The notes under the pieces are model-generated. The model did no database searches and was not told where the DNA came from. It saw only the letters and a program-made list of their open reading frames with translations. From Rhodocytophaga aerolata (GTDB lineage Bacteria > Bacteroidota > Bacteroidia > Cytophagales > 172606-1), in the NCBI RefSeq assembly GCF_030503435.1, contig NZ_JAUKPO010000002.1, positions 434,001-498,000 on the forward strand: DNA of 64,000 nt, written 5' to 3'. Below, piece after piece: positions 1 through 64,000 of this stretch (the stretch's first letter is position 1; each line of letters starts with the position of its first letter). The position numbers were made by a program, and so were the translations under genes.

Positions 1-35
1 TGTGCCGATGTGACTATTTGCTGATGTGCTGATGT
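1..35. repeat. GATGTGCTGATG-type iteron cluster
   Basis: Short near-repeats of the form GATGTG-n-GATG/ATTTGCTGATGTGCTGATG fill the first 35 bases. The reverse complement (CATCAGCACAT) recurs at 133-173 just before the cheB-like start, so the two blocks are inverted relative to each other. The function is unknown. Confidence 0.5.
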
Positions 36-132
36 AAAAATCCGGTTTGCTTTACGTTTGTTGTTCGGATAAAGGCAACATAGCAGTAAACCTTGTAGAG
101 TATGCTACCCTGTTTACCTGTTTGAATGAGGC

Positions 133-173
133 CATTCATCAGCACATAAACACAGCAGCATAGCCGCACATAA
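133..173. repeat. CAGCACATAA-type iterons abutting the cheB-like start codon
   Basis: Imperfect units CATCAGCACATAA, ACACAGCAGCATA and GCCGCACATAA lie end to end and finish directly at the ATG at 174. They are the opposite orientation of the 1-35 block. A comparable A/T-richer array precedes three minus-strand genes in this window (starts at 7895, 10024 and 12520). Confidence 0.5.
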
Positions 174-749
174 ATGAAGGTATATATGTCGGGTAAATAT
201 AAAGCAGTAGTTATGGGTGGGTCATGGGGTGGAATGAATGCAGCCGTAGAAATTCTAAAGTATCTGCCTGCCGATTATCCACTACCCATTGTACTGGTCT
301 TGCACCGGTTAAAAGGAGTAATTAGCGAACTTCCTGCCTTAATCAGGAAAAAAACGTATGTACAGATAAAGGAAGCAGATGAAAAAGAAAAAATGCAGCC
401 GGGTACCGTGTATATAGCCCCGGCCGATTATCACTTGCTGATTGAGCAGGATCAGACATTTTCGCTGGATGTGTCGGAAGCTATACTTTTTTCCCGGCCA
501 TCGATAGATGTCACCTTTGAAAGTGCAGCGGAAGTATTTGGCAAAAAGCTGATTGGCATCGTATTATCCGGAGCCAGCAAAGATGGCAGCCAGGGGTTGT
601 ATACGATTTGCAGAGCCGGCGGGCAGGCCATTGTACAGGACCCCAGGCAGGCAGAAGTTACTACAATGCCTCAAGCGGCCATAGAAACAGTAAAACGGGC
701 TAAGGTACTGACACTTGATGAAATAGCCGCTTATTTATTGGCTGTATAA
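174..749 (+). CDS. CheB-type protein-glutamate methylesterase domain protein (no receiver)
   Basis: This 191-residue protein is a stand-alone CheB catalytic domain. CheB enzymes remove methyl groups from glutamates of chemoreceptors. The likely catalytic triad is visible: Ser17 in GGSWGG, His44 in VLHRL, and Asp137 in LSGASKDG. The usual N-terminal receiver domain is missing, so activity is not controlled by phosphorylation in cis. A second ATG lies at 186 (MSGKYK), so the start could be four codons later. The gene is followed after 81 bases by a REC-PAS-histidine kinase. In Bacteroidota such CheB proteins often sit with a CheR and a hybrid kinase in non-flagellar signalling modules; a CheR could lie upstream of the window, which is inference. 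Confidence 0.88.
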   Translation: MKVYMSGKYKAVVMGGSWGGMNAAVEILKYLPADYPLPIVLVLHRLKGVISELPALIRKKTYVQIKEADEKEKMQPGTVYIAPADYHLLIEQDQTFSLDVSEAILFSRPSIDVTFESAAEVFGKKLIGIVLSGASKDGSQGLYTICRAGGQAIVQDPRQAEVTTMPQAAIETVKRAKVLTLDEIAAYLLAV

Positions 750-830
750 TATTAGGTTGTCTTACGTATATGCCCAACAGCATGAATAAAAAGGTTATTC
801 TGAAAGCCTTTACAAATTAACATAGCTACC

Positions 831-2519
831 ATGAAAGAAGAACAGCATAAAAGCCATTTTGTATCACCGGAGAGAATGGAGGGTGCCCTCAATATCTTGT
901 TGGTGGATGACAAAGTAGCTAATCTGTATTCTTTAAAAGCATTGCTTGAAAAAGAAAATGAATCAGAAGCCGGAGACTTTAATTATATCTTATGCCCATC
1001 TGCCGAAGAAGGCTTAAAAGTAGCTATTAAAGAAGACCTGGCCCTGATTCTGCTGGATGTACAAATGCCTGAAATGGATGGCTATGAGATGGCCCGCATC
1101 CTGAAGGGTAATAAGAAAACAGCTCATATTCCGATCATTTTTATTACGGCCATCGATCAGAATAACAGCAATATGCTGCAAGGTTTTAAGGTAGGCGCCG
1201 TCGACTTTCTGTTTAAGCCCCTTAATGCAACGCTGCTAAAGGCAAAAGTAGATGTATTTGTGGCCTTATATAAACGTGAAAAGGAACTGGAACTGAAAAA
1301 CCGCATGCTGCAGAACAGCAATCAGATTCTGCACGAAACACAGTTTTTACTCAAAGGCGTACTGGATTCTGCCTTTATTGGCATTATGGCGTTGCGGGCA
1401 ATCCGCGAAGAAGGCCGCATTGTAGATTTTGAGTTTATGCTGGTAAACAAAGCTACCCAGCAGATTATGCAGCGTACCGATTTATTTGGTAAAAAGCTGA
1501 TGGAGGTAATGCCTGGCTACAAGGTAGAAGGCTTATTCGACAGATTTGTTACAGTAGCGGAGTCTGGAAAACCTATTAATATTGAGCATTATTATGCACG
1601 CGAGTCTTTTAAAAACTGGTTCCGCATAATGGCAACCAAGTGGGAAGACGGATTGGTGGTGGCTTTTGAAGATATTACGCAAAGAAAAATAACTGAAGAA
1701 ACCATTAATTCAGCCAATGTAGAATTACATGCTACCAAAGAAGCCCTGGTAGAACTGAACAATGAACTGGAGAGCCGGGTAAGCCAGCGGACTATAGAGC
1801 TAAAAAATGCTCAGGAAGAACTGCTGAAAACCAACGAAAACTTAAAAAGCATAAATACAGATCTGGATAATTTTATTTACACAGCCTCGCATGACCTGAA
1901 AGCTCCCATCAGCAATATTGAAGGCCTAGTGATGTTGCTTAAATCCAGGTTACCCGAAGAAGACAACAAAGCGCATCAGCTGCTCTCTCTGGTCGAAGAA
2001 TCAGTAGCCAGGTTCAAAATAACCATTAAAGACTTAACCCAGGTTGCCAGGCTGCAACATGAAGAAGCTGAGGATATCAAAGATATTGAATTCCAGGAAG
2101 TCGTTCATGAACTGAAAATGACTATGGCCGATGATATAGCTAGGCGTAATGCGCACATCAGTGAAGAGTACCAGGTGCCAGCTATTCAGTACTCAGCCAA
2201 AAATATGCGGAGTATTTTATATAACCTGCTATCTAATGCTATTAAGTACTGCGCACCGGAAGTAGAACCCCGAATTCATATTTGCACCTATCTATCCGGG
2301 CGGTATACCGTGTTGTCTGTAAAGGACAATGGCTATGGTATACGCGAGGCAGATATTCCCAAAGTTTTTAAGATGTTCAAACGCCTACATACCCATACGG
2401 AAGGCACCGGTATTGGAATGTACATTGTGAAGCGGATACTGGAAAACAGCGGTGGCAAGATTGAGGTAAAAAGTGACTATGGCAAAGGCTCAGAATTTCT
2501 GGTATATCTGAAGAATTAA
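831..2519 (+). CDS. Response regulator-PAS-histidine kinase (REC first)
   Basis: This 562-residue cytoplasmic protein begins with a receiver domain (about 20-145; acidic pair at 26-27, phospho-acceptor Asp76 in LLDVQMPEMDG, Lys129 in FKP). A PAS-like domain (about 170-285) and a coiled coil (about 285-345) follow. The transmitter has His354 in ASHDLKAP, an N-box NLLSNAIKY near 469, and G-boxes DNGYGI and GTGIGMYIVK. No transmembrane segment is seen, so it probably takes its input through the receiver or from the PAS ligand. It lies just downstream of the CheB-like gene on the same strand, which suggests one signalling unit. The output partner is not visible here. Confidence 0.9.
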   Translation: MKEEQHKSHFVSPERMEGALNILLVDDKVANLYSLKALLEKENESEAGDFNYILCPSAEEGLKVAIKEDLALILLDVQMPEMDGYEMARILKGNKKTAHIPIIFITAIDQNNSNMLQGFKVGAVDFLFKPLNATLLKAKVDVFVALYKREKELELKNRMLQNSNQILHETQFLLKGVLDSAFIGIMALRAIREEGRIVDFEFMLVNKATQQIMQRTDLFGKKLMEVMPGYKVEGLFDRFVTVAESGKPINIEHYYARESFKNWFRIMATKWEDGLVVAFEDITQRKITEETINSANVELHATKEALVELNNELESRVSQRTIELKNAQEELLKTNENLKSINTDLDNFIYTASHDLKAPISNIEGLVMLLKSRLPEEDNKAHQLLSLVEESVARFKITIKDLTQVARLQHEEAEDIKDIEFQEVVHELKMTMADDIARRNAHISEEYQVPAIQYSAKNMRSILYNLLSNAIKYCAPEVEPRIHICTYLSGRYTVLSVKDNGYGIREADIPKVFKMFKRLHTHTEGTGIGMYIVKRILENSGGKIEVKSDYGKGSEFLVYLKN

Positions 2520-2608
2520 GCCTGTTTCCTATAGGTTGAACAAAAACCAGTTATGTCATTTGAAGTTGGTTTGCAGCAATTCTTGTTTCAACCCTAACAG
2601 ATTCAAGT

Positions 2609-4390
2609 TTACGCTTTCTCCCGCCACCATAATAAGCTCAGAGAAGCCACAAGCGGCAAAAAGAACCAGAGAAGCGGAATGTCTTCCCAGGCAGGATACG
2701 CATAGGTTTTATCCGGGGCCTCAACGGATAGGTTTTGTTGATTCTGCCGCCACCAGGTAGCCTGCCTTAAATCTGCCCAGGCATGGGCAGGCAACACATA
2801 AACCTGATGTACAGACGTTGTATCCTCTCCATAATTAATTTGCAGCCATCCTTCTTCCACAGGTATAAACTGGTAGGAAGTTTTACCTGTAAGCGGTAAG
2901 CCTCCTTTGGGCATGGCGTGTTGTTGCAAGCCAGAAGCATATTGAATAATAGCTGGAGCACGCACGGTATCTGTACTATGGAAATGCGCCGGAAAATCTT
3001 TTACTATAAAAGGAAATTCAGCTAAGTGTATTTCCCGGCCATACTGGCGGCGGCTGAAAGACTCAAGTATATCGGTCCATAAGCGGTTGTAGACAGCTGT
3101 TTCTCCTTGCAGAAGCCAGGGAAACGTAGCCGTAACTAACATAGCTCCTACCCTTCCTTTTCCATCCGGCCTGTAGGCTGCAATAATTTCACCTTCTCTG
3201 CTGTAGGCTACCGGAATAAGCAGTGAGTTTGCTGCAAAAGTCGCCGGAAGTTTGTCTGCCATCGCTTTTCCTTGTGCTGCCTGCGGCTCCTGCCTGGGTG
3301 CAAAGGAAAGCAGCGTAGATGGTGAAATGGGAAACGTTTGGCTATTAATTTGAGGATTTTTCAGCCATGCTTCATCTGCCAGTACCAGTAAGCCAAGGCC
3401 ATTGGCGACTGCTTGTTGTATGCGTTTATTTTCCGCTGCCGAAAGCTGGCGCAAACTTTCTGCATCACAAATCAGCAAATCCATATCCGCCAGGTTCTCT
3501 GCAGACAAGGGCGGTTTTGGTCCGGAATCTTGATTTATATTGATAGTCTGAGTAGCATATTTATCCCGGCTGATGCGTGCCCTCATTTGAATGTGATGTT
3601 TTGCCTGGCCTATCCAGTCTTTCAGGTAGTTCAGTTCGAAGGAGGGAAAGCCCTGCAATAGTAGCACGTGCAGCGGCCTTTTTTCTTCTACAGTATAGGG
3701 CAGAAATTCTGTACGGACACTGTCGTTGGTACGGATATGTAAAGCAGCCATATAGTTTCCCGCTAGCTGTGTTTGTGCCTGCAATGAAAACCGGCTTTCA
3801 CCAGACACCAGACGTACAGAATCTTGCAAGCCTTCTATGGTAGATAAACCCAATTTTACTGTGTCAGCAGTTGTATGGCGATACGTGCCGCTAACCAGGA
3901 ATTCTTCCCCTTGCTTAATCCGCCGGCTATAGCTAAGCCAGTTAAATCCCTCTGGAGCCTCTTCTTCCAGAAAATGAACCTTTAACCGTTGCAGGTTTTT
4001 TGCTTGTGCCGGTTCCAGGGTATATCCGGCAACATAGATTTCCTGTATCTCCGGATGGTTCCGTTCAATAAATCCCAGGTCTGGTACTTCCTGTACATTG
4101 GCCGTAGTTTTTACATCCGGCAAGGCAAATACCGGCAAAGAATCCGGAATCTTAGGCATAGACTGAGTTAGCAGCAATGCTTTTCCTCCGGGTTTGGATA
4201 CACTATATTGAGGTTGATAAATGATTAAACACAGGCAACACAAAGCCATAGCCAGTAATGCACTCCTAATGCCTGCTTCGGGCAACGAATGGCGGCGGAA
4301 TACTACGAATACATAGGTAGCCCAGATAGCCCCGGCAAGGGCGGCGATACTAAGGGTTTCGGCTACGCCTAACTGGCTCCACTGCATCAT
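2609..4390 (-). CDS. Membrane-anchored protein with GATase-like domain, end of the MoxR/DUF58 cluster
   Basis: This 593-residue protein has two hydrophobic segments at the N-terminus (about 10-30 and 42-60), a large extracytoplasmic region and a single C-terminal membrane segment (LLWFFLPLVASLSLLWW). The middle part (about 245-345) looks like a class I glutamine amidotransferase-like fold: HVLLLQGFPSFE, then MDLLICDAESL, then GLGLLVLADE. I see no complete catalytic triad. The start overlaps the stop of the preceding gene by 4 bases (ATGA), so the two are translationally coupled. It is the last gene of a minus-strand run that encodes a MoxR ATPase, a DUF58 protein, a BatA-like protein and a DUF4175-like protein. 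Its specific role is unknown. Confidence 0.75.
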   Translation of the reverse strand: MMQWSQLGVAETLSIAALAGAIWATYVFVVFRRHSLPEAGIRSALLAMALCCLCLIIYQPQYSVSKPGGKALLLTQSMPKIPDSLPVFALPDVKTTANVQEVPDLGFIERNHPEIQEIYVAGYTLEPAQAKNLQRLKVHFLEEEAPEGFNWLSYSRRIKQGEEFLVSGTYRHTTADTVKLGLSTIEGLQDSVRLVSGESRFSLQAQTQLAGNYMAALHIRTNDSVRTEFLPYTVEEKRPLHVLLLQGFPSFELNYLKDWIGQAKHHIQMRARISRDKYATQTININQDSGPKPPLSAENLADMDLLICDAESLRQLSAAENKRIQQAVANGLGLLVLADEAWLKNPQINSQTFPISPSTLLSFAPRQEPQAAQGKAMADKLPATFAANSLLIPVAYSREGEIIAAYRPDGKGRVGAMLVTATFPWLLQGETAVYNRLWTDILESFSRRQYGREIHLAEFPFIVKDFPAHFHSTDTVRAPAIIQYASGLQQHAMPKGGLPLTGKTSYQFIPVEEGWLQINYGEDTTSVHQVYVLPAHAWADLRQATWWRQNQQNLSVEAPDKTYAYPAWEDIPLLWFFLPLVASLSLLWWREKA

Positions 4391-6612
4391 TTTTTACTCA
4401 ACTCCTGTACAAAAATATCTAACTCTGGTTCGGTATGCGTCTGCTCCGCTCCTGGCTTAACTGGTTCCTTTGGGAGTACCTGCACCAATCTTTTCTGCAA
4501 TTCTGCTATCTGGCTGGAAGGCAATTTTTGTCCGGCAACTATCTCTCTAAGGGTGTTTACTAAACGAACTGGTATGCCAGGCTGCTCTAAAATAAGGTTG
4601 CCTAGCTCGGCTCCTGCCTTTTCTAATGCGCGGACTTCACCGGACGTCAGCTTATTATTCCCTTGATGCTTTAGCTTTTCCAGAAGGCTTATTGCTTCCC
4701 GCATTGCCGGATAAGTAACCGGTTGATCTTTCGTCTCCAGCACTCTTTTCGGACTGGTAATTTCATTTAACTCTCCGGTCAGGCGTTTTTCGGCGGGTTT
4801 TAGAGGCGGAGGATCAAAGCCTACCCGTTCTACATATACCCGGCTCTTCTGCTGAATGGCCTTTATCAGTTCCAACGCCTTATACTCATAGAGCAAGGCT
4901 TCTTTAGGCCGTAACGTACGCAGGCGGAGTTCAGCTTCCCACATCTGTGCTAAAGCGGCTTTTAGTTGTGCTTTCAGGGCATCGTCAAACAAGGTAGCGG
5001 CTTCTTCTGCATCGTGCCGGTGTGAGTACTCGTTCAGCATATCTCCGGCATCCCCAAATACCGTAGGCGCCGTTTGTTCCTTGTGGTGGTGCAGATCTTC
5101 CAGAGGTTGTTCTGCTTCTTCCTGTTCATGCTCTTCGCCTTCTTCATGCGTATGTATATCTTCTTGGGAAGGTCCGCCGCCTGTCTCAAACTCTTCGCCT
5201 AAAAACTGTCCATAGCGCAGCCGTAACACTTTCTGATCTATTCCCAAGTTTTTAGACCGTTCTTTAAATACTTCCTTACTCAGGCCTTTTTGCTCTTTAA
5301 GTAATTTTTCTGTATCAATTATAATCTGCCGCTGGCTGCGGAAATAGGCAGGCATATTGTCTAACGAGATTCCGGCCATAACCGATAGTTTTTGAGAAGT
5401 GGTATCTTCCCATTGCACAAAATAGGTATCAGTACGTGTTTTCTGCGGTGGGATTGCGCCATCCCAGGCTTCAGCATAAAAATATAGTTCATCGCCCGGC
5501 TCCATTTTCAGCGTAGCAAAGGCAAGCAATTTTTGCAGGCGTGCTTCTTTGTTTCCGGCTATAGGTTTGCCAAAACTCAGCTTCTCTTCGCGGAACTTCA
5601 CCGATTCTCCACTTCCCCGGCTTACCGTAGCCACTATATGTGCTCCTTGCAGGCCATAGTCATCACTCAACTGCACGGATACCTGTACCTGTGGCTGCTG
5701 TCCGTACAGCACAAAGGTATAGGGCTCAGGTGCCTGCACGGTAATCTGCGGCGGCTGGTCATCTTTAGCTACTAGTGTATATACCGGACTCGTATACCAC
5801 TGGTCATCAACTCCATAGCGAATCTGGTAAAACAGGGAGGTTTTACTAGTTGTCTGCCATTGGTATAATCCATCTGCCGAGGGTTGTACAGTAGTGGTAT
5901 CTTTGCCATTCCATAGTACCTGTAACCTGCTTGCGGAAGCAGATAATTGACATTTCCAGAATATAGCTGACCCTTCCGGAGCTTCTAGTGAAAGCTCTCT
6001 GGCAAAAAACGAAGCCTGTCTGGTATAGGCCGGAGGTTTTACTTCTATTTGTATACCGGTGATTTTTGGGAGAGTCGTTCCTACAGTCTCCGGTAGCACA
6101 GGTAAGGCCGTTCTGGCTATTGATTGGGCAGGCTGGGAAGAATGGGAGTTAAACTTCACGAACTGAGTTACTGCATAGAGTGCCCATACACCAACAAACG
6201 TGAGTAGAATTACTTTTAGGTCTGGCCATGCTTTTACTTCTTTTTTCCGCTCTACCAGTTTGTGTAGAATCCGTTGCCGCTGCAGCTGTTGCAGCGGGTG
6301 CTCTGTCGCAAGCGGAATTAGGGCAGTGCTGAATTCCAGCCATGGGTAATGATGATTGAGGTAATTCGTCAGACCATTTGCAGGCAGTTGCCAGAATTTT
6401 CTACCCTGCCACCATACTATACCAGCTACTATTCCGAATATAGGTAACAGATAGCGGTACGGCACAGCAAACACCTTACTCATTATAGCGAAGATTAGCC
6501 AAAGTATGGCAATACTCAGCACCATCTTTATAAGATACCCTGCCTGATATTGCCGGTTTAAGTTTTGCCAGATGCTAAGTGCCTGTTCTTCTATCCCAGT
6601 TTTTTCGGCCAT
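4387..6612 (-). CDS. DUF4175-like large membrane protein
   Basis: This is a 741-residue protein when started at the ATG at 6612. The frame is open further up to a TTG at 6657, but that would overlap the BatA-like gene more deeply. The N-terminus has two membrane segments (LIKMVLSIAILWLIF and YLLPIFGIVAGIVWW) and a third follows at about 155-170. The long periplasmic part holds beta-rich stretches (PPAYTRQ, TVQAPEPY) and a helical C-terminal third. It resembles the DUF4175-type proteins that accompany MoxR/BatA genes in Bacteroidota. A His/Glu-rich loop (bases about 5076-5165, including HTHEEGEEHE and HHHKE) stands out and might bind metal. It overlaps the BatA-like gene by 22 bases and its successor by 4 bases. 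Confidence 0.75.
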   Translation of the reverse strand: MAEKTGIEEQALSIWQNLNRQYQAGYLIKMVLSIAILWLIFAIMSKVFAVPYRYLLPIFGIVAGIVWWQGRKFWQLPANGLTNYLNHHYPWLEFSTALIPLATEHPLQQLQRQRILHKLVERKKEVKAWPDLKVILLTFVGVWALYAVTQFVKFNSHSSQPAQSIARTALPVLPETVGTTLPKITGIQIEVKPPAYTRQASFFARELSLEAPEGSAIFWKCQLSASASRLQVLWNGKDTTTVQPSADGLYQWQTTSKTSLFYQIRYGVDDQWYTSPVYTLVAKDDQPPQITVQAPEPYTFVLYGQQPQVQVSVQLSDDYGLQGAHIVATVSRGSGESVKFREEKLSFGKPIAGNKEARLQKLLAFATLKMEPGDELYFYAEAWDGAIPPQKTRTDTYFVQWEDTTSQKLSVMAGISLDNMPAYFRSQRQIIIDTEKLLKEQKGLSKEVFKERSKNLGIDQKVLRLRYGQFLGEEFETGGGPSQEDIHTHEEGEEHEQEEAEQPLEDLHHHKEQTAPTVFGDAGDMLNEYSHRHDAEEAATLFDDALKAQLKAALAQMWEAELRLRTLRPKEALLYEYKALELIKAIQQKSRVYVERVGFDPPPLKPAEKRLTGELNEITSPKRVLETKDQPVTYPAMREAISLLEKLKHQGNNKLTSGEVRALEKAGAELGNLILEQPGIPVRLVNTLREIVAGQKLPSSQIAELQKRLVQVLPKEPVKPGAEQTHTEPELDIFVQELSKK

Positions 6613-7895
6613 AGTCTTTCCAGGGTTATTATAAGTAATAAAAATAAACCAAGCCAAACCCGTTCTCTCCCAGCCTTCTGTTGCACAGATTCCGGGAAGG
6701 AGGTTATTTGCTCCTTCTCCCCCTCCTGGTTGCCTGCCAGATCTATCTTGCGGAAATCGGCGTGGGGGGTGGCAGCTTGTTTATATTTGAATTCCGAAAT
6801 ATAGGGACGCAGGGCCTCCAGAAACCCTCCTTCCAGTATGTTGGCAGTGGTTAGTTCTTTACGGATTACCAGCTTGTTTTTTCCGGCCTTTTCCAGCCAA
6901 TCTATACTTTTTCCTGGTTCATATACCCACATCAGCTTAGTTAATCCGGATGTAAGGGCGGTGGTAGTATCAAACAACACTACCCAGTCGGTGGCTGCAG
7001 TGTTTTCTTCTATAAATTTCACTGGTACTTTCTGGTACTGGGCTACGGCTTGTACAGCTTTTTGAAATAAATATCCTTCTTCCTTTGTATCCTCATTCAC
7101 AACAGCAGCAATAGTCAACGTATCTGGTGTTGAAAGGGGCACCCGGTACCTGGCAGCGCCTTTCTTTACCTCTATATATTTTTTGTCTGCTGAATATGCT
7201 GTTTGTATTTGCCCAGGCGAAGAATCATGTAATCCTTTCTGCACCTGATAAACCGACTCCTGTGCTTGTGTATGAAACCACAGCAATTCCGGGTCAGTAT
7301 TTGTTTCGCCTGCCCAAACCAACTGGAGAGAATCATTTTGCATGTCGGTTAGTTCCCATGACAGGGCAGCCCTAATCCGGGGTGGTGTACCCTTGAAATA
7401 GTGCTGTTGGTTTGGTGCAATCATGTGTATACTATCTGCCGGGAAACGCAAATCTGCTTCTGCTACCAATGACCAGATATCCTTACTATCTTCTGTAATT
7501 GGGTTTGTAGCCGCCGGAAACCCAGATGCGAGCCAGTGTACATGCACTGAGTCGTTCTGCCAACCGGCAGCCAGTTGGCGGTACTGGCTGGTATCTCCTG
7601 CTTCCGGATGAATTAATAGTAACGCATGGAGCCTCTCTGCTTTGCCGGACGTATCTTTTTTATAAAGATCTACCAGTAGTAATACCACAACTGTCAGCAG
7701 CAATAAGCGAATCAGCAGCAAAGGCCACAGGTGGACGCGCCGGAAATTCCATTGGGCTGTCTGCACTTCCTCTACCCACCGCAGGCTACCCATCAGCTTT
7801 ACCTGGGTACGCCGCCGGTTGTACAAATGAATAACTATGGGTACAGCCATTGCCAGCAAAGCCCACCAATAAGCCGGATGATTAATTTGCCACAT
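6591..7895 (-). CDS. BatA-like membrane protein
   Basis: This 434-residue protein begins with the BatA N-terminal double-membrane signature: HPAYWWALLAMAVPIVIHL, then YNRRRTQVKLMGSLRWV, then a second segment LLLIRLLLLTVVVLLLV. A third membrane segment closes the protein (LGLFLLLIITLERLW). The region between is extracytoplasmic and looks like a degenerate VWA/Rossmann region without a clear DxSxS motif. Bat proteins belong to MoxR-VWA systems thought to act as membrane-associated chaperones or assembly factors; the function in this organism is inferred. A 216-base gap with a palindromic repeat separates it from the DUF58 gene upstream, and it overlaps the next gene by 22 bases. Confidence 0.83.
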   Translation of the reverse strand: MWQINHPAYWWALLAMAVPIVIHLYNRRRTQVKLMGSLRWVEEVQTAQWNFRRVHLWPLLLIRLLLLTVVVLLLVDLYKKDTSGKAERLHALLLIHPEAGDTSQYRQLAAGWQNDSVHVHWLASGFPAATNPITEDSKDIWSLVAEADLRFPADSIHMIAPNQQHYFKGTPPRIRAALSWELTDMQNDSLQLVWAGETNTDPELLWFHTQAQESVYQVQKGLHDSSPGQIQTAYSADKKYIEVKKGAARYRVPLSTPDTLTIAAVVNEDTKEEGYLFQKAVQAVAQYQKVPVKFIEENTAATDWVVLFDTTTALTSGLTKLMWVYEPGKSIDWLEKAGKNKLVIRKELTTANILEGGFLEALRPYISEFKYKQAATPHADFRKIDLAGNQEGEKEQITSFPESVQQKAGRERVWLGLFLLLIITLERLWPKKLG

Positions 7896-7914
7896 TAGGA
7901 AATTTGAAAATTAT
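7896..7914. repeat. Short AAATTTGAAAATT iteron at the batA-like start
   Basis: The bases immediately upstream of the start codon at 7895 contain AGGAAATTTGAAAATT. This is a single copy of the motif that is tandemly arranged before the genes starting at 10024 and 12520. Confidence 0.4.
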
Positions 7915-7942
7915 AGTCTTTTTCTTACTTATTGGTAAACTC

Positions 7943-7975
7943 AAACCTGTTAGGTTTTCAAAACCTAACAGGTTT
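7943..7975. repeat. Dispersed palindrome, AAACCTGTTAGGTTTT arm (copy 1)
   Basis: A perfect 16-base inverted repeat with a one-base centre (left arm 7943-7958, right arm 7960-7975). The same core occurs at 16354-16386 and, as a variant, at 51782-51814. This copy sits between two genes of one putative operon, so it is not an end-of-operon terminator here. Confidence 0.85.
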
Positions 7976-8112
7976 CTGATTCTATTTACCACACCCCACT
8001 ATTTTTTCGGGCCTACGCGCATGGAATGTTGTTTTTTAATATACTTCTATGTCTCTGATTTATATCCATTCTTCCTAGATGTATTGGACTAAAAGTACAT
8101 CTGCTGATTAAC

Positions 8113-9009
8113 TCACCCCTTCACCTGGTTTCTCAGAAACAACCGCAACTCATTCACTGGGGACTTAGGCATCTGACATAGATGATATTCCGCATGCCAG
8201 CCCAGTACCTGATTCCGGCACTGCTGAAGATAACTGGCAACGTTAGTCTGGTAGGCTTCCCTTATTTTTGCCGTGTCCGTTTCTATTTGCCTGCCTGTTT
8301 CAGCATCTTCAAAAATAGTAGTCTCTTTAAAATCCAGTTCCATCTCCTGCCGCCCCATCAGATGAAAAACTACCACCTGGTTTTTTGCAGGCAACAAGCT
8401 GCGGATAAAGCTCCCCAGTTCATTAGCCTGCTCATACAGATCTGTAATAAGGATAAATTTATTACGGAAACCTGCTTGCAGAGCGGGCAACGTAATAGTT
8501 GACGGCCACACACCTGCTACTTTCGCCTCATATAACAACTGCATCCGGGCTTGTTCGGCTCCTGGTTTTGGCGGCAGGTGTTCTACCTGTTTATCATTTA
8601 CTAACACTATCCCATCTGTATCGCCTTGCTGACGGGCTATATACGTAATAGCTGCCCATAATATCTTGGCATATTGCCACTTACTGATATTACTTTCTTC
8701 ATACTGCATACTGGCACTGGCATCCAGAATACCATACCAACGGGTACGGCTCTCTAATTCTGACTCCTTTACATACAGGCGATCGGTGCGGCCATATAGT
8801 TTCCAGTCAACCCGGCGAAGATCGTCACCCGGCATGTAAGACCGGTACTGGCTAAAGTCTGTGCCCTGGCCCAGCTGTTTTCCGGAATGTAAGCCTGATA
8901 GCGTTTCATGCGCCAGCTTGCGGGCCAGCCACTCCAGTCCTTTTAAGCTTTGCAATTCCTCTGGGTTAAACCATTGGGCAGGTGTCGTATACCTCTTCTT
9001 ATCGGACAT
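8113..9009 (-). CDS. DUF58 protein with MIDAS motif
   Basis: This 298-residue protein shows the DUF58 signature strongly: GQGTDFSQYRSYMPGDDLRRVDW around 47-69, then GRTDRLYVKESE. A metal-ion-dependent adhesion site motif DxSxS is intact as Asp96-Ser98-Ser100 (ILDASAS), so the VWA-like fold can probably bind a divalent cation. I chose the ATG at 9009; the frame extends to a TTG at 9036 that overlaps the MoxR stop. DUF58 proteins are the usual partners of MoxR ATPases, and here the MoxR gene ends 16 bases upstream. Together they likely form a cytoplasmic AAA+/VWA chaperone pair, as is known for MoxR systems; the client is unknown. Confidence 0.9.
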   Translation of the reverse strand: MSDKKRYTTPAQWFNPEELQSLKGLEWLARKLAHETLSGLHSGKQLGQGTDFSQYRSYMPGDDLRRVDWKLYGRTDRLYVKESELESRTRWYGILDASASMQYEESNISKWQYAKILWAAITYIARQQGDTDGIVLVNDKQVEHLPPKPGAEQARMQLLYEAKVAGVWPSTITLPALQAGFRNKFILITDLYEQANELGSFIRSLLPAKNQVVVFHLMGRQEMELDFKETTIFEDAETGRQIETDTAKIREAYQTNVASYLQQCRNQVLGWHAEYHLCQMPKSPVNELRLFLRNQVKG

Positions 9010-9025
9010 AGGGTAACTCACAACA

Positions 9026-10024
9026 TTATCTGGCAACTTTACTTATAGTTATTTTCACTTTCGTGAGCAGGGTATTAATTACCTCGTCTGTTTGCACACC
9101 ATCTGCTTCGGCTTTAAAATTGAGCAATATCCGGTGCCGTAGCACAGGTTTGGCCAGTACTTCTATATCTTCTGGCGTAACCGCATACCGTCCGGCCAGT
9201 AGCGCCCGGGCCTTAGCACAAACTACTAATGCTTGTCCGGCACGTGTACCTGCTCCCCACTGTACAAATTCTTTGATCTGCTCCGGACTTTCCGGCCCGG
9301 GCCTTGTAGCTCTTACCAGCCGATTAATCCATAGTAATATATCTTCATGAATACTTACTTCGCGTGTCCAGTGTTGCAAATCCAGTACTTCCTGCCGGCT
9401 AAGTACGGATTGCAGTTTTGCCTGATGGCTGCCCGTAGTCTGGCGGAGTACTTCCAGTTCATCGGCTGCTTCCGGATATTCCATGCGGATATACAGCAGA
9501 AAACGGTCGAGCTGCGCTTCAGGTAAAGGAAAGGTACCAGCTTGCTCCAGCGGATTCTGCGTAGCCAGAATAAAGTAGGGAGCTTCCATTTTATAGGTTT
9601 CTCCGGTATAGGTTACTGATTTTTCCTGCATCGCCTCCAGCAACGCCGACTGTGTTTTAGGAGGTGTCCGGTTAATTTCATCTGCCAGAATAATATTGGC
9701 AAATAAAGGTCCCTGAATAAACCTGAACTGCCGCTGCCCGGAAGGATCGTCTTGCAGAATAGCTGTACCTATGATATCGGATGGCATGAGGTCGGGGGTG
9801 AACTGGATGCGGCGGAATTTCAGATCCAAAGCCTCGGCTACCGAACGGATAAGTAACGTTTTTCCCAGGCCGGGAACACCTTCCAATAAGGCATGGCCTC
9901 CGGCTAGTAAGGCGATCAATAGTTGATCTACGGTTTCGTTCTGCCCTATTACGGCTTTGGCAATTTCCTGTTTCAGCAGTGTCAGCTTCTGCTGCAATTC
10001 TTGTATGGGATGTGTCGGGTTCAA
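9026..10024 (-). CDS. MoxR-family AAA+ ATPase
   Basis: This 332-residue AAA+ ATPase has a Walker A motif GVPGLGKT at 49-56 and a Walker B region LADEINR followed by TPPKTQSALLEAMQE, the hallmark of the MoxR family. The sensor region LATQNPLEQ and the EAQLDRF segment are also present. MoxR ATPases act with VWA/DUF58 proteins to mature or activate other proteins. No ATG is available near the N-terminus in this frame; the only sensible start is TTG at 10024, directly after the AT-rich iteron array. The DUF58 gene follows after 16 bases. Confidence 0.92.
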   Translation of the reverse strand: MNPTHPIQELQQKLTLLKQEIAKAVIGQNETVDQLLIALLAGGHALLEGVPGLGKTLLIRSVAEALDLKFRRIQFTPDLMPSDIIGTAILQDDPSGQRQFRFIQGPLFANIILADEINRTPPKTQSALLEAMQEKSVTYTGETYKMEAPYFILATQNPLEQAGTFPLPEAQLDRFLLYIRMEYPEAADELEVLRQTTGSHQAKLQSVLSRQEVLDLQHWTREVSIHEDILLWINRLVRATRPGPESPEQIKEFVQWGAGTRAGQALVVCAKARALLAGRYAVTPEDIEVLAKPVLRHRILLNFKAEADGVQTDEVINTLLTKVKITISKVAR

Positions 10025-10032
10025 AAGGGGAT

Positions 10033-10076
10033 GATGAATTTGAAAATGGGAGAATTTGGAAATTTGAAAATGAGCT
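10033..10076. repeat. AATTTGAAAATGGGAGAATTTG iteron array before the MoxR gene
   Basis: Read on the plus strand, three near-copies of an 11-13 base unit (AATTTGAAAATGGGAG, AATTTGG, AAATTTGAAAATGAG) lie directly upstream of the minus-strand MoxR start. The same type of sequence lies at 12530-12565. Confidence 0.6.
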
Positions 10077-10123
10077 ATGCTTTTTTATTAGTTCTTTATA
10101 AAGTGAATCAAGAAATGAAAGAT

Positions 10124-10180
10124 ACCCTAAATCCCCTAAGGGAACTTCTAATAAAGTCCCCATTAGGGAATTTAAGGGTT
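10124..10180. repeat. ACCCTAAATCCCC large imperfect palindrome
   Basis: The left arm ACCCTAAATCCCCTAAG (from 10124) pairs imperfectly with TTAGGGAATTTAAGGGTT (to about 10180), and the inner parts AACTT and AAGT also pair. This type of element appears widely between genes of Bacteroidota genomes from memory; its copy number here cannot be judged from one window. Confidence 0.55.
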
Positions 10181-10328
10181 AATGTACATATTGCCTCTTT
10201 TCCAATTCCAACCCTTGTTTCACATTTTTAGTTGTTCTTATACTTATATCATTTTAAGATTAAGAGGAATTATTCTAAAAGGCATTTTTGATCTGGGTAA
10301 CTCTATGGTCAGCATATCCACACATCAA

Positions 10329-10955
10329 TCACCTCATTAACGCATGCAATACGATGTTTACGCCGAAGCGGGTGTTGTCTTTGGCTAACCATCGTTTGTT
10401 GCGGAAGTCGTAGTCCCACTCGCAGCCATAATCTTTGTTGCTGTACAAGACCCCAATTTTTCCATTAATCAGAATCGCCTTCAGGTAATCATGCACCAGG
10501 TCGTCGCCCCAGCCATTTAACTCGACACTGGTGGTAGGCGGACCGTCTTCAAACTCAAAGAAGGACGAATACAAGGCATGGTTATTAGGTATTTTTTTCA
10601 AGGTACCGGCCCCAAATAATTCCTCCATCTGGCTTTCAAATGACTTAGCAAACAGCCCATCAATATCATGGTTACAATCGTCTACAAATACAAATCCGCC
10701 TCTTTCCACATAGGCCTTAAAGTTTTCTTTTTCTGCTTTTGTAAACTCCACCAGCTTATGGCCGCTTAAATAACAGAAAGGCGAAGAAAATAAAGCTTTA
10801 TCCGACAGAGGAATAATCTTTTCCTTGGTATCTACGGGTATAGTGGTGTATTCAATCAGCGAGTTGAGCAAATTAGAAGGCATCCGCTGGTCGGTATTCC
10901 AGTCGCCAGATGTGTATTGCAACCGTGTAAAGAAAAAGGCCTTGTTTAGCTCCAT
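10329..10955 (-). CDS. DUF4159 domain protein
   Basis: This 208-residue protein matches the DUF4159 pattern: FFFTRLQYTSGDW near the start, then LIEYTTIPVD, then ENFKAYVERGGFVFVDDC in the middle, and HALMR at the end. The family adopts a GATase/Rossmann-like fold and is usually encoded beside MoxR and BatA genes. The ATG at 10955 is preferred over the upstream TTG at 10970 because the family begins with the motif following it. No signal peptide is present in this version, unlike many longer relatives. It lies between the TldE gene and the MoxR gene on the same strand. Confidence 0.82.
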   Translation of the reverse strand: MELNKAFFFTRLQYTSGDWNTDQRMPSNLLNSLIEYTTIPVDTKEKIIPLSDKALFSSPFCYLSGHKLVEFTKAEKENFKAYVERGGFVFVDDCNHDIDGLFAKSFESQMEELFGAGTLKKIPNNHALYSSFFEFEDGPPTTSVELNGWGDDLVHDYLKAILINGKIGVLYSNKDYGCEWDYDFRNKRWLAKDNTRFGVNIVLHALMR

Positions 10956-11203
10956 AGCTTGTGTTGTCAAGCAACCACTTATTTACCAAATAATTGTTAA
11001 AATTATTTTAAGCCAGGTAATCAAATTGTAGCGTATATAGATAGCTTTTGTCATCCAGGTCCGGACAGCCCTGCTTCTGTAGCACCACCCTATTATAATC
11101 CGCACAAACCTGCTCCTGGTACCTCAGCTAGTGTAAGGCGGCTTTGGCAGAAGCTGTTATCAACTTCTGCATGAAACTGCATTTATCTTAACTCTTCCTG
11201 GTA

Positions 11204-12520
11204 TTACACGGCATCGGACAGGCTGGTGAAGGTGAAGTCCCGGATACGCATCGGGGGTATCAGGTTACCCTCTACCCGCTGAGGCTTGCCTAAGGCATCC
11301 AGGTTATTAAGCATAATCACCGGGCTCTCGTTGAAGCGGAAGTTTTTTACCGGATATTTAATTTGTCCGTTTTCAATATAGAAGGTTCCATCGCGGGTAA
11401 GGCCAGTATAAAGCAGTGTCTGCGGATCTACCGCACGGATATACCACAGCCGGGTAACTAATACGCCTCTTTCAGTGCCTTTAATCAAATCTTCCAGGCT
11501 TCCTGTTCCTCCCTGCATAATAATGTTGTTTGGCGGAGCCACGGCCTCAGCCCCCTTCTGGCTGGCCCAGAAACGGTCGTAATATAATTTTTGTACGACG
11601 CCATTTTTTATCCATTCGGTTCGGGTACGGGGTAGGCCTTCATTCGTCCAGGTAGAGCCAGGGAGATTTGGATCCATAGGATCGGTGTAAATAGTTACCC
11701 GTTCGTCTACAATTTTCTCATTCAGTTTATTCTTTCCGCCAGGTTTAGATAAAAAACTGCGGCCTTCATCGGCTGTCCGGGCATTAAAGTTCGACATCAT
11801 ATTGTCGATAAGGGTAACAGCAGCAGCAGGCTCTAAAATAACGGTATATTTCCCGGGTTCAATGGCTTTGGCTGCCCGTGAATTTACGGCCTTTTGAATA
11901 GCTATTTCAGAAGCTTCCGCTGCATTGAGTTTAGAGGCATCGTTGAAGTCGCGGGAGGCCCAGCCGGAACCTTGCCCATCGCTTGTACGCATAGTGACCG
12001 TAAAATCTACGTTGCTGTTTTTCTGATACGCAAACAGTTTTTTGGAATTCATCATAGAATCAAATCCAGACGAATGTTGTAAGAAACCAGCAGCGGTAAC
12101 GTCTTTCTGGGTAGCTGGCACAATACTATTTTCCGCTACTTTCGCCCGGAATTCTGGGTTGATATTCGCTGTGCTGTCAAAAAAGGCGGCTGACTCTGCA
12201 TATTGCTGTGGACCCAGAATACTGACAAATTCCGGATTTTCAGGAGCCAGTTTAGCTAACTCCTCTGCCCGACGTACTACTTTTTCCAGCGATGCATCAT
12301 CGAATTCGTTGATGGAAGCGGTGCCGCTGCGTTTGCCGAAACTGGAAAGGATGGTTAGGTTCCGGTTGGTTTCTTCGCCACTGGTAGAAACCTCATTGCG
12401 GGCATACCGGATGTTGCCACCTTGCGTGCCGGTCAGGCTTACGGTACACTCGTCTGCTTTAGAAAAGCTCAGTACTTTTTCTAGTATCTGGCGGGCTTCT
12501 TCTTTAGTTAATATAGCCAT
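11204..12520 (-). CDS. TldE/PmbA-family metalloprotease subunit
   Basis: This 438-residue protein belongs to the TldD/PmbA superfamily: MAILTKEEARQILEKVL at the N-terminus, IRYARNEVSTSGEETN, and VILEPAAAVTLIDNMM where TldD proteins carry HExxxH. The metal-binding histidines are absent, so it is the TldE-like, non-catalytic partner. In E. coli TldD and TldE form a heterodimeric protease that degrades unfolded peptides and trims RiPP precursors. The start is set at the ATG at 12520; the frame runs up to a TTG at 12535 inside the iteron array. The catalytic partner lies 106 bases upstream on the same strand. Confidence 0.9.
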   Translation of the reverse strand: MAILTKEEARQILEKVLSFSKADECTVSLTGTQGGNIRYARNEVSTSGEETNRNLTILSSFGKRSGTASINEFDDASLEKVVRRAEELAKLAPENPEFVSILGPQQYAESAAFFDSTANINPEFRAKVAENSIVPATQKDVTAAGFLQHSSGFDSMMNSKKLFAYQKNSNVDFTVTMRTSDGQGSGWASRDFNDASKLNAAEASEIAIQKAVNSRAAKAIEPGKYTVILEPAAAVTLIDNMMSNFNARTADEGRSFLSKPGGKNKLNEKIVDERVTIYTDPMDPNLPGSTWTNEGLPRTRTEWIKNGVVQKLYYDRFWASQKGAEAVAPPNNIIMQGGTGSLEDLIKGTERGVLVTRLWYIRAVDPQTLLYTGLTRDGTFYIENGQIKYPVKNFRFNESPVIMLNNLDALGKPQRVEGNLIPPMRIRDFTFTSLSDAV

Positions 12521-12529
12521 GGTATGAAT

Positions 12530-12566
12530 TTGCAAATTAGAAAATATGAAAATTTGTAAATGAGAT
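12530..12566. repeat. AAATTAGAAAATATGAAAATTTG iteron array before tldE-like gene
   Basis: Near-repeats of TTNGAAAATNTG occupy the bases directly upstream of the TldE-like ATG (read on the plus strand: TTTGCAAATTAG, AAAATATG, AAAATTTGTAAATGAG). They match the array before the MoxR gene. Confidence 0.55.
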
Positions 12567-12626
12567 GATCAGAAAGCGGAAATTACAAGTTCGTGCACTT
12601 GTCTGCTTTCTAGTCTCTGCCTTCTG

Positions 12627-14273
12627 CTAAATCTTACGGGCGGTGTTGATTACATTTACTCCGTCGAAGCGGGCCGTAGATGAGCCATGCGATACAGCAC
12701 TGATCTGAGAAGGCTGCCCTTTGCCATCGAAGAACGAACCAAACATGCGGTAGTCGCTTTCGTCGCATATTTTAGAGCAGGAGTTCCAGAATTCCTGGGT
12801 GTTGGCCTGGTAGGCTACATCGTCGAGCATACCCACTATTTTGCCTCCTTTAATCTCATAGAATAATTGCCCTCCAAACTGGAAGTTGTACCGCTGCTGA
12901 TCGATGGAGTAGGAACCCCGGCCGGCAATGTAAATACCCCGGTCTACGTCCTTAATCATATCATTCACATTGAGTTTTGCTTTACCGGGGGCGAGGGAGA
13001 CATTTGGCATGCGCTGAAATTGTACGGAACTCCAGCTATCAGCATAGCAACAGCCATGCGATTCGGTTTCGCCAATGATTTTAGCCTGGTCGCGGATGGC
13101 CTGGTAGTTGACCAGCACTCCATCTTTTATAATATCCCAGCGTTTGGTTTTTACGCCTTCGTCGTCCCAGCCTACAGCCCCCAGGGAACCTGGCTGTGTT
13201 TTGTCGGCAAATATGGTTACTTGTTTGCTGCCATAGTTGAACTTTTTGGTTTGCCATTTATCCAACGTGGCAAAAGAAGTACCCGCATAATTGGCTTCGT
13301 AGCCCAGAACCCTGTCCAGTTCAGTCGGGTGACCTACCGATTCGTGTATGGTGAGGCCCAGGTGATTTGGTTCCAGTACCAGGGTGTATTTGCCAGGGTC
13401 AACGGATTTAGCTTTTAACTTAGCTTTTGCCTGTTTGGCAGCGGCTATGGCATCTTCTTTTATATCGTATGAATTTTTGTACAAAGCCAGTTCTGTGCCT
13501 TGCGGACCGGCAATTTTTCCGGCTCCATTGCCAGTGAGGTATTCATAACCCATACCCATGGGCGAACTTAAAGCATCGCGTGTTTTAAACTTGCCGGTAG
13601 CAGGATCTGTAGCCGTTACCGTAAAAGTTGGCCATACCCGGTGAATATCCTGGTCAATATAAGAGCCGTCGGTAGAGGCAAAGTATTTTTGTTCGTTTAC
13701 AAAGAACAAAGCTGAATTGACAAATTGAGCCCCGTTCTGAATAGCCGCGGCATTGGCTGAAAGCAGCAAATCTACCTTTTCAGATACCGGCACTTCAAAG
13801 GCATTTCGCTCGATAGGTGTTTTCCAGCTTACTTCGCCATAACCTTTGGCAGGCACCAGTTGTACTGGTTCTTTCTGCAAACGGGAATTAGCTTTGGCGA
13901 TGGCCAGGGCCTGGTTTGTAGCTTTGGCAATGCCTTCCGGGGTTACATCGTTTGTAGAGGCAAAGCCCCAGGTTCCGTTGGCAATTACCCGTATGCCGGC
14001 CCCAAAGGACTCAGCATTGACAATATTCTGCACCTGGCTTTCTCTGGTATAAATATACTGGTTCAGATAGCGACCTATGCGAATGTCGGCGTAGGTGGCT
14101 CCATTGCTCTTAGCAGCTTGCAGGGCCACATCGGCTAGCTGTTTTTTCTGAGCTACTTCCATGCCGGTTGCCAGGAGTTGCAGCGGATCTACTGACTGGC
14201 CAAATAGCGGAACAGGCATGGTCAATGCCCCCAGACCGAGCCCGGTGAGTTGTATAAAATCTCTTCGTTTCAC
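12627..14273 (-). CDS. TldD-family metalloprotease with Tat signal
   Basis: This 548-residue protein is the catalytic TldD-like subunit: the motif HESVGH (His310, Glu311, His315) followed by PTE matches the TldD zinc site. The N-terminus MKRRDFIQLTGLGLGALTMP is a twin-arginine signal peptide, so this copy is probably exported folded, unlike cytoplasmic E. coli TldD. The start codon is GTG at 14273; it is the only candidate after an in-frame stop. Its TldE-like partner shows no signal peptide, so the two would end up in different compartments unless they are co-exported. That mismatch is unusual. The gene heads the eight-gene minus-strand run reaching 2609. Confidence 0.9.
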   Translation of the reverse strand: MKRRDFIQLTGLGLGALTMPVPLFGQSVDPLQLLATGMEVAQKKQLADVALQAAKSNGATYADIRIGRYLNQYIYTRESQVQNIVNAESFGAGIRVIANGTWGFASTNDVTPEGIAKATNQALAIAKANSRLQKEPVQLVPAKGYGEVSWKTPIERNAFEVPVSEKVDLLLSANAAAIQNGAQFVNSALFFVNEQKYFASTDGSYIDQDIHRVWPTFTVTATDPATGKFKTRDALSSPMGMGYEYLTGNGAGKIAGPQGTELALYKNSYDIKEDAIAAAKQAKAKLKAKSVDPGKYTLVLEPNHLGLTIHESVGHPTELDRVLGYEANYAGTSFATLDKWQTKKFNYGSKQVTIFADKTQPGSLGAVGWDDEGVKTKRWDIIKDGVLVNYQAIRDQAKIIGETESHGCCYADSWSSVQFQRMPNVSLAPGKAKLNVNDMIKDVDRGIYIAGRGSYSIDQQRYNFQFGGQLFYEIKGGKIVGMLDDVAYQANTQEFWNSCSKICDESDYRMFGSFFDGKGQPSQISAVSHGSSTARFDGVNVINTARKI

Positions 14274-14572
14274 TAGTGTAGGTTTAGTTAGTTAATAAAA
14301 TAATCACTTGCTGCATTGCAGTAGCGATATATTTCGTAAGGTAATCTCAAAATAAGCCAAATTTTCTATTTTTTCCTATACATCTAATGTAAAACTGCTT
14401 CTCCAGGCAAAGATTCGAGCATCTGTTGTGTTTAGTAATCAGGCTAACAGAAGCCGAATAATTGACTATAAAATGAGTTTATCCTTTTTCTTACAAAAAT
14501 TTTCTTATGCCTATCATTGCTATATATATTAATCTTATATATATTTATCATATATATTAAGTATTAGCACAT
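14274..14572. other. Divergent intergenic region, TldD-like and PadR
   Basis: This 299-base AT-rich spacer holds the promoters of the divergent TldD-led cluster and the PadR gene. The only structure seen is the set of TATATAT boxes next to the PadR gene. No small gene was found. Confidence 0.6.
14521..14560. promoter_or_regulatory. Three TATATAT boxes at 15-base spacing, possible PadR operator
   Basis: Boxes begin at 14521, 14536 and 14551, an exact 15-base period. The first two 15-base units (TATATATATTAATCT and TATATATATTTATCA) match at 13 of 15 positions. They lie 13 bases before the PadR start. Autoregulation by PadR proteins at such sites is common, so an operator role is reasonable but inferred. 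Confidence 0.4.
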
Positions 14573-14926
14573 ATGCACTCACCAGAACTACTAAAAGGCA
14601 TGCTGAAGACTATTATCTTAAAGTTATTGTCGGAGCATAAGCGGATGTATGGCTATGAAATAATTCAGGCTATTAAGGAAATATCGGATGGAAAAATAGA
14701 CATGGCCGTTGCGGCTATTTATCCAGTGCTGCATAAGTTGAGAGACGAAGGATCTCTTACCATTGAGAAGGTAGCTATGGGAGAACGGGTGCGGATTTAC
14801 TATTCGCTGACTCCGGATGGCAGTTCTGCGGCTAAAGAGAAAATAGAGGAACTAACGGACTTCTTAGGCACCATTAGCAAACTGATGGACTTTAAACCTG
14901 GCTTACAATCGTTGTTTCTGGTATGA
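14573..14926 (+). CDS. PadR-family transcriptional regulator
   Basis: This 117-residue regulator shows the PadR winged helix: LLKGMLKTIILKLLSEHKRMYGYEIIQAI, then AAIYPVLHKLRDEGSLT, then RIYYSLTPDG. The length is typical of the short PadR subfamily (PadR-s2). It overlaps the next gene by 4 bases (ATGA), an arrangement seen where PadR controls a membrane protein or transporter encoded with it. The upstream TATATAT boxes could be its own operator. The inducing signal is not deducible from the sequence. Confidence 0.92.
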   Translation: MHSPELLKGMLKTIILKLLSEHKRMYGYEIIQAIKEISDGKIDMAVAAIYPVLHKLRDEGSLTIEKVAMGERVRIYYSLTPDGSSAAKEKIEELTDFLGTISKLMDFKPGLQSLFLV

Positions 14927-16266
14927 TCTATCTGAACAAAGAACAAACCGATATTATCCGAAGGGAGGTTCAGCGGCAAGGCATAAAACTTCCCGGTCTG
15001 GAAGAAGATCTGGTAGATTTTCTTTGCACAGCCGTGGAAAACGAATTATTACATGAGCCGGATTTTAATAAGGCATTCCAACAAGTATTAAACACCCTAA
15101 CTCCTAACGAACTTAAAATGACACAGGAACGGACCCAAGAGTTACTAAATAACAAGTTAAGTTCTCTTCAGATTGTTGCTTACACGGCCCTTGCCCTGCT
15201 TGGCTTTGGCTTTGTACTGACTATGTTTGCCATGCCATTTGCTACGCCTATCATTTTAGGAGCCACTGCTCTGCTGGTAGTTCTTTACTTTTACTCCAAC
15301 ATCCGCTGGTATTTTACTTTCGACAATAAAAGCTGGAAGCAGAAGCTGGTATTTTCAGCCGGGCTGTTTGTAGTATTCTTACTGCTGCTAGGATTTATAT
15401 TCAAACTCAATCACTTTAAAGGAGCTGATCTCATGATGGTTAGCTCACTGGGTATCCTCATCTTTTTGCCTGTTTTCTTTAGTATCTACTTTTTTATCAA
15501 GCAGGGTAACACCCAAATCAAATTTATCCTGCCTATTATTCAGCGGCACAGAACAAGTCTGGAACTTATTCTAATCTTTATGCTGGTACTGGGATTTATA
15601 GCCAGATTCCTATTAATTAACAGCCTGGGAAATATGCTGATTATTATCTCTTTATTCTGTTTAAGCATCTTATTTACTTCCTACACCTGGCCGTACTATA
15701 AGCCAGATAACAAAAAAAGTTTACAGGTTCTGCTGCTTTTTATGAGTATTGCCTGTTATGTTTCATTGCTGGTAGCGGCTTTGTTTAAGATTATGCATTG
15801 GCCTTTGCCGCTAGGCCGCTGGAGTGATGTTTATTGTTTGCTGCTGGCACTCCTGACTTTTGTCTGGTATAGCCGCCAGTTAATTATTCACAAAACGGTC
15901 CGGTATTTTTTGTTGTTTATTTGTACGTGTCTACTTAGCGGCTATGCCCTGCTTTTATTTCTTGGTATGTCGCAACATCAGGCAGTAGCCGGAATCATTT
16001 ACAATATCCCGGTTCTGATTTTACTAACAGCCATACTATTGTTTTTCTACAAGCATACGTTATTCAAGGCTCTAGCGGTGTTTTTATTTGGGTATTATGT
16101 TCTGGCCTATCCTTACCTGCTGATGCCTAATAAATCCGTTATTGAAAAAGTGTATCAGTATAACCCGGAATTTGTGGAATTATATAACCAGACATACGAG
16201 AATCCCGGAAATACTGCTCAATGGAAACAGTTACTGGAATACCCACATAAAGCCAGGAATTTCTAA
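14923..16266 (+). CDS. Multi-pass membrane protein paired with PadR
   Basis: This 447-residue protein has a soluble N-terminal helical region (about 1-75, IIRREVQRQGIKLPGLEEDLVDF) resembling the small HAAS/DUF1700-type domains that often precede membrane regions in PadR-associated proteins. About eleven or twelve hydrophobic segments follow to about residue 410, and then a short soluble tail. No transporter signature is recognised. It is translationally coupled to the PadR gene, so it is probably the regulator's main target. The function is unknown; cell-envelope or stress roles are common among PadR partners, which is only analogy. Confidence 0.75.
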   Translation: MIYLNKEQTDIIRREVQRQGIKLPGLEEDLVDFLCTAVENELLHEPDFNKAFQQVLNTLTPNELKMTQERTQELLNNKLSSLQIVAYTALALLGFGFVLTMFAMPFATPIILGATALLVVLYFYSNIRWYFTFDNKSWKQKLVFSAGLFVVFLLLLGFIFKLNHFKGADLMMVSSLGILIFLPVFFSIYFFIKQGNTQIKFILPIIQRHRTSLELILIFMLVLGFIARFLLINSLGNMLIIISLFCLSILFTSYTWPYYKPDNKKSLQVLLLFMSIACYVSLLVAALFKIMHWPLPLGRWSDVYCLLLALLTFVWYSRQLIIHKTVRYFLLFICTCLLSGYALLLFLGMSQHQAVAGIIYNIPVLILLTAILLFFYKHTLFKALAVFLFGYYVLAYPYLLMPNKSVIEKVYQYNPEFVELYNQTYENPGNTAQWKQLLEYPHKARNF

Positions 16267-16353
16267 CTTTGCGGGTATTGGTCAAGGGGTATTTGTTAGT
16301 AGCCATTGGGGAGTAGCCTAAATTTTCGAAGGAAGTTTAAAAGCTCAACGCCC

Positions 16354-16386
16354 AGACCTGTTAGGTTTTGAAAACCTAACAGGTCT
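16354..16386. repeat. Dispersed palindrome, AGACCTGTTAGGTTTT arm (copy 2)
   Basis: A perfect 16-base inverted repeat with a one-base centre (arms 16354-16369 and 16371-16386). It is nearly identical to the element at 7943-7975 and lies between the membrane protein gene and nuoD. Confidence 0.85.
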
Positions 16387-16450
16387 TACCGATACTTGCT
16401 TTATTCAAAAAACTGCTGACCAATAACCAGTAATAACTGACCCAAATCTT

Positions 16451-17671
16451 ATGGCAATAAAACCTATCCAGTACGAATATAAGCCAGAGAATTTCCGCCT
16501 TTCCGAGCCTAATAAATACCGTCCGGAAGACTTGAAGCGGGAAGAGATGATTCTGAGCCTGGGGCCTCAGCATCCCTCTACCCATGGCGTACTCCGGATA
16601 GAGGTAATTACCGATGGTGAACTGGTAGTAGATGTAGTACCACACCTGGGCTATTTACACCGCTGCTTTGAGAAACATGCTGAATCTATGCCCTATAATC
16701 AGGTAATTCCCTATGTAGACCGCATGGATTACCTGGCGTCTATGAACAATGAGCATGCCTATGTTATGGGCGTAGAGCGGATGCTGGGCATCGATAAAGA
16801 CATTCCAAAACGGGTAGAATATATACGGGTGCTGGTAGCTGAACTCAACCGGCTGGCTTCTCATTTTGTTGCCATTGGTACCTATGCCATGGATATAGGT
16901 GCCTATACGCCTTTTCTGTGGATGATGCGAGACCGGGAGCATATTCAGCGTTTGCTGGAATGGACCTGTGGCGCCCGTATGCTCTACAACTACATCTGGG
17001 TTGGCGGCTTGTTTTACGACTTGCCGGTAGGGTTTGAAGAACGCTGCGGAGATTTTATCCGCTACCTGAAACCTAAGCTGCTGGAGTTACAGAGATTAGT
17101 TATTGAGAACAAAATTTTTATTCAGCGGACAGCCAATGTAGGTGTACTTCCCTTGCCATTAGCCATTAATTATGGCTGCTCTGGCCCGGTGCTCAGAGGC
17201 TCCGGCCTGCGCCTGGATTTACGTAGAGTGGATGGCTACTCGGTCTATCCCGAATTAGCATTTGAAATTCCGATAGGAACCGGAGCAATGGGAGCTTTAG
17301 GAGATTGCTGGGACCGGAATTATGTGCGGGCAATGGAATGTTATGAATCCGTAAAAATAATTGAACAATGCTTGCAACGCCTGCAGACGGACTTAAAACG
17401 TACCCGCGACTTTGATCCGCAAGCCATGGTTCCCAAGAAAATACGTCCGAAAGCTATGGACTTCTACATCCGTGCCGAAAACCCGAAAGGTGAACTGGGC
17501 TATTACTTCCGGGCCGATGGCAGAAGCGATATTCCTTTCCGCTGCAAAGCCCGTTCCTGCTGCTTTCATAATTTATCGGTACTGCCAGAAATAAGCCACG
17601 GTGCCATGATTGCCGACCTGGTAGCTATAATTGGTTCTCTGGATTTAGTAATGGGAGAGGTGGACCGGTAG
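16451..17671 (+). CDS. nuoD: NADH-quinone oxidoreductase subunit D (solitary copy)
   Basis: This 406-residue protein is the 49-kDa subunit of respiratory complex I, which lines the quinone site. Typical stretches are [15 protein letters not shown] (about 33-47), [31 protein letters not shown] and [29 protein letters not shown] at the C-terminus. No other nuo gene lies within the window; neighbours are a PadR/membrane pair and a sulfatase. Complex I genes are normally in one nuoA-N operon, so this is either a displaced single copy or a second copy. The reading frame is intact and strongly conserved, which argues against decay. Confidence 0.95.
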
Positions 17672-17807
17672 ACTTCCTGGTATTTCCAAAAAAAGCTTCC
17701 AAAGCTGTTATTCTTCAATACTTTTACTCTTTTTTTGATAATTAATTCCTTTTTTGGCATTTACTATAGGAAATATAGTACTTTGGTCTAAAGTATTGTA
17801 TTTAATA

Positions 17808-19172
17808 GTGAGAAGTGTTCTGTTTTTGATCTGGTTTCTGTGCCTGCATTTTGTTGCTTTGCCGCTGCATGCTCAAACAAAAAATTCTGCTGTGCAAAAG
17901 CCGAATATTGTTTTTATTCTGGCAGATGATTTGGGATGGGCGGACCTATCTGGCTATGGAGCAAAAGATTTACATACTCCGCATATCGATGCATTATTAC
18001 AAGCAGGTATGAAGTTTCAAAACTTCTATGCCAACTCTCCGGTGTGTTCTCCTACCCGGGCTTCTATTCTTACTGGCCGGTATCTAGATTTAGTAGGTGT
18101 ACCAGGTGTTATCCGAACCAATCCGGAAGATAGCTGGGGGTATTTGTCTACCAAAACACGCCTGCTTCCTCTAATACTAAAACAAAATGGGTACCATACA
18201 GCCATTATCGGCAAATGGCATTTAGGTCTGGAATTACCCAATACGCCTACTTCCCGTGGGTTCGACTATTTCCATGGCTTCTTAGGAGATATGATGGACG
18301 ACTACACGACCCACTTGCGGGATGGGAAAAATTTTATGCGGCTAAATGATAAAACTATCCAGCCTGAAGGCCATGCTACTGATTTATTTACCCAGTGGGC
18401 CGTTAGCTATCTGGCTAGCCAGAAAGGGAATACACAACCATTTTTCTTATATCTGGCGTATAATGCACCACATGTACCTGTGCAACCACCAGCAGCATGG
18501 CTGGCAAAAGTACAGGCACGTGAAAAAAGTATCTCAGAAAAACGTGCAAAATTAGTGGCCTTAATTGAACATATGGACGCAGGAATTGGCCAGATTATTG
18601 AGGCCCTGAAGGCCAACGGACAATATGAACATACATTACTTGTATTCACCAGCGACAATGGTGGCGAATTAGTTGCAGGTGCTGACTGTGGCCCATGGCG
18701 GGGTAACAAACAAGATTTGTATGAGGGTGGCATCCGGGTACCCATGTGTGCAGTATGGCCTGGTAAAATTGCTGCCCAATCGCAGACAGCGCATGTAGCT
18801 CTCACTATGGATCTGTTTCCGACAGTTTGTGAGGCAGCAGGCGTAAATGTACCAGAACCGGTAGATGGCCTATCGTTATTGCCACTATTAACTGGCCGGA
18901 AACACTCAGTTGTAGCACGCGATTTGTTCTGGATGCGGCGGGAAGGAACCCTGCATTACAACGGGCAAGACTACTATGCTGTGCGCAGAGGCAACTGGAA
19001 GCTAGTGCAGAATCATCCGTTCCGTCCACTGGAGTTATACAATTTGGCTGAAGATCCGTTAGAGAAACAAGATCTGGCAAGTAGGGAACGAAGCGTGTAC
19101 GAAGAACTGTCCAAAGCTTTGCGCAGCCATATTATACAATCAGGAAAAGTACCCTGGCAAAAACCAGAATAG
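17808..19172 (+). CDS. Secreted sulfatase (arylsulfatase-type)
   Basis: This is a formylglycine-dependent sulfatase of about 454 residues that hydrolyses sulfate esters. The active-site signature CSPTRAS with the Cys to be converted to formylglycine is intact, preceded by the metal-binding DDLGWADL. Later motifs IIGKWHLG, FTSDNGG and RGNWKLV fit the family. The frame is open up to a TTG at 17754, but the GTG at 17808 gives a clean signal peptide (RSVLFLIWFLCLHFVALPLHA then Q), so I place the start there. It is therefore periplasmic or secreted. No maturase (anaerobic or FGE type) is visible nearby. The natural substrate, perhaps a sulfated polysaccharide, is inferred only from the family. Confidence 0.92.
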   Translation: MRSVLFLIWFLCLHFVALPLHAQTKNSAVQKPNIVFILADDLGWADLSGYGAKDLHTPHIDALLQAGMKFQNFYANSPVCSPTRASILTGRYLDLVGVPGVIRTNPEDSWGYLSTKTRLLPLILKQNGYHTAIIGKWHLGLELPNTPTSRGFDYFHGFLGDMMDDYTTHLRDGKNFMRLNDKTIQPEGHATDLFTQWAVSYLASQKGNTQPFFLYLAYNAPHVPVQPPAAWLAKVQAREKSISEKRAKLVALIEHMDAGIGQIIEALKANGQYEHTLLVFTSDNGGELVAGADCGPWRGNKQDLYEGGIRVPMCAVWPGKIAAQSQTAHVALTMDLFPTVCEAAGVNVPEPVDGLSLLPLLTGRKHSVVARDLFWMRREGTLHYNGQDYYAVRRGNWKLVQNHPFRPLELYNLAEDPLEKQDLASRERSVYEELSKALRSHIIQSGKVPWQKPE

Positions 19173-19406
19173 CAGCAAATGGGTCATTTGTTTTGTTATT
19201 CCCTTTAATACAATATTTTTGCCTCTTTACAAGAAATACAAGACATGATAAGCATTCAGATAACTGTAACTTCAATGATGTAAAATTTTAATACTCTTTT
19301 GCCTGGCAACAGCAGAAGTAAATGTGATGCTAGAGGTACCTATTATAACCGGTACATTTAGTTAAAATAATTAGTACAAACCACATTTTTCAACCTAGTA
19401 GGTACA

Positions 19407-20615
19407 TTGAAGCATACAATTAAATTGTTTGAAAACTCTCCGGCAGGAGTAGCTTTTATAAGTCTGGATGGGAAATTCAAAGAAGTCAACACGGCTTTAT
19501 GCCGGATGCTGAACTATACCAAGGCAGAACTTTTACAGCTGAGCGTTAATGATATTACGCATCCGGAAGATGTTGGCCGTGAGCTTGAACTCATGAAGGA
19601 ACTTACCCCTCAGTCAGCTTTCCAGTATATCACCGAAAAACGGTATCTCAAAAAAGATGGCAGCCTGCTTCCGGTACAACTTCATGCAAGCATTGTAATG
19701 GATGCTGAGCTTCATGAAAGTTTTATTCTGGGTGTAATCACCGACCTTACGCATCATAAAACGATTGAAGAACGGTACCACTTGTTAATCCGGCAACTGG
19801 AAGATAATAACCGGGATTTGGTAGTACAGGAAGAAGAACTCCGGGCTACCAACGAAGAACTAACAGCGAACCAGGAAGATTTATTGGAAACCAATGCCCG
19901 CCTGGAGAAAACCAGCAGTGAGCTTAGTGAACGGAATTTCGAGCTGGACCAGTTTGTATACAAAGTATCTCATGATCTTCGTTCGCCCCTGGTAACCATT
20001 CTTGGATTGGTCAATCTGGCTAAACTGGAAGAAGACCTGCCAATCATTAAAAACTACATAGACCTGATTGAAAACCGGGTATCCAAATTGGATGCGTTTC
20101 TGAAGTCTATGCTGAACTATCTGAAAATAAACCGCAGCGAAATTTCTTTCGAAAAGATCAATTTTGAAGAAATTATTCAGGAGGTATTAACCGACTTGGA
20201 GTTTATGACAGACTTTAAGCGGATAAAGAAACAATGGGTATTGCATGGAGAATGCGACTTCTATAGTGATCCGTTACGCATCCGGGTAATCTTCCAGAAT
20301 ATCATTTCTAATGCCATAAAATACCAGAATCTCTACGAGCCCAGCAGCTATTTGTACATAATCATCCGGCTAGATGAAAAGCAAGCCCAGATTACCTTCA
20401 CAGATAATGGAATAGGCATGAGCAAAGAGCATCTGAAAAATATATTCCAGATATTTTACCGGGCCTCTTCCAAGTCTGATGGTTCGGGGTTGGGCATGTA
20501 TATTGTTAAACAGGCGGTTGAGAAATTAAAGGGCACCATTAGTATAGAAAGTCCTAGCAACAAAGGTATGTCTACCAAAGTTGTGCTTCCGAATCTGACG
20601 CCACAAGCCCGTTAG
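19407..20615 (+). CDS. PAS-domain sensor histidine kinase (soluble)
   Basis: This 402-residue kinase has an N-terminal PAS domain (about 1-120: LFENSPAGVAFISLDGKF, then DITHPEDV), a coiled coil (about 125-182) and a transmitter with His189 in KVSHDLRSP. An N-box (IISNAIKY) and G-boxes (DNGIGM, GSGLGMYIVK) follow. There is no membrane segment, so sensing is cytoplasmic. The start is TTG at 19407; an in-frame stop at 19368 limits the frame and no ATG occurs before residue 34. A single-domain response regulator is encoded convergently three bases downstream and may be its partner. Confidence 0.9.
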   Translation: MKHTIKLFENSPAGVAFISLDGKFKEVNTALCRMLNYTKAELLQLSVNDITHPEDVGRELELMKELTPQSAFQYITEKRYLKKDGSLLPVQLHASIVMDAELHESFILGVITDLTHHKTIEERYHLLIRQLEDNNRDLVVQEEELRATNEELTANQEDLLETNARLEKTSSELSERNFELDQFVYKVSHDLRSPLVTILGLVNLAKLEEDLPIIKNYIDLIENRVSKLDAFLKSMLNYLKINRSEISFEKINFEEIIQEVLTDLEFMTDFKRIKKQWVLHGECDFYSDPLRIRVIFQNIISNAIKYQNLYEPSSYLYIIIRLDEKQAQITFTDNGIGMSKEHLKNIFQIFYRASSKSDGSGLGMYIVKQAVEKLKGTISIESPSNKGMSTKVVLPNLTPQAR

Positions 20616-20617
20616 TT

Positions 20618-21022
20618 TTACTCCGGCAGCAACTTTCCATACAAGCTGGTAAACTTATCTATGGTTAGCGGTTTGCTAAGAAACCCGGCTATTGGGTATT
20701 TGTATGCCCTGTCAATATCGCGGTTATCGGTAGAGGTAGTAAGCACCACAATCTTTAAAGGGTGCCTCAATGAGAAACTATCTATTTTTTCCAGAAACTC
20801 AAAGCCATCCATAATCGGCATATTCAAATCTAACAGAATTAAATCTATCCCCTGTCCGGCTGTACCTGCCAGACAATGCTGTTTAATAAATTCTACTGCT
20901 TCCTGCCCATTAGTAGCCAGATAAATTTCATCTGCCAGGCCAGTGTTTCGGATTATTTCTTCTGTAATAATATTGTTAATAAAATCATCGTCTACAACCA
21001 GGATTTTATATTTCTTTTCCAT
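20618..21022 (-). CDS. Single-domain response regulator
   Basis: This 134-residue CheY-like receiver has the acidic triad at 11-13 (VVDDDF), phospho-acceptor Asp65 in LLDLNMPIMDG, and Lys in LSKPL. No output domain is present, so it probably passes its signal by protein contact or phosphotransfer. It is convergent with the PAS kinase gene, whose stop lies three bases away, a common kinase/regulator arrangement in Cytophagales. A second protein of the same type is encoded at 44773-45186. Confidence 0.9.
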   Translation of the reverse strand: MEKKYKILVVDDDFINNIITEEIIRNTGLADEIYLATNGQEAVEFIKQHCLAGTAGQGIDLILLDLNMPIMDGFEFLEKIDSFSLRHPLKIVVLTTSTDNRDIDRAYKYPIAGFLSKPLTIDKFTSLYGKLLPE

Positions 21023-21515
21023 AAAGCTAAATTGATGAAGAGGTACTTTTACGTAAACTGGTTAATGATACAACTGGTTATGAGCTAAGAAAACACAGAA
21101 ACCGGCTGCTTAATAGAGCCGGTATCAGATAATTTAAATAGGGTACGGCAAAATCTGTTAGCTTCAATAGCAGCTAATGTCAGAAAAAATAATGAATTTT
21201 AACGTGTCAGCGTGAAAAACTATTCAAGCATGACCGGTATTTTAGATTTATTAGTTGTTTTCTGTTCAGCTATACCCCAGCAAACTCATCTGGTATTACC
21301 AAAATATACCAATAATACGGGGCTTGCCAAAATTCTTCGCTTGCAAAGCTGCCTGTTTTATCTATCAGGTAGCTGGATGCCGTATAATTAATTTCAAATG
21401 CATGGACTTAATATACTCTTCCGGCTTTTTTCTCATTACATGAAAGCAGCAAAGAGTGCTAGGGTAATACACCATACAACCCATATTCTTTTGACCATTT
21501 TGTATATTTGTAAAT
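21023..21515. other. Intergenic region, response regulator to cyclophilin
   Basis: This 493-base divergent spacer has a short hairpin (ACCGGCT / AGCCGGT, 21101-21123) and, at its end, a TATATTTG box just before the cyclophilin start. Two short open frames are present but lack supporting features. Confidence 0.5.
21503..21510 (+). promoter_or_regulatory. TATATTTG -7 box close to the start codon
   Basis: TATATTTG matches the Bacteroidota TAnnTTTG -7 element and ends five bases before the ATG at 21516. No TTG at the ideal 20-base spacing was found upstream. If used, the transcript would be nearly leaderless. Confidence 0.4.
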
Positions 21516-22301
21516 ATGAATAACCCAAGTAAACTTATTAACTGCCTGTTGCTGCTTACTGTTTTGTGGGTAGCTGGTTGCGGCAATTCCTCTAACGACC
21601 GTTTTCAGAAAGCATATAATCAAGCCCTGGAGAAACAAAACAAAGATAAGGCTCCGGACAAAAAAGAAGAGACTCCGAGCATTGGCCTGAATATCAACAC
21701 GCAGAATGCCAAAGAAGTACTAACCAAGTATGGCCAGGAAAATCCGGAGAAGCTGGTACAAATCAGCACCAGGTTGGGCAACATCAAAATACGGTTATAT
21801 GATGATACTCCACTGCACCGGGCAAATTTCATCATGCTTACTAAAAAGAAATTTTACGATGAAGCAGAGTTCAGCCGGGTTGTAAAAGATTTTATGATTC
21901 AGGGTGGAGATTCAGATAAACGAAAGATGCGCATTCCCAGGTATCTGATTCCAATGGAGCTTCATCCTGAGCATTTTCATAAACGAGGGGCCGTCGCTAT
22001 GGCTAAGAACGACAATGAAGCTGGTTCTTCTTCTCATTATTTTTATATTGTACAAGGTGTAAAACTAACAGACCCGCAGCTGGATGCTATAGAAAAAGAA
22101 TTTAAGCTAACCCTTAGTCCTGCCCAGCGGGCTGCCTACAAAACCGTGGGAGGCGTACCTCAGTTAGACGGAAAGTATACAGTTTTTGGGGAAGTGGTAG
22201 AAGGGTTATCGGTGGTAAGCAAAATAGCCGCTTTAAAAACAGATAAAGAAGAGTGGCCCTTAGACAAAGTAGCCATCAAGGCTACTGTAATAAACCAATA
22301 A
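21516..22301 (+). CDS. Cyclophilin-type peptidyl-prolyl isomerase lipoprotein
   Basis: This 261-residue protein is a lipoprotein: hydrophobic signal LLLLTVLWVAGC with the lipidated Cys at 22, then a charged linker. The cyclophilin domain starts around 70 (ISTRLGNIKIRLYDDTP) and contains FSRVVKDFMIQGGD, GAVAMAKN, SSSHYFYIVQG and DGKYTVFGEVVEG, the hallmark substrate-pocket motifs. An insertion of about 35 residues after IVQG carries LDAIEKEFKLTLSPAQRAAY, common in Bacteroidota homologues. It probably assists folding of envelope proteins on the outer-membrane or periplasmic side. Its stop codon lies inside the left arm of a perfect 24-base terminator hairpin. Confidence 0.93.
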   Translation: MNNPSKLINCLLLLTVLWVAGCGNSSNDRFQKAYNQALEKQNKDKAPDKKEETPSIGLNINTQNAKEVLTKYGQENPEKLVQISTRLGNIKIRLYDDTPLHRANFIMLTKKKFYDEAEFSRVVKDFMIQGGDSDKRKMRIPRYLIPMELHPEHFHKRGAVAMAKNDNEAGSSSHYFYIVQGVKLTDPQLDAIEKEFKLTLSPAQRAAYKTVGGVPQLDGKYTVFGEVVEGLSVVSKIAALKTDKEEWPLDKVAIKATVINQ

Positions 22302-22350
22302 AAGAGTGAGCCTGACTACTAGTAGCCAGGCTCACTCTTTTATTGGTTTA
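22291..22350. terminator. Perfect 24-base bidirectional terminator hairpin
   Basis: Arms 22291-22314 and 22327-22350 are exact reverse complements, with a 12-base loop. A/T-rich flanks on both arms (AATAAAAGAGTGAGCC and its complement) allow termination from both sides. It serves the cyclophilin gene (+) and the small lipoprotein gene (-), whose stop lies just beyond. Confidence 0.9.
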
Positions 22351-22353
22351 CAG

Positions 22354-22620
22354 TTAGTTGTCTTTTTTGGTACCGGGACCTGTTTCTGTTACATGCTCAG
22401 GCATACTCCCATTCATGGTGCCATCATTTCCGTCGTTATCTGAATTTACCTCGTTGTTGGTTAAAGAATCTGCTCTGCCTGCCTCCTCAAACCGCTCAGA
22501 AGGAATTGCATCGGTGGTTTTTTCCCGTTTCTTTTCTGTAGAATCACATGAATAAAATGCTGACAATACAATTACTGCTGCTAGTAATCCTGTTTTTATT
22601 TTTCTTATAATCATTTCCAT
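22354..22620 (-). CDS. Small lipoprotein of unknown function
   Basis: This protein of about 88 residues has a lipoprotein signal IIRKIKTGLLAAVIVLSAFYSC; the rest is short, polar and probably disordered, rich in Lys, Glu, Asp and Asn. I start it at the ATG at 22620 (a second ATG lies at 22614) because the upstream frame begins at TTG and adds an implausible N-terminus. No domain is recognised. It ends next to the shared terminator with the cyclophilin gene. Confidence 0.65.
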   Translation of the reverse strand: MEMIIRKIKTGLLAAVIVLSAFYSCDSTEKKREKTTDAIPSERFEEAGRADSLTNNEVNSDNDGNDGTMNGSMPEHVTETGPGTKKDN

Positions 22621-23293
22621 AGCTTTTAAATATTGATTTTCCGACATTTTTCTGTAAATGCCTTGCAAGGTTTCTACGGAAAATGGCCATAACTGTTTTC
22701 TTAAGCTACCTAACTTTCCTTCTGGACGCCGGATTTTTACAACTTTCTACTATTCTTTAGGTTACTTTTCATTTTGTACAAAATCTTTTCTATAGGGCTT
22801 ATAACCGTTTTTCTACCAATCTAAGTTGCCAGTACCAGTTTCCTGTGATTTTGGGTGGTATCATACACTATTGGCTATACAGCAAGGGGTGTACCCATCC
22901 CCCGGGCATCCATATACTATCATCTATTTTATATAAATTTAATATAACAAGCCTGATACAAGGGAAAATAGGCAATGGGGCATGCGGGCAACTTCCGGAA
23001 TATGTCTTGAGTAAGATGGAATAACAAAATCAGGAAGCAGCTCAGGCACTATGGAAGGAGAATAGCCGGTAAGCACTAAAAATACCAAGCAAACCGTGTG
23101 ATAGGCACCGCTTTACCCGTATCCTGTAAACAATACAGGCGTGAAGCGGTAAAGGCAAAGACGGCAAGGGAATATGTTAAAGAAATGTTTTCCTACGCAT
23201 GTAATGAAACAGTAAAAAATGATCCGGCAGACAGCTATTATGTAGCTGTAAGCAACTACAAGAAATAACTTTAACATTTCAAACCTGATCTCC
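22621..23293. other. Long intergenic region before the hybrid kinase
   Basis: This 673-base spacer is mostly featureless. Its last 200 bases hold a nested inverted repeat (CACCGCTT...AAGCGGT around CCTGTA/TACAGG, about 23107-23150) and an open frame of 56 codons from GTG at 23098 listed separately. Confidence 0.5.
23098..23268 (+). CDS. Possible small protein upstream of the hybrid kinase
   Basis: A GTG-initiated frame of 56 codons ends 25 bases before the hybrid kinase start. The translated C-terminal half looks protein-like (AREYVKEMFSYACNET, then NDPADSYYVAV), but the N-terminal half overlaps a nested inverted repeat and there is no clear ribosome-binding site. It may be a real small gene, a remnant, or chance. 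I recognise no family. Confidence 0.25.
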   Translation: MIGTALPVSCKQYRREAVKAKTAREYVKEMFSYACNETVKNDPADSYYVAVSNYKK

Positions 23294-25810
23294 ATGGTGG
23301 AACGCATACTTCATAAGAATTATGACTTATTGCAGGTAATACACAAAGCACAGTCTGCCTTTATCGACAGAAGTGAATCGTTGAGTACTATCCTGCAAAT
23401 ACTCCTGAAGAGTGTGATGGAGATTACAGAAAGTGAATACGGCTATATCGGAAAGCTTGTTGATTCTCATATACCTGGAGCAGAAGGAAATATAGTAAAA
23501 TCTATAGCAGTAGCTACCAGTGGAAGTGTTGGTATACATCCTTCAAAACGGCAACACTCTCAACAGGTTAACCTCACTGCTTTGCTGGAGAAAGCAGCCA
23601 AAAGCAAACAGGCAATTGTACTGGAAGATATTTCTAAGAATGAACACCAGCCCTTTGCTTTTGTAGGTATTCCTGTTTTTTATAAACACCAAGTAATAGC
23701 TGTACTTGGGCTGGCTGGTTGCCGCATCGGATATCCGGATAATATTGTTACATTTTTAAGCCCTCTGGCAGATGCCTGTGCGGCAATGATCCAGGCATCG
23801 TCTAGCCTATCTGTGGTTTTACCGGTAAATGAACACATTGTCGATAGAACAACTATTACCGGAAAGGTAGTAGATGCATTTCCCTGGGCTTGGTACATCG
23901 CAGACATGCATACGGATACCATCTTATATGCCAATCATGCTTTTTGTAAGTTATGGAACCTGGAACATCTGGAATTTAGCCTCCGAACCGGTGAATTGAC
24001 CCACCACAGTGAGGTAAAGCCTTACCTGCTCCGGATGATGGCTGACAGAGAAAGTAAGCTCAACCTTGATGGCTTTGATCTGCCGTCGATCCCTGGCCAC
24101 AATGAAACAGAAGTACGCTTAACCAACAACAAAGTACTACGGGTACTCACTTCGCAGCTGGAAAATGCGGCTCATCAGGTAGTGTATGTGTTTGAGGATA
24201 TTACGGCCCGCACCAAACAGGGAGAAGCCTTGATACAAGCCAAAGTAGAGGCTGAAGAAACCGCTGCGGCCAAACAATCTTTCTTGTCGGCTATGAGCCA
24301 TGAGATACGCACCCCCATGAATGCTGTGCTGGGTATGACGCATTTACTTTTGCAGGAAAATCCCCGGCCCGAACAAATTGAAAACTTACAAACCCTGAAG
24401 TTCTCATCTGAAAATTTATTAGTGTTAATTAATGATATACTCGATTTAAGTAAAATAGAAGCTGGAAAAATGATTTTTGAAGAGACAGACTTTGATCTGA
24501 AGGAACTGGTATACAACTTAAAAAACTCCCTTCAACATAAAGCAGAAGAGAAAAATATAAAAATAAACATCCGGCTGGATAAAACGCTGCCTGAGTTGCT
24601 GGTAGGCGACCCTGTCCGGTTGGCCCAGGTATTGAATAACCTCATAAGCAATGCTGTAAAGTTTACAGAAAAAGGCTCTGTAACTATAGATGTGATGCTG
24701 GAAAGCGATGAAGGACAAACCCTTAAAATCAACTTTGCCGTCATTGATACAGGAATAGGCATAGCAAAGGACAAACTGGAATATATCTTTGAGAGCTTCA
24801 CGCAGGAAACAACTGATATTACCCGCCGGTTTGGAGGCACCGGCCTTGGACTAGCCATTACCAAACGTTTGCTGGAATTGCAAAACAGCCAGATCTATGT
24901 AGAAAGCAGCCATGGAAAAGGTTCTGTATTTTATTTTACTCTGGCTTTCAAGAGAAGCCTAAAAGAAAGAATTACCCCTACCAGTCAGGTAATAGATTAT
25001 TCAGACATTGATTTAAGCCATGTACGCTTGCTACTGGTAGAAGACAATGAAATTAATCAGCTGGTTGCCACTAAATTTCTGAAGCAACTAAACATTAAGC
25101 CGGATTATGCCAACAACGGACTTATAGCCATTAACAAAGTACAAGAAAAAGAATATGACCTGATTTTAATGGATTTGCAAATGCCGGAAATGGGAGGCTA
25201 TGAAGCAACCAAAGCCATTCGCGACCTGGGCGGCAGATACAAACATATTCCGATTATTGCTGTTACGGCGGCAGTTATACTAGATACACGAAACCGGGCT
25301 TTAGCGGCAGGCATTACTGACTTTGCAGCCAAACCTATAAACCCGAATGAATTATTTCAAAAGATTTTACAATACGTTTCACAAAACAAAACCAATATTC
25401 ACTTGCAACAAGATACTCCGCTGCCTATGTCTCCTAAAGCAGAGCCGTTTACCTCATACCGCACGTTGTATAGCAGCCTGATAGAAGTATGCGCTGGCGA
25501 TCCGGCAGCCCAGCACCAGATTATTACCTTGGCCATCCAATCGTTTTCGCAGTTTAAAACTAATTATCAGAAAGCGCTGCTAACCAAAGATAGCTCCTTA
25601 CTGGATTCTGCCGCTCATTATATGAAAACCTTGTTTCATATGTTAAAAGAAGAAGAGCTGATCATGGAAGTACAAAACGGCAAAAAATTAACCACCAATA
25701 TGCATAGTAATCCCATACACCTGACACAGTCGGTTAACCGCATCAATCAGATTTGCGACCGGATAGTGTTTAATCTCCGGCAAATGTCAGCTGAAAAAAT
25801 AAGTGCATAG
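23294..25810 (+). CDS. Hybrid sensor kinase GAF-PAS-HK-REC-HPt
   Basis: This 838-residue soluble hybrid kinase has, in order, a GAF domain (about 20-175), a PAS-like domain (about 190-305), a HisKA dimer domain with His336 in AMSHEIRTPMN, a HATPase (N-box LISNAVKF near 455, G-boxes DTGIGI and GGTGLGLAI), a receiver with phospho-acceptor Asp627 in LMDLQMPEMGG, and a C-terminal HPt-like domain with candidate His775 in AAHYMKT. All modules of a phosphorelay are therefore in one chain, and only a final response regulator is missing. The GAF domain suggests a small-molecule or redox input. The gene stands alone between a long spacer and a bidirectional terminator. Confidence 0.92.
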   Translation: MVERILHKNYDLLQVIHKAQSAFIDRSESLSTILQILLKSVMEITESEYGYIGKLVDSHIPGAEGNIVKSIAVATSGSVGIHPSKRQHSQQVNLTALLEKAAKSKQAIVLEDISKNEHQPFAFVGIPVFYKHQVIAVLGLAGCRIGYPDNIVTFLSPLADACAAMIQASSSLSVVLPVNEHIVDRTTITGKVVDAFPWAWYIADMHTDTILYANHAFCKLWNLEHLEFSLRTGELTHHSEVKPYLLRMMADRESKLNLDGFDLPSIPGHNETEVRLTNNKVLRVLTSQLENAAHQVVYVFEDITARTKQGEALIQAKVEAEETAAAKQSFLSAMSHEIRTPMNAVLGMTHLLLQENPRPEQIENLQTLKFSSENLLVLINDILDLSKIEAGKMIFEETDFDLKELVYNLKNSLQHKAEEKNIKINIRLDKTLPELLVGDPVRLAQVLNNLISNAVKFTEKGSVTIDVMLESDEGQTLKINFAVIDTGIGIAKDKLEYIFESFTQETTDITRRFGGTGLGLAITKRLLELQNSQIYVESSHGKGSVFYFTLAFKRSLKERITPTSQVIDYSDIDLSHVRLLLVEDNEINQLVATKFLKQLNIKPDYANNGLIAINKVQEKEYDLILMDLQMPEMGGYEATKAIRDLGGRYKHIPIIAVTAAVILDTRNRALAAGITDFAAKPINPNELFQKILQYVSQNKTNIHLQQDTPLPMSPKAEPFTSYRTLYSSLIEVCAGDPAAQHQIITLAIQSFSQFKTNYQKALLTKDSSLLDSAAHYMKTLFHMLKEEELIMEVQNGKKLTTNMHSNPIHLTQSVNRINQICDRIVFNLRQMSAEKISA

Positions 25811-25831
25811 TTTTACAATTTCAATTAAACT

Positions 25832-25867
25832 AAAAAAGGCTGCTCACTGAGGCAGCCTCTTTTTTTG
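25832..25867. terminator. Bidirectional terminator after the hybrid kinase
   Basis: AAAAAAGGCTGC pairs with GCAGCCTCTTTTTTT around a short loop. T-runs on both strands fit termination of the kinase gene (+) and the convergent small membrane protein gene (-). Confidence 0.9.
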
Positions 25868-25887
25868 ACCTAAAAATATTAAAAGTT

Positions 25888-26268
25888 TTAGTTTTGCTCC
25901 TGTACAGCATTTTTTACTTTGAATTTTAGAAACAGATACGCTAGTAGGGAAATAATAAAAATACTGAGTGCATACAGCAAGGCTATGAGTAATGCCTGCA
26001 AACCTCCCATCAACACTTCAAGTGGAGGCACTTCTTTAAGGGTTTGTAAGCTTTTAAACATTGCCGATAAGCCATACACGGTAGCCAAAGCTCCCCAGGC
26101 CAAAGCAAGCATACCTGCGTGTTTTATTGTTTCCAGCCACTTTATAGCTACATATTTACCTGTAACGATACAATAACTCACATAGGCAATTGAGCCAATT
26201 AAAAAAAGGAGCATTAACGTTAGTGGAAACATCCATTCCATTCCTCCTTCTACATGTAATCTAAACAT
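25888..26268 (-). CDS. Short MotA/TolQ/ExbB-like membrane protein
   Basis: This 126-residue protein has three membrane segments (about 12-35, 52-72 and 86-112). The second and third with the linker GALATVYGLSAMFKSLQ resemble the proton-channel core of MotA/TolQ/ExbB proteins (GLLGTVxGLxxxF). It is shorter than those proteins and no TolR/ExbD partner is encoded beside it. It could be a minimal family member of unknown use. The assignment rests on this motif alone. Confidence 0.6.
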   Translation of the reverse strand: MFRLHVEGGMEWMFPLTLMLLFLIGSIAYVSYCIVTGKYVAIKWLETIKHAGMLALAWGALATVYGLSAMFKSLQTLKEVPPLEVLMGGLQALLIALLYALSIFIISLLAYLFLKFKVKNAVQEQN

Positions 26269-26488
26269 ACGTATAAGTGTTTTATTTAAGCAAGCATACG
26301 AAGAATGATGGCGTCAATCTATTATTTATGACTACCGGATACAGAAGAGAAAGATATACCTTTTTTTGTGAGGGATATGGCGAAAGGGTGTATTTTTCGG
26401 TAGAAAAGGAATGGTAACTTATTTCTTTCTTTACCTTTCTGGCGAGGTACTTCTTTTTTTCATAAATATGTATGGGTAGCAAGCATTT

Positions 26489-27565
26489 ATGGAGTCTATT
26501 GAACGTTTACATTGGGTTCCTTTTTTCCGCAGGCGATGGCTGCTGCATACTATCTTTTGGGTATGTATACTTGCCGTATATGTCATTTTCTTTGGTCGTG
26601 CCAGTAGCAATTACCTGCAAACTTTTGTGTTTGTAACCTTATTGATGCCTATTACTGTTGGGACTACTTATTTTCTTACCTACTTTCTGGTCCCGCGGTA
26701 TTTTATGCGGGAAAAGTACAAGTTATTTGCTCTATATTTTCTCTATACCATTATTGGTTCTCTGTTCCTGGAAATGGTGGTGGCCAGTATTACTTTTGTA
26801 GTGATAGCTCAGTTGCAGTTGAGTAATATGAATCCGGCATCGGTGGATATTTTTTTCCTGCTTGCATCTTTGTTGATGGTAGTCTTTTTTGGCTTAGTTC
26901 TTAAACTACTACGGCAATGGCGGCAATCCAGGGAGGCATACCAACAGCTGATGCATGAAAAACTGGAGGCAGAACTTAGATTTTTGAAAACCCAGCTCAA
27001 CCCTCATTTCCTGTTCAATACCCTAAATAATCTATATTACCTGGCCAGTGAAAAGTCAGATAAGGCTCCCCAGGCAATTTTAGCTTTAAGCGAAATCCTC
27101 GATTATGTATTGCAGGAAGGAAAAGCCATATCTGTTCCTTTGGAAAAAGAGCTAAAGCAGGTGGAAAATTATATAGCTTTGGAATTACTCCGCTATGACG
27201 ACCGGGTGCACGTAGAAACAACAATAGAAGGGTGCAAAACCGACAAAAACATAGGTCCCATGCTTCTTATTACCTTATTAGAAAATAGTTTTAAACATGG
27301 AGTAATGCAGGTAGCCGGTAAGTCGTGGATACACCTGCTTGTAGAAGGAAGGAATAACCATATTTATATCCATGTCGGCAATAGTTGTAAAGATACTAAT
27401 GCAGGTAAGGGAATAGGCCTGGAAAATCTACGCAGCCAGCTTCAGCATTTGTATACCAATACCTATTCATTTTCTATCGATAGCAGCTTACCTAATCAGT
27501 TCTGGGTTCATCTGATACTACCAGATAAAGTAGAAGCTACTCCACTGCTAACCTCCAAGCTATGA
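26489..27565 (+). CDS. LytS/YehU-type sensor histidine kinase
   Basis: This 358-residue kinase has about four N-terminal membrane segments (20-140) and a His_kinase domain of the LytS type: LRFLKTQLNPHFLFNTLNNLYYL with His173. The HATPase follows (PMLLITLLENSFKHG, GKGIGLENL). The last four bases overlap the start of the LytTR regulator (ATGA), so they form a two-gene operon and a cognate pair. The first domain is a bare membrane bundle without a recognised ligand domain. Confidence 0.93.
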   Translation: MESIERLHWVPFFRRRWLLHTIFWVCILAVYVIFFGRASSNYLQTFVFVTLLMPITVGTTYFLTYFLVPRYFMREKYKLFALYFLYTIIGSLFLEMVVASITFVVIAQLQLSNMNPASVDIFFLLASLLMVVFFGLVLKLLRQWRQSREAYQQLMHEKLEAELRFLKTQLNPHFLFNTLNNLYYLASEKSDKAPQAILALSEILDYVLQEGKAISVPLEKELKQVENYIALELLRYDDRVHVETTIEGCKTDKNIGPMLLITLLENSFKHGVMQVAGKSWIHLLVEGRNNHIYIHVGNSCKDTNAGKGIGLENLRSQLQHLYTNTYSFSIDSSLPNQFWVHLILPDKVEATPLLTSKL

Positions 27566-28269
27566 AATATAAATACCTAATTATAGATGATGAACCTCTA
27601 GCCCGGAAACTTGTATTTTCCCATACTTCTAAAATAGAAGGCTTAGAGCTAGCAGCCGAATGTAGAGATGCCATTGAAGCAAGCAATTTTCTCAGAAGCA
27701 AGTCAGTTGACCTGCTTTTCCTAAATATTCAGCTACCAGAGATAGATGGACTAAAATTAATAGGCACCTTGAAGAATCCACCTTCTGTTATTATTACTAC
27801 TGCCTACCGCGATTTTGCTCCAGAAGCCTTTGATCTGGATGTAATAGATTACTTGCTGAAGCCTATTGCCTTCGAGCGAATGGTAAAGGCAGTAAATAAA
27901 TTTTTTGACCGCAAAACAGCATCAACCTCCATTGCCGTAAATACAGAAGGCCAAAAACACTTTATTTATATAAAAGCAGACCGGAAGATGCACAAACTGT
28001 ATGTAGAGGATATTCTTTACATCGAAAGCCTGGACGATTATGTGAAAATACACTTACATAACCAGGTACTTACTACTAGGGAGAACATCAGCCAGCTCGA
28101 ACAAAAACTTGCATCAGAGGCATTTATCCGGATACATCGGTCGTTTCTGGTATCAGCAAAGGCAGTAACTTGTATTAGCCAGGAAGGGGTAGAAATCCGG
28201 AATAAATGGCTTCCTTTTGGCAGGGCTTTTAAACATAGTGCTATGGCTAGTTTACAATTTAAAAGCTAG
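27562..28269 (+). CDS. LytTR response regulator with Asn at the phosphorylation site
   Basis: This 235-residue regulator has a receiver domain (about 3-120) and a LytTR DNA-binding domain (about 135-235: YIKADRKMHKLYVEDILYIESLDDYVKIH, then FIRIHRSFLV). The acidic pocket (IIDDEP, Asp9-Asp10) and the Lys in LLKPI are intact, but the expected phospho-acceptor Asp in LDIQMPE is Asn55 here (LLFLNIQLPE; codon AAT at 27724-27726). Without that Asp, normal phosphorylation by the upstream LytS kinase should not occur. It may act constitutively or be controlled another way. It is translationally coupled to the kinase gene. Confidence 0.93.
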   Translation: MKYKYLIIDDEPLARKLVFSHTSKIEGLELAAECRDAIEASNFLRSKSVDLLFLNIQLPEIDGLKLIGTLKNPPSVIITTAYRDFAPEAFDLDVIDYLLKPIAFERMVKAVNKFFDRKTASTSIAVNTEGQKHFIYIKADRKMHKLYVEDILYIESLDDYVKIHLHNQVLTTRENISQLEQKLASEAFIRIHRSFLVSAKAVTCISQEGVEIRNKWLPFGRAFKHSAMASLQFKS

Positions 28270-28386
28270 ATATTTTAAATAAGGAAAGAAGATACGTTGC
28301 CTATTGAAAAAGAACACTGGCTCCAAAAAGTATATGATCTTTGAAACCAGTGTACTGCATTTATACTTTTGTTTTTTACACTACTA

Positions 28387-28785
28387 TTAGGCGTTAATTT
28401 CTTCTTTCTTATTGTCGCGGGTATTTTTTTGAACAGCTATGGCAGCAAACAAACTTAAGGTAAAAGCCATGCCATAAAAGCCTTTTTCACTAGCCGTTAA
28501 GGTGGCGTTCCATAGGCCTACTACTAATAATAAAATAGCTAACACTGTAGAAAACCAGCTTAAGCCATAATAAATAGTAGTCACTGGTACGCCTTCCAGC
28601 TGATCTCTTACCGATTTCTGGAGTGAGATGGCTGAAAATAAGCCATACATGAGTACCACAAAATAATATCCCTTTTCATTTAATAGCATTTCGGCATTCC
28701 AAAGACCTACATTAAACGTAATTACTCCGGCAATTAAGGCTACCCACGAAGCAGCAACAAAAGCATTGGATGGTTTTTGATTCAT
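28387..28785 (-). CDS. YiaA/YiaB-family membrane protein
   Basis: This 132-residue protein consists of two repeats of the YiaA/YiaB domain, each with two membrane segments: [39 protein letters not shown] and, from about 72, [34 protein letters not shown] (quoted here in parts: VGLWNA and EKG recur in both halves). The function of the family is unknown. A charged tail DNKKEE closes it. It stands alone. Confidence 0.9.
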
Positions 28786-29231
28786 TGTTTTAGTGTTGAA
28801 AGTTATAGTTGTTATATAGTTTATTTACTAATTTGTTGGCCTCCTCTGGCCTTTATGAAAAATAGGTATTGCAAGTAACAGGTACTTAAGCACCTGCAGT
28901 AAGCCAGGCAGGTAATAAAATGGTGATTTGTCCAACCCAGCCGCCTGATTACGATACAAAGGAAACGTATCTAAGCAGAAGAATTTAATTTTATAGGTAT
29001 ACAGCAGGTGAACAACACTAAAAAAGAAAGTATACAAAAGGTAAACAGCTTTTACTCTACTGTCTTCTTCTATTAATAAATATGTATAGGCAGGTTAAAT
29101 AAATATCGGTCTCCGGAAGATGCTACATAACAAATGAACTATACCGATTTTATAATCGGTGTATAACAAATATAGGGTAGCCACAAATGGCTACCCTATG
29201 AAGATTAAACTAGTTTCCTGTTGAGAAATAT
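28786..29231. other. Intergenic region, YiaA/B to TreY end
   Basis: This 446-base spacer contains a small hairpin (ACCGATT / AATCGGT, 29144-29161) and the terminator of the trehalose gene cluster (29172-29199). No gene is supported; an open frame at 28828-29037 lacks features. Confidence 0.6.
29172..29199 (-). terminator. Terminator hairpin after the TreY gene
   Basis: ATAGGGTAGCCA pairs perfectly with TGGCTACCCTAT around CAAA. It lies 32 bases past the TreY stop on the minus strand and is followed by a weak T-rich run. Confidence 0.8.
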
Positions 29232-31991
29232 TTATGTTTTTACTAATACATTTACCGGAAAATCTTTGAAAAGATCTTTGACTAATAGTTTACCAGTACT
29301 TTTCATACTTTTCTCTGAAAAAGCATCTTCCCAATTACCGGGCTCTATTGATTTTGGCAATTCAATTGCGGTATCTGCCCACACAGCTTCACCTAAAGGC
29401 AATTGTTTGTCACTAATTACTTTTGTCAGAAAGCGGGGTACAACTGTAATAACAGATTGTCCGTCCTTTTGCCGGGCAAAAGCAAGGATATGCTCTTTGT
29501 ATTTGCCACTTACCTGCAAAGGAATATAGCTACCTTCATTAAATAAAGCAACATATTGGTTGCGTAGCTGCAAACACATATACACTGTAAATAATTTAAC
29601 CCGTCCGTCTTCTTTCGTCTTTAGCAAATCAGCTAGTAAGCCTTGCCGATCTGTTTTTAGTTTTGCTTGTATCTGCTCCAGGTAGCTTTGCCTGATCTGG
29701 TACTCAACCGGACGGCGGTTGTCTGGGTCAACAAAGCTCAAATCCCATAATTCGCAACCCTGGTATATATCTGGCACTCCTGGGGACATTAGTTTTACCA
29801 CCGTTTGAGCCAGTGAGTTGAATACGCCATAATGTGCCACTTTTTTCTGGAACGGACGGAAAGCGGGAATAAATCCATGTGAAGGGTCGAGTATCTTTTT
29901 AGCAAAAGCAACTGCTTGCTCTTCATGTTCTTCGTCCGGCGTCGACCAGCTGGTATTTACTTTAGCTTCTTTCATTGCTTTCAATAGATACTCTGATAGA
30001 CGGTCTGCGAAGTTTTCTGGCAGCGAATCTTCCACTGGCCATCCGCCTACCAGGCTCTGGTACAGAAAATATTCTTCATTGCTGATAGACCATGCTTCCC
30101 GTTTATTCTTTCCTTGTAGTGGTTTATTTAGTTCATGCCATTTTTTTATTTGCTCTTCCCACTCTTGCGGAATTTCCGACAATACATTAATACGTGCCCT
30201 TACATCTTCTCCGCGTTTAGTGTCATGCGTTGCCGAAGCATTTATCTTCAAAGGCCAATGTTGCAGCTGATCCTGGTTAAACTGGTGAAATTCCTCGATA
30301 GAAATACCAAACACCTCCGGATCGCCTCCTACTTCATTAAGGGAAATAAGCCGGTTGAATATATAGAAGGTTGTATCTTCTAATCCTTTTGCCATTAGTG
30401 GCCCAGAAATTTGCTGGAACTGCATAACGGTTTTTAGCCAGTTGCTCATTTTCAGCTTATTTAAGTTCTTAGGGAACTCCAACAACAAAATTTTCCTGAG
30501 GAATAGTAAAGTATTTTTTTGATCAGGCAATAAAGATTCAGCTTTATGGAAAGCTTCTTCTATATAGATTTTGTCTTGCTCCGATACGGCAGGCGAATTA
30601 ATATAGGTACGGTATACCGGAAAACAGGCCAGTAATACACCCAGTGTTTGCCGTAAATCGGATTGCAGAATATCTACGCCTTCCGGAATATAAAACGAAA
30701 GCCGCTTGAATTGCAGAAATAACTTTTCCAGATCACCTACGAAGAGCCGTTCCAGCACAAATTTCTTTTTCTCGTACAGCAGTTCTTCATAGGTAAATTT
30801 TTTGCCGATGAAACCGGAGTATACCTGATGAAACTGTTCTCTGTTGGGATGATAGCAAAATAAGTTATTCAAATAGGTAAGAAAATCGTACCCGCTTGTG
30901 CCTTGTACCGGCCAGTTTCCGGGCAACTTTTCACCTTGTTCTAATATTTTTTCCACTACAATGTACGCCTCCGGGGCTTTCTCCCGCAAGTGCTGCAAAT
31001 ACGATAAGGGATCATTTAAGCCATCTATATGATCTATGCGGACACCACTTACCGCCGGATTAGATAGTAGTTCAAAAATAAATTGATGTGTCTGGGCAAA
31101 TACAGCCGGATCTTCTACGCGTATACTAATTAGTTGATTGATATTAAAAAAGCGGCGGTAATTTATTTCCCGGTTAGCAACTCGCCAGTAAGCCAGGCGG
31201 AAATACTGAAAAGCCAATAGTTGGTGTTTTTTCTCTATACTAGAATTAAAGGCTTTAAGTAGTTTGTCTACATGTGATTTAAAAGCTTTGTTGCTTGTAT
31301 AGGCCTGCCACAATACCTGCTTGGCTTTTTCCATCTGAGCAACCCGCTCCTCTCCTTTTACACTGGCAATAGCGGCAAATGCTTCTACCAGTTCATGCGA
31401 TAGTTTGCTTAACTCATTTTCCTGCCCGCCCTGCGCTACCATGTTTTTACCAATCAATAACGGATACGACTCAATACGTAAGGGCAATTGCAGGTCATAA
31501 TAGGCTATACAGAAAAGACCATCGGTGTACTTAAATTGCAACTCGCCTTTTTTCAATATTTCGTGATAAGGCGAACCCAGAAAGGGCACCATCAGCTTTT
31601 TCCGTAAAGCTTCATTCGGGTGATTCCATTCTATGTCAAAATGGCTACTATAAGGCGAGGCATAACCTTTTTCCAGTACATCCATCAGTAACTGGTTTTC
31701 ACTGCTGAACACCATATGATTGGGTACTATATCTTGCAGCCAGCTAAGCTTTTTACCTTTTAGTGTAGTTAATAAGGTAGTAAATTCTTCGGGGGTGCCC
31801 ACTTCCGGGTTTACCTGATTTGGGTCAGCCACGTCGTAGCCATGCGTACTTCCGGAAGCGGCCTTAAAAATAGGCGATGCATAAATAGTACTGATGCCTA
31901 ATTTTTGTAAGTAATCTATAATCCCGGAAACAGACTGAAAATTAAATTCTTTATGAAATTGTATGCGGTAGGTCGCAATAGGTGTTTGCAT
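29232..31991 (-). CDS. treY: Malto-oligosyltrehalose synthase
   Basis: This 919-residue GH13 enzyme converts the reducing end of a maltodextrin to a trehalosyl unit. The N-terminus TPIATYRIQFHKEFNF and YASPIFKAASGSTHGYDV are diagnostic of TreY. The nucleophile is Asp320 in GVRIDHIDGL and the acid/base is Glu347 in YIVVEKILEQGEKLP; later motifs ATHDTKRGEDVRAR and MSPGVPDIYQGCE also fit. It is about 200 residues longer than many TreY proteins, within the known range. It lies downstream of the GH57 and TreZ genes on the same strand, forming the TreYZ trehalose pathway. An imperfect palindrome (31993-32016) sits just before its ATG. Confidence 0.95.
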   Translation of the reverse strand: MQTPIATYRIQFHKEFNFQSVSGIIDYLQKLGISTIYASPIFKAASGSTHGYDVADPNQVNPEVGTPEEFTTLLTTLKGKKLSWLQDIVPNHMVFSSENQLLMDVLEKGYASPYSSHFDIEWNHPNEALRKKLMVPFLGSPYHEILKKGELQFKYTDGLFCIAYYDLQLPLRIESYPLLIGKNMVAQGGQENELSKLSHELVEAFAAIASVKGEERVAQMEKAKQVLWQAYTSNKAFKSHVDKLLKAFNSSIEKKHQLLAFQYFRLAYWRVANREINYRRFFNINQLISIRVEDPAVFAQTHQFIFELLSNPAVSGVRIDHIDGLNDPLSYLQHLREKAPEAYIVVEKILEQGEKLPGNWPVQGTSGYDFLTYLNNLFCYHPNREQFHQVYSGFIGKKFTYEELLYEKKKFVLERLFVGDLEKLFLQFKRLSFYIPEGVDILQSDLRQTLGVLLACFPVYRTYINSPAVSEQDKIYIEEAFHKAESLLPDQKNTLLFLRKILLLEFPKNLNKLKMSNWLKTVMQFQQISGPLMAKGLEDTTFYIFNRLISLNEVGGDPEVFGISIEEFHQFNQDQLQHWPLKINASATHDTKRGEDVRARINVLSEIPQEWEEQIKKWHELNKPLQGKNKREAWSISNEEYFLYQSLVGGWPVEDSLPENFADRLSEYLLKAMKEAKVNTSWSTPDEEHEEQAVAFAKKILDPSHGFIPAFRPFQKKVAHYGVFNSLAQTVVKLMSPGVPDIYQGCELWDLSFVDPDNRRPVEYQIRQSYLEQIQAKLKTDRQGLLADLLKTKEDGRVKLFTVYMCLQLRNQYVALFNEGSYIPLQVSGKYKEHILAFARQKDGQSVITVVPRFLTKVISDKQLPLGEAVWADTAIELPKSIEPGNWEDAFSEKSMKSTGKLLVKDLFKDFPVNVLVKT

Positions 31992-31992
31992 T

Positions 31993-32016
31993 GTAAAATA
32001 GGTTAATACTATTTAC
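31993..32016. promoter_or_regulatory. Palindrome next to the TreY start
   Basis: GTAAAATAG and CTATTTAC flank GTTAATA directly before the minus-strand ATG at 31991. This may be an operator or RNA hairpin; compare the stronger inverted repeat before the GH57 gene. Confidence 0.3.
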
Positions 32017-32195
32017 CATACGTTAAAGGCATAAGCAGGTTGGTACTTGTGAAACTATAATGAAGAAAAAAAATTATCCGCTACAGTTGGCTAACTATTT
32101 GGTGGCTTTTCATTAAAAACAAACAACGATAAAGCAAAAAAGGCAGACATGCTTGCCTACCTTTTGCTTATCTATACCTTGAATCTGAGTATAAA

Positions 32196-34625
32196 CTATC
32201 CGATATGAACCTCCAGTTCGTCGCCTAATTCTTCAAAATGTTTTACCCATTTCTGAGCAGATGCCTCACCACGGTTAGCAAGCGCCTGCATTTCCCGGAA
32301 ATGTGTCTGGCCAATGGTAAAGTACATATTCTGAATCATCCACCGGTCGATAACCATGGGCAATTTTTTGAGGTGCTTAAAAATTTCCAGAATGTATTTG
32401 AGCCGTTCCGTATTTTTTGGATTTGTAGAGAAGAGCTTCATAATGGCATTCATGCGTTTGGTAATTACAAAGTCCAGGGTATCTACATCCAGCTTTACGG
32501 CCCATCGTTCTACTTCTTCGGTTAACCGTTCCAGTTCATCCAAGTTAATATGTTCTTCCTCAAACAGCTTTCGCAGATCGGCATTCAGAATAAATTCCAC
32601 GGTAGTTTTAAAAACTGTTGGCAGCGGTGCATTGGCATGATTGGTCAGGTTCATCATGTGGTAATTATGCTCATATATTTGCCGGAAAGAGTTCTCCATT
32701 TTCTGCAAGGTTTTCTGCATAATCTGGTTAAATACCCGGCGCTGCTCATCTTTGGATAAGTGGAATAAGGAATACCACCTGGGTCCAAAATACTGACCCA
32801 TCAGGTTCATAATCTCTCCTACTTCGCTCCTCAAAAAAGCCCTCCGTATTTTCCCATGCATGGCGTTGAATACATCGTCGGGCATATTTTCCATAGCATT
32901 GGCGATGATAGAATGCTGCCCTAGGTATAATACTACAAAGCTTACTTCACTTTCTTCCAGGGTAATGGTAGAATATACTTTGGCAATGCCTATTACCAGC
33001 TTCTGCACGCCAGCCTCCATGCGGTCGTATACTTCGCTTTTAAAGACATAGCTGTAAATGGGCAGATTCTCCGGATACTCTTCAAACAACGAAACAATGG
33101 CATAATGTAACCCTACTTTGAGCAAATCCAGGCGGGCAGGTTTGGCATAGGCTTCGTAAATATGGGCTCCATTTACATATTCATCCAGGTTGCTGGGGGC
33201 TTTTGCCAGAAGTTCAGTAAAGGCTTTCTCCAGCTTCAGCTCCGATACTTCTTCGGCCAGTTGAATGGCACGGCTGGCATATTGAATTACCTGTATGGTT
33301 TCAATACCGGAAAGTTCGTCGAAGAACCACCCGCAGCTGGTATACATCAGCATGGCATGCCGCTGCATCTCCAGTAACTTTATTATTTTTATTCGTTCAT
33401 CTTTGGTTAGTTCTTTCCTGGCAAACGAATGCACAAAAGCTTCTACCTTATTTCTCGGCCGGTGAAGCAATACATCCATAAAGGCATTGCGGGCCTGCCA
33501 GGGGTTACGGAGGTATTTGCTTCCTTCCTTCTCAAATAGCTCTACCAGATTGTCGCGCAGCCAGTCCAGAGCATTCCGTAAAGGATTCCGCCAGTTCTGG
33601 TGGAAATGCGTACCACCGGTATTACACCCACAGTTATTCCGCCAGCGTTCTACCCCGTGCACACAACTCCAGGAACTGTTCTCAAATATTTCGGTTTCAT
33701 ACGTGGGAGGAAACTTCTCTAGAAACTCTCCATAATTGGTAATAGTCGCCAGCCCTTCCTTTTCCAGGTAGTGCAGGCAATAGGCCAAAGCCATATCGCC
33801 ATGCCGGTGATGGTGTCCGTAGCTTTCGCCATCGGTAGCAATATGCACGAGTTGGGGTGTATGCTCACTTTCGTGAGTGAAAGAATAGGCAAAGCGGTTA
33901 GCAAAATCACGTCCGTTCTTTAATAAGCCTTTAAAGGCCACATCTTGTGAAATACCGCCATCATAGTAGAACAATACTATTTTTCTTCCGGAAGGCAGAT
34001 TGCACACATAAGGCATCCTAGGATCTATCCGTTCTCCGGAAACATCTGTCCAGTGGCTATCGCCGATGCGGCGCACCCGCCTTGCCTGCCTTGGTGCCAG
34101 CACAGTAAATTTAATATTATGCTCGGCCAGTACTTCTAAGGTATCGGTATCTACGGCGGCCTCCGGAAGCCACATGCCTTCGGGTTTTCTTTTGAAACGG
34201 TATTCAAAATCGCGTATACCCCATATTACCTGCGTATGTTTATCGCGTTGGTTGGCCAGTGGCATAATAATATGTCCAAAAGCCTGAGCCATGGCCGAAC
34301 CATGCCCTGAAAAGCGCTTGCGGCTTTCTTCATCGGCTTTTAGAATAGCTTTATAGGTCTCTGGCTCGTATTTCTCCATCCAGGAGAGCAGGGTTGGGCC
34401 AAAGTTGAAACTTATTTTAGAATAATTATTCGTAATATCAATGATGTCCCCTTTTTCATCCAGAATTCTGGAAGCCGTATTGGGCGTATAGCATTCATAG
34501 GTAATCCGTTCGTTCCAGTCATGGAAGGGTTGAGCGGAATCCTGCGCCTCTATCGCTTCTAACCAAGGGTTTTCTCTGGGTGGCTGGTAAAAATGTCCGT
34601 GTATACAGACGTAACGGTTATTCAT
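32196..34625 (-). CDS. GH57-like DUF3536 protein (alpha-glucan enzyme)
   Basis: This 809-residue protein begins with the GH57 hallmark CIHGHFYQPPRENPW and contains WLPEAAVDTDTLEVLAEHNIKFTVLAPRQA, then HIATDGESYGHHHRHGD and NSSWSCVHGVERWRNNCGC. These match the DUF3536 branch of glycoside hydrolase family 57. Family 57 includes amylases and branching enzymes; the exact activity of this branch is not established to my knowledge. Its position between TreZ and TreY suggests that it acts on glycogen or maltodextrin to supply the trehalose pathway. It starts 5 bases from a 15-base inverted repeat. Confidence 0.9.
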   Translation of the reverse strand: MNNRYVCIHGHFYQPPRENPWLEAIEAQDSAQPFHDWNERITYECYTPNTASRILDEKGDIIDITNNYSKISFNFGPTLLSWMEKYEPETYKAILKADEESRKRFSGHGSAMAQAFGHIIMPLANQRDKHTQVIWGIRDFEYRFKRKPEGMWLPEAAVDTDTLEVLAEHNIKFTVLAPRQARRVRRIGDSHWTDVSGERIDPRMPYVCNLPSGRKIVLFYYDGGISQDVAFKGLLKNGRDFANRFAYSFTHESEHTPQLVHIATDGESYGHHHRHGDMALAYCLHYLEKEGLATITNYGEFLEKFPPTYETEIFENSSWSCVHGVERWRNNCGCNTGGTHFHQNWRNPLRNALDWLRDNLVELFEKEGSKYLRNPWQARNAFMDVLLHRPRNKVEAFVHSFARKELTKDERIKIIKLLEMQRHAMLMYTSCGWFFDELSGIETIQVIQYASRAIQLAEEVSELKLEKAFTELLAKAPSNLDEYVNGAHIYEAYAKPARLDLLKVGLHYAIVSLFEEYPENLPIYSYVFKSEVYDRMEAGVQKLVIGIAKVYSTITLEESEVSFVVLYLGQHSIIANAMENMPDDVFNAMHGKIRRAFLRSEVGEIMNLMGQYFGPRWYSLFHLSKDEQRRVFNQIMQKTLQKMENSFRQIYEHNYHMMNLTNHANAPLPTVFKTTVEFILNADLRKLFEEEHINLDELERLTEEVERWAVKLDVDTLDFVITKRMNAIMKLFSTNPKNTERLKYILEIFKHLKKLPMVIDRWMIQNMYFTIGQTHFREMQALANRGEASAQKWVKHFEELGDELEVHIG

Positions 34626-34630
34626 GAGGA

Positions 34631-34680
34631 ATACATTAATTTAAAAGAGTACTTAGAAAACACCCTTTAAATTAATGTAT
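34631..34680. promoter_or_regulatory. 15-base inverted repeat before the GH57 start
   Basis: ATACATTAATTTAAA (34631-34645) and its exact reverse complement (34666-34680) flank a 20-base loop, between the TreZ stop and the GH57 ATG, with only 5 bases to the start codon. It could act as an operator or as an RNA hairpin that hinders translation start. Confidence 0.55.
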
Positions 34681-34698
34681 CCGGGCAATTTTCTCAAA

Positions 34699-36525
34699 TT
34701 ACGACTGTTTTTGAAATAGGGCAACATTGTAAGATTGAAGCTTTATTTGATCGGTTACCTTTACAATAGGCGGCAGCAGATTTCCATTTCCACCCCAGAA
34801 TTTATCAGAAGCATCCAGGATCTTATGCCATGTACCTTCATATGCTGAGAAAGGGACAGTTACTTCTTCATTACTACAATTTAACAAACATACTAAATTC
34901 TCAGTATTTTCAAACCACCTTTCCAAGACAATAACCTTACCGGAAACCACCTGCGCACGGATACTTTTTTTATCCGGATTATGTAGGGCGACATGTGCTT
35001 TGCGGAGAGCAATCAGCTTTTTGTACCACTCCAGCATTAACTTGCCCTGACCTTGGTCTTTTTTATGCCAATGTAATTTAGATTCTAAAAATGTTTGCTC
35101 AGCTTGAGGGTCGGGGGCTTCTCCCATCCAGGAGAAAGCTGAAAACTCGGCTTTCCGTCCGTTTCTTACAGCTTCTACCAGGCCCGGATCAGAATGGCTG
35201 ACAAAGTACAGAAAGGGGGCATCTTCGGCATATTCTTCTCCCATAAATAGCATTGGCACGTAAGGCGAAAGCAACATAGCTGCAGCCGCCAGTTTCAATG
35301 CATCAAAAGAAAGTGTTTTGGTAAGCCGGTCACCTAACATCCGGTTGCCTACCTGATCGTGGTTTTGGGTATAAATTACAAAATGCTCGCCTGAAAAATC
35401 TGTGGAAGAGTTGCCGTATTTCCGCTTGCGGTAATCCGAATAGGTGCCATTGTAAACAAAGCCTTCCTGGAAAGATTTAGCCAGGTGCTGTATGCTGCCA
35501 AAGTCTGTGTAATAGCCTGTTTTTTCTCCGGTAAGTAACGCATGTAGGGAATGATGAAAATCGTCCATCCACTGGCTGTTAAAACCCCAGCCTCCCTGAT
35601 CCAGTGGCTTGATCACTTTCACATCATTCAGATCACTTTCGGCAATGGTGTAAAACGGCCTGCCAACTCTGGCAGAGAATTTGGCTACTTTCTGGTTTAC
35701 ATATTGCCAGAAATGCACGGCTCCCATATCAAATACCGCATGGATGGCATCCAGCCGGAGGGCATCCACATGAAAATGTTCCAGAAAGTATACGGCACTA
35801 TCTGCAAAAAAATCACGGATAGGATCGGCATACTTTTCGTCAAAATTGAGGGCTGCTCCCCAGGGCGTATGGTATTTCTCTATAAAATAAGGCCCGAACT
35901 CTGTTACATAATTCCCCTCCGGGCCCAAATGGTTGTATACCATATCCAGTACCACTGCAATACCTTTGGCATGGCAGGCATCTACCAGAGCCTTAAAATC
36001 GTCGGGTGTGCCGTAGCTATTTTGAACAGAATAAGGGTGTACACCATCGTAGCCCCAGTTGCGGTTGCCTGGAAACTGTGAAATAGGTAGTAGTTCAATT
36101 GCATTAATGCCTAGCTCCGCCAGATAATCCAGTTTTTCTAGTACGCCTCTGAATGTACCTTCGGGTGAAAAGGTACCTACGTGTAGCTCATAGATAATCA
36201 TATCCTGAAGCGGGATACCTTTCCATTCTTTGTCTTTCCAGGCATACGCCTGGTGGTCAACAACTTGCGAAGCTTTGTGAAGCCCCTTAGGTTGAAAGTA
36301 TGTAGCCGGATCGGGACGGTCTTTGCCGCCATCTATTTGGTAAAAATATTGGGTGCCAGGCATAACATTAGTGGCTTCTGCGATGAAATAGCCATCTGCC
36401 TGCTTTTGCATAGTCACTAATTTTTCTTCTGGTGTGATAATATGTACAGAAGCTTTCTCTACCAGCGGTGCCCAGAAAGTAAAGGTACACCGTCCGTTGC
36501 CCTGATAATTTGCGCCAATCTTCAT
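34699..36525 (-). CDS. treZ: Malto-oligosyltrehalose trehalohydrolase
   Basis: This 608-residue enzyme releases free trehalose from the product of TreY. It has an N-terminal E-set/CBM48 region (FTFWAPLVEKASVHI, about 1-95), then a GH13 barrel with WGYDGVHPYSVQNSYG, the nucleophile Asp259 in VDALRLDAIHAV, the acid/base Glu296 in YTIAESDLND, and NHDQVGNR. It is the first gene of a minus-strand run TreZ, GH57, TreY with 73 and 204 base gaps. The pathway makes trehalose from alpha-1,4-glucan under osmotic or drying stress; that role is inferred from the enzymes. Confidence 0.95.
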   Translation of the reverse strand: MKIGANYQGNGRCTFTFWAPLVEKASVHIITPEEKLVTMQKQADGYFIAEATNVMPGTQYFYQIDGGKDRPDPATYFQPKGLHKASQVVDHQAYAWKDKEWKGIPLQDMIIYELHVGTFSPEGTFRGVLEKLDYLAELGINAIELLPISQFPGNRNWGYDGVHPYSVQNSYGTPDDFKALVDACHAKGIAVVLDMVYNHLGPEGNYVTEFGPYFIEKYHTPWGAALNFDEKYADPIRDFFADSAVYFLEHFHVDALRLDAIHAVFDMGAVHFWQYVNQKVAKFSARVGRPFYTIAESDLNDVKVIKPLDQGGWGFNSQWMDDFHHSLHALLTGEKTGYYTDFGSIQHLAKSFQEGFVYNGTYSDYRKRKYGNSSTDFSGEHFVIYTQNHDQVGNRMLGDRLTKTLSFDALKLAAAAMLLSPYVPMLFMGEEYAEDAPFLYFVSHSDPGLVEAVRNGRKAEFSAFSWMGEAPDPQAEQTFLESKLHWHKKDQGQGKLMLEWYKKLIALRKAHVALHNPDKKSIRAQVVSGKVIVLERWFENTENLVCLLNCSNEEVTVPFSAYEGTWHKILDASDKFWGGNGNLLPPIVKVTDQIKLQSYNVALFQKQS

Positions 36526-36805
36526 AAGGTGATGTGAATCAGTAAGAATAAGGAAAAAATATATTTACTGATATACCGAAAAAGTGGAGGCAGGGTTATT
36601 CTTAATGAAATATTTATTTTATCTGTACATAAATAATGCAGATGTAGTTACCAGAATATGTAGATTTCATTAAAAAAGCAGGAGAGTAATTGTTTCAGCA
36701 TGTTCTTGATTAAAGAAGTAAAAGAACAAAAGATCGTTCTTCAGGCAAGAATCCTTTCTCAACATTATTTATTACCCTGTTATAACTAGTAGAATAGCTA
36801 TACCT

Positions 36806-37777
36806 TTATTTACGGGCGTAGCTGGAATAATCTTTCAGGTTGGATTTGGTAATAATTTTGCTGCCTTCTGATAACCCAGGCGAGGAAATACCCAAAACTT
36901 TGCCTTCTGCCGCATCTATGATCAGGTGCAGGTAATTAATCTTTATTTTATTCTTTGAGGAGGTGATCTCCGGCACAATCTGCAAATATGCATAACTGGA
37001 ATCTCCCTGCATCACTAAGTTGTTGAAGGTACTTGCATCAGTCAGCAGGAAAGCGTGGGGATAGGCTTCTTTTATTTCATTGTCGGTAAGAGAATGATAG
37101 GCCCAGTCTTTCCGGAGCAAAAGTGTTTTAGTGGCGAGTACTTGCCCGCTTACTTGCATTACTTGCTTTAATTCACAGGATTTGCTTCGTTTGTCAGCCT
37201 CCCGCAGGTACAAATTGAACGTTTGCAAGCCAAATACCATATCTGATTTTTCGGGAAAAATATTAGCCAGATTCTGGCTATACACAGCAGGGGTTTTGCT
37301 TAGCTCTTCTACCAGTTTAATCTGCATCACGGTGTATTTATCCCAGTAATCTCTGCCTACATTCAGGTTCTGGTAAGACCACAGTAGCCCCTCATGCATT
37401 TTACCTCCGGTTTGCCCCACGTGTTTAAAGTTTTCTACCGTAGCGCAATATAATACGGCATATTGGTCTGTTTTATATAACCGCTTGGCATCGGTAAATT
37501 TCATATACAGAATTTTTGTGTCGAATGGCCAAAGCCGCTCGGCAACTTCTTTCATGGAGGTATTATAGTCTGCTACTGATTTCCTGTACTTGTCTATCTG
37601 GTCGGGCCGCTTTTTGGTTTGCAGAATTTTAATAATCTGGGCAGATTCTTCTTCTACCACCACAATAAGCTTTCTGTTTTGCAACTGTTTCATTTTCTCC
37701 AGATTCCCAGTACCATACTGTGCATAGGCAACACAGGTATAAAGCAACGCGAGAAACAATATAGCAGCTCTTATCAT
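36806..37777 (-). CDS. Exported protein of unknown function
   Basis: This 323-residue protein has a signal peptide (IRAAILFLALLYTCVAYAQ); the start is the ATG at 37777, two codons inside a TTG-initiated frame. The mature part has mixed helix and strand with no recognised domain; the segments NRKLIVVVEEESAQI and YAVLYCATVENF suggest an alpha/beta fold. The C-terminal half carries EAYPHAFLLTDASTFNNLVMQGD. No neighbour gives a clue: it stands between the trehalose cluster and an FKBP isomerase gene. Confidence 0.7.
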   Translation of the reverse strand: MIRAAILFLALLYTCVAYAQYGTGNLEKMKQLQNRKLIVVVEEESAQIIKILQTKKRPDQIDKYRKSVADYNTSMKEVAERLWPFDTKILYMKFTDAKRLYKTDQYAVLYCATVENFKHVGQTGGKMHEGLLWSYQNLNVGRDYWDKYTVMQIKLVEELSKTPAVYSQNLANIFPEKSDMVFGLQTFNLYLREADKRSKSCELKQVMQVSGQVLATKTLLLRKDWAYHSLTDNEIKEAYPHAFLLTDASTFNNLVMQGDSSYAYLQIVPEITSSKNKIKINYLHLIIDAAEGKVLGISSPGLSEGSKIITKSNLKDYSSYARK

Positions 37778-38176
37778 AAGCAATTATAGGGTATATACTT
37801 AGATGATTAGCATTAAAACTACTATCTACATCAGAAAAGAGCAAACAAAGGGGCCAACTGCTATACTGGCATCGTGTACGTTCTGTGCAACATTTAGGTA
37901 ATTTAGGTTTTCACATACAAGTTATGGCCTGGCATCATGCGATATATTGACCAGGTTACCTGCCAAACTTTTACTTGATTTTATCCACCTTACCTTGCAG
38001 GTGAACTCAGTGAATTTTCTACCTTACACACGTGTTTGTGAGAGAAGGGTATACTAAGCTCATATAGTATGGCAAACTAGGGTTTTTAATACTACCGGTG
38101 TAATTGTACAGCAGCCTTACTTTCTAGAAAAGCGCAAAGAATAGAACACCTTACAATTCCTGCCAACCTATAAATA
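37778..38176. other. Intergenic region, exported protein to FKBP terminator
   Basis: About 400 bases between two minus-strand genes. I see no gene or repeat in it. Confidence 0.6.
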
Positions 38177-38203
38177 AAAACAGCCTGCTGTACAGGCTGT
38201 TTT
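38177..38203 (-). terminator. Terminator of the FKBP gene
   Basis: AAAACAGCCTG pairs with CAGGCTGTTTT around a five-base loop; on the minus strand the stem is followed by a TTTTTATTTAT run. It starts 9 bases past the FKBP stop codon. Confidence 0.9.
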
Positions 38204-38211
38204 CTCAACTA

Positions 38212-38823
38212 TTACTTATTCACTGAAATCAACTCTACATCAAATATAAGGGTAGAGTCCGGGCCAATATCACTCCCGGCTCCTCTGGAACCATAGGCCA
38301 GGTTAGACGGGATAAACAATCGCCATTTGGCTCCCTCCTGCATCAATTGCAAAGCCTCTGTCCATCCGGCAATAACACCATTTACCGGAAAAGTAGCCGG
38401 CTCTCCACGTTCATAACTGGAATCAAAGACGGTCCCATCAATGAGAGTTCCATGGTAATGAGTGGTCACCTTATCAGTTTTTGAAGGAGTTTTTCCTTTC
38501 CCTGCCTGTAGCACCTGGTATTGCAGGCCACTTGGAAGTGTTTTCACCCCTTCTTTATTTTTGTTTTCTGCCAGAAAATCTTCGCCTGCCTTTTTATTGC
38601 CTGATGATTTAGCCTGCTGTTTCTGGCTTACTTCCTGTTGTAAAGCCATCATTGCTTGTTGTACTTCAGCTTGTGAAAGCACAGAGGGCTTACCTGCCAT
38701 AGCTTCTTTCATGCCTTGTACAAAAGCTTCTGCTTCTACATCGATGCCTTGTTTTTGGAGGTTAGCAGCCATATCACGTCCGATAATATAACTGATTTTG
38801 TCTTTTAGGTTAGTTAATTGCAT
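38212..38823 (-). CDS. FKBP-type peptidyl-prolyl isomerase
   Basis: This 203-residue isomerase has an N-terminal dimerisation domain (LKDKISYIIGRDMAANLQKQG, FVQGMKEAMAGK) and a C-terminal FKBP domain (about 95-203: TLPSGLQYQVLQAGKGKTP, GTVFDSSYERGEPATFPVNGVIAGWTEAL, PSNLAYG). No signal peptide is seen, so it is probably cytoplasmic like FklB. I use the ATG at 38823; the frame extends to a GTG at 38844. A TATATTTG box on the minus strand (38869-38876) may be its -7 promoter element. Confidence 0.93.
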   Translation of the reverse strand: MQLTNLKDKISYIIGRDMAANLQKQGIDVEAEAFVQGMKEAMAGKPSVLSQAEVQQAMMALQQEVSQKQQAKSSGNKKAGEDFLAENKNKEGVKTLPSGLQYQVLQAGKGKTPSKTDKVTTHYHGTLIDGTVFDSSYERGEPATFPVNGVIAGWTEALQLMQEGAKWRLFIPSNLAYGSRGAGSDIGPDSTLIFDVELISVNK

Positions 38824-39342
38824 AAAATATAGTGGTTTGTGCACCTTAGTGCTTTATAAAAATAGCTGCAAATATAGCCGGATAGACCGTTAGTAGTACC
38901 ATGTACCTAATTATTTCTATACGCAGAGGAAGGTAAAGTGGATGAACAAAGAAATACACTTCAGATTAGTGTACGTAAAATCATCCTTAGAGCATGTTTA
39001 AAATCTATAAAATAAGAACTTACATTATGATTTACAGCATAACATCTTACTTTCTTTGTCATTGCTACAAAGAAAGTAACAAAGAAAAATCTAGAAAAAA
39101 CAACGCTTCCCCGCTCTAAACCCACGCATGGCCCGCAGTTTTTTCAGGCCTGCGCTTACGGATTATTATTCTATTTTGCTTTTCATTCTATTTTTGCTTG
39201 TATTCCGAATAAAATTCGGAACACACTCTTACTTATTCCAACGTTTTTAGTGCTTACTGACTTAAAGAATTGTGCGGATTGTACAAACTGTGGATTAGCT
39301 ATGTACTGAGGTTACTGATTGAGGCTTTATAAATTGTGATTA
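38824..39342. other. Intergenic region with several hairpins
   Basis: This 519-base spacer contains the CTTTCTTTG palindrome element (39047-39079) and a TTCCGAAT/ATTCGGAA hairpin (39203-39221). No gene is supported. Confidence 0.6.
39047..39079. repeat. TTACTTTCTTTG palindrome element
   Basis: A perfect 12-base inverted repeat (39047-39058 and 39068-39079) with a nine-base loop; CAAAGAAA then repeats directly after it. About 70 bases further, TTTTTTCAGGCCTGCGC resembles a sequence at about 7998-8022. It is probably a dispersed REP-like element. Confidence 0.6.
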
Positions 39343-40053
39343 TTAATTAATTGCTATTCCTATTTTTACACCTAAGTTAATTGTTGATAGTGATTCTCTT
39401 TCTTGATAAATACGAGGTGGATGGAGGGTTCTTAAATCTTCCCAAGCTGTATAGGTTTCTCCTATCGCAAAAACTTGATACTTGATTAAGTTTTCTCCAA
39501 TAGTTACTCCTATAAAACTATCTATCAGAATATCTACCTTTTCACTAAGAGAAATAATCTTGAAACGGTAGCCTACTGCTCCTTTTCCTCCGTAAAGCTG
39601 TTCATACTTAGACTCCAGATGTCTATAGGGGCCATAAGAGCCATTCCAATTAAACTCATAATACTTGTTCTCGTAATAGCGGTAGCGGTAGAAAAGAGCT
39701 GTAGATAAGTATAGTCCATAGTTACTCTGGCTTTTATTTGCAACCAAACTATGCTTAAAGGCTAGGGAAGCATATTGAGAGGCTCCCGGATGAATTAATT
39801 GGTCATTATCAAAAAAGCCAATAAGTTTGTCGCCTACAATAATGAATTCACTTTGCTTAGGCATTCGGATGGCTGCTACTACTTCCAGACTACTCCGTGA
39901 ACTAACAAATCTTTCATAGCCTATTTGTATTTCTCTAAGCAAAATTTGAGTAGCATTCAAGCTAAGAATATTCTTCTTTTGCAAGCTGTCAGTTTGAGCT
40001 AAGGCTTTTGGAATAAGTATTATAAATAGTAATAGTAACAAAATTTGTCTCAT
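39343..40053 (-). CDS. Exported beta-rich protein (DUF3575-like)
   Basis: This 236-residue protein has a signal peptide RQILLLLLFIILIPKALAQ and then alternating beta strands typical of a small outer-membrane barrel or periplasmic beta protein (LSLNATQILLREIQIGYERF, FRYRYYENKYYEF in parts). It resembles the DUF3575 type. The ATG at 40053 is preferred over a TTG four codons upstream. No neighbour suggests a specific role. Confidence 0.6.
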   Translation of the reverse strand: MRQILLLLLFIILIPKALAQTDSLQKKNILSLNATQILLREIQIGYERFVSSRSSLEVVAAIRMPKQSEFIIVGDKLIGFFDNDQLIHPGASQYASLAFKHSLVANKSQSNYGLYLSTALFYRYRYYENKYYEFNWNGSYGPYRHLESKYEQLYGGKGAVGYRFKIISLSEKVDILIDSFIGVTIGENLIKYQVFAIGETYTAWEDLRTLHPPRIYQERESLSTINLGVKIGIAIN

Positions 40054-40375
40054 TCTTTTTGGCAACTAATATCTATATATATGTTATTGTAGAGATACAC
40101 CTCCCCCTTATGAAACATACGCTAGTAAATCTATACACTCATTTTTGCTTGTCCCTCTGATAAATTATATCAAAATTGCCCGTGTAGGTTTCAGAACGAT
40201 ATATCCTTACCCATTTGCCTTGTCATGCAGAACATTCCCGCTACTAATAAGTATATTGACTTTTCATTATCTTATGAACTTCTCATCGTTACGGTAGTGC
40301 ATCATGCATTAGGAGCTTAGTAAATTTTATTTTCAATAATTTTTGAAAGTTTAAAAACTTTATTATATTTGTTTC
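40054..40375. other. Divergent region before the GbsR operon
   Basis: This 322-base AT-rich spacer ends with the promoter and palindrome of the GbsR operon. The rest shows no gene. Confidence 0.6.
40343..40371 (+). promoter_or_regulatory. Promoter and palindromic operator of the GbsR operon
   Basis: TTG (40343-40345), an 18-base spacer and TATATTTG (40364-40371) form a Bacteroidota-type promoter that ends four bases before the ATG. The spacer contains the perfect palindrome AAAGTTTAAAAACTTT (40346-40361), well placed for repression by the GbsR/MarR product. The transcript may be leaderless. Confidence 0.55.
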
Positions 40376-40882
40376 ATGCAATTGGATCAAGCCAAGGAGA
40401 AATTTATTCAGACATGGGGAACATTGGGCTCTAATTGGGGCATCAACCGTACGATGGCGCAGGTGCATGCTTTGTTATTAGTTTCTCCAGAGCCTTTAAG
40501 TGCAGAGGATATTATGGAACAGCTAACTATTTCACGTGGAAATGCCAATATGAACATACGGGCACTGATTGACTGGGGCCTTGTATATAAAGAGTTGAAA
40601 TCAGGTGAACGCCGTGAATTCTTTTCGGCAGAAAAAGACATGTGGAAAGTATTTAAACAAATAGCTAAAGAACGCCGCAAGCGGGAATTAGAGCCCATTT
40701 TCAAAGTTCTGAATGATATATCACAGGTGGAAGGAGATCCAAAAGATCCAAATTATCAGGCATTTGTTCAATCTATTGGGGGTATACAAAAGTTTGCCGG
40801 GCAAGCAGATGATTTTCTAAGTAAAGTAATTAAAGCCGATGAGCACTGGTTTTTCAATACGTTGCTTCGTTTCATGAAATAA
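40376..40882 (+). CDS. GbsR/MarR-family transcriptional regulator
   Basis: This 168-residue regulator has a winged helix (AQVHALLLVSPEPLSAEDIMEQLTISRGNANMNIRAL, about 27-66; wing GERREFF) of the GbsR type. GbsR proteins are MarR-like repressors; the best known sense choline. It heads a four-gene plus-strand operon with a DCC-domain membrane protein, a DUF2071 protein and an NAD(P)-binding protein. A palindrome in its own promoter suggests autoregulation. The ligand is unknown. Confidence 0.9.
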   Translation: MQLDQAKEKFIQTWGTLGSNWGINRTMAQVHALLLVSPEPLSAEDIMEQLTISRGNANMNIRALIDWGLVYKELKSGERREFFSAEKDMWKVFKQIAKERRKRELEPIFKVLNDISQVEGDPKDPNYQAFVQSIGGIQKFAGQADDFLSKVIKADEHWFFNTLLRFMK

Positions 40883-40938
40883 ATTTTTTTATCTACAATT
40901 TTCATATTTTATTGAAAGTACTGAATAAATATATATCT

Positions 40939-41775
40939 ATGAAAGATAAAGCCATTATTTATGATAACAACTGCCCCATGTGTGCCCTATATACAGAAGG
41001 TTTTGTCAAATGGGGCTTACTGGAAGCCAGCAACCGGATTGCTTTCTCACAACTGGAGCAGCAGGAGTTTATTAAACAAGTAGACTGGCACAGGGCTAAG
41101 CACGAAATTCCACTGGTAGACATACAGGGCGGACAAACCTTATATGGCCTGCAAGCCCTTACGCATGTTCTAAGCCAGAAGATACCCTGGCTACCAACAA
41201 TACTTCAGTACAAACTATGCTATACCCTATGTAAAGGCTTATACAATCTTGTATCGTATAACAGGCGGATTATTATTCCCTCAACTAAGACGGGCAGTGC
41301 AGGTTTCGATTCTACACCAGATTTTCATTTAACCTATAGAATAGCCTTTATTTTACTGGCTATTTTCAGCTCTATTGGAATTACCTATGCTTTCGGACAG
41401 TCACTGAATACGCTACTGGCTAGTACTACCGGCGGCCTTACTATGCTGCTGATTGCCGGCACAGGTTGGGTAGTACAACTCTGTCTGGCTGGTATTTTCC
41501 TCCACGAGAAACGTATGGAATATATTAGCCATTTGGCTGTAATTATGCTGCTGGGTGTTTTACTACTCGTTCCGGCTATATGCCTGAGCTGGGTAACAAA
41601 AAACATTTATTTGCCGATTGCTTGCCTAAGTGTTTTACTGAGCAGCAGTCTTATGTGCCGGCAGCATTATCTCCGGATACGCACCTTATCTCTCTCCCAA
41701 CGCTGGACGGCCTTATGGTTTATGGTGCTGCAAACAACCGCTTTCTTCTGGATCTATCAACTTTATTTCAACTAA
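40939..41775 (+). CDS. DCC-type thiol-disulfide oxidoreductase fused to a membrane domain
   Basis: This 278-residue protein has an N-terminal DUF393/DCC domain (about 1-115) with the redox motif YDNNCPMC (Cys12, Cys15). Five membrane segments follow from about 135 to the C-terminus (for example LLIAGTGWVVQLCLAGIFL and LAVIMLLGVLLLVPAICL). I start it at the ATG at 40939, nine codons inside a TTG frame. The combination of a DCC domain with a membrane bundle suggests membrane-linked redox or thiol chemistry. It is the second gene of the GbsR operon and is followed after six bases by the DUF2071 gene. Confidence 0.85.
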   Translation: MKDKAIIYDNNCPMCALYTEGFVKWGLLEASNRIAFSQLEQQEFIKQVDWHRAKHEIPLVDIQGGQTLYGLQALTHVLSQKIPWLPTILQYKLCYTLCKGLYNLVSYNRRIIIPSTKTGSAGFDSTPDFHLTYRIAFILLAIFSSIGITYAFGQSLNTLLASTTGGLTMLLIAGTGWVVQLCLAGIFLHEKRMEYISHLAVIMLLGVLLLVPAICLSWVTKNIYLPIACLSVLLSSSLMCRQHYLRIRTLSLSQRWTALWFMVLQTTAFFWIYQLYFN

Positions 41776-41781
41776 TTCTCT

Positions 41782-42456
41782 ATGAATATTCTAAAGAAAA
41801 TTCCGATTACTTATCAGGGGCAACTACATAATGTACAGTTAATTAATTTTTCTGTAGAACGCGAAGAAGTAGAACCGTATGTGCCCTGGAAAATCAAAAT
41901 ACGCGACTTTGGCGGAAGAGCCATGATTTCTATGGTAAATGTATACCTTAAAAATATGCACCCGACTTTTATTCCACAGGGTTTAACTTTTGAATACCGC
42001 CATATCGGCTTCCGCCTACTGGTAGACGACAGCCAGTGGAACGAAGGCCAATACAAGGGGATTTATTTTATCCGGTCTTTTACAGACAATGCCCTGATTG
42101 CGCAAGGAGGGCAACTTATGACGGATTATAATCTGGAAAAGGCAGAGATTATTTGCACCAATGAATTACTGGCCCTGAAAAAAGGGGCACAATTTCTAAC
42201 CTATGCCCTGGATGAGCAACAACCCGACATTCGCAATAAAGAGCTATACCAGACCATTGCATCCATAGACCGGGCTTATTCGCACCTGGATGGGCAAATC
42301 CGGATGACTCAAATTCAACGGGAGAAATGGCCTATTGAATGGGCTAATTGCTATCATTTCCAGACGAACTTCTTTGAAACTGCCCGATTTGAAGGCGCCT
42401 TCCGTGTAAACGAAACAATTTATTACCAATGGGAACCTCCGAAAAACATCCGGTAA
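41782..42456 (+). CDS. DUF2071 (YqjF-like) protein
   Basis: This 224-residue protein looks like the DUF2071/YqjF family (LINFSVEREEVEPYVPWKIKIRDFGGRAMISMVNVYLKNMHP in parts, EYRHIGFRLLV, GIYFIRSFTDNAL), related in fold to acetoacetate decarboxylase. The activity is not known. It is encoded six bases after the DCC protein and overlaps the next gene by 28 bases, so all three are co-translated. Confidence 0.8.
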   Translation: MNILKKIPITYQGQLHNVQLINFSVEREEVEPYVPWKIKIRDFGGRAMISMVNVYLKNMHPTFIPQGLTFEYRHIGFRLLVDDSQWNEGQYKGIYFIRSFTDNALIAQGGQLMTDYNLEKAEIICTNELLALKKGAQFLTYALDEQQPDIRNKELYQTIASIDRAYSHLDGQIRMTQIQREKWPIEWANCYHFQTNFFETARFEGAFRVNETIYYQWEPPKNIR

Positions 42457-43322
42457 GCCGTATTATTATTCTGGGCGCCAATGGCCAGGTGGGTAGTAGT
42501 ATTTATTCTTACCTGAAACGGCATTTTCCGGCACTACAGATTACAGCTTGTGTACGGCGATTATTCACTAATACACACTCACCGGATTATACTGTGTTTG
42601 ATCCTTTTGCACACAACTGGCAGCAAACAGGCAAAGCCGATGTATTAATTAACTGTATTGGCATTATTCAAGAAACGAAAGATTTTACTTTTGAACAGGC
42701 ACACCTGGGCTTAACGCGGCTTATCTTGCAGCATAGGCAAACTCTAGGTAATCCAAAAATTATTCAGATCTCTGCTCTGGGTGCTCAATCAGATAGCCCG
42801 GCCGCTTTCCTGTCCAGTAAGGGACGGGCAGATGAGTTGCTTCTGACGCATCCAGATACTGTAGTAATCAGGCCATCTATTGTGTGTACGCCTAATACAG
42901 TGTTTGCACAAAAATTAACTCTACTACGCCGGATCAGCCGTTATCTGTGGAACTACCTACCCTTTCCAGGTCATCTGTTGCAAACCCGTATTCAACCCAT
43001 TATGCCGGACGATCTGGCAAGTTTAGTAGCCAGGCTTTGTTTTACAGATCAACATCCGGCTATTATTTATGCTGTAGGACCTGATGAAATTTCATTACAG
43101 GAGCTTATTCATTTATCTAGTAATTCTATTTCTTTGCTTTCTGTACCTCGTATAGTCGCAGACCCTGGCATCCGGCTTTTGGCAGCCCTTTTACCAGATC
43201 TTCTTAACCCGCAACAATATGCTTTACTGCTCCATCCTAACACAGCCAGTAAACAGATAGCGGAAAACCTGATCGGAAGAAGTTTGCATTCGACGAAAGG
43301 ATTCTGGCAACAGTTGAGTTAA
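42429..43322 (+). CDS. NAD(P)-binding epimerase-like protein
   Basis: This 297-residue protein has an N-terminal Rossmann motif IIILGANGQVGSSIYSYL (GxxGxxG type), VLINCIGIIQE, IIQISALGAQS and VVIRPSIVC, as in atypical short-chain dehydrogenases such as the NDUFA9/complex I-assembly group. A Ser-Ser-Lys (SSKGRADE) takes the place of the YxxxK site, so dehydrogenase activity is doubtful. It overlaps the DUF2071 gene by 28 bases and ends the GbsR operon. Confidence 0.85.
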   Translation: MGTSEKHPVSRIIILGANGQVGSSIYSYLKRHFPALQITACVRRLFTNTHSPDYTVFDPFAHNWQQTGKADVLINCIGIIQETKDFTFEQAHLGLTRLILQHRQTLGNPKIIQISALGAQSDSPAAFLSSKGRADELLLTHPDTVVIRPSIVCTPNTVFAQKLTLLRRISRYLWNYLPFPGHLLQTRIQPIMPDDLASLVARLCFTDQHPAIIYAVGPDEISLQELIHLSSNSISLLSVPRIVADPGIRLLAALLPDLLNPQQYALLLHPNTASKQIAENLIGRSLHSTKGFWQQLS

Positions 43323-43389
43323 ATGGTGAGCATTATAGCTAATAAAAAACCCTTCAATTTGAAAGGCTCTTTATAGTAACTAATATTAT

Positions 43390-43503
43390 CATTTTGAGGA
43401 TTCCCAAGGCGAGAGCCAATGGGAACCAACGTAGGTGTGAGAAATCTTGTTGCTCTTTTTGATGAACCTAAAAGGCTCCTCCTCACCTCGGAATGACATT
43501 TTA
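43390..43503. repeat. GTCATTCCGAGGTGAGGAG-type dispersed element
   Basis: Read on the minus strand the element begins ATGTCATTCCGAGGTGAGGA and ends near TATCATTTTGAGGAT on the other side; the two ends are imperfect inverted repeats (10 of 14). Elements of this look are frequent between genes in Bacteroidota from memory. No reading frame of its own is convincing. Confidence 0.5.
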
Positions 43504-43654
43504 GTAAATGATACACTAAAATAATTCTGTTGAGATGCTTACCTACGTAGATTTACCTAGACTCCCCTGTTTCTCCAATACAAAAAATTTGGTATTTCGT
43601 GAGGCTGGCTAATTATTTCCGGTAGAAGGAAACGGGTTGGGTTTTATGTAAAAA

Positions 43655-43692
43655 ACAACAAGTCCTGGCAATTGATTGCCAGGACTTGTTGT
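43655..43692 (-). terminator. 18-base hairpin, terminator of the 33-residue gene
   Basis: Arms 43655-43672 and 43675-43692 are exact reverse complements (ACAACAAGTCCTGGCAAT). On the minus strand the stem is followed by TTTTTACATAAAAC. It lies 89 bases past the stop of the small membrane peptide gene. Confidence 0.85.
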
Positions 43693-43781
43693 CCCCTTAA
43701 ACCAGTGTAAAAAATAGAAAATTTTGTTACACCAGTCTAACTAAGAATGTACCCTTTTACTAACGCTCTAAGGATGTAGGA

Positions 43782-43883
43782 TTAATTAGTCTCATTTTTG
43801 TGAGAATTAATAAATACTAGAGAGCCTGCTCCAAGTGCTAGTAGGGTTGCTGCCATAATGGCTAATCCTGTAAATAGTTCCAT
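43782..43883 (-). CDS. 33-residue single-span membrane peptide
   Basis: A short frame encodes MELFTGLAIMAATLLALGAG followed by SLVFI and a polar tail NSHKNETN: one membrane helix with an acidic first and a charged last part. ATG start at 43883, TAA stop at 43782. It stands alone, with about 340 bases of non-coding DNA upstream and a strong terminator downstream, which together argue that it is a real transcript. It resembles small subunits or regulators of membrane complexes in size only; I recognise no family. Confidence 0.65.
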   Translation of the reverse strand: MELFTGLAIMAATLLALGAGSLVFINSHKNETN

Positions 43884-44221
43884 AGGCTTTTCGGTAAATA
43901 AGTGATAAAATATGCTGTAACTTTTAAACGAAATTTACTAAAAAAAAGTGTCACATTTTAATTTTTTTTATAATAATTAGTAAAATCCTATTAAAAACGT
44001 CCTTAAAAAGCAATTTAAGGCTTTTATATGATTGTAAGATTAATAGGCCGTTCGTCATTATTTAATATTGTGGGGAGATGTAATGGAAAGAATCCGAGCT
44101 AGATTGAGCTTTAACAGAATAATTTTCTACACACTATTTTTTTATTGTGCAGAAAAATACGGCAGCTTTTTGGTAATAATTAGTGGAAAAGATGAATACT
44201 AGGCTGTGTTAATAAGCTATA
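43884..44221. other. Intergenic region upstream of the small membrane peptide gene
   Basis: This 338-base AT-rich spacer presumably contains the promoter of the small gene. A 39-codon open frame on the plus strand near 44080 has a GGGGAG upstream but nothing else to support it. Confidence 0.5.
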
Positions 44222-44656
44222 TTATTCAGATGAAGCAGGCAGCCTGGGTAAGTTGGGAACCATAAAACCAAACACCTGCTGACAGTCACTATCCAACCAC
44301 TGCTGATTCAACTGTTGAAGCTCTTTTATGACTTGCCTTTTTCTTTCGCCTGTTATACCTGGCTGGTGGTACTCTTCCAGAAGTACTTCTGCCTGATCCT
44401 GAATAAATTCACAGGTTAGCTGAATAGCATCGCCGCCTGGAAACACGGGCCTGTTAGCAGAAGTATCAGCCGCTTCCGGGCGTGGCTGGCTAGGGGTAGC
44501 TGTTGCAGGGATTCGGCTTTTTTCCTTCTCTGTTGCCGGCGTGCAACCAAACACACCTATAGTAATACATAGTAACAGGAACATAGGTGGCAGGATGCGT
44601 TTCCAGATCCTGAGAGCATACGTAGAAGTGCAAATTACTATTTCAGAGTTGTACAA
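44222..44656 (-). CDS. Small lipoprotein of unknown function
   Basis: The product ends its signal region with MFLLLCITIGVFGC, a lipoprotein lipobox, then has a Pro/Ala/Thr-rich linker and a helical C-terminal part (CEFIQDQAEVLLEEYH, KRQVIKELQQLNQQWL). The start is uncertain: the ATG at 44584 leaves almost no positive charge before the hydrophobic stretch, TTG at 44656 includes RIWKR, and the frame is open to 44758. I chose TTG 44656. No domain is recognised. A response regulator gene precedes it on the same strand. Confidence 0.6.
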   Translation of the reverse strand: MYNSEIVICTSTYALRIWKRILPPMFLLLCITIGVFGCTPATEKEKSRIPATATPSQPRPEAADTSANRPVFPGGDAIQLTCEFIQDQAEVLLEEYHQPGITGERKRQVIKELQQLNQQWLDSDCQQVFGFMVPNLPRLPASSE

Positions 44657-44772
44657 AGCTTTACAAAATTGAAAGCTCAAATTAGCAATAATCTCTGGTA
44701 TGGCATTGCCTGATATAGCCGGAAATATTTTCTTACTCAGTTCAATGCAAATGAGCAATAGCCATTCTGGTC

Positions 44773-45186
44773 TTATAGCCTGCTTTGTAAAGCAGCCAGC
44801 ACTTTAGTACTGGTTACTGGTTTTTCTACATACCCCACTAGCGGAAAATATTTTACCTTCTCTTTTTCGTCTTTATAAGCTGAACTGCTAATGATTAGTA
44901 TACCGGTATTTTCGTGCCGCAAGCCTTCCATCCGGTGAAGTTCCGCCAGAAACTCATACCCATCAATTACAGGCATGTTAATGTCTAGTAAAATTAACTC
45001 CGGACAAAAAATTTGTTCATTTTCAAGGGTGGGCATACAGTTCTCTGTCAGGTACCGCAAGGCTTTAAAGGCACTACAACAGCTAATGATTTTTTCGGCA
45101 ATACTCAGCTTACTTACTGCCATTTCTGTCAGGTGCAGGCTAAGTTTGTCATCATCTATTATCATAAGTTGCTTTACCCTTTTCAT
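44773..45186 (-). CDS. Single-domain response regulator
   Basis: This 137-residue CheY-like receiver has acidic residues at 11-13 (IIDDDK), phospho-acceptor Asp68 in LLDINMPVIDG and a Lys in VEKPV. It has no output domain. It is similar in type to the regulator at 20618-21022, but no kinase gene is adjacent, so its partner lies elsewhere. The lipoprotein gene follows on the same strand. Confidence 0.9.
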   Translation of the reverse strand: MKRVKQLMIIDDDKLSLHLTEMAVSKLSIAEKIISCCSAFKALRYLTENCMPTLENEQIFCPELILLDINMPVIDGYEFLAELHRMEGLRHENTGILIISSSAYKDEKEKVKYFPLVGYVEKPVTSTKVLAALQSRL

Positions 45187-45349
45187 AACAGAATGATTTA
45201 TACTAGCTTGTACTCCATATGATAAAAATAGTTTAGCTGTTTTTGTAAAATGCAGGATATGGTTTCTACTTTAAACATATGCAGATAGAAACACATCCGG
45301 GCAATGGTGTTGCTCATAACGGTTGACTAATTCAAGCCATAAATATCCG

Positions 45350-45380
45350 TTGTAGATTGAGCCGGGAATCTGTATATTCG
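45350..45380 (+). promoter_or_regulatory. Candidate promoter of the 63-residue protein gene
   Basis: TTG (45350-45352), exactly 20 bases, then TATATTCG (45373-45380), one mismatch to TAnnTTTG. The start codon is 42 bases downstream. Confidence 0.45.
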
Positions 45381-45422
45381 TATAAAATAAAAGTTATGTT
45401 CAACAGGTTAACTTAACTTAGT

Positions 45423-45614
45423 ATGGCAACACGCAAAGCAAAATACCTATCTAAAGATGAAAGCAAGGGTCTTCGCACCAACTCCATCTATGATATCAAC
45501 ACGCAAGTAGTTGGCGACAAAATAGCGGTTGAAGTTACGCAAGCCAATCAGCAAGCCCAGATGCACTATACCTCCAAACGGGAGTTTCTGAAAGATTGGC
45601 TGGTAATTGATTAA
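45423..45614 (+). CDS. 63-residue protein of unknown function
   Basis: This small soluble protein starts MATRKAKYLSKDESKGLRTN and has a compact polar sequence (VVGDKIAVEVTQANQQAQMHYTSKREFLKDWLVID in parts) that suggests a small alpha/beta fold. It has a plausible upstream promoter with TTG-N20-TATATTCG. It shows no signal peptide, cysteine pair or recognised motif. It stands alone between a response regulator and the PorV-like operon. Confidence 0.7.
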   Translation: MATRKAKYLSKDESKGLRTNSIYDINTQVVGDKIAVEVTQANQQAQMHYTSKREFLKDWLVID

Positions 45615-45901
45615 CAGGTTTACCTGCTGAGATTCTTTGCTAGAGAAGCCCGGCAGGTAAGCATCCTATTTTTTCTTATACCTACCTTACTACACTTAGT
45701 TTATGGAAGTAAACTATTAAATTTGTCAGAGAAACACAGCTTATTTTCATTCTCTAGCTGAAAGATAAATATTCATCTTTCTTGCTTTAATTCTGCTAGC
45801 GGGCAAGCCATATTTTTAGCAGTCGGGATACTTTACTTACATACGTAGGATGCATAAACTTACTCTCAAATGGCAGTCGTTTGCGTCGAGTAAATTTATT
45901 T

Positions 45902-46747
45902 ATGCGAACTTTTTTACTCGGCATAATTCTTTGTTTTACGCTTGATATCCAAATATTTGCCAGCGGTGATCCCTGGCCGGTTGGCGGCCGGGCATCCGGT
46001 ATAGCTAACACAGCTGTTACCCTCACAGATGGCTGGTCGCTGTTTAATAACCCTGCCGGGCTGGCAGGTAGTAAGCAACTCCACGTACTATTTGCTTTCG
46101 ATAGCCGGTTTGGTATTGCTGGGCTTCAAAGTGTAGGCGCCGGTGTGGCTATGCCGCTGAAACAAGCAACCGTTGGAATAAGTGTACAGAAACTAGGCGA
46201 TGCCTTGTATAGTGAACAGATGGCCGGAATAGCATTTAGCCACAAAATAAGCCATGTCCAATTAGGCATAAAAGCAAATTACGTGCAGGTTCATGTAGGA
46301 GACTTGGGAACAAAAGGTGCGCTGGCAATGGAGTTTGGCGGAATAGCTACTATTACGCCACAGCTGTTTTTCGGAGCTCATGTTTATAATTTTAATCAGG
46401 CCAAACTAGCCAGCTACCAGGATGAACGTATTCCTACGGTCATGAAAACGGGCCTATCTTACCGGCCTATCACCCGATTAATGCTGAACCTGGAAGCTCA
46501 AAAAGATACCGACTTTCCGGCTACCGTTAACGCAGGTATCGAATACCAGATTGTTAGCCAATTTTACCTGCGTACAGGCATTGCCACAAAGCCAGGTATT
46601 CAGCACTTTGGGGTAGGGGTACACAAAAAGAAATTTCACTTCGATTATGCTTTACGTACGCATCCTACCTTAGGACTCTCTCATCACTTGTCGGTAGCCT
46701 TAACGTTTGACAGAAAAACGCAGGCAACGAAAGCATCCAATCTCTAA
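45902..46747 (+). CDS. PorV/PorQ-like outer-membrane protein
   Basis: This 281-residue protein has a signal peptide (RTFLLGIILCFTLDIQIFAS) and then WPVGGRASGIANTAVTLTDGWSLFNNPAGLAG, the N-terminal signature shared by PorV/PorQ and FadL-type barrels. The rest is made of amphipathic beta strands. The ATG at 45902 is chosen over a TTG at 45881. PorV and PorQ work in type IX secretion; whether this paralogue does is unclear. It ends seven bases before the start of the helix-hairpin-helix barrel gene, so they are probably an operon. Confidence 0.8.
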   Translation: MRTFLLGIILCFTLDIQIFASGDPWPVGGRASGIANTAVTLTDGWSLFNNPAGLAGSKQLHVLFAFDSRFGIAGLQSVGAGVAMPLKQATVGISVQKLGDALYSEQMAGIAFSHKISHVQLGIKANYVQVHVGDLGTKGALAMEFGGIATITPQLFFGAHVYNFNQAKLASYQDERIPTVMKTGLSYRPITRLMLNLEAQKDTDFPATVNAGIEYQIVSQFYLRTGIATKPGIQHFGVGVHKKKFHFDYALRTHPTLGLSHHLSVALTFDRKTQATKASNL

Positions 46748-46753
46748 TTATTC

Positions 46754-48892
46754 ATGCATTACCTAGCTTTTCCTGGATATTTGGGGTTGTATACTTCTAT
46801 ACGTAAAACTGGTTTGCTAGCTTTTTTCCTGTTTTGCATGGCTGCAGTTGCCTTTAGCCAGGAATATCCTAAAAAGGAGATTAATATAGATGCCTTTGTG
46901 CAAGAGTTGTTTAGCCAGCAGGAAGAAGATATAGATTATGAAGATTTATACGAATCGTTATTTCAGTTATATGCCCATCCGTTGAATTTGAATACAGCTA
47001 GCAGAGACGAACTAGCCTCAACCTATATCTTGTCAGAAGAACAGTTAAACCATTTCTTTAGCTACCGCAAAGTGAATGGCAACTTGCTTTCTATCTATGA
47101 GTTACAGGCAATTCCCGGATTTGATCTACCTACCATTTACAAACTATTACCCTTTGTAGAAATTCGTGATGGAGGCTTGCAGCAAGATAACCGTCCGTTA
47201 TGGGAACGTATAAAAGCAGAGCCTACCCATTACTTACTACTGCGCTACGACCAGGTGCTGGAGACAAAAAAAGGATATACCCCTGCAGATACTAATTCAA
47301 CAGGTGAGCTCAACCAGCGGTATCTGGGTTCGCCAGGTAGATTGTATGCCCGTTACCGCATTAGCCACAGCAAAGATTTTAGTTTTGGGTTTACTGCGGA
47401 GAAAGATGCGGGAGAGCAACTGACGTTTCAGCCTTCTACCCGTCGCTATGGAACAGATTTTTTCTCTTTCCATGCAATGCTGCAGAATAAAGGCCGCTGG
47501 AAAAATATAACCATTGGCGACTACCAGATTCAGGCAGGACAAGGTTTGGCAGTATCTTCCGGATTTGCTGTAGGCAAAGGTGCAGAAACCATTACTACCA
47601 TCCGGCGCAACAACCTGGGAACCCGGCCTTATACATCTGTACTGGAATATGGATTCTTCAGAGGCATAGCTGCTACCTACGGTTTCAAACAGGTAGATAT
47701 TACTGCTTTTTATTCAAACATCCGCCGCGATGCTCATTTGCCTGCTGCTACCGATACTCTTACGGAAGCAGAAGACTATTATACTTCTTTACAGACTACT
47801 GGCTTTCACCGGACACCTTCGGAAATAAAAGCCAAAGGCAATGTAGCCGAACAGTCAGCCGGTACCAATGTGCTTTACCAACACGCCAGTAAGAATCTGC
47901 AAATTGGTGGCACCTTTTTACATACCTTGTTCAGCTCCCCTTTGGCCAAAAGGCCATCCTCATACAATCAATTTGAGTTCAATGACAGGCAGAATTATAT
48001 TGCAGCAATCAATTATAGTTATGTCTGGCAGAATTTTAACTTTTTTGGCGAAACGGCTAGTTCCCAGGGAGGAGGTACTGGCCTGATCACTGGCTTTGTG
48101 AGCAGCTTAACACCTAAACTGGAACTGGCTATGGTTTACCGTACCTACAGCAAAAGTTTTCATAGTTTGTATGGCAATGCCTTTGGGGAAAACACGCGGA
48201 ATGCGAATGAAAAGGCCCTTTATTGGGGAATAAAGCTACAACCTATCCGGAAAATCACTCTGGCTGCTTATTATGACCGTTTCAGTTTTCCATGGCTCAA
48301 GTACCGGGTAGATGCTCCCTCACAGGGATATGAATATTTGGGACGTATTACCTACAAACCCACTAAAACCATTATGCTTTATGCCCAGTTCCGGCAAGAA
48401 TCCAAAGCCATGAATCAGGCGGATAACTCAACTGCCATAGATTTTCTGGTGCCCGCTCACCGGAGAAACTTTCTCTTCAACATAGATTATCCGGCAGCAA
48501 AGTATATTTTTCTAAAATCCAGGGTACAGGGCAGCAGTTTCAGGCAAGATAATGTTCCCACTTTTGGCTATGCCATCATTCAGGACCTAACTTTAGATCT
48601 AGGTAAATGGAAAGCAAGCACCCGGTTTGCCCTGTTTGATACCGATAATTACGATAACAGGCAATATGCCTACGAAAAAGATGTGCTCTATGCATTTTCC
48701 ATTCCCGCCTATGACGGAAGGGGCACGCGGAAGTATCTGCTGGTGCAATACCAGGTTAACCGCAAACTGGAACTGTGGGCCAGATATTCCCGCACAGCCT
48801 ACCGAAACAAAAATAGTATCAGCTCCGGTCTGGAAGAAATAGAAGCATCTCACCGGTCTGAGGTAAAAATGCAAGTGCGGTATATGTTTTAA
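46754..48892 (+). CDS. Helix-hairpin-helix protein fused to an outer-membrane beta barrel
   Basis: This 712-residue protein has a signal region (TGLLAFFLFCMAAVAFSQ, about 19-36), then tandem helix-hairpin-helix units (about 77-137: LNLNTASRDELASTYILS and LLSIYELQAIPGFDLPTI), and from about 170 a long series of amphipathic strands ending in an aromatic C-terminus (MQVRYMF) typical of barrels. HhH units bind DNA in ComEA, but in Bacteroidota this fusion occurs as an exported protein of unknown function. It is encoded directly after a PorV-like protein. A terminator hairpin follows at 48922-48949. Confidence 0.85.
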   Translation: MHYLAFPGYLGLYTSIRKTGLLAFFLFCMAAVAFSQEYPKKEINIDAFVQELFSQQEEDIDYEDLYESLFQLYAHPLNLNTASRDELASTYILSEEQLNHFFSYRKVNGNLLSIYELQAIPGFDLPTIYKLLPFVEIRDGGLQQDNRPLWERIKAEPTHYLLLRYDQVLETKKGYTPADTNSTGELNQRYLGSPGRLYARYRISHSKDFSFGFTAEKDAGEQLTFQPSTRRYGTDFFSFHAMLQNKGRWKNITIGDYQIQAGQGLAVSSGFAVGKGAETITTIRRNNLGTRPYTSVLEYGFFRGIAATYGFKQVDITAFYSNIRRDAHLPAATDTLTEAEDYYTSLQTTGFHRTPSEIKAKGNVAEQSAGTNVLYQHASKNLQIGGTFLHTLFSSPLAKRPSSYNQFEFNDRQNYIAAINYSYVWQNFNFFGETASSQGGGTGLITGFVSSLTPKLELAMVYRTYSKSFHSLYGNAFGENTRNANEKALYWGIKLQPIRKITLAAYYDRFSFPWLKYRVDAPSQGYEYLGRITYKPTKTIMLYAQFRQESKAMNQADNSTAIDFLVPAHRRNFLFNIDYPAAKYIFLKSRVQGSSFRQDNVPTFGYAIIQDLTLDLGKWKASTRFALFDTDNYDNRQYAYEKDVLYAFSIPAYDGRGTRKYLLVQYQVNRKLELWARYSRTAYRNKNSISSGLEEIEASHRSEVKMQVRYMF

Positions 48893-48921
48893 CCTATCAG
48901 CTACAAAGCTTTCTACATGCA

Positions 48922-48949
48922 AAAAGGTAAGCTTTTATGCCTACCTTTT
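48922..48949 (+). terminator. Terminator after the HhH barrel gene
   Basis: AAAAGGTAAGC pairs with GCCTACCTTTT (10 of 11, one G-T type mismatch) around TTTTAT, 30 bases past the stop codon. Confidence 0.75.
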
Positions 48950-49051
48950 AATGACAACTAGTAGCATGAACTCCCGCATACTATGTGCTGTGTTGAGCTA
49001 TGAGCTGAGGCGCACCGGTTGGCGGATTAAGTTTGGTATTGTATGAAGGTC

Positions 49052-49495
49052 TTATTCCATTTCTCCTTCCTGCTCGGCCATTCGGATTGCCTGCTTCAAA
49101 GTAGATTCATCAGATTTAATAACTGAAATCAACCGTCCTATTTTCAGAAGTGTTTCTTTGTCTGAACTCCAAATTGCTAGGCCATCTGCTTCATCATCAA
49201 ATCGAATTTTTGTCAAAATTGCAGGATCGGACAGTTGAATTGCTCCATAAATGATGCCTAACCAACTGGGGCCTCCCCCTTGATACCCATTTGAACTTAA
49301 GAAATTGTAATGGCTGTCTTCTTCACTTACATCATAATAGTCAAGCCTATACTCATTCTGGCTTATTTCAATAAGAGTGCCTCTTATTTTAATTTCAGAG
49401 TTGTTTAAAGCATTAAGTAATAGTTTATTCTTTTCCATTGGACTACTATAACCTATCAGTAGAAATAGTAGTAAAATTTGACCAATAAGTTTCAT
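49052..49495 (-). CDS. Exported Imm51-like immunity protein
   Basis: This 147-residue protein has an N-terminal hydrophobic signal (LIGQILLLFLLIGYSS). The second half resembles immunity protein 51: GYQGGGPSWLGIIYGAI, then ILTKIRFDDEADGLAIWSSDKETLLKIGRLI (quoted in parts: FDDEADG and SSDKETL are the key matches). Imm51 proteins protect against polymorphic toxins in contact-dependent systems. No toxin gene is adjacent, so it is an orphan here, and export to the periplasm would fit protection against a periplasmic or incoming toxin. The assignment is by motif shape only. Confidence 0.5.
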   Translation of the reverse strand: MKLIGQILLLFLLIGYSSPMEKNKLLLNALNNSEIKIRGTLIEISQNEYRLDYYDVSEEDSHYNFLSSNGYQGGGPSWLGIIYGAIQLSDPAILTKIRFDDEADGLAIWSSDKETLLKIGRLISVIKSDESTLKQAIRMAEQEGEME

Positions 49496-49609
49496 TTATC
49501 TATTTATCTTTTTTCACTTACATAGCAATATATGCGTAATGCGTAGTAGGCGAATAGACTGCCATTTATCAGCTTATTGGTTTTTCCAAACACACATCAG
49601 TATAAGTTC

Positions 49610-49891
49610 TTATCTTCTTCTCTTCTTCCGTTGAGCTTTAGGGCTTCCGGGGCAGTCGCAGTCAGATTTCTTTTTCTTGCTGAACAAGCCTGATTTATTG
49701 CTGTATCCTTTTTTGCTGCGTTTTACTTTTGCACGTTTCTTTGCAGCTTTTCCGTCAGTAGAAGAAAAGATAGAGGTACTGCCTGCCGACCTGCTGCTGG
49801 TAGAAGCTTGTCCGCCGGTTTGTGCAAAAAGCGGGGTGCTTAGCATCCACAGGCTGATGCCTAAAAAAAGGAGGATTCTTTTGAATACCAT
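49610..49891 (-). CDS. Small basic exported protein
   Basis: This 93-residue protein has a signal peptide (FKRILLFLGISLWMLSTPLFAQ), then a Ser/Gly/Thr-rich stretch and a very basic half (KKRAKVKRSKKGYSNKSG, then KKKKSDCDCPGSPKAQRKKRRR in parts). Two cysteines in SDCDCPG could form a disulfide or bind metal. No family is recognised. Basic exported proteins of this size are common in Cytophagales but uncharacterised. Confidence 0.6.
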   Translation of the reverse strand: MVFKRILLFLGISLWMLSTPLFAQTGGQASTSSRSAGSTSIFSSTDGKAAKKRAKVKRSKKGYSNKSGLFSKKKKSDCDCPGSPKAQRKKRRR

Positions 49892-50030
49892 AAGGTAAAT
49901 AGATTTATAAAAAATGTAAGATAGCCAAAAAAGCTAGTACAGGCAATGCTTTGTAATTTTACGGCTCAAAAGTTAGCTGAATAGGTAAAGTTACAGAAGA
50001 ATCTTTATTTTTACTTAAAAAACCTTACCC

Positions 50031-51773
50031 TTGAAAAATACTAACCTATTCAGAAGAAAAACTGTTGACCAAATACTCGCCGAAGTTAAACTACAGGAAG
50101 ACCACGCTTCCGGAGAACTAGTCCGCAACCTTACCTTACGAGATTTAGTATCCATGGGAATTGCCGCCATCATTGGTGCTGGTATTTTCAGTACTATTGG
50201 CAATGCCAGTGCGGCTGGTGGCCCTGCTGTTTCACTTCTTTTTATTTTTACTGCCATTGCCTGCGTATTTTCTGCCATGTGTTATGCACAGTTTGCCTCC
50301 ACCATCCCTATTAGTGGCAGTGCGTACACCTATGCATATGCCTCTTTTGGCGAACTTGTTGCCTGGATTATTGGCTGGGATCTATTAATGGAATATGCCA
50401 TCGGAAATATTGCTGTGGCTATTTCCTGGTCAGATTATTTTACCGGCCTGCTGGTAGGAATGGGACTGGACGTACCTTTATACCTGACCATGGATTTTTT
50501 ATCAGCTTCCCGCGGGCACGATGTTGTAACAGAACTGCTCAACCAGGGCAAGCCTCTCAGTGAAGCTTCTGCTTTGCAAGTAGCTGGGTATGAAGCCTGG
50601 AATACAGCTCCGAGTATTGGTGGATTGAAACTAGTAGCCGACCTGCCTGCCTTGCTGATTACCTTTTTTGTTACGGTACTAGTCTATATCGGCATTAAAG
50701 AATCCAAAACGACAGGCAATATACTGGTATTAATTAAGCTGGTAGTGGTGCTTCTGGTAATTGCGGTGGGCTCATTTTATATTCAACCTTCCAACTGGAG
50801 CCCCTTTGCGCCAAATGGAATTAGTGGTGTTTTAAAAGGCGTTTCAGCAGTATTTTTCTCCTACATCGGGTTTGATGCCATTTCTACAACAGCCGAAGAA
50901 TGTAAAAATCCGCAACGCGACTTACCTAAAGCTATGCTATATACCTTGTTAATCTGTACGGTGCTGTATGTCTTGATTACGTTAGTATTAACCGGCATGG
51001 TCAATTACACAGAGTTAGCTGTAGGCGACCCGCTAGCTTTTGTATTCGACCGGGTAAACTTAAATTTTATGGCTGGCATTATTTCCGTTAGTGCCATTGT
51101 GGCCTTAACCAGTGTGCTATTGGTGTTCCAGCTGGGGCAGCCCCGCATCTGGATGAGCATGAGCCGTGATGGATTACTGCCTAAAGCTTTTTCAAAAATT
51201 CATCCCCGCTTCAATACGCCTTCTTTTTCTACGGTTGTCACCGGCCTGGTGGTAGCCATACCAGCGTTGTTTATGAACCTGACTGAGGTTACAGACCTTA
51301 CCAGTATCGGAACTTTATTTGCGTTTGTGCTCGTATGCGGTGGGGTGCTGTTGCTGGATAAAACAGAAAAAGTACCAGGCCGCTTCAAAGTGCCTTATAT
51401 TAATGGAAAATACATTGTACCCGCGCTATTGATGGGTATTACTCTCTATATATTCTTGAATAACCGGGAAATGATTACGCATTTTTTTACTATTAATCAG
51501 GTTGAGGGTAATTTTTGGGATGTGCTGGAACACAAAATACTGGCCATTCTTTTCATTGTGGTTAGTATCTGGATAAGCTGGCTTACCTTCAGCAAAAATT
51601 TATCCCTAATTCCAGTATTGGGCCTGCTAACTAATTTATACTTGATGACCGAGCTGGGTATTACCAACTGGAGCCGTTTTCTGGCCTGGCTATTACTCGG
51701 ACTAGTTATTTATTTCAGCTATAGTTACCGCAATAGTAAGCTGGGCAAATTGCAACATAGAACCAACAGGTAG
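50031..51773 (+). CDS. APC-superfamily amino acid permease (CAT type)
   Basis: This 580-residue transporter has a soluble N-terminus (about 1-35), then about 13 or 14 membrane segments. The first carries SMGIAAIIGAGIFSTIG, the substrate-binding glycine motif of the APC superfamily; ISGSAYTYAYASFGELVAWIIGWDLLMEYA and VFFSYIGFDAISTTAEECKNPQRDLP follow, typical of the cationic amino acid transporter group. The start must be TTG at 50031 because the first Met in frame is residue 42, inside the first membrane segment. It is convergent with SusD, with a terminator palindrome between them. Confidence 0.93.
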   Translation: MKNTNLFRRKTVDQILAEVKLQEDHASGELVRNLTLRDLVSMGIAAIIGAGIFSTIGNASAAGGPAVSLLFIFTAIACVFSAMCYAQFASTIPISGSAYTYAYASFGELVAWIIGWDLLMEYAIGNIAVAISWSDYFTGLLVGMGLDVPLYLTMDFLSASRGHDVVTELLNQGKPLSEASALQVAGYEAWNTAPSIGGLKLVADLPALLITFFVTVLVYIGIKESKTTGNILVLIKLVVVLLVIAVGSFYIQPSNWSPFAPNGISGVLKGVSAVFFSYIGFDAISTTAEECKNPQRDLPKAMLYTLLICTVLYVLITLVLTGMVNYTELAVGDPLAFVFDRVNLNFMAGIISVSAIVALTSVLLVFQLGQPRIWMSMSRDGLLPKAFSKIHPRFNTPSFSTVVTGLVVAIPALFMNLTEVTDLTSIGTLFAFVLVCGGVLLLDKTEKVPGRFKVPYINGKYIVPALLMGITLYIFLNNREMITHFFTINQVEGNFWDVLEHKILAILFIVVSIWISWLTFSKNLSLIPVLGLLTNLYLMTELGITNWSRFLAWLLLGLVIYFSYSYRNSKLGKLQHRTNR

Positions 51774-51781
51774 TATAGAAA

Positions 51782-51814
51782 AAGCCTGTCAGGTTATTGA
51801 AACCTGACAGGCTT
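51782..51814. repeat. Terminator-like palindrome, variant of the AACCTGTTAGG family
   Basis: AAGCCTGTCAGGTT (51782-51795) pairs perfectly with 51801-51814. The core CCTGTCAGGTT differs by one base from the copies at 7943 and 16354. Between convergent genes it would serve both as a terminator. Confidence 0.8.
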
Positions 51815-51834
51815 AATTCACAAATTTAGGTTAG

Positions 51835-53313
51835 TTAATAGCCTGGATTTTGTGTGAGCACTCCCCCACTGGCATCTATCTGCGATTGAGGGATAGGCAT
51901 TAATTCATGTTTGCCGGCTACAAAGTTTTTACCTGCTGCTTGCAATACCTGTGCTGCTCTGCCTTGGCGTACTAAATCCCAGAAGCGGTCGTGTTCCATG
52001 GCTAGTTCTACTCTTCGCTCCTGCCAGATAGCATTGCGCATCTGCGTCTGATCTACAAAAACTACATCTGGCAATATAGCCGGGTTGTCTTCTCTGGCTC
52101 TGGCCCGCACCATATTTAAGGCCATGGTAGCCGCTGCACTATTGCCTAATTCATTAGCCGCTTCGGTATGCATTAACAGGATATCAGCATACCGCAGCAA
52201 ACGGATATTTTTACCTGCATCGCCTATTCCACACCCAGAACGTGGTTCGTTTTGTCCAACATAGGCTTTTTGATTATACCTGGGATTGGGTGCTGTTTCT
52301 GCTACCGTAAAGCCATCGGACAAGGTTTCTCCACGAGATAAAATGGTGGCATCTCTTCTAGGGTCGCCTGGCTCATAGGCATTGAGCAGGTTTTCTGAAG
52401 GTGTATTGAATCCCCAGCCTATCTGCCCTCTCACCGATTGTACTTCGGCGTATTGCGAGCCTAGCCCGCATTGTGGGGTAGCCGCTGCCTGCACTTCAAA
52501 TACAGATTCTTTGCCATTTTCACCTGCTTCTGTAAATATTACCTGGTAAGGGGTAGACAAATCATACTCGCCGGAAGTAACAATCTCCTCAGTTAAGCGG
52601 AACACATCAGGCCATTCTTTCAGGTACATATGCACTTTGGCTAAAAAACCTTTTGCAGCACCCTTGGTAGCCCGGCCCAATTCCGACTGTGGATAGGCAC
52701 TTTTCTCAGGCAACACGGCAATTGCTTCTGTTAAATCTTGTTTGATCAGGGCATAAATCTCCTGACTGGATGACCGGGGAATTACCTCCGCATTTTCTGT
52801 AGCTACTTCCAGTATTTTTGGAACGCCACCGAAAGTTCTCACCAGGTTAAAATAAAAATAGGCCCTCAGGAATTTTGCTTCGGCGATGTAGCGGCTTTTC
52901 AGCTCTTCATCCATTTCAATAGCTGGCACCCGTTGAATTACCTCATTTGCCTTAGCAATACCGGCATATTGCCCGTTCCAGAAATCATTAAAGAAAAAAT
53001 TAGTAGGTGTAAAGGTAAAATTATCCAGTTCACCCATAAATGGTGCATCTCCAGGATCGCTGCCCTTATCTGCGTTATCAGACGTAACACTGGTAATACC
53101 AATAAAAGCAAATACATGTGTTGGCCATTGACGGAGCTGCCAGTAAATAGCATTTGTCGCTTTTAACGCACCCTCTGCACTGCTAAAAAAATCAGGTGTG
53201 ATTTCTTCCCCTTGCGGCCGTTGATCCAGAAAATCGTCGCCACAAGATTGGGTGCCTAGCAATAATGTACCTGTTAATGCACAGGCTAGTATATGTTTTA
53301 TATATGTTTTCAT
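51835..53313 (-). CDS. SusD/RagB-family lipoprotein
   Basis: This 492-residue protein is the surface lipoprotein partner of the SusC channel and binds the nutrient. It has a lipobox (LLLGTQSCGDDFLDQRPQ, Cys at 24) and SusD features: KATNAIYWQLRQWPTHVFAF, IAEAKFLRAYFYFNLVRTFGGVPKI and WQERRVELAMEHDRFWDLVRQG. The gene follows SusC with a 20-base gap on the same strand. No glycosidase, sulfatase or regulator is encoded beside the pair, so the substrate cannot be inferred. Confidence 0.95.
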   Translation of the reverse strand: MKTYIKHILACALTGTLLLGTQSCGDDFLDQRPQGEEITPDFFSSAEGALKATNAIYWQLRQWPTHVFAFIGITSVTSDNADKGSDPGDAPFMGELDNFTFTPTNFFFNDFWNGQYAGIAKANEVIQRVPAIEMDEELKSRYIAEAKFLRAYFYFNLVRTFGGVPKILEVATENAEVIPRSSSQEIYALIKQDLTEAIAVLPEKSAYPQSELGRATKGAAKGFLAKVHMYLKEWPDVFRLTEEIVTSGEYDLSTPYQVIFTEAGENGKESVFEVQAAATPQCGLGSQYAEVQSVRGQIGWGFNTPSENLLNAYEPGDPRRDATILSRGETLSDGFTVAETAPNPRYNQKAYVGQNEPRSGCGIGDAGKNIRLLRYADILLMHTEAANELGNSAAATMALNMVRARAREDNPAILPDVVFVDQTQMRNAIWQERRVELAMEHDRFWDLVRQGRAAQVLQAAGKNFVAGKHELMPIPQSQIDASGGVLTQNPGY

Positions 53314-53333
53314 AATTTCTCTATTATACCTGT

Positions 53334-56297
53334 TTAGAAACCAAAATTTAACCCGACAGTATAGGTTGCATATACCGGTACCAGATTTAAATCTACTCCC
53401 CGGCTTAGGGCATCGTTTCCGCCAATTTCAGGGGTAAAACCAGAATAAGGTGTAAAAGTGATCGGATTCAGTGCATTTACATATACCCGTAGTGTAGACA
53501 GTTTCACCCGTTCTACCAGGGCTTTTGGGAAAGTATAGCCAATCTGTATATTCCGCAGCCGCACAAATGATCCGCTTTCTATATAATAATCAGACACATC
53601 GTAGTTTTGTCCGCCATTGGTTACGCGGGGCTCTGTGTTAGATGGGTTTGCTGGCGTCCATCGGTTGAGAATTACCTGCTCGTAGTTTTCGTTTCCGAAG
53701 CGGACCGCACGTTTACCATTGTAAATCTTATTCCCGTGGTTGCCTTGCACATCAAAAGCCAGATCAAAGCCTTTATAGGCGAAGTTACTGTTGAACCCCC
53801 AGAATACTTTAGGAATGGATGAACCCAAGTATACTCTGTCGCTGGCATCTATCACATTGTTGGCATCTACATCCCGGAATATTAAATCGCCAGGTTGGGC
53901 ATCTGGCTGGGCACTGCCAGCAATCTGGCTTTCATCCTGGAAAATACCCAGCGTCTGATACCCATAAAACCCACCTATAGGAAGGCCAATATTTGTAAGT
54001 GTTACATTCCGGCCGTTGCCCAGGCCACCCCCTATAATCGGAATGCCGCCATTTCCTAAATCAGTAACTTCATTGTGTACCGTAGTCAGGTTAGCACCTA
54101 CACTATAGGTAAAGGGCCCGGTTTCGTTTTGCCAGCCAAGAGAAAATTCAAATCCGCTGTTTATTACACTGGCTGCATTGGTTAAAATAGGTTCTGGGCT
54201 ACCGGCTATATCTACTTCCAGAATAATATCAGAGGTTTTGCGGTTATAATAGTCTGCTTCAAAAGTCAGGCGGTTGCTGAGAAAAGATGCTTCTAACCCA
54301 ATATCTGTTTGAGTTACCACTTCCCATAATAAATTAAAGGCCGTAGCTCTCAACTCTGTTGCACCGATCTGGGGTGTCTGGGTAGGCCCAAAAACGGCAT
54401 CCAGATTGGGTGCTATTCTGGGGAAATAGGCGTAGTTTGGAACATTAATATTGCCTATCTGCCCATAACTTGCCCGCAGTTTCAGGTTGTCGAACAGGTT
54501 TACATTCTGCATAAAAGGTTCTTCGCTGATACGCCAGCCAAGGCCTATAGCCGGGAAGTTGCCAAAGCGGTTGTTTGTCGGGAACCGGGATGATCCGTCT
54601 CTGCGGAAGCTGGCGGTTAATAAATACCTGTCCAGTAACGTATAATTTACCCGGAATAAATAGGAAAGATAGGTAAAGGTGTTCCCTTCATCGGTAACAG
54701 TCTGTCCTACGGCATTTCCTAACCGCAGATATTGTACATCTGAACTATATCCGGGCACATCCAGCCGGGAACCACTTAATTCATCGTAGGTGGTTTGTTG
54801 AGAGGTGTAGCCTACTAACGCAGTCAGGTTATGTATATCGTTGAAGCTTTTGTTATAGGAAAGGGTATTTTCCCAAAGCCAGGTATTGTTGGTATTCTGG
54901 CTTCTGTTCAACCGGCTCCGCTCATTGAATTGTGAAGGTGATACTCTGTACACTGGCGTAAACTGGCTGCTTCTGTTGTAGGCCATATCTACCCCATAAC
55001 TGGTGCGCAAGGTAAAATTCTTAAGAAAGGTGAGTTCACCAAACACATTACCTACTATGCGCCCCCCTTTTGTTTGGTTATTGTTATACGCCAGTTGTGC
55101 TACCGGATTGGCTACTGTGGTAGCTGTTGAAAACCCATACACTCCATTGGCATCCACAGGCACTACGGTTGGGTCCATCATGTAGGCATTCTGGATAATG
55201 CCGCCGGGGAGGTTGTTCGTATGTTCATACGATAAGGCCACATTATTGCCTAATTTCAGAAAATCGGTTGCCTGGTAGCTATTGTTGAACCGCAGTGTAT
55301 AGCGCTTATAATCAGAAGTTTTTACGATCCCTTCCTGCGAAAAATAGCTTCCGCTGATACTATAGGTGGTTTTTTCACCGGCACCCATTGCACTTACCTG
55401 GTGGTTCTGAATAAAGCCGGGTTGAAAAATTTCATCAAACCAGTTAGTACCCTCACCTAAAGCAGACGGATCGGGATATCTGGGTGACGCGCCCGGATCT
55501 GTATTAACGATGGCTTCATTTATTAATGCCCCATACTCGGAAGCATTGGCCATTTCTATGCGGTTCGTTACACTCGTATACCCTGCATAGCCGTCGTAGG
55601 AGAAGGAGGCTTTGGCGCCGCGTCCGGTTTTAGTAGTAATAATTATAACCCCATTTGCCCCTCTTACCCCATAAATAGCCAATGAGGAAGCATCTTTCAG
55701 CACATCCATTGATTCAATATCTCCGGGGTTAAGGTAGCGTATATCATCTACAAACATACCATCTACCACATATAGCGGATTGCTATTTCCGGTTGTACCC
55801 ACCCCACGTATCCGTACAGAAGGGGCTGCCCCAGGCGTGCCTTGATTCGTAGTAATCAATACGCCGGCTGCCTTACCTTGTAACGCCTGTTCAGCATTTG
55901 ATACTGGCCGGTTGGCTATGTCTTCTTGCTTGATGGAAGAAATGGCCCCGGTTACGTCAGCTTTTCGCTGAACACCATAGCCTACCACCACTACTTCGCT
56001 TAACGATTGTACATCTGTTACCAGTCCAACATTTATGACTGACTGATTATTCACTGGTATTTCTTCCGTGGTGTATCCCACATAACTATAGGTTAGTACC
56101 GCATTTTCGGGAACACTAATGCTGTAATTGCCTTCAATGTCTGTCTGGGTTCCGGTAGTAGAGCCTTTTACTACTACGTTTACCCCTACCATTCCTGAGC
56201 CATCTTCCTGGTCGGTAACCTTACCGGTTACAGTTTGCTGTGCCCACGCCGAACACACAGCTGCCAGAAGCATGCATAATGTAAGCTTAATTTTCAT
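53334..56297 (-). CDS. SusC/RagA-family TonB-dependent receptor
   Basis: This 987-residue protein is an outer-membrane channel for nutrient uptake powered by TonB. It has a signal peptide (KLTLCMLLAAVCSAWAQ), a carboxypeptidase-like regulatory domain (about 22-100: VTGKVTDQEDGSGMVGVNVVV), the plug (EVVVVGYGVQRKADVTGAISSIK, PSVRIRGVGTTGNSNPLYVVDG in parts) and a large barrel ending in GLNFGF. It forms an operon with SusD. A FecR/ECF sigma pair often encoded with SusC is not present here; the FecR-like protein at 57020 is a different type. Confidence 0.96.
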   Translation of the reverse strand: MKIKLTLCMLLAAVCSAWAQQTVTGKVTDQEDGSGMVGVNVVVKGSTTGTQTDIEGNYSISVPENAVLTYSYVGYTTEEIPVNNQSVINVGLVTDVQSLSEVVVVGYGVQRKADVTGAISSIKQEDIANRPVSNAEQALQGKAAGVLITTNQGTPGAAPSVRIRGVGTTGNSNPLYVVDGMFVDDIRYLNPGDIESMDVLKDASSLAIYGVRGANGVIIITTKTGRGAKASFSYDGYAGYTSVTNRIEMANASEYGALINEAIVNTDPGASPRYPDPSALGEGTNWFDEIFQPGFIQNHQVSAMGAGEKTTYSISGSYFSQEGIVKTSDYKRYTLRFNNSYQATDFLKLGNNVALSYEHTNNLPGGIIQNAYMMDPTVVPVDANGVYGFSTATTVANPVAQLAYNNNQTKGGRIVGNVFGELTFLKNFTLRTSYGVDMAYNRSSQFTPVYRVSPSQFNERSRLNRSQNTNNTWLWENTLSYNKSFNDIHNLTALVGYTSQQTTYDELSGSRLDVPGYSSDVQYLRLGNAVGQTVTDEGNTFTYLSYLFRVNYTLLDRYLLTASFRRDGSSRFPTNNRFGNFPAIGLGWRISEEPFMQNVNLFDNLKLRASYGQIGNINVPNYAYFPRIAPNLDAVFGPTQTPQIGATELRATAFNLLWEVVTQTDIGLEASFLSNRLTFEADYYNRKTSDIILEVDIAGSPEPILTNAASVINSGFEFSLGWQNETGPFTYSVGANLTTVHNEVTDLGNGGIPIIGGGLGNGRNVTLTNIGLPIGGFYGYQTLGIFQDESQIAGSAQPDAQPGDLIFRDVDANNVIDASDRVYLGSSIPKVFWGFNSNFAYKGFDLAFDVQGNHGNKIYNGKRAVRFGNENYEQVILNRWTPANPSNTEPRVTNGGQNYDVSDYYIESGSFVRLRNIQIGYTFPKALVERVKLSTLRVYVNALNPITFTPYSGFTPEIGGNDALSRGVDLNLVPVYATYTVGLNFGF

Positions 56298-56740
56298 AGG
56301 TTTTAACTGGTTGAATTGTTGTTGGTATTTTACTTTTACTACTTAGTTGAGCTAGCCGATACGCGCACGTATGTAAACTATCTGGTAACATGCAAGCAAA
56401 TTACATGTGATCGGAGGAGACCGGATTTACATAATCAGGTGTACTTTCAACACGAACTTTCGGGAATGAATTGATGATAACATTGCATAACATATGGGTT
56501 ATTGTAGATACATAAGTTAACTTTGTTACTCATACGGTAAATAACCTTGTAAGGGTGGCATATTTGTGCTTATTTATCATAAATTATCACTATTACAAGT
56601 AACTTTAATTCATAGACCATTTACTAACCAGGGGGTTGTCTCAAATAAAGCAATGCAGGCTTCATGCTGAAACCATCAGACAAGGTATAGTTACAGGAGG
56701 CTGTAGAGGAAACTGTTTGAATAAATAATTCACGCTTTGC
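56298..56740. other. Intergenic region between SusC and bTHX genes
   Basis: About 440 bases of AT-rich DNA between two divergent genes. It should hold the SusC promoter, but no TAnnTTTG box on the minus strand was found. No gene is seen. Confidence 0.55.
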
Positions 56741-56769
56741 TTGACAATTGCTTTGGCAGCAAGTACTTT
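56741..56769 (+). promoter_or_regulatory. Promoter of the bTHX gene
   Basis: TTGACA (56741-56746), a 17-base spacer and TACTTT (56764-56769) read as a canonical -35/-10 pair; equally, TTG-N20-TACTTTAG fits the Bacteroidota -33/-7 type with one mismatch. The start codon is 32 bases downstream. Confidence 0.6.
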
Positions 56770-56801
56770 AGCACTGTTAAACCAACTTACAATTATTATT
56801 T

Positions 56802-56954
56802 ATGGGAAAGGGAGATAAAAAATCGAAAAAAGGGAAGCTTTTTATGGGCACATTCGGCAATAGCCGCAAACGCAGTTCAGCGGTTAAAGTAGCTGAAGTT
56901 GCTACAGATGCCCCTAAGGAAGCAAAACCTGCTGCTAAAAAAGCTAAAAAATAA
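56802..56954 (+). CDS. Small ribosomal subunit protein bTHX
   Basis: A 50-residue frame begins MGKGDKKSKKGKLFMGTFGN, which matches the N-terminus of ribosomal protein Thx (bTHX), a short basic protein that sits in the head of the 30S subunit. A longer Ala/Lys-rich tail (APKEAKPAAKKAKK) follows, beyond the usual length of about 25-35 residues. It has a clear promoter and a terminator 14 bases after the stop. It is the only ribosomal gene in the window. The tail resembles histone H1-like or AT-hook-poor basic tails; its use is unknown. Confidence 0.9.
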   Translation: MGKGDKKSKKGKLFMGTFGNSRKRSSAVKVAEVATDAPKEAKPAAKKAKK

Positions 56955-56967
56955 AAACTATACAATC

Positions 56968-57003
56968 AAAAAAGCCCTGTTGATTATTCAGCAGGGCTTT
57001 TTT
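56968..57003. terminator. Bidirectional terminator, bTHX and FecR-like genes
   Basis: AAAAAAGCCCTGTTGA pairs with TCAGCAGGGCTTTTTT (one G-T wobble) around TTAT. T-runs on both strands fit termination of bTHX (+) and the FecR-like gene (-, stop at 57020). Confidence 0.92.
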
Positions 57004-57019
57004 GGTTTAATTGATCAGC

Positions 57020-57958
57020 TTATTTCTGAAAATTATTCCTGTCCAGGAACTGCTGATAAGCAGTTTTATAATCTTCTACACTGGGTTGTAATTTAATCGC
57101 TTCTTCATAAGCTTTCATGGCATCTAGTAACAGGTTGTTCTCTTCAAAAAACGATGCCTGTAATAGTTTGCTAACCGAGGTTTCTTCTTTTCCTTCTTTG
57201 AGCTGGGCTAACTTTTTGTTGATAGTTAGTGCATCCTCTGGGCTTACTTTCGCAATGCTATACTTTTCGAATGTTGCACTTGGCCTGTCTATAGAACTGA
57301 TGGCCACCAGGTAGCTGCTTTCTTTCCGTAATGTAGCCTGACTTAAGTCCAATGTGAACATTGTATCGGCTGTAGTAGCTGAGTACAAAACTTCATCAAA
57401 CATATCCAACACATTAATTTTGTAGCTTCTTGTGCCTGGTAATTTGTTCCATTTTAAAAGCACCTGGTCGCTGAAAGTATGGGTTGGTTTGGCAGCAGGC
57501 ATACGCGCTACTATCTCGTATTCGCCTCTCTCTACTTTACCTTCAATACCCATGTTGCTGTGGCGGTTTTTGTTTACATCTTCTTTTTCCGCTTTTGTAA
57601 TCTCATTAATCATAAAATCTACATACTTCTGGTTGAAGGTAGCTTGTGAGGTAGCAAGTTTGGTAGCCAATTCGCTGGCTGAAAAAGTGCCTGGTGTTTT
57701 CAGCTCCAGTGTTCGGCCACTTTTATGTACCAGGCCCAGAAAGCTATCGGGCGCCAGCTTAATTTTATCTTCCTTGGTAATTTTTTGTCCTGTCTTTAAA
57801 GATTTCCAGTCGGTTGCTGCACTTCCTCTGGCTACTGAATTGCTTCCGCTACTGGCCAGTACTTTAAATACATACTCCTGCGGACTGGTGGTACTTTGTG
57901 CAAATACTGCCTGACATAAGGAAGTATAAACTACTAACAACAATGTAATAATTTTCAT
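57020..57958 (-). CDS. FecR/TPR-like exported protein
   Basis: This 312-residue protein has a signal peptide (KIITLLLVVYTSLCQAVFAQ). The first part resembles a FecR-type beta domain (SNSVARGSAATDWKSLKTGQKITKEDKIKLAPDSFLGLVHKSG in parts: LKTGQKI and DSFLGLVHKSG). A fibronectin-like region (VLLKWNKLPGTRSYKINVLD) and a short TPR-like helical end (NLLLDAMKAYEEAIKLQPSVEDYKTAYQQFL) follow. It has no anti-sigma region. It is encoded 83 bases after the CHASE2 protein gene, and the two may form one membrane-associated unit; the CHASE2/FecR combination is known from other bacteria. Confidence 0.75.
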   Translation of the reverse strand: MKIITLLLVVYTSLCQAVFAQSTTSPQEYVFKVLASSGSNSVARGSAATDWKSLKTGQKITKEDKIKLAPDSFLGLVHKSGRTLELKTPGTFSASELATKLATSQATFNQKYVDFMINEITKAEKEDVNKNRHSNMGIEGKVERGEYEIVARMPAAKPTHTFSDQVLLKWNKLPGTRSYKINVLDMFDEVLYSATTADTMFTLDLSQATLRKESSYLVAISSIDRPSATFEKYSIAKVSPEDALTINKKLAQLKEGKEETSVSKLLQASFFEENNLLLDAMKAYEEAIKLQPSVEDYKTAYQQFLDRNNFQK

Positions 57959-58041
57959 GTTTGTAAAAAGTTATTTGTAAGGATCACTTACATTCTCTGG
58001 TTCCCTTAATGCCTTTTCGCAATTCCAGGACCTCATTCCTC

Positions 58042-59286
58042 CTAAGTGACCTGCTTTTTTGATTTATTAGAAACAAATTTAATAAAATGTGTGCGGTTAT
58101 ACATCCGCAATACAATATGATAATACAACTCCAGTGCATTGCTTGACAGCAAAACTGCTGCCAAAGCTAATGTAAGATTTATTTTTAAATTGAACATATA
58201 AAACAAAGCCACTACCACGTACATAATAATACAGGTCTGCATCAGTTGCCAGATAATAGTTAAGCTGTCGTACCAGTCGCCAAAGTGGTTCATGATGAGG
58301 GTAAACAAAACCACATTCAGGAAACACAACACTACTGCAATAACAATTTCTATAACCGTTGGCGCATCATTAATGTATTCTTCCCGCAAAATCATGGATA
58401 TACTATTGGCATGCACCACTACGCCGTACATGTCTGGATGGGCTTTGCCTACATAATTTTCATTCAGCGGGGTATAGAGTTTATCTTCCAGGGTACGCGA
58501 CTGAAAATTCTCCCCCATATATCCCATTAACACAATCTTATCTTTCAGGAAAGAGCCATCCCATTCCGGATCAAAAACTTCTGCAACATCTACTGCATAA
58601 AACGACCCGGACGTAAAATTGCCCCGGTAATTGATGTATTCATAGGCATTATCTCTTTGCAGAAAGCGTTTAATTATGGATGGCTGATATACTTGCGCCA
58701 CCTTTACCGGAAAAGCCAGCTCAGTATGGCCGCGTACGTTTTCTTTCGGACTAAAACTCCGGCACGACTTGTAGTAATCATCACTTTCTACGATCAGGTT
58801 AGCAAAGCCGGTAGTTCCATGCAATGTAAACATAGGATGCGAAGTCTCCAGGGTATCGTATTGGTTGGTTTCCTTATTAAACTGATGAACGCCACTTACC
58901 AGCACCAGATTATCTACACGAGCCATGGCATGAGCCAGTGCCGTATCCCCTTCCAGGCTTTTGGGGGTGCGGAAGGCAGCATCTATGCCGATTACCTTAG
59001 GCTTGTATTGATTAATAATGTTGATCTGTTCTGCAATACCTGCCCTGTTTAACCTACCAATGTTTACCAGTACAATGTTAGTATCGGCCTTGTATAATGT
59101 ATCGGGTCGTAGTTTAGAAAATACAATATCTGTCAACTCAAAGTCGTCGAAGGTAGACTCTACCGGATTGAGCACATCCGATTGTATGGGAATAGAGGAT
59201 AGCATACCCAGAATGGCAAAAATGAACAGGGTGCATAAAAAATTATGCTTGCTCCATAGATCTTGCCTTAATTTTTTTGGTAGCAT
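58042..59286 (-). CDS. CHASE2-domain membrane protein
   Basis: This 414-residue protein has an N-terminal membrane segment (FLCTLFIFAILGMLSSIP), an extracytoplasmic CHASE2 domain (about 40-295: SDVLNPVESTFDDFELTDIVFSKL, then YKPKVIGIDAAFRTP, KDKIVLMGYMGENFQ) and three C-terminal membrane helices. CHASE2 usually precedes an enzymatic or kinase domain; here nothing follows the last helix except a short basic tail. It could pass its signal to another membrane protein. The FecR/TPR-like gene lies downstream. Confidence 0.88.
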   Translation of the reverse strand: MLPKKLRQDLWSKHNFLCTLFIFAILGMLSSIPIQSDVLNPVESTFDDFELTDIVFSKLRPDTLYKADTNIVLVNIGRLNRAGIAEQINIINQYKPKVIGIDAAFRTPKSLEGDTALAHAMARVDNLVLVSGVHQFNKETNQYDTLETSHPMFTLHGTTGFANLIVESDDYYKSCRSFSPKENVRGHTELAFPVKVAQVYQPSIIKRFLQRDNAYEYINYRGNFTSGSFYAVDVAEVFDPEWDGSFLKDKIVLMGYMGENFQSRTLEDKLYTPLNENYVGKAHPDMYGVVVHANSISMILREEYINDAPTVIEIVIAVVLCFLNVVLFTLIMNHFGDWYDSLTIIWQLMQTCIIMYVVVALFYMFNLKINLTLALAAVLLSSNALELYYHIVLRMYNRTHFIKFVSNKSKKQVT

Positions 59287-59492
59287 TCCTTTATTCTAGT
59301 ATAATCAATCTTTCAGAATGGGTAGTATCAACAGGTATTAATGAAGAAACAAGCGACAGGTAATCTTATCCATAAAAAAATGTATCTGTATCGTACCTGC
59401 TGTATAGTAAAGTCTGGTTGTTAACTGGTTCGCAGGTATCAATTTACAAAAAAAATATGGAAATTGCAGGACTGTTTTATGCGTGGTTACAT

Positions 59493-59536
59493 AAATAAAA
59501 GAGACTGCATATTTCTAAATGCAGTCTCTTTTATTT
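59493..59536 (-). terminator. Terminator after the NhaD gene
   Basis: AAATAAAAGAGACTGCAT (59493-59510) is the exact reverse complement of 59519-59536, with an 8-base loop, 35 bases past the NhaD stop on the minus strand. Confidence 0.9.
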
Positions 59537-59571
59537 TATGAATATCTATGCTATAAATTATTACCCAAGCA

Positions 59572-60843
59572 TTAATGCGTTATACTATAGATTCCCAGAT
59601 ACGTAAGGGCTCCGGCTATATATCCTATCAAGGCCAGCAAACTGATCCGTTTGATGTACCACATAAAATCTATTTTCTCCATACCCATTACAGCTACGCC
59701 TGCTGCAGAACCAATAATTAATATACTGCCGCCAGTACCAGCACAATAGGCTAAAAATTCCCATAATTTAGAATCTGTAGGGAAGGTGTTCATATCATAC
59801 ATACCCATAGTGGCCGCTACTAATGGCACATTATCGATTATGGCAGAGGCTATGCCAATGGCTATAACGATAATATCCAAGTTACCGATAGTTTCGCTCA
59901 TCCATGTGGCCAGATCAGTAAGTAAGTGAGTAGCCTCCAGCGAGCCAATGGCAATTAATATTCCTAAGAAGAACAATACACTGGATGTGTCTATTCGAGA
60001 AAGGGCATGGGCAGGCGTATATGGATGGCGCTCTTCTTCGTCTTTATCACTATTAATCAACTCCGATACTACCCACACTACCCCTAATGAAAAGAGCATG
60101 CCCATGTAAGGCGGCAGGTGGGTAACGGTTTTGAAAATAGGCACAAATATGAGTCCGCCAACACCTACAAAAAACATTAATTTGCTTCTCTCATGAGCGT
60201 TATCTTCTACTTCTAACGCTTCTCCGTGTATATCTCCCTTCATCCGGAAAGAAAGAACCAGCAGAGGCACCAGAATGCATACCAGACTTGGAACAATTAA
60301 CTCTTTAATAATGGCGAGGGCGGAAATTTGTCCGCCAATCCAGAGCATCGTAGTGGTTACGTCCCCAATGGGCGACCAGGCACCGCCGGCATTCGCCGCA
60401 ATAATGACCATACCAGCATAGAACTTCCGTTGTTCCTGGTCCGTAATGAGTTTTCGTAACAGCGAAACCATTACAATAGATGTAGTCAGGTTATCGAGAA
60501 CAGCTGACAAAAAGAACGTGATAAAAGACAATACCCATAATAATATACGGCTATTCTTAGTCGTAATCCGGTCGGTAATTACTTTGAAGCCATGGTGTGC
60601 ATCTACCAACTCTACAATAGTCATGGCTCCCAGCAGAAAGAATAGAATTTCGGATACAGCCCCCAGATGATGGGATAGCTCTTCTACTACCGCTTCCGGG
60701 TTTTCATGGGTAAACAGTACATATACTGTCCAGCAAAGCACACCCGTAATTAAGGCAGATGCTGTTTTGTTGATTTTGATAGGATGCTCGAAAGCAATAG
60801 CCAGGTACCCGACTACAAAAATTCCTATGATCAGTCCGTACAT
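59572..60843 (-). CDS. nhaD: NhaD-type Na+/H+ antiporter
   Basis: This 423-residue membrane protein exchanges Na+ or Li+ for protons. It has about 12 membrane segments; SAVLDNLTTSIVMVSLLRKL and NAGGAWSPIGDVTTTMLWIG are the paired Asp-Asn/Gly-Asp motifs of the NhaD/ArsB fold. It is a single-gene unit with a terminator downstream. Confidence 0.93.
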   Translation of the reverse strand: MYGLIIGIFVVGYLAIAFEHPIKINKTASALITGVLCWTVYVLFTHENPEAVVEELSHHLGAVSEILFFLLGAMTIVELVDAHHGFKVITDRITTKNSRILLWVLSFITFFLSAVLDNLTTSIVMVSLLRKLITDQEQRKFYAGMVIIAANAGGAWSPIGDVTTTMLWIGGQISALAIIKELIVPSLVCILVPLLVLSFRMKGDIHGEALEVEDNAHERSKLMFFVGVGGLIFVPIFKTVTHLPPYMGMLFSLGVVWVVSELINSDKDEEERHPYTPAHALSRIDTSSVLFFLGILIAIGSLEATHLLTDLATWMSETIGNLDIIVIAIGIASAIIDNVPLVAATMGMYDMNTFPTDSKLWEFLAYCAGTGGSILIIGSAAGVAVMGMEKIDFMWYIKRISLLALIGYIAGALTYLGIYSITH

Positions 60844-61169
60844 AAATTAAAAGGTTTGGGCGAATAAGGTTTGTTGAGTGTTAATGAAAATTACTAAAAA
60901 ATGAGTGGCGACAAATATAAAGAAAGTATTGAATTAAGAAAGTTATATTTTCTTCTGGTTTAAGAAAAATTTACCAAATCCGGAAACTGAGTAGTATGTC
61001 AAGCATATATAAAAATTACAAGTGTTTGTTGTAATTTTTTAAGCAAATAAACACCTACCTAGAAAAAACACTATTTCTGATTGCTTAATTGTAGCATAAC
61101 CCATAGTTTTGCATAAAGTAAATCTGGCAAGCGGCCAGTTAATTTCGTCTATAAAAATTACTATATATT
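60844..61169. other. Divergent region, NhaD to peroxiredoxin
   Basis: This 326-base spacer holds the peroxiredoxin promoter at its right end and a TATATTTG box for the NhaD side (minus strand, 60912-60919) without a good -33 partner. No gene is seen. Confidence 0.55.
61081..61111 (+). promoter_or_regulatory. Promoter of the peroxiredoxin gene
   Basis: TTG (61081-61083), exactly 20 bases, then TAGTTTTG (61104-61111), a perfect TAnnTTTG box. The start codon is 58 bases downstream. No clear OxyR- or PerR-type site was noticed. Confidence 0.6.
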
Positions 61170-61799
61170 ATGTCATTAGTAGGAAAAAAAGCACCGGCGT
61201 TTAGTGCCCCTGCCGTAATCAATGGAGAAGAACTTGTAGAAGATTTCTCTTTGGATCAGTATCTGGGCAAAAAAGAAGTTATTTTCTTCTTCTATCCAAA
61301 AGATTTTACATTCGTATGTCCCACGGAGATACTGGCTTTCCAGGAAAAATTAGCTGAGTTTGAAAAAAGAAATGTAGCCGTGGTGGGTTGTTCTACCGAC
61401 ACAGAAAACTCCCACTGGGCATGGTTGCAAACCCCTAAAGACAGAGGCGGTATTCAGGGAGTTACATATCCTTTGGTAGCGGATGTAGCCAAAACCATTT
61501 CTTCTAACTTTGGCGTACTGGCCGGCCACTATGACTATAATGAAGATGGCGATATGGTTTTCCATGGAACTCCTGTTGCCTACAGAGGTACATTCCTGAT
61601 AGACAAAGCCGGTGTAGTAAGACACTGCGTAATTAATGACCTGCCGCTGGGCCGTAATATTGACGAAGCCATCCGTATGGTAGATGCCCTGCAATATGTA
61701 GAAAAGCATGGCGAAGTTTGCCCGGCCAACTGGGAAGAAGGCAAAGATGCGATGAAAGCTACAAACGAAGGAGTAGCCAGCTACTTAGCTTCTCACTAA
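61170..61799 (+). CDS. 2-Cys peroxiredoxin (AhpC/TSA family)
   Basis: This 209-residue enzyme reduces hydrogen peroxide and organic peroxides. The peroxidatic Cys50 is in DFTFVCPTEILAF and the resolving Cys184 in HGEVCPANW. The family's GG-type loop is RGGIQG. It has no signal peptide and is cytoplasmic. No AhpF-like reductase is adjacent. It has its own promoter and a terminator hairpin. Confidence 0.95.
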   Translation: MSLVGKKAPAFSAPAVINGEELVEDFSLDQYLGKKEVIFFFYPKDFTFVCPTEILAFQEKLAEFEKRNVAVVGCSTDTENSHWAWLQTPKDRGGIQGVTYPLVADVAKTISSNFGVLAGHYDYNEDGDMVFHGTPVAYRGTFLIDKAGVVRHCVINDLPLGRNIDEAIRMVDALQYVEKHGEVCPANWEEGKDAMKATNEGVASYLASH

Positions 61800-61831
61800 C
61801 AAAATAACCAAATACAAGATAACTCCATAAA

Positions 61832-61864
61832 AAATCCCCGTAGAGAAATATTCTGCGGGGATTT
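61832..61864. terminator. Terminator between peroxiredoxin and fumarase genes
   Basis: AAATCCCCGTAGA pairs with TCTGCGGGGATTT (one wobble) around a 7-base loop. It lies between the convergent genes. Confidence 0.85.
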
Positions 61865-61918
61865 GTATTTTATAGGGTATGCGAATAGAAGGTATCGGAA
61901 ACTGGTTTGCAGTATATT

Positions 61919-63313
61919 TTACTTCAACCCGCCAATCATGTCTTTGGCAACAACCCACTGGTCAAACTGCTCGGAAGTAAGCAGATTCAGGGCAATGGCA
62001 GCCTGGCGAAGAGATGTGCCTTCTTTATGAGCTTTCTTAGCTATTTTAGCAGCATTCTCATAACCGATATGCGGATTAAGCGCCGTTACCAGCATCAGTG
62101 AATTCTCCAGATTTTTCTCAATCACCGGATAGTTTGGCTCAATACCTACTACACAATTTTTATCGAACGAATCGCTGGCATCGCCAATCAGGCGGGCAGC
62201 CATTAAGAGATTGAAGATAATAACCGGCTTAAATACATTCAATTCAAAATGGCCGTTCATCGCACCTACCGTAATAGCTGCATCGTTGCCAATTACCTGG
62301 GCACACACCATCGTTAAGGCTTCTACCTGTGTAGGATTTACTTTCCCTGGCATAATAGAGGAACCTGGCTCATTTTCAGGAATGAGTATTTCTGCAATCC
62401 CGGAACGTGGACCAGAAGAGAGCATCCGGATATCGTTGGCTATTTTCATCAGGCTTACGGCCAGGCCTTTTAATGCACCAGAAGTAGCTACAGCTGCATC
62501 GTGAGCAGCCAAAGCTTCAAATTTATTAGGAGCCGTTTTAAAGGGATGACCTGCAAATTCAGAAATTTTCCGGGCCACTAGTTCGGAATAGCCTTTTGGG
62601 GTATTTAATCCGGTTCCAACAGCCGTACCACCCAGGGCCAGTTCAGATAAGTGTGTTAACGTATTTTTCAGTGCCTGAATACCGTTTTCCAGTTGGGCCA
62701 CATAGCCGGAGAACTCTTGCCCTAAGGTGAGTGGCGTAGCATCCATAAAGTGGGTACGGCCAATTTTCACCACATCTTTAAATGCTTCTGATTTCTGCTT
62801 TAAAGAATTTTTTAGCTTCTCTACCATTGGAATTGTGTGCTCTACTACTATTTTGTAAGCAGCAATACTCATAGCCGTTGGGAATGTATCGTTCGACGAC
62901 TGCGATTTGTTTACATCGTCGTTGGGGTGGATCTTCTTTTTATCGTCCATCAAATTTCCGCCAAGCAGCACATGCGCCCGGTTGGCTACTACCTCATTCA
63001 CATTCATATTTGACTGTGTACCCGAACCAGTCTGCCATACAACCAGTGGGAACTGGTCGTCTAACTTACCCTCCAGCACTTCATCACAGACCTGCGCTAT
63101 GATATCTGCTTTGTCAGCGGCTAAAACACCTAATTCCTGGTTGGTGCGGGCAGCCGCTTTTTTCAGAATGGCAAAGGCGCGTATAATTTCAAGGGGCATC
63201 TGATGGCCGCCAATAGTAAAGTTTTCTTTGGAACGCTGGGTTTGTGCACCCCAATACTTGTCGGCAGGTACTTTTACCTCGCCCATGGTGTCTTTTTCTA
63301 TACGGAATTCCAT
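61919..63313 (-). CDS. fumC: Class II fumarate hydratase
   Basis: This 464-residue enzyme interconverts fumarate and malate in the TCA cycle. It carries [13 protein letters not shown], the superfamily signature, plus [13 protein letters not shown] and [21 protein letters not shown] start it at the ATG at 63313 ([16 protein letters not shown]), the usual family start; an upstream ATG at 63403 would add 30 residues not found in the family. It is divergent from the BlaI-type gene with 182 bases between. Confidence 0.95.
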
Positions 63314-63445
63314 AACGCTTTCAGATTTTTGTCTGCGAATTAACGAAGAAAAGTTGAGGAAGCGTAGGGAAAAATCGGAAAATACACAGCAAGCCCACTT
63401 CATCCATCCTACAACTTAAACTCTAACTAAAATTTTTCGTTATAT

Positions 63446-63471
63446 AACTATACATTATAGTTGCATAACTA
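63446..63471. promoter_or_regulatory. Overlapping palindromes, candidate BlaI operator
   Basis: AACTATA-CAT-TATAGTT (63446-63462) overlaps TAGTT-GCAT-AACTA (63458-63471). They cover the TTG -33 element of the promoter at 63461-63491, so a bound repressor would block it. Confidence 0.55.
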
Positions 63472-63491
63472 ATTTCTATAGTTTATATTTA
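63461..63491 (+). promoter_or_regulatory. Promoter of the BlaI-type operon
   Basis: TTG (63461-63463), exactly 20 bases, then TATATTTA (63484-63491), one mismatch to TAnnTTTG. It ends four bases before the ATG at 63496, so the transcript may be leaderless. Confidence 0.5.
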
Positions 63492-63495
63492 TTGT

Positions 63496-63861
63496 ATGGA
63501 AAAGCTAACACCAAAAGAAGAGGAAGTACTGCAATTATTGTGGGAAGTAAAAAAGGGCTTTGTAAAAGAACTGCTTGCCCGGATGCCAGAACCAAAACCC
63601 CACTACAACACCCTCTCTACTATTATCCGCAATCTGGAAGAGAAAGGCTATGTAGGCTATACGGCCTATGGAACTACCTACGAATATTATCCGCTGATCA
63701 GCCAGGAGCAATACAAGGAAAACTCTATAGCTAAAATTCTTTCCCGCTACTTTGATAATTCTTATAAGAACCTGGTAGCTTTTTTTGCCCAGGAAGAAAA
63801 AATCAGTGCCGAGGAGTTAAAGGAGATTATGGAGATTATTAACAAACAAAAGAATACATAA
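63496..63861 (+). CDS. BlaI/MecI-family transcriptional repressor
   Basis: This 121-residue repressor has the family winged helix (LTPKEEEVLQLLWEVKKGFVKELLARM, then YNTLSTIIRNLEEKGYVGY) and the C-terminal dimerisation region (SRYFDNSYKNLVAFFAQEE). It is followed one base later by a BlaR1/M56-type gene. In such pairs the M56 protein senses a signal, often a beta-lactam in Firmicutes, and triggers cleavage of the repressor. In Bacteroidota the signal is usually unknown. Overlapping palindromes upstream may be the operator. Confidence 0.93.
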   Translation: MEKLTPKEEEVLQLLWEVKKGFVKELLARMPEPKPHYNTLSTIIRNLEEKGYVGYTAYGTTYEYYPLISQEQYKENSIAKILSRYFDNSYKNLVAFFAQEEKISAEELKEIMEIINKQKNT

Positions 63862-63862
63862 G

Positions 63863-64000
63863 ATGAATGCTTTGTTCCTATACTTGTTAAAAGTCAGTCT
63901 TGCCCAGTGTATGTTATTCGGAGTGTACTGGCTGTTTCTCCGGAAGGAAACATTTCACCAGGCTAACCGGTTTTTTTTGCTGGGAATTCTGGCTAGCTCG
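63863..64000 (+). CDS. BlaR1/M56-family membrane protein (5' end only)
   Basis: A frame begins at ATG 63863, one base after the BlaI stop, and runs to the window end for 46 codons. It reads MNALFLYLLKVSLAQCMLFG, then VYWLFLRKETFHQANRFFLL, the first membrane helix of Bacteroidota M56-type receptor proteins. The rest lies outside the window. The pairing with BlaI makes the assignment likely. Confidence 0.75.
   Translation, partial: MNALFLYLLKVSLAQCMLFGVYWLFLRKETFHQANRFFLLGILASS

Follow-up and report, generated by a model that had tools for sequence, protein, structure and literature searches.

CydX and KdpF are small regulatory subunits of membrane complexes, each consisting of a single helix. 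AcrZ of Escherichia coli is likewise a small single-helix regulatory subunit, which packs against AcrB (PMC7267776). Subunits of the AcrZ type share with the 33-residue peptide considered here that they are short, possess one transmembrane helix, and are easily missed by length cut-offs. YohP of E. coli, a 27-residue, stress-related membrane peptide (PMC12719787), is comparable in that it too is a short membrane peptide. Both likenesses are of general description, and no partner gene was recognized at our candidate locus. The literature on small membrane proteins, on small proteins of Rhodocytophaga, and on type I toxins provided background or nothing on the locus.

The window analyzed is a stretch of 64,000 nucleotides from Rhodocytophaga aerolata (contig NZ_JAUKPO010000002.1, positions 434,001 to 498,000), and coordinates without a prefix refer to it. 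The features that concern us are as follows:

43782-43883, minus strand: open reading frame (ORF) of 33 codons with ATG start and TAA stop, encoding a putative single-helix membrane peptide (hydrophobic at about residues 3-25, polar tail at residues 26-33)
43884-43903, minus strand: start context of this ORF, with GAAAAG upstream of the ATG; 2.61 bits, above 280 of the 334 profile genes
43693-43781, minus strand: the 89 nt between stop codon and terminator, containing a second, weaker hairpin without a T-run (-20.8 kcal/mol, z = -1.94; matched in stability by 11 of 200 shuffles)
43655-43692, minus strand: perfect inverted repeat, a probable intrinsic terminator (18-nt arms at 43655-43672 and 43675-43692, 2 nt between)
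43382-43541, no strand assigned: dispersed repeat in the intergenic stretch that separates the terminator from the plus-strand gene (160-bp match, 75% identical, to contig C126 of the same genome)
44222-44758, minus strand: lipoprotein-like frame, no Pfam match, lying 338 nt upstream of the ORF on its strand; a possible operon partner
44773-45186, minus strand: gene for a response-regulator receiver protein, farther upstream on the same strand (PF00072, E = 5.3e-13)

Our reading, which we consider reasonably probable, is that 43782-43883 is a genuine but ordinary small gene for a lineage-specific single-helix membrane protein that perhaps packs against a partner. An earlier note on this DNA had proposed a genuine short mRNA that length cut-offs overlook. 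The directional hairpin, the hydrophobicity, and the gene-like start fit that proposal, but conservation of the frame was not found. A missed gene for a small membrane protein, with a putative transcript and a putative product, is plausible and moderately supported, the start context and the terminator being the indirect signs of transcript and product.

The hydrophobic helix and polar tail that the note had read from the tiny frame are borne out: the maximum 19-residue Kyte-Doolittle mean (KD19) is 2.29, and AlphaFold2, run on the single sequence, predicts one helix over residues 2-31 (mean pLDDT 89). In size and predicted helix the peptide agrees with the descriptive class of small single-pass membrane proteins (up to about 50 residues, one membrane-spanning hydrophobic helix). 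Small residues (A8, A12, A16, and G20) line one face of this helix, a register that is also found in 13% of helix shuffles. The hydrophobic stretch is locally and weakly similar to two Pfam families, DUF3918 (PF13056; 13.4 bits, E = 0.063) and DUF6095 (PF19589; 13.2 bits, E = 0.11), and reaches neither curated gathering cut-off (21.3 and 23.8 bits, respectively), so the peptide is a member of neither.

The gap between the flanking long frames extends from 43323 to 44221, with a plus-strand frame ending at 43322 and a minus-strand frame ending at 44222. A gene-free stretch had thus been correctly noted, but at 899 bases it is slightly larger than the 800 or so first given. The label “lipoprotein-like” for the upstream frame was given by eye and is presumptive. 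The plus-strand neighbor (42429-43322) looks like a short-chain dehydrogenase/reductase (SDR) by eye, all its Pfam matches lie below cut-off, no relatives were found in the genome contig collection, and the sister species has no match at E ≤ 1e-20. Parts of the repeat at 43382-43541 have at least eight short matches in the sister genome.

How much of this would be expected by chance? Of simulated gaps of the same size and composition, 69-74% contain an ATG frame at least 33 codons long; one that is also equally hydrophobic is present in 1.3-1.6%, or in 2.9-3.0% if GTG and TTG starts are allowed. As background for the organism we used the candidate's own 604-kb contig, joined, with 463 long genes called by codon usage and 482 small intergenic ORFs of 25-60 aa. 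Five of these 482, the candidate included, have a KD19 of 2.29 or more; the other four are a DUF6728 protein, a 31-aa peptide with a probable orthologue, and two ORFs without known support. ORF length alone carries no weight, and hydrophobicity is suggestive, not decisive, genome-wide. On this first contig, with the candidate counted, a terminator scoring 11 or more accompanies 4 of the 5 hydrophobic ORFs versus 13 of the other 477, and one scoring 15 or more accompanies 2 of 5 versus 9 of 477. The link was not repeated on a second contig, where 10 ORFs of equal hydrophobicity all lack a terminator within 100 nt.

The start context was scored against a profile built from 334 ATG genes of the 604-kb contig, the same 334 with which the candidate is compared. 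Among the other small ATG ORFs, 162 in all, 5 equal or exceed its 2.61 bits; the THX gene described below scores 2.89, the DUF6728 frame 4.44, and the 31-aa peptide 2.12 bits, and the two hydrophobic ORFs without support have scores of -1.99 and 0.26. For the all-codon score, 36 of 481 other small ORFs do as well as the candidate. Its synonymous codon choice is background-like: 271 of the 481 reach its score, and 118 of 2315 pieces of genes score no higher. Taken by itself, synonymous choice does not look gene-like, so the codon signal largely reflects amino-acid composition, which the hydrophobicity already covers. The promoter box TAnnTTTG was sought in the 338 nt upstream of the ORF and not found; the box occurs in 67 of 276 upstream regions (40.6 expected), the other 209 being without it.

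The perfect 18-base hairpin with a T-run on the strand of the ORF, which the earlier note had reported, is present. Folded as minus-strand RNA it reaches -32.7 kcal/mol (z = -7.96), and the T-run follows it on the minus strand only, the plus-strand side reading CCCC. It may be the ORF's “own” terminator, as the note had it, but the transcript of the lipoprotein-like gene could also end there. From the stop codon to the outer arm there are 89 bases. Genes and terminators on the 604-kb contig are usually 0-56 nt apart (40 of the 45 pairs within 150 nt), and 4 of those 45 have gaps of 89 nt or more, so the distance here is longer than usual. A pattern scan of 42000-46000 returned two terminator-like sites, the hairpin not among them, probably because its stem can be extended to 23 pairs via G-T pairs that consume the T-run. 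This extension is a small mark against the hairpin as a terminator.

A looser scan of the 604-kb contig, in which strong sites were those scoring 15 or more, intergenic, and preceded by a gene on the same strand, gave 59 sites. For 44 of them the gene stop lies within 120 nt; the hairpin is among the other 15. At nine of these 15 a gene on the opposite strand ends within 120 nt, and the hairpin may be shared. The remaining six, at five places, are near no gene end on either strand; one of these places ends the frame of the 31-aa peptide and one is our hairpin. Apart from our hairpin, two of the 15 distant sites follow small genes outside the long-gene list, namely those for the 50-aa THX protein and the 31-aa membrane peptide. 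Two other identities for the hairpin and its surroundings were considered and rejected. In a DNA search of four genomes (E ≤ 1; 40 of 45 candidates scored in the own genome) the 38-base hairpin matched only itself in its own genome, which argues against a repeat-borne element; other genomes gave shorter partial matches. Similarly, a known RNA family at the locus was rejected, as there was no Rfam match at gathering thresholds.

Start context and terminator can also be combined. We applied a joint filter (start of 1.5 bits or more, terminator score of 11 or more within 100 nt) with thresholds set after the candidate had been seen, and 5 of the 482 small ORFs on the first contig passed: THX, DUF6728 (Pfam, E = 3.3e-28), the 31-aa peptide, a TTG frame overlapping THX, and the candidate. 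The three other non-overlapping ATG frames on the contig that carry such features are small genes by family models or by a probable orthologue in the sister species, in line with the note's reading of a missed gene. The same filter, unchanged, passed 5 of 602 small frames in 800 kb of another contig: two with ATG starts (a DUF4295 frame, E = 1.4e-25, and a 27-aa frame that matches no Pfam family) and three with GTG or TTG starts and no Pfam match. Over both contigs 10 of 1084 small frames pass, and four of the six with ATG starts are independently supported, the candidate and the 27-aa frame being the two that are not.

These controls merit a brief description. The THX gene (ribosomal protein, 50 aa; 56802-56954, plus strand; NCBIfam TIGR04560, E = 8.4e-12) lies in the window itself and is below common ORF cut-offs; the hairpin after it (56973-56998) has T-runs on both strands and also serves a gene on the opposite strand. 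The 27-aa ATG frame (G000:C111:109075-109158, minus strand; L108:9075-9158) starts in a gene-like context and is followed by a terminator after 27 nt. The very hydrophobic 31-aa peptide (G000:C125:590195-590290, minus strand; L094:12195-12290) is followed by a strong terminator 31 nt on, and matches no family above cut-off. The sister species has a frame (L100:1501-1596) that agrees with it in length, start, and end and is 52% identical at E = 0.42; this frame is probably its orthologue, as judged by the agreement in form and not statistically. The 31-aa frame and the candidate belong to the same genome, are of similar size, and have in common a gene-like start and a strong terminator far from long genes. 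Only the 31-aa frame, however, has a sister match and gene-like synonymous codons.

Searches for relatives of the 33-aa peptide were carried out at several depths, with the source genome counted in each total. Four of the 59 nearest genomes match at E ≤ 1 and 5 of 390 genomes of the order at E ≤ 0.2; no relative was found in the order, the sister species included. Among eight family genomes at E ≤ 10, the source itself was accompanied by one poor match (E = 1.93) inside an open frame of 149 codons; the sister species gave zero matches, as did five of the six other family members. When seven weak matches (four from the search of the order and three from the other two) were read on their own strand, none was a stand-alone frame of similar length with the start rightly placed. 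The nearest in form, an ATG frame of 26 codons, lies antisense to the beginning of a frame of 266 aa. A pattern for the peptide core had six exact matches in the genome contig collection (Bradyrhizobium, Caulobacter, and other records), a number that we judge, by rough estimate, to be near chance. An origin in phages or plasmids is rejected as far as those collections show, with no match at E ≤ 1.

The power of such searches is limited: the probable sister orthologue of the 31-aa control is found only at E = 0.42, and the 50-aa THX control in 31 of the 59 genomes at E ≤ 1. In addition, three parts of the neighborhood, namely 40376-42456 (MarR, DCC1-like, DUF2071), the lipoprotein-like frame, and the pair at 45881-48892, lie in three separate places of the sister genome. 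Since gene arrangement is not conserved there, the absence of the ORF from the sister species is weak evidence. The earlier note had made its reading depend on conservation of the frame, a feature that would support but does not define a small single-pass membrane protein. None was found as far as tested, that is, across the order, but with the neighbors scattered in the sister species the test is a weak one.

Could the hairpin belong to another transcript? Looser scans revealed no strong terminator in the stretch that separates the lipoprotein-like gene from the hairpin, so the hairpin could end that gene's transcript. The ORF would then be open by chance, within a long 3' untranslated region of the response-regulator/lipoprotein transcript, and the hairpin would be that transcript's displaced terminator. 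By eye, the sister homologue of the lipoprotein-like gene has a hairpin with a T-run within about 15 nt of its stop, and there is no room for a small ORF between this homologue and the next gene; the background-like synonymous codons and the failure to find relatives in the 390 genomes point the same way. We nonetheless consider this account unlikely. The next long gene upstream is 534 nt from the hairpin (by its scored core), far beyond the distances usual on the contig, and a weaker AT-rich hairpin at about 44110-44170 (81-nt stretch, -16.0 kcal/mol) could already end the transcript. Moreover, the start context (about 3%) and the hydrophobicity (1-3%) would both have to be coincidence.

Two further accounts give the stretch a function of another kind. 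A non-coding small RNA ending at the hairpin, with the ORF inside it untranslated, would suit the strong hairpin with its T-run, the second hairpin in the preceding 89 nt (at about 43697-43740, minus strand), and a peptide for which no relatives were found. That second hairpin is, however, just mildly above shuffles, 43782-43960 folds no better than chance (z = 0.37), the whole window has zero Rfam matches at gathering thresholds, and the gene-like start context would be left unexplained; we regard a small RNA as rather improbable. Small size, one hydrophobic helix, and the lack of an adjoining long gene would befit a toxin of type I, in which an antisense RNA silences a small hydrophobic peptide. 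Toxins of this kind are usually basic, but this peptide has a net charge of -1. On the plus strand near the ORF no hairpin with a T-run was found that would end an antisense RNA, the own genome has no second match at E ≤ 10, and phages and plasmids, as above, have no match, all of which makes a toxin very improbable indeed.

If 43782-43883 is instead the small membrane protein gene that we favor, the following course of events can be proposed. The gene would be specific to the source species or a narrow lineage, and would be transcribed on the minus strand, either by itself or at the end of a transcript shared with the response-regulator and lipoprotein-like genes, with the RNA presumably ending at 43655-43692. 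The 33-aa product would be translated and inserted as one membrane helix, whose face of small residues may suit packing against itself or against a larger membrane protein. Within a membrane complex it would probably act as an accessory or regulatory helix. A more specific version, which we put forward tentatively and as possible rather than probable, is that of an orphan gene that arose recently, is confined to the source species or a narrow lineage, and has gained a functional start site as well as a terminator of its own; its peptide would act on a membrane complex via the small-residue face.

If real, the gene is one more small membrane protein gene hidden by length cut-offs. The analysis also suggests a simple rule for this genome: missed small genes can be recognized by a strong terminator far from long genes in combination with a gene-like ATG start. 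This rule brought up THX, DUF6728, DUF4295, and the 31-aa peptide with its probable orthologue, along with some unsupported GTG and TTG frames. Elsewhere in the window, near-identical 33-bp palindromes of the CCTGTTAGGTTTT type, both intergenic and without T-runs, occur at 7943-7975 and 16354-16386, and are possibly copies of a dispersed palindromic repeat.
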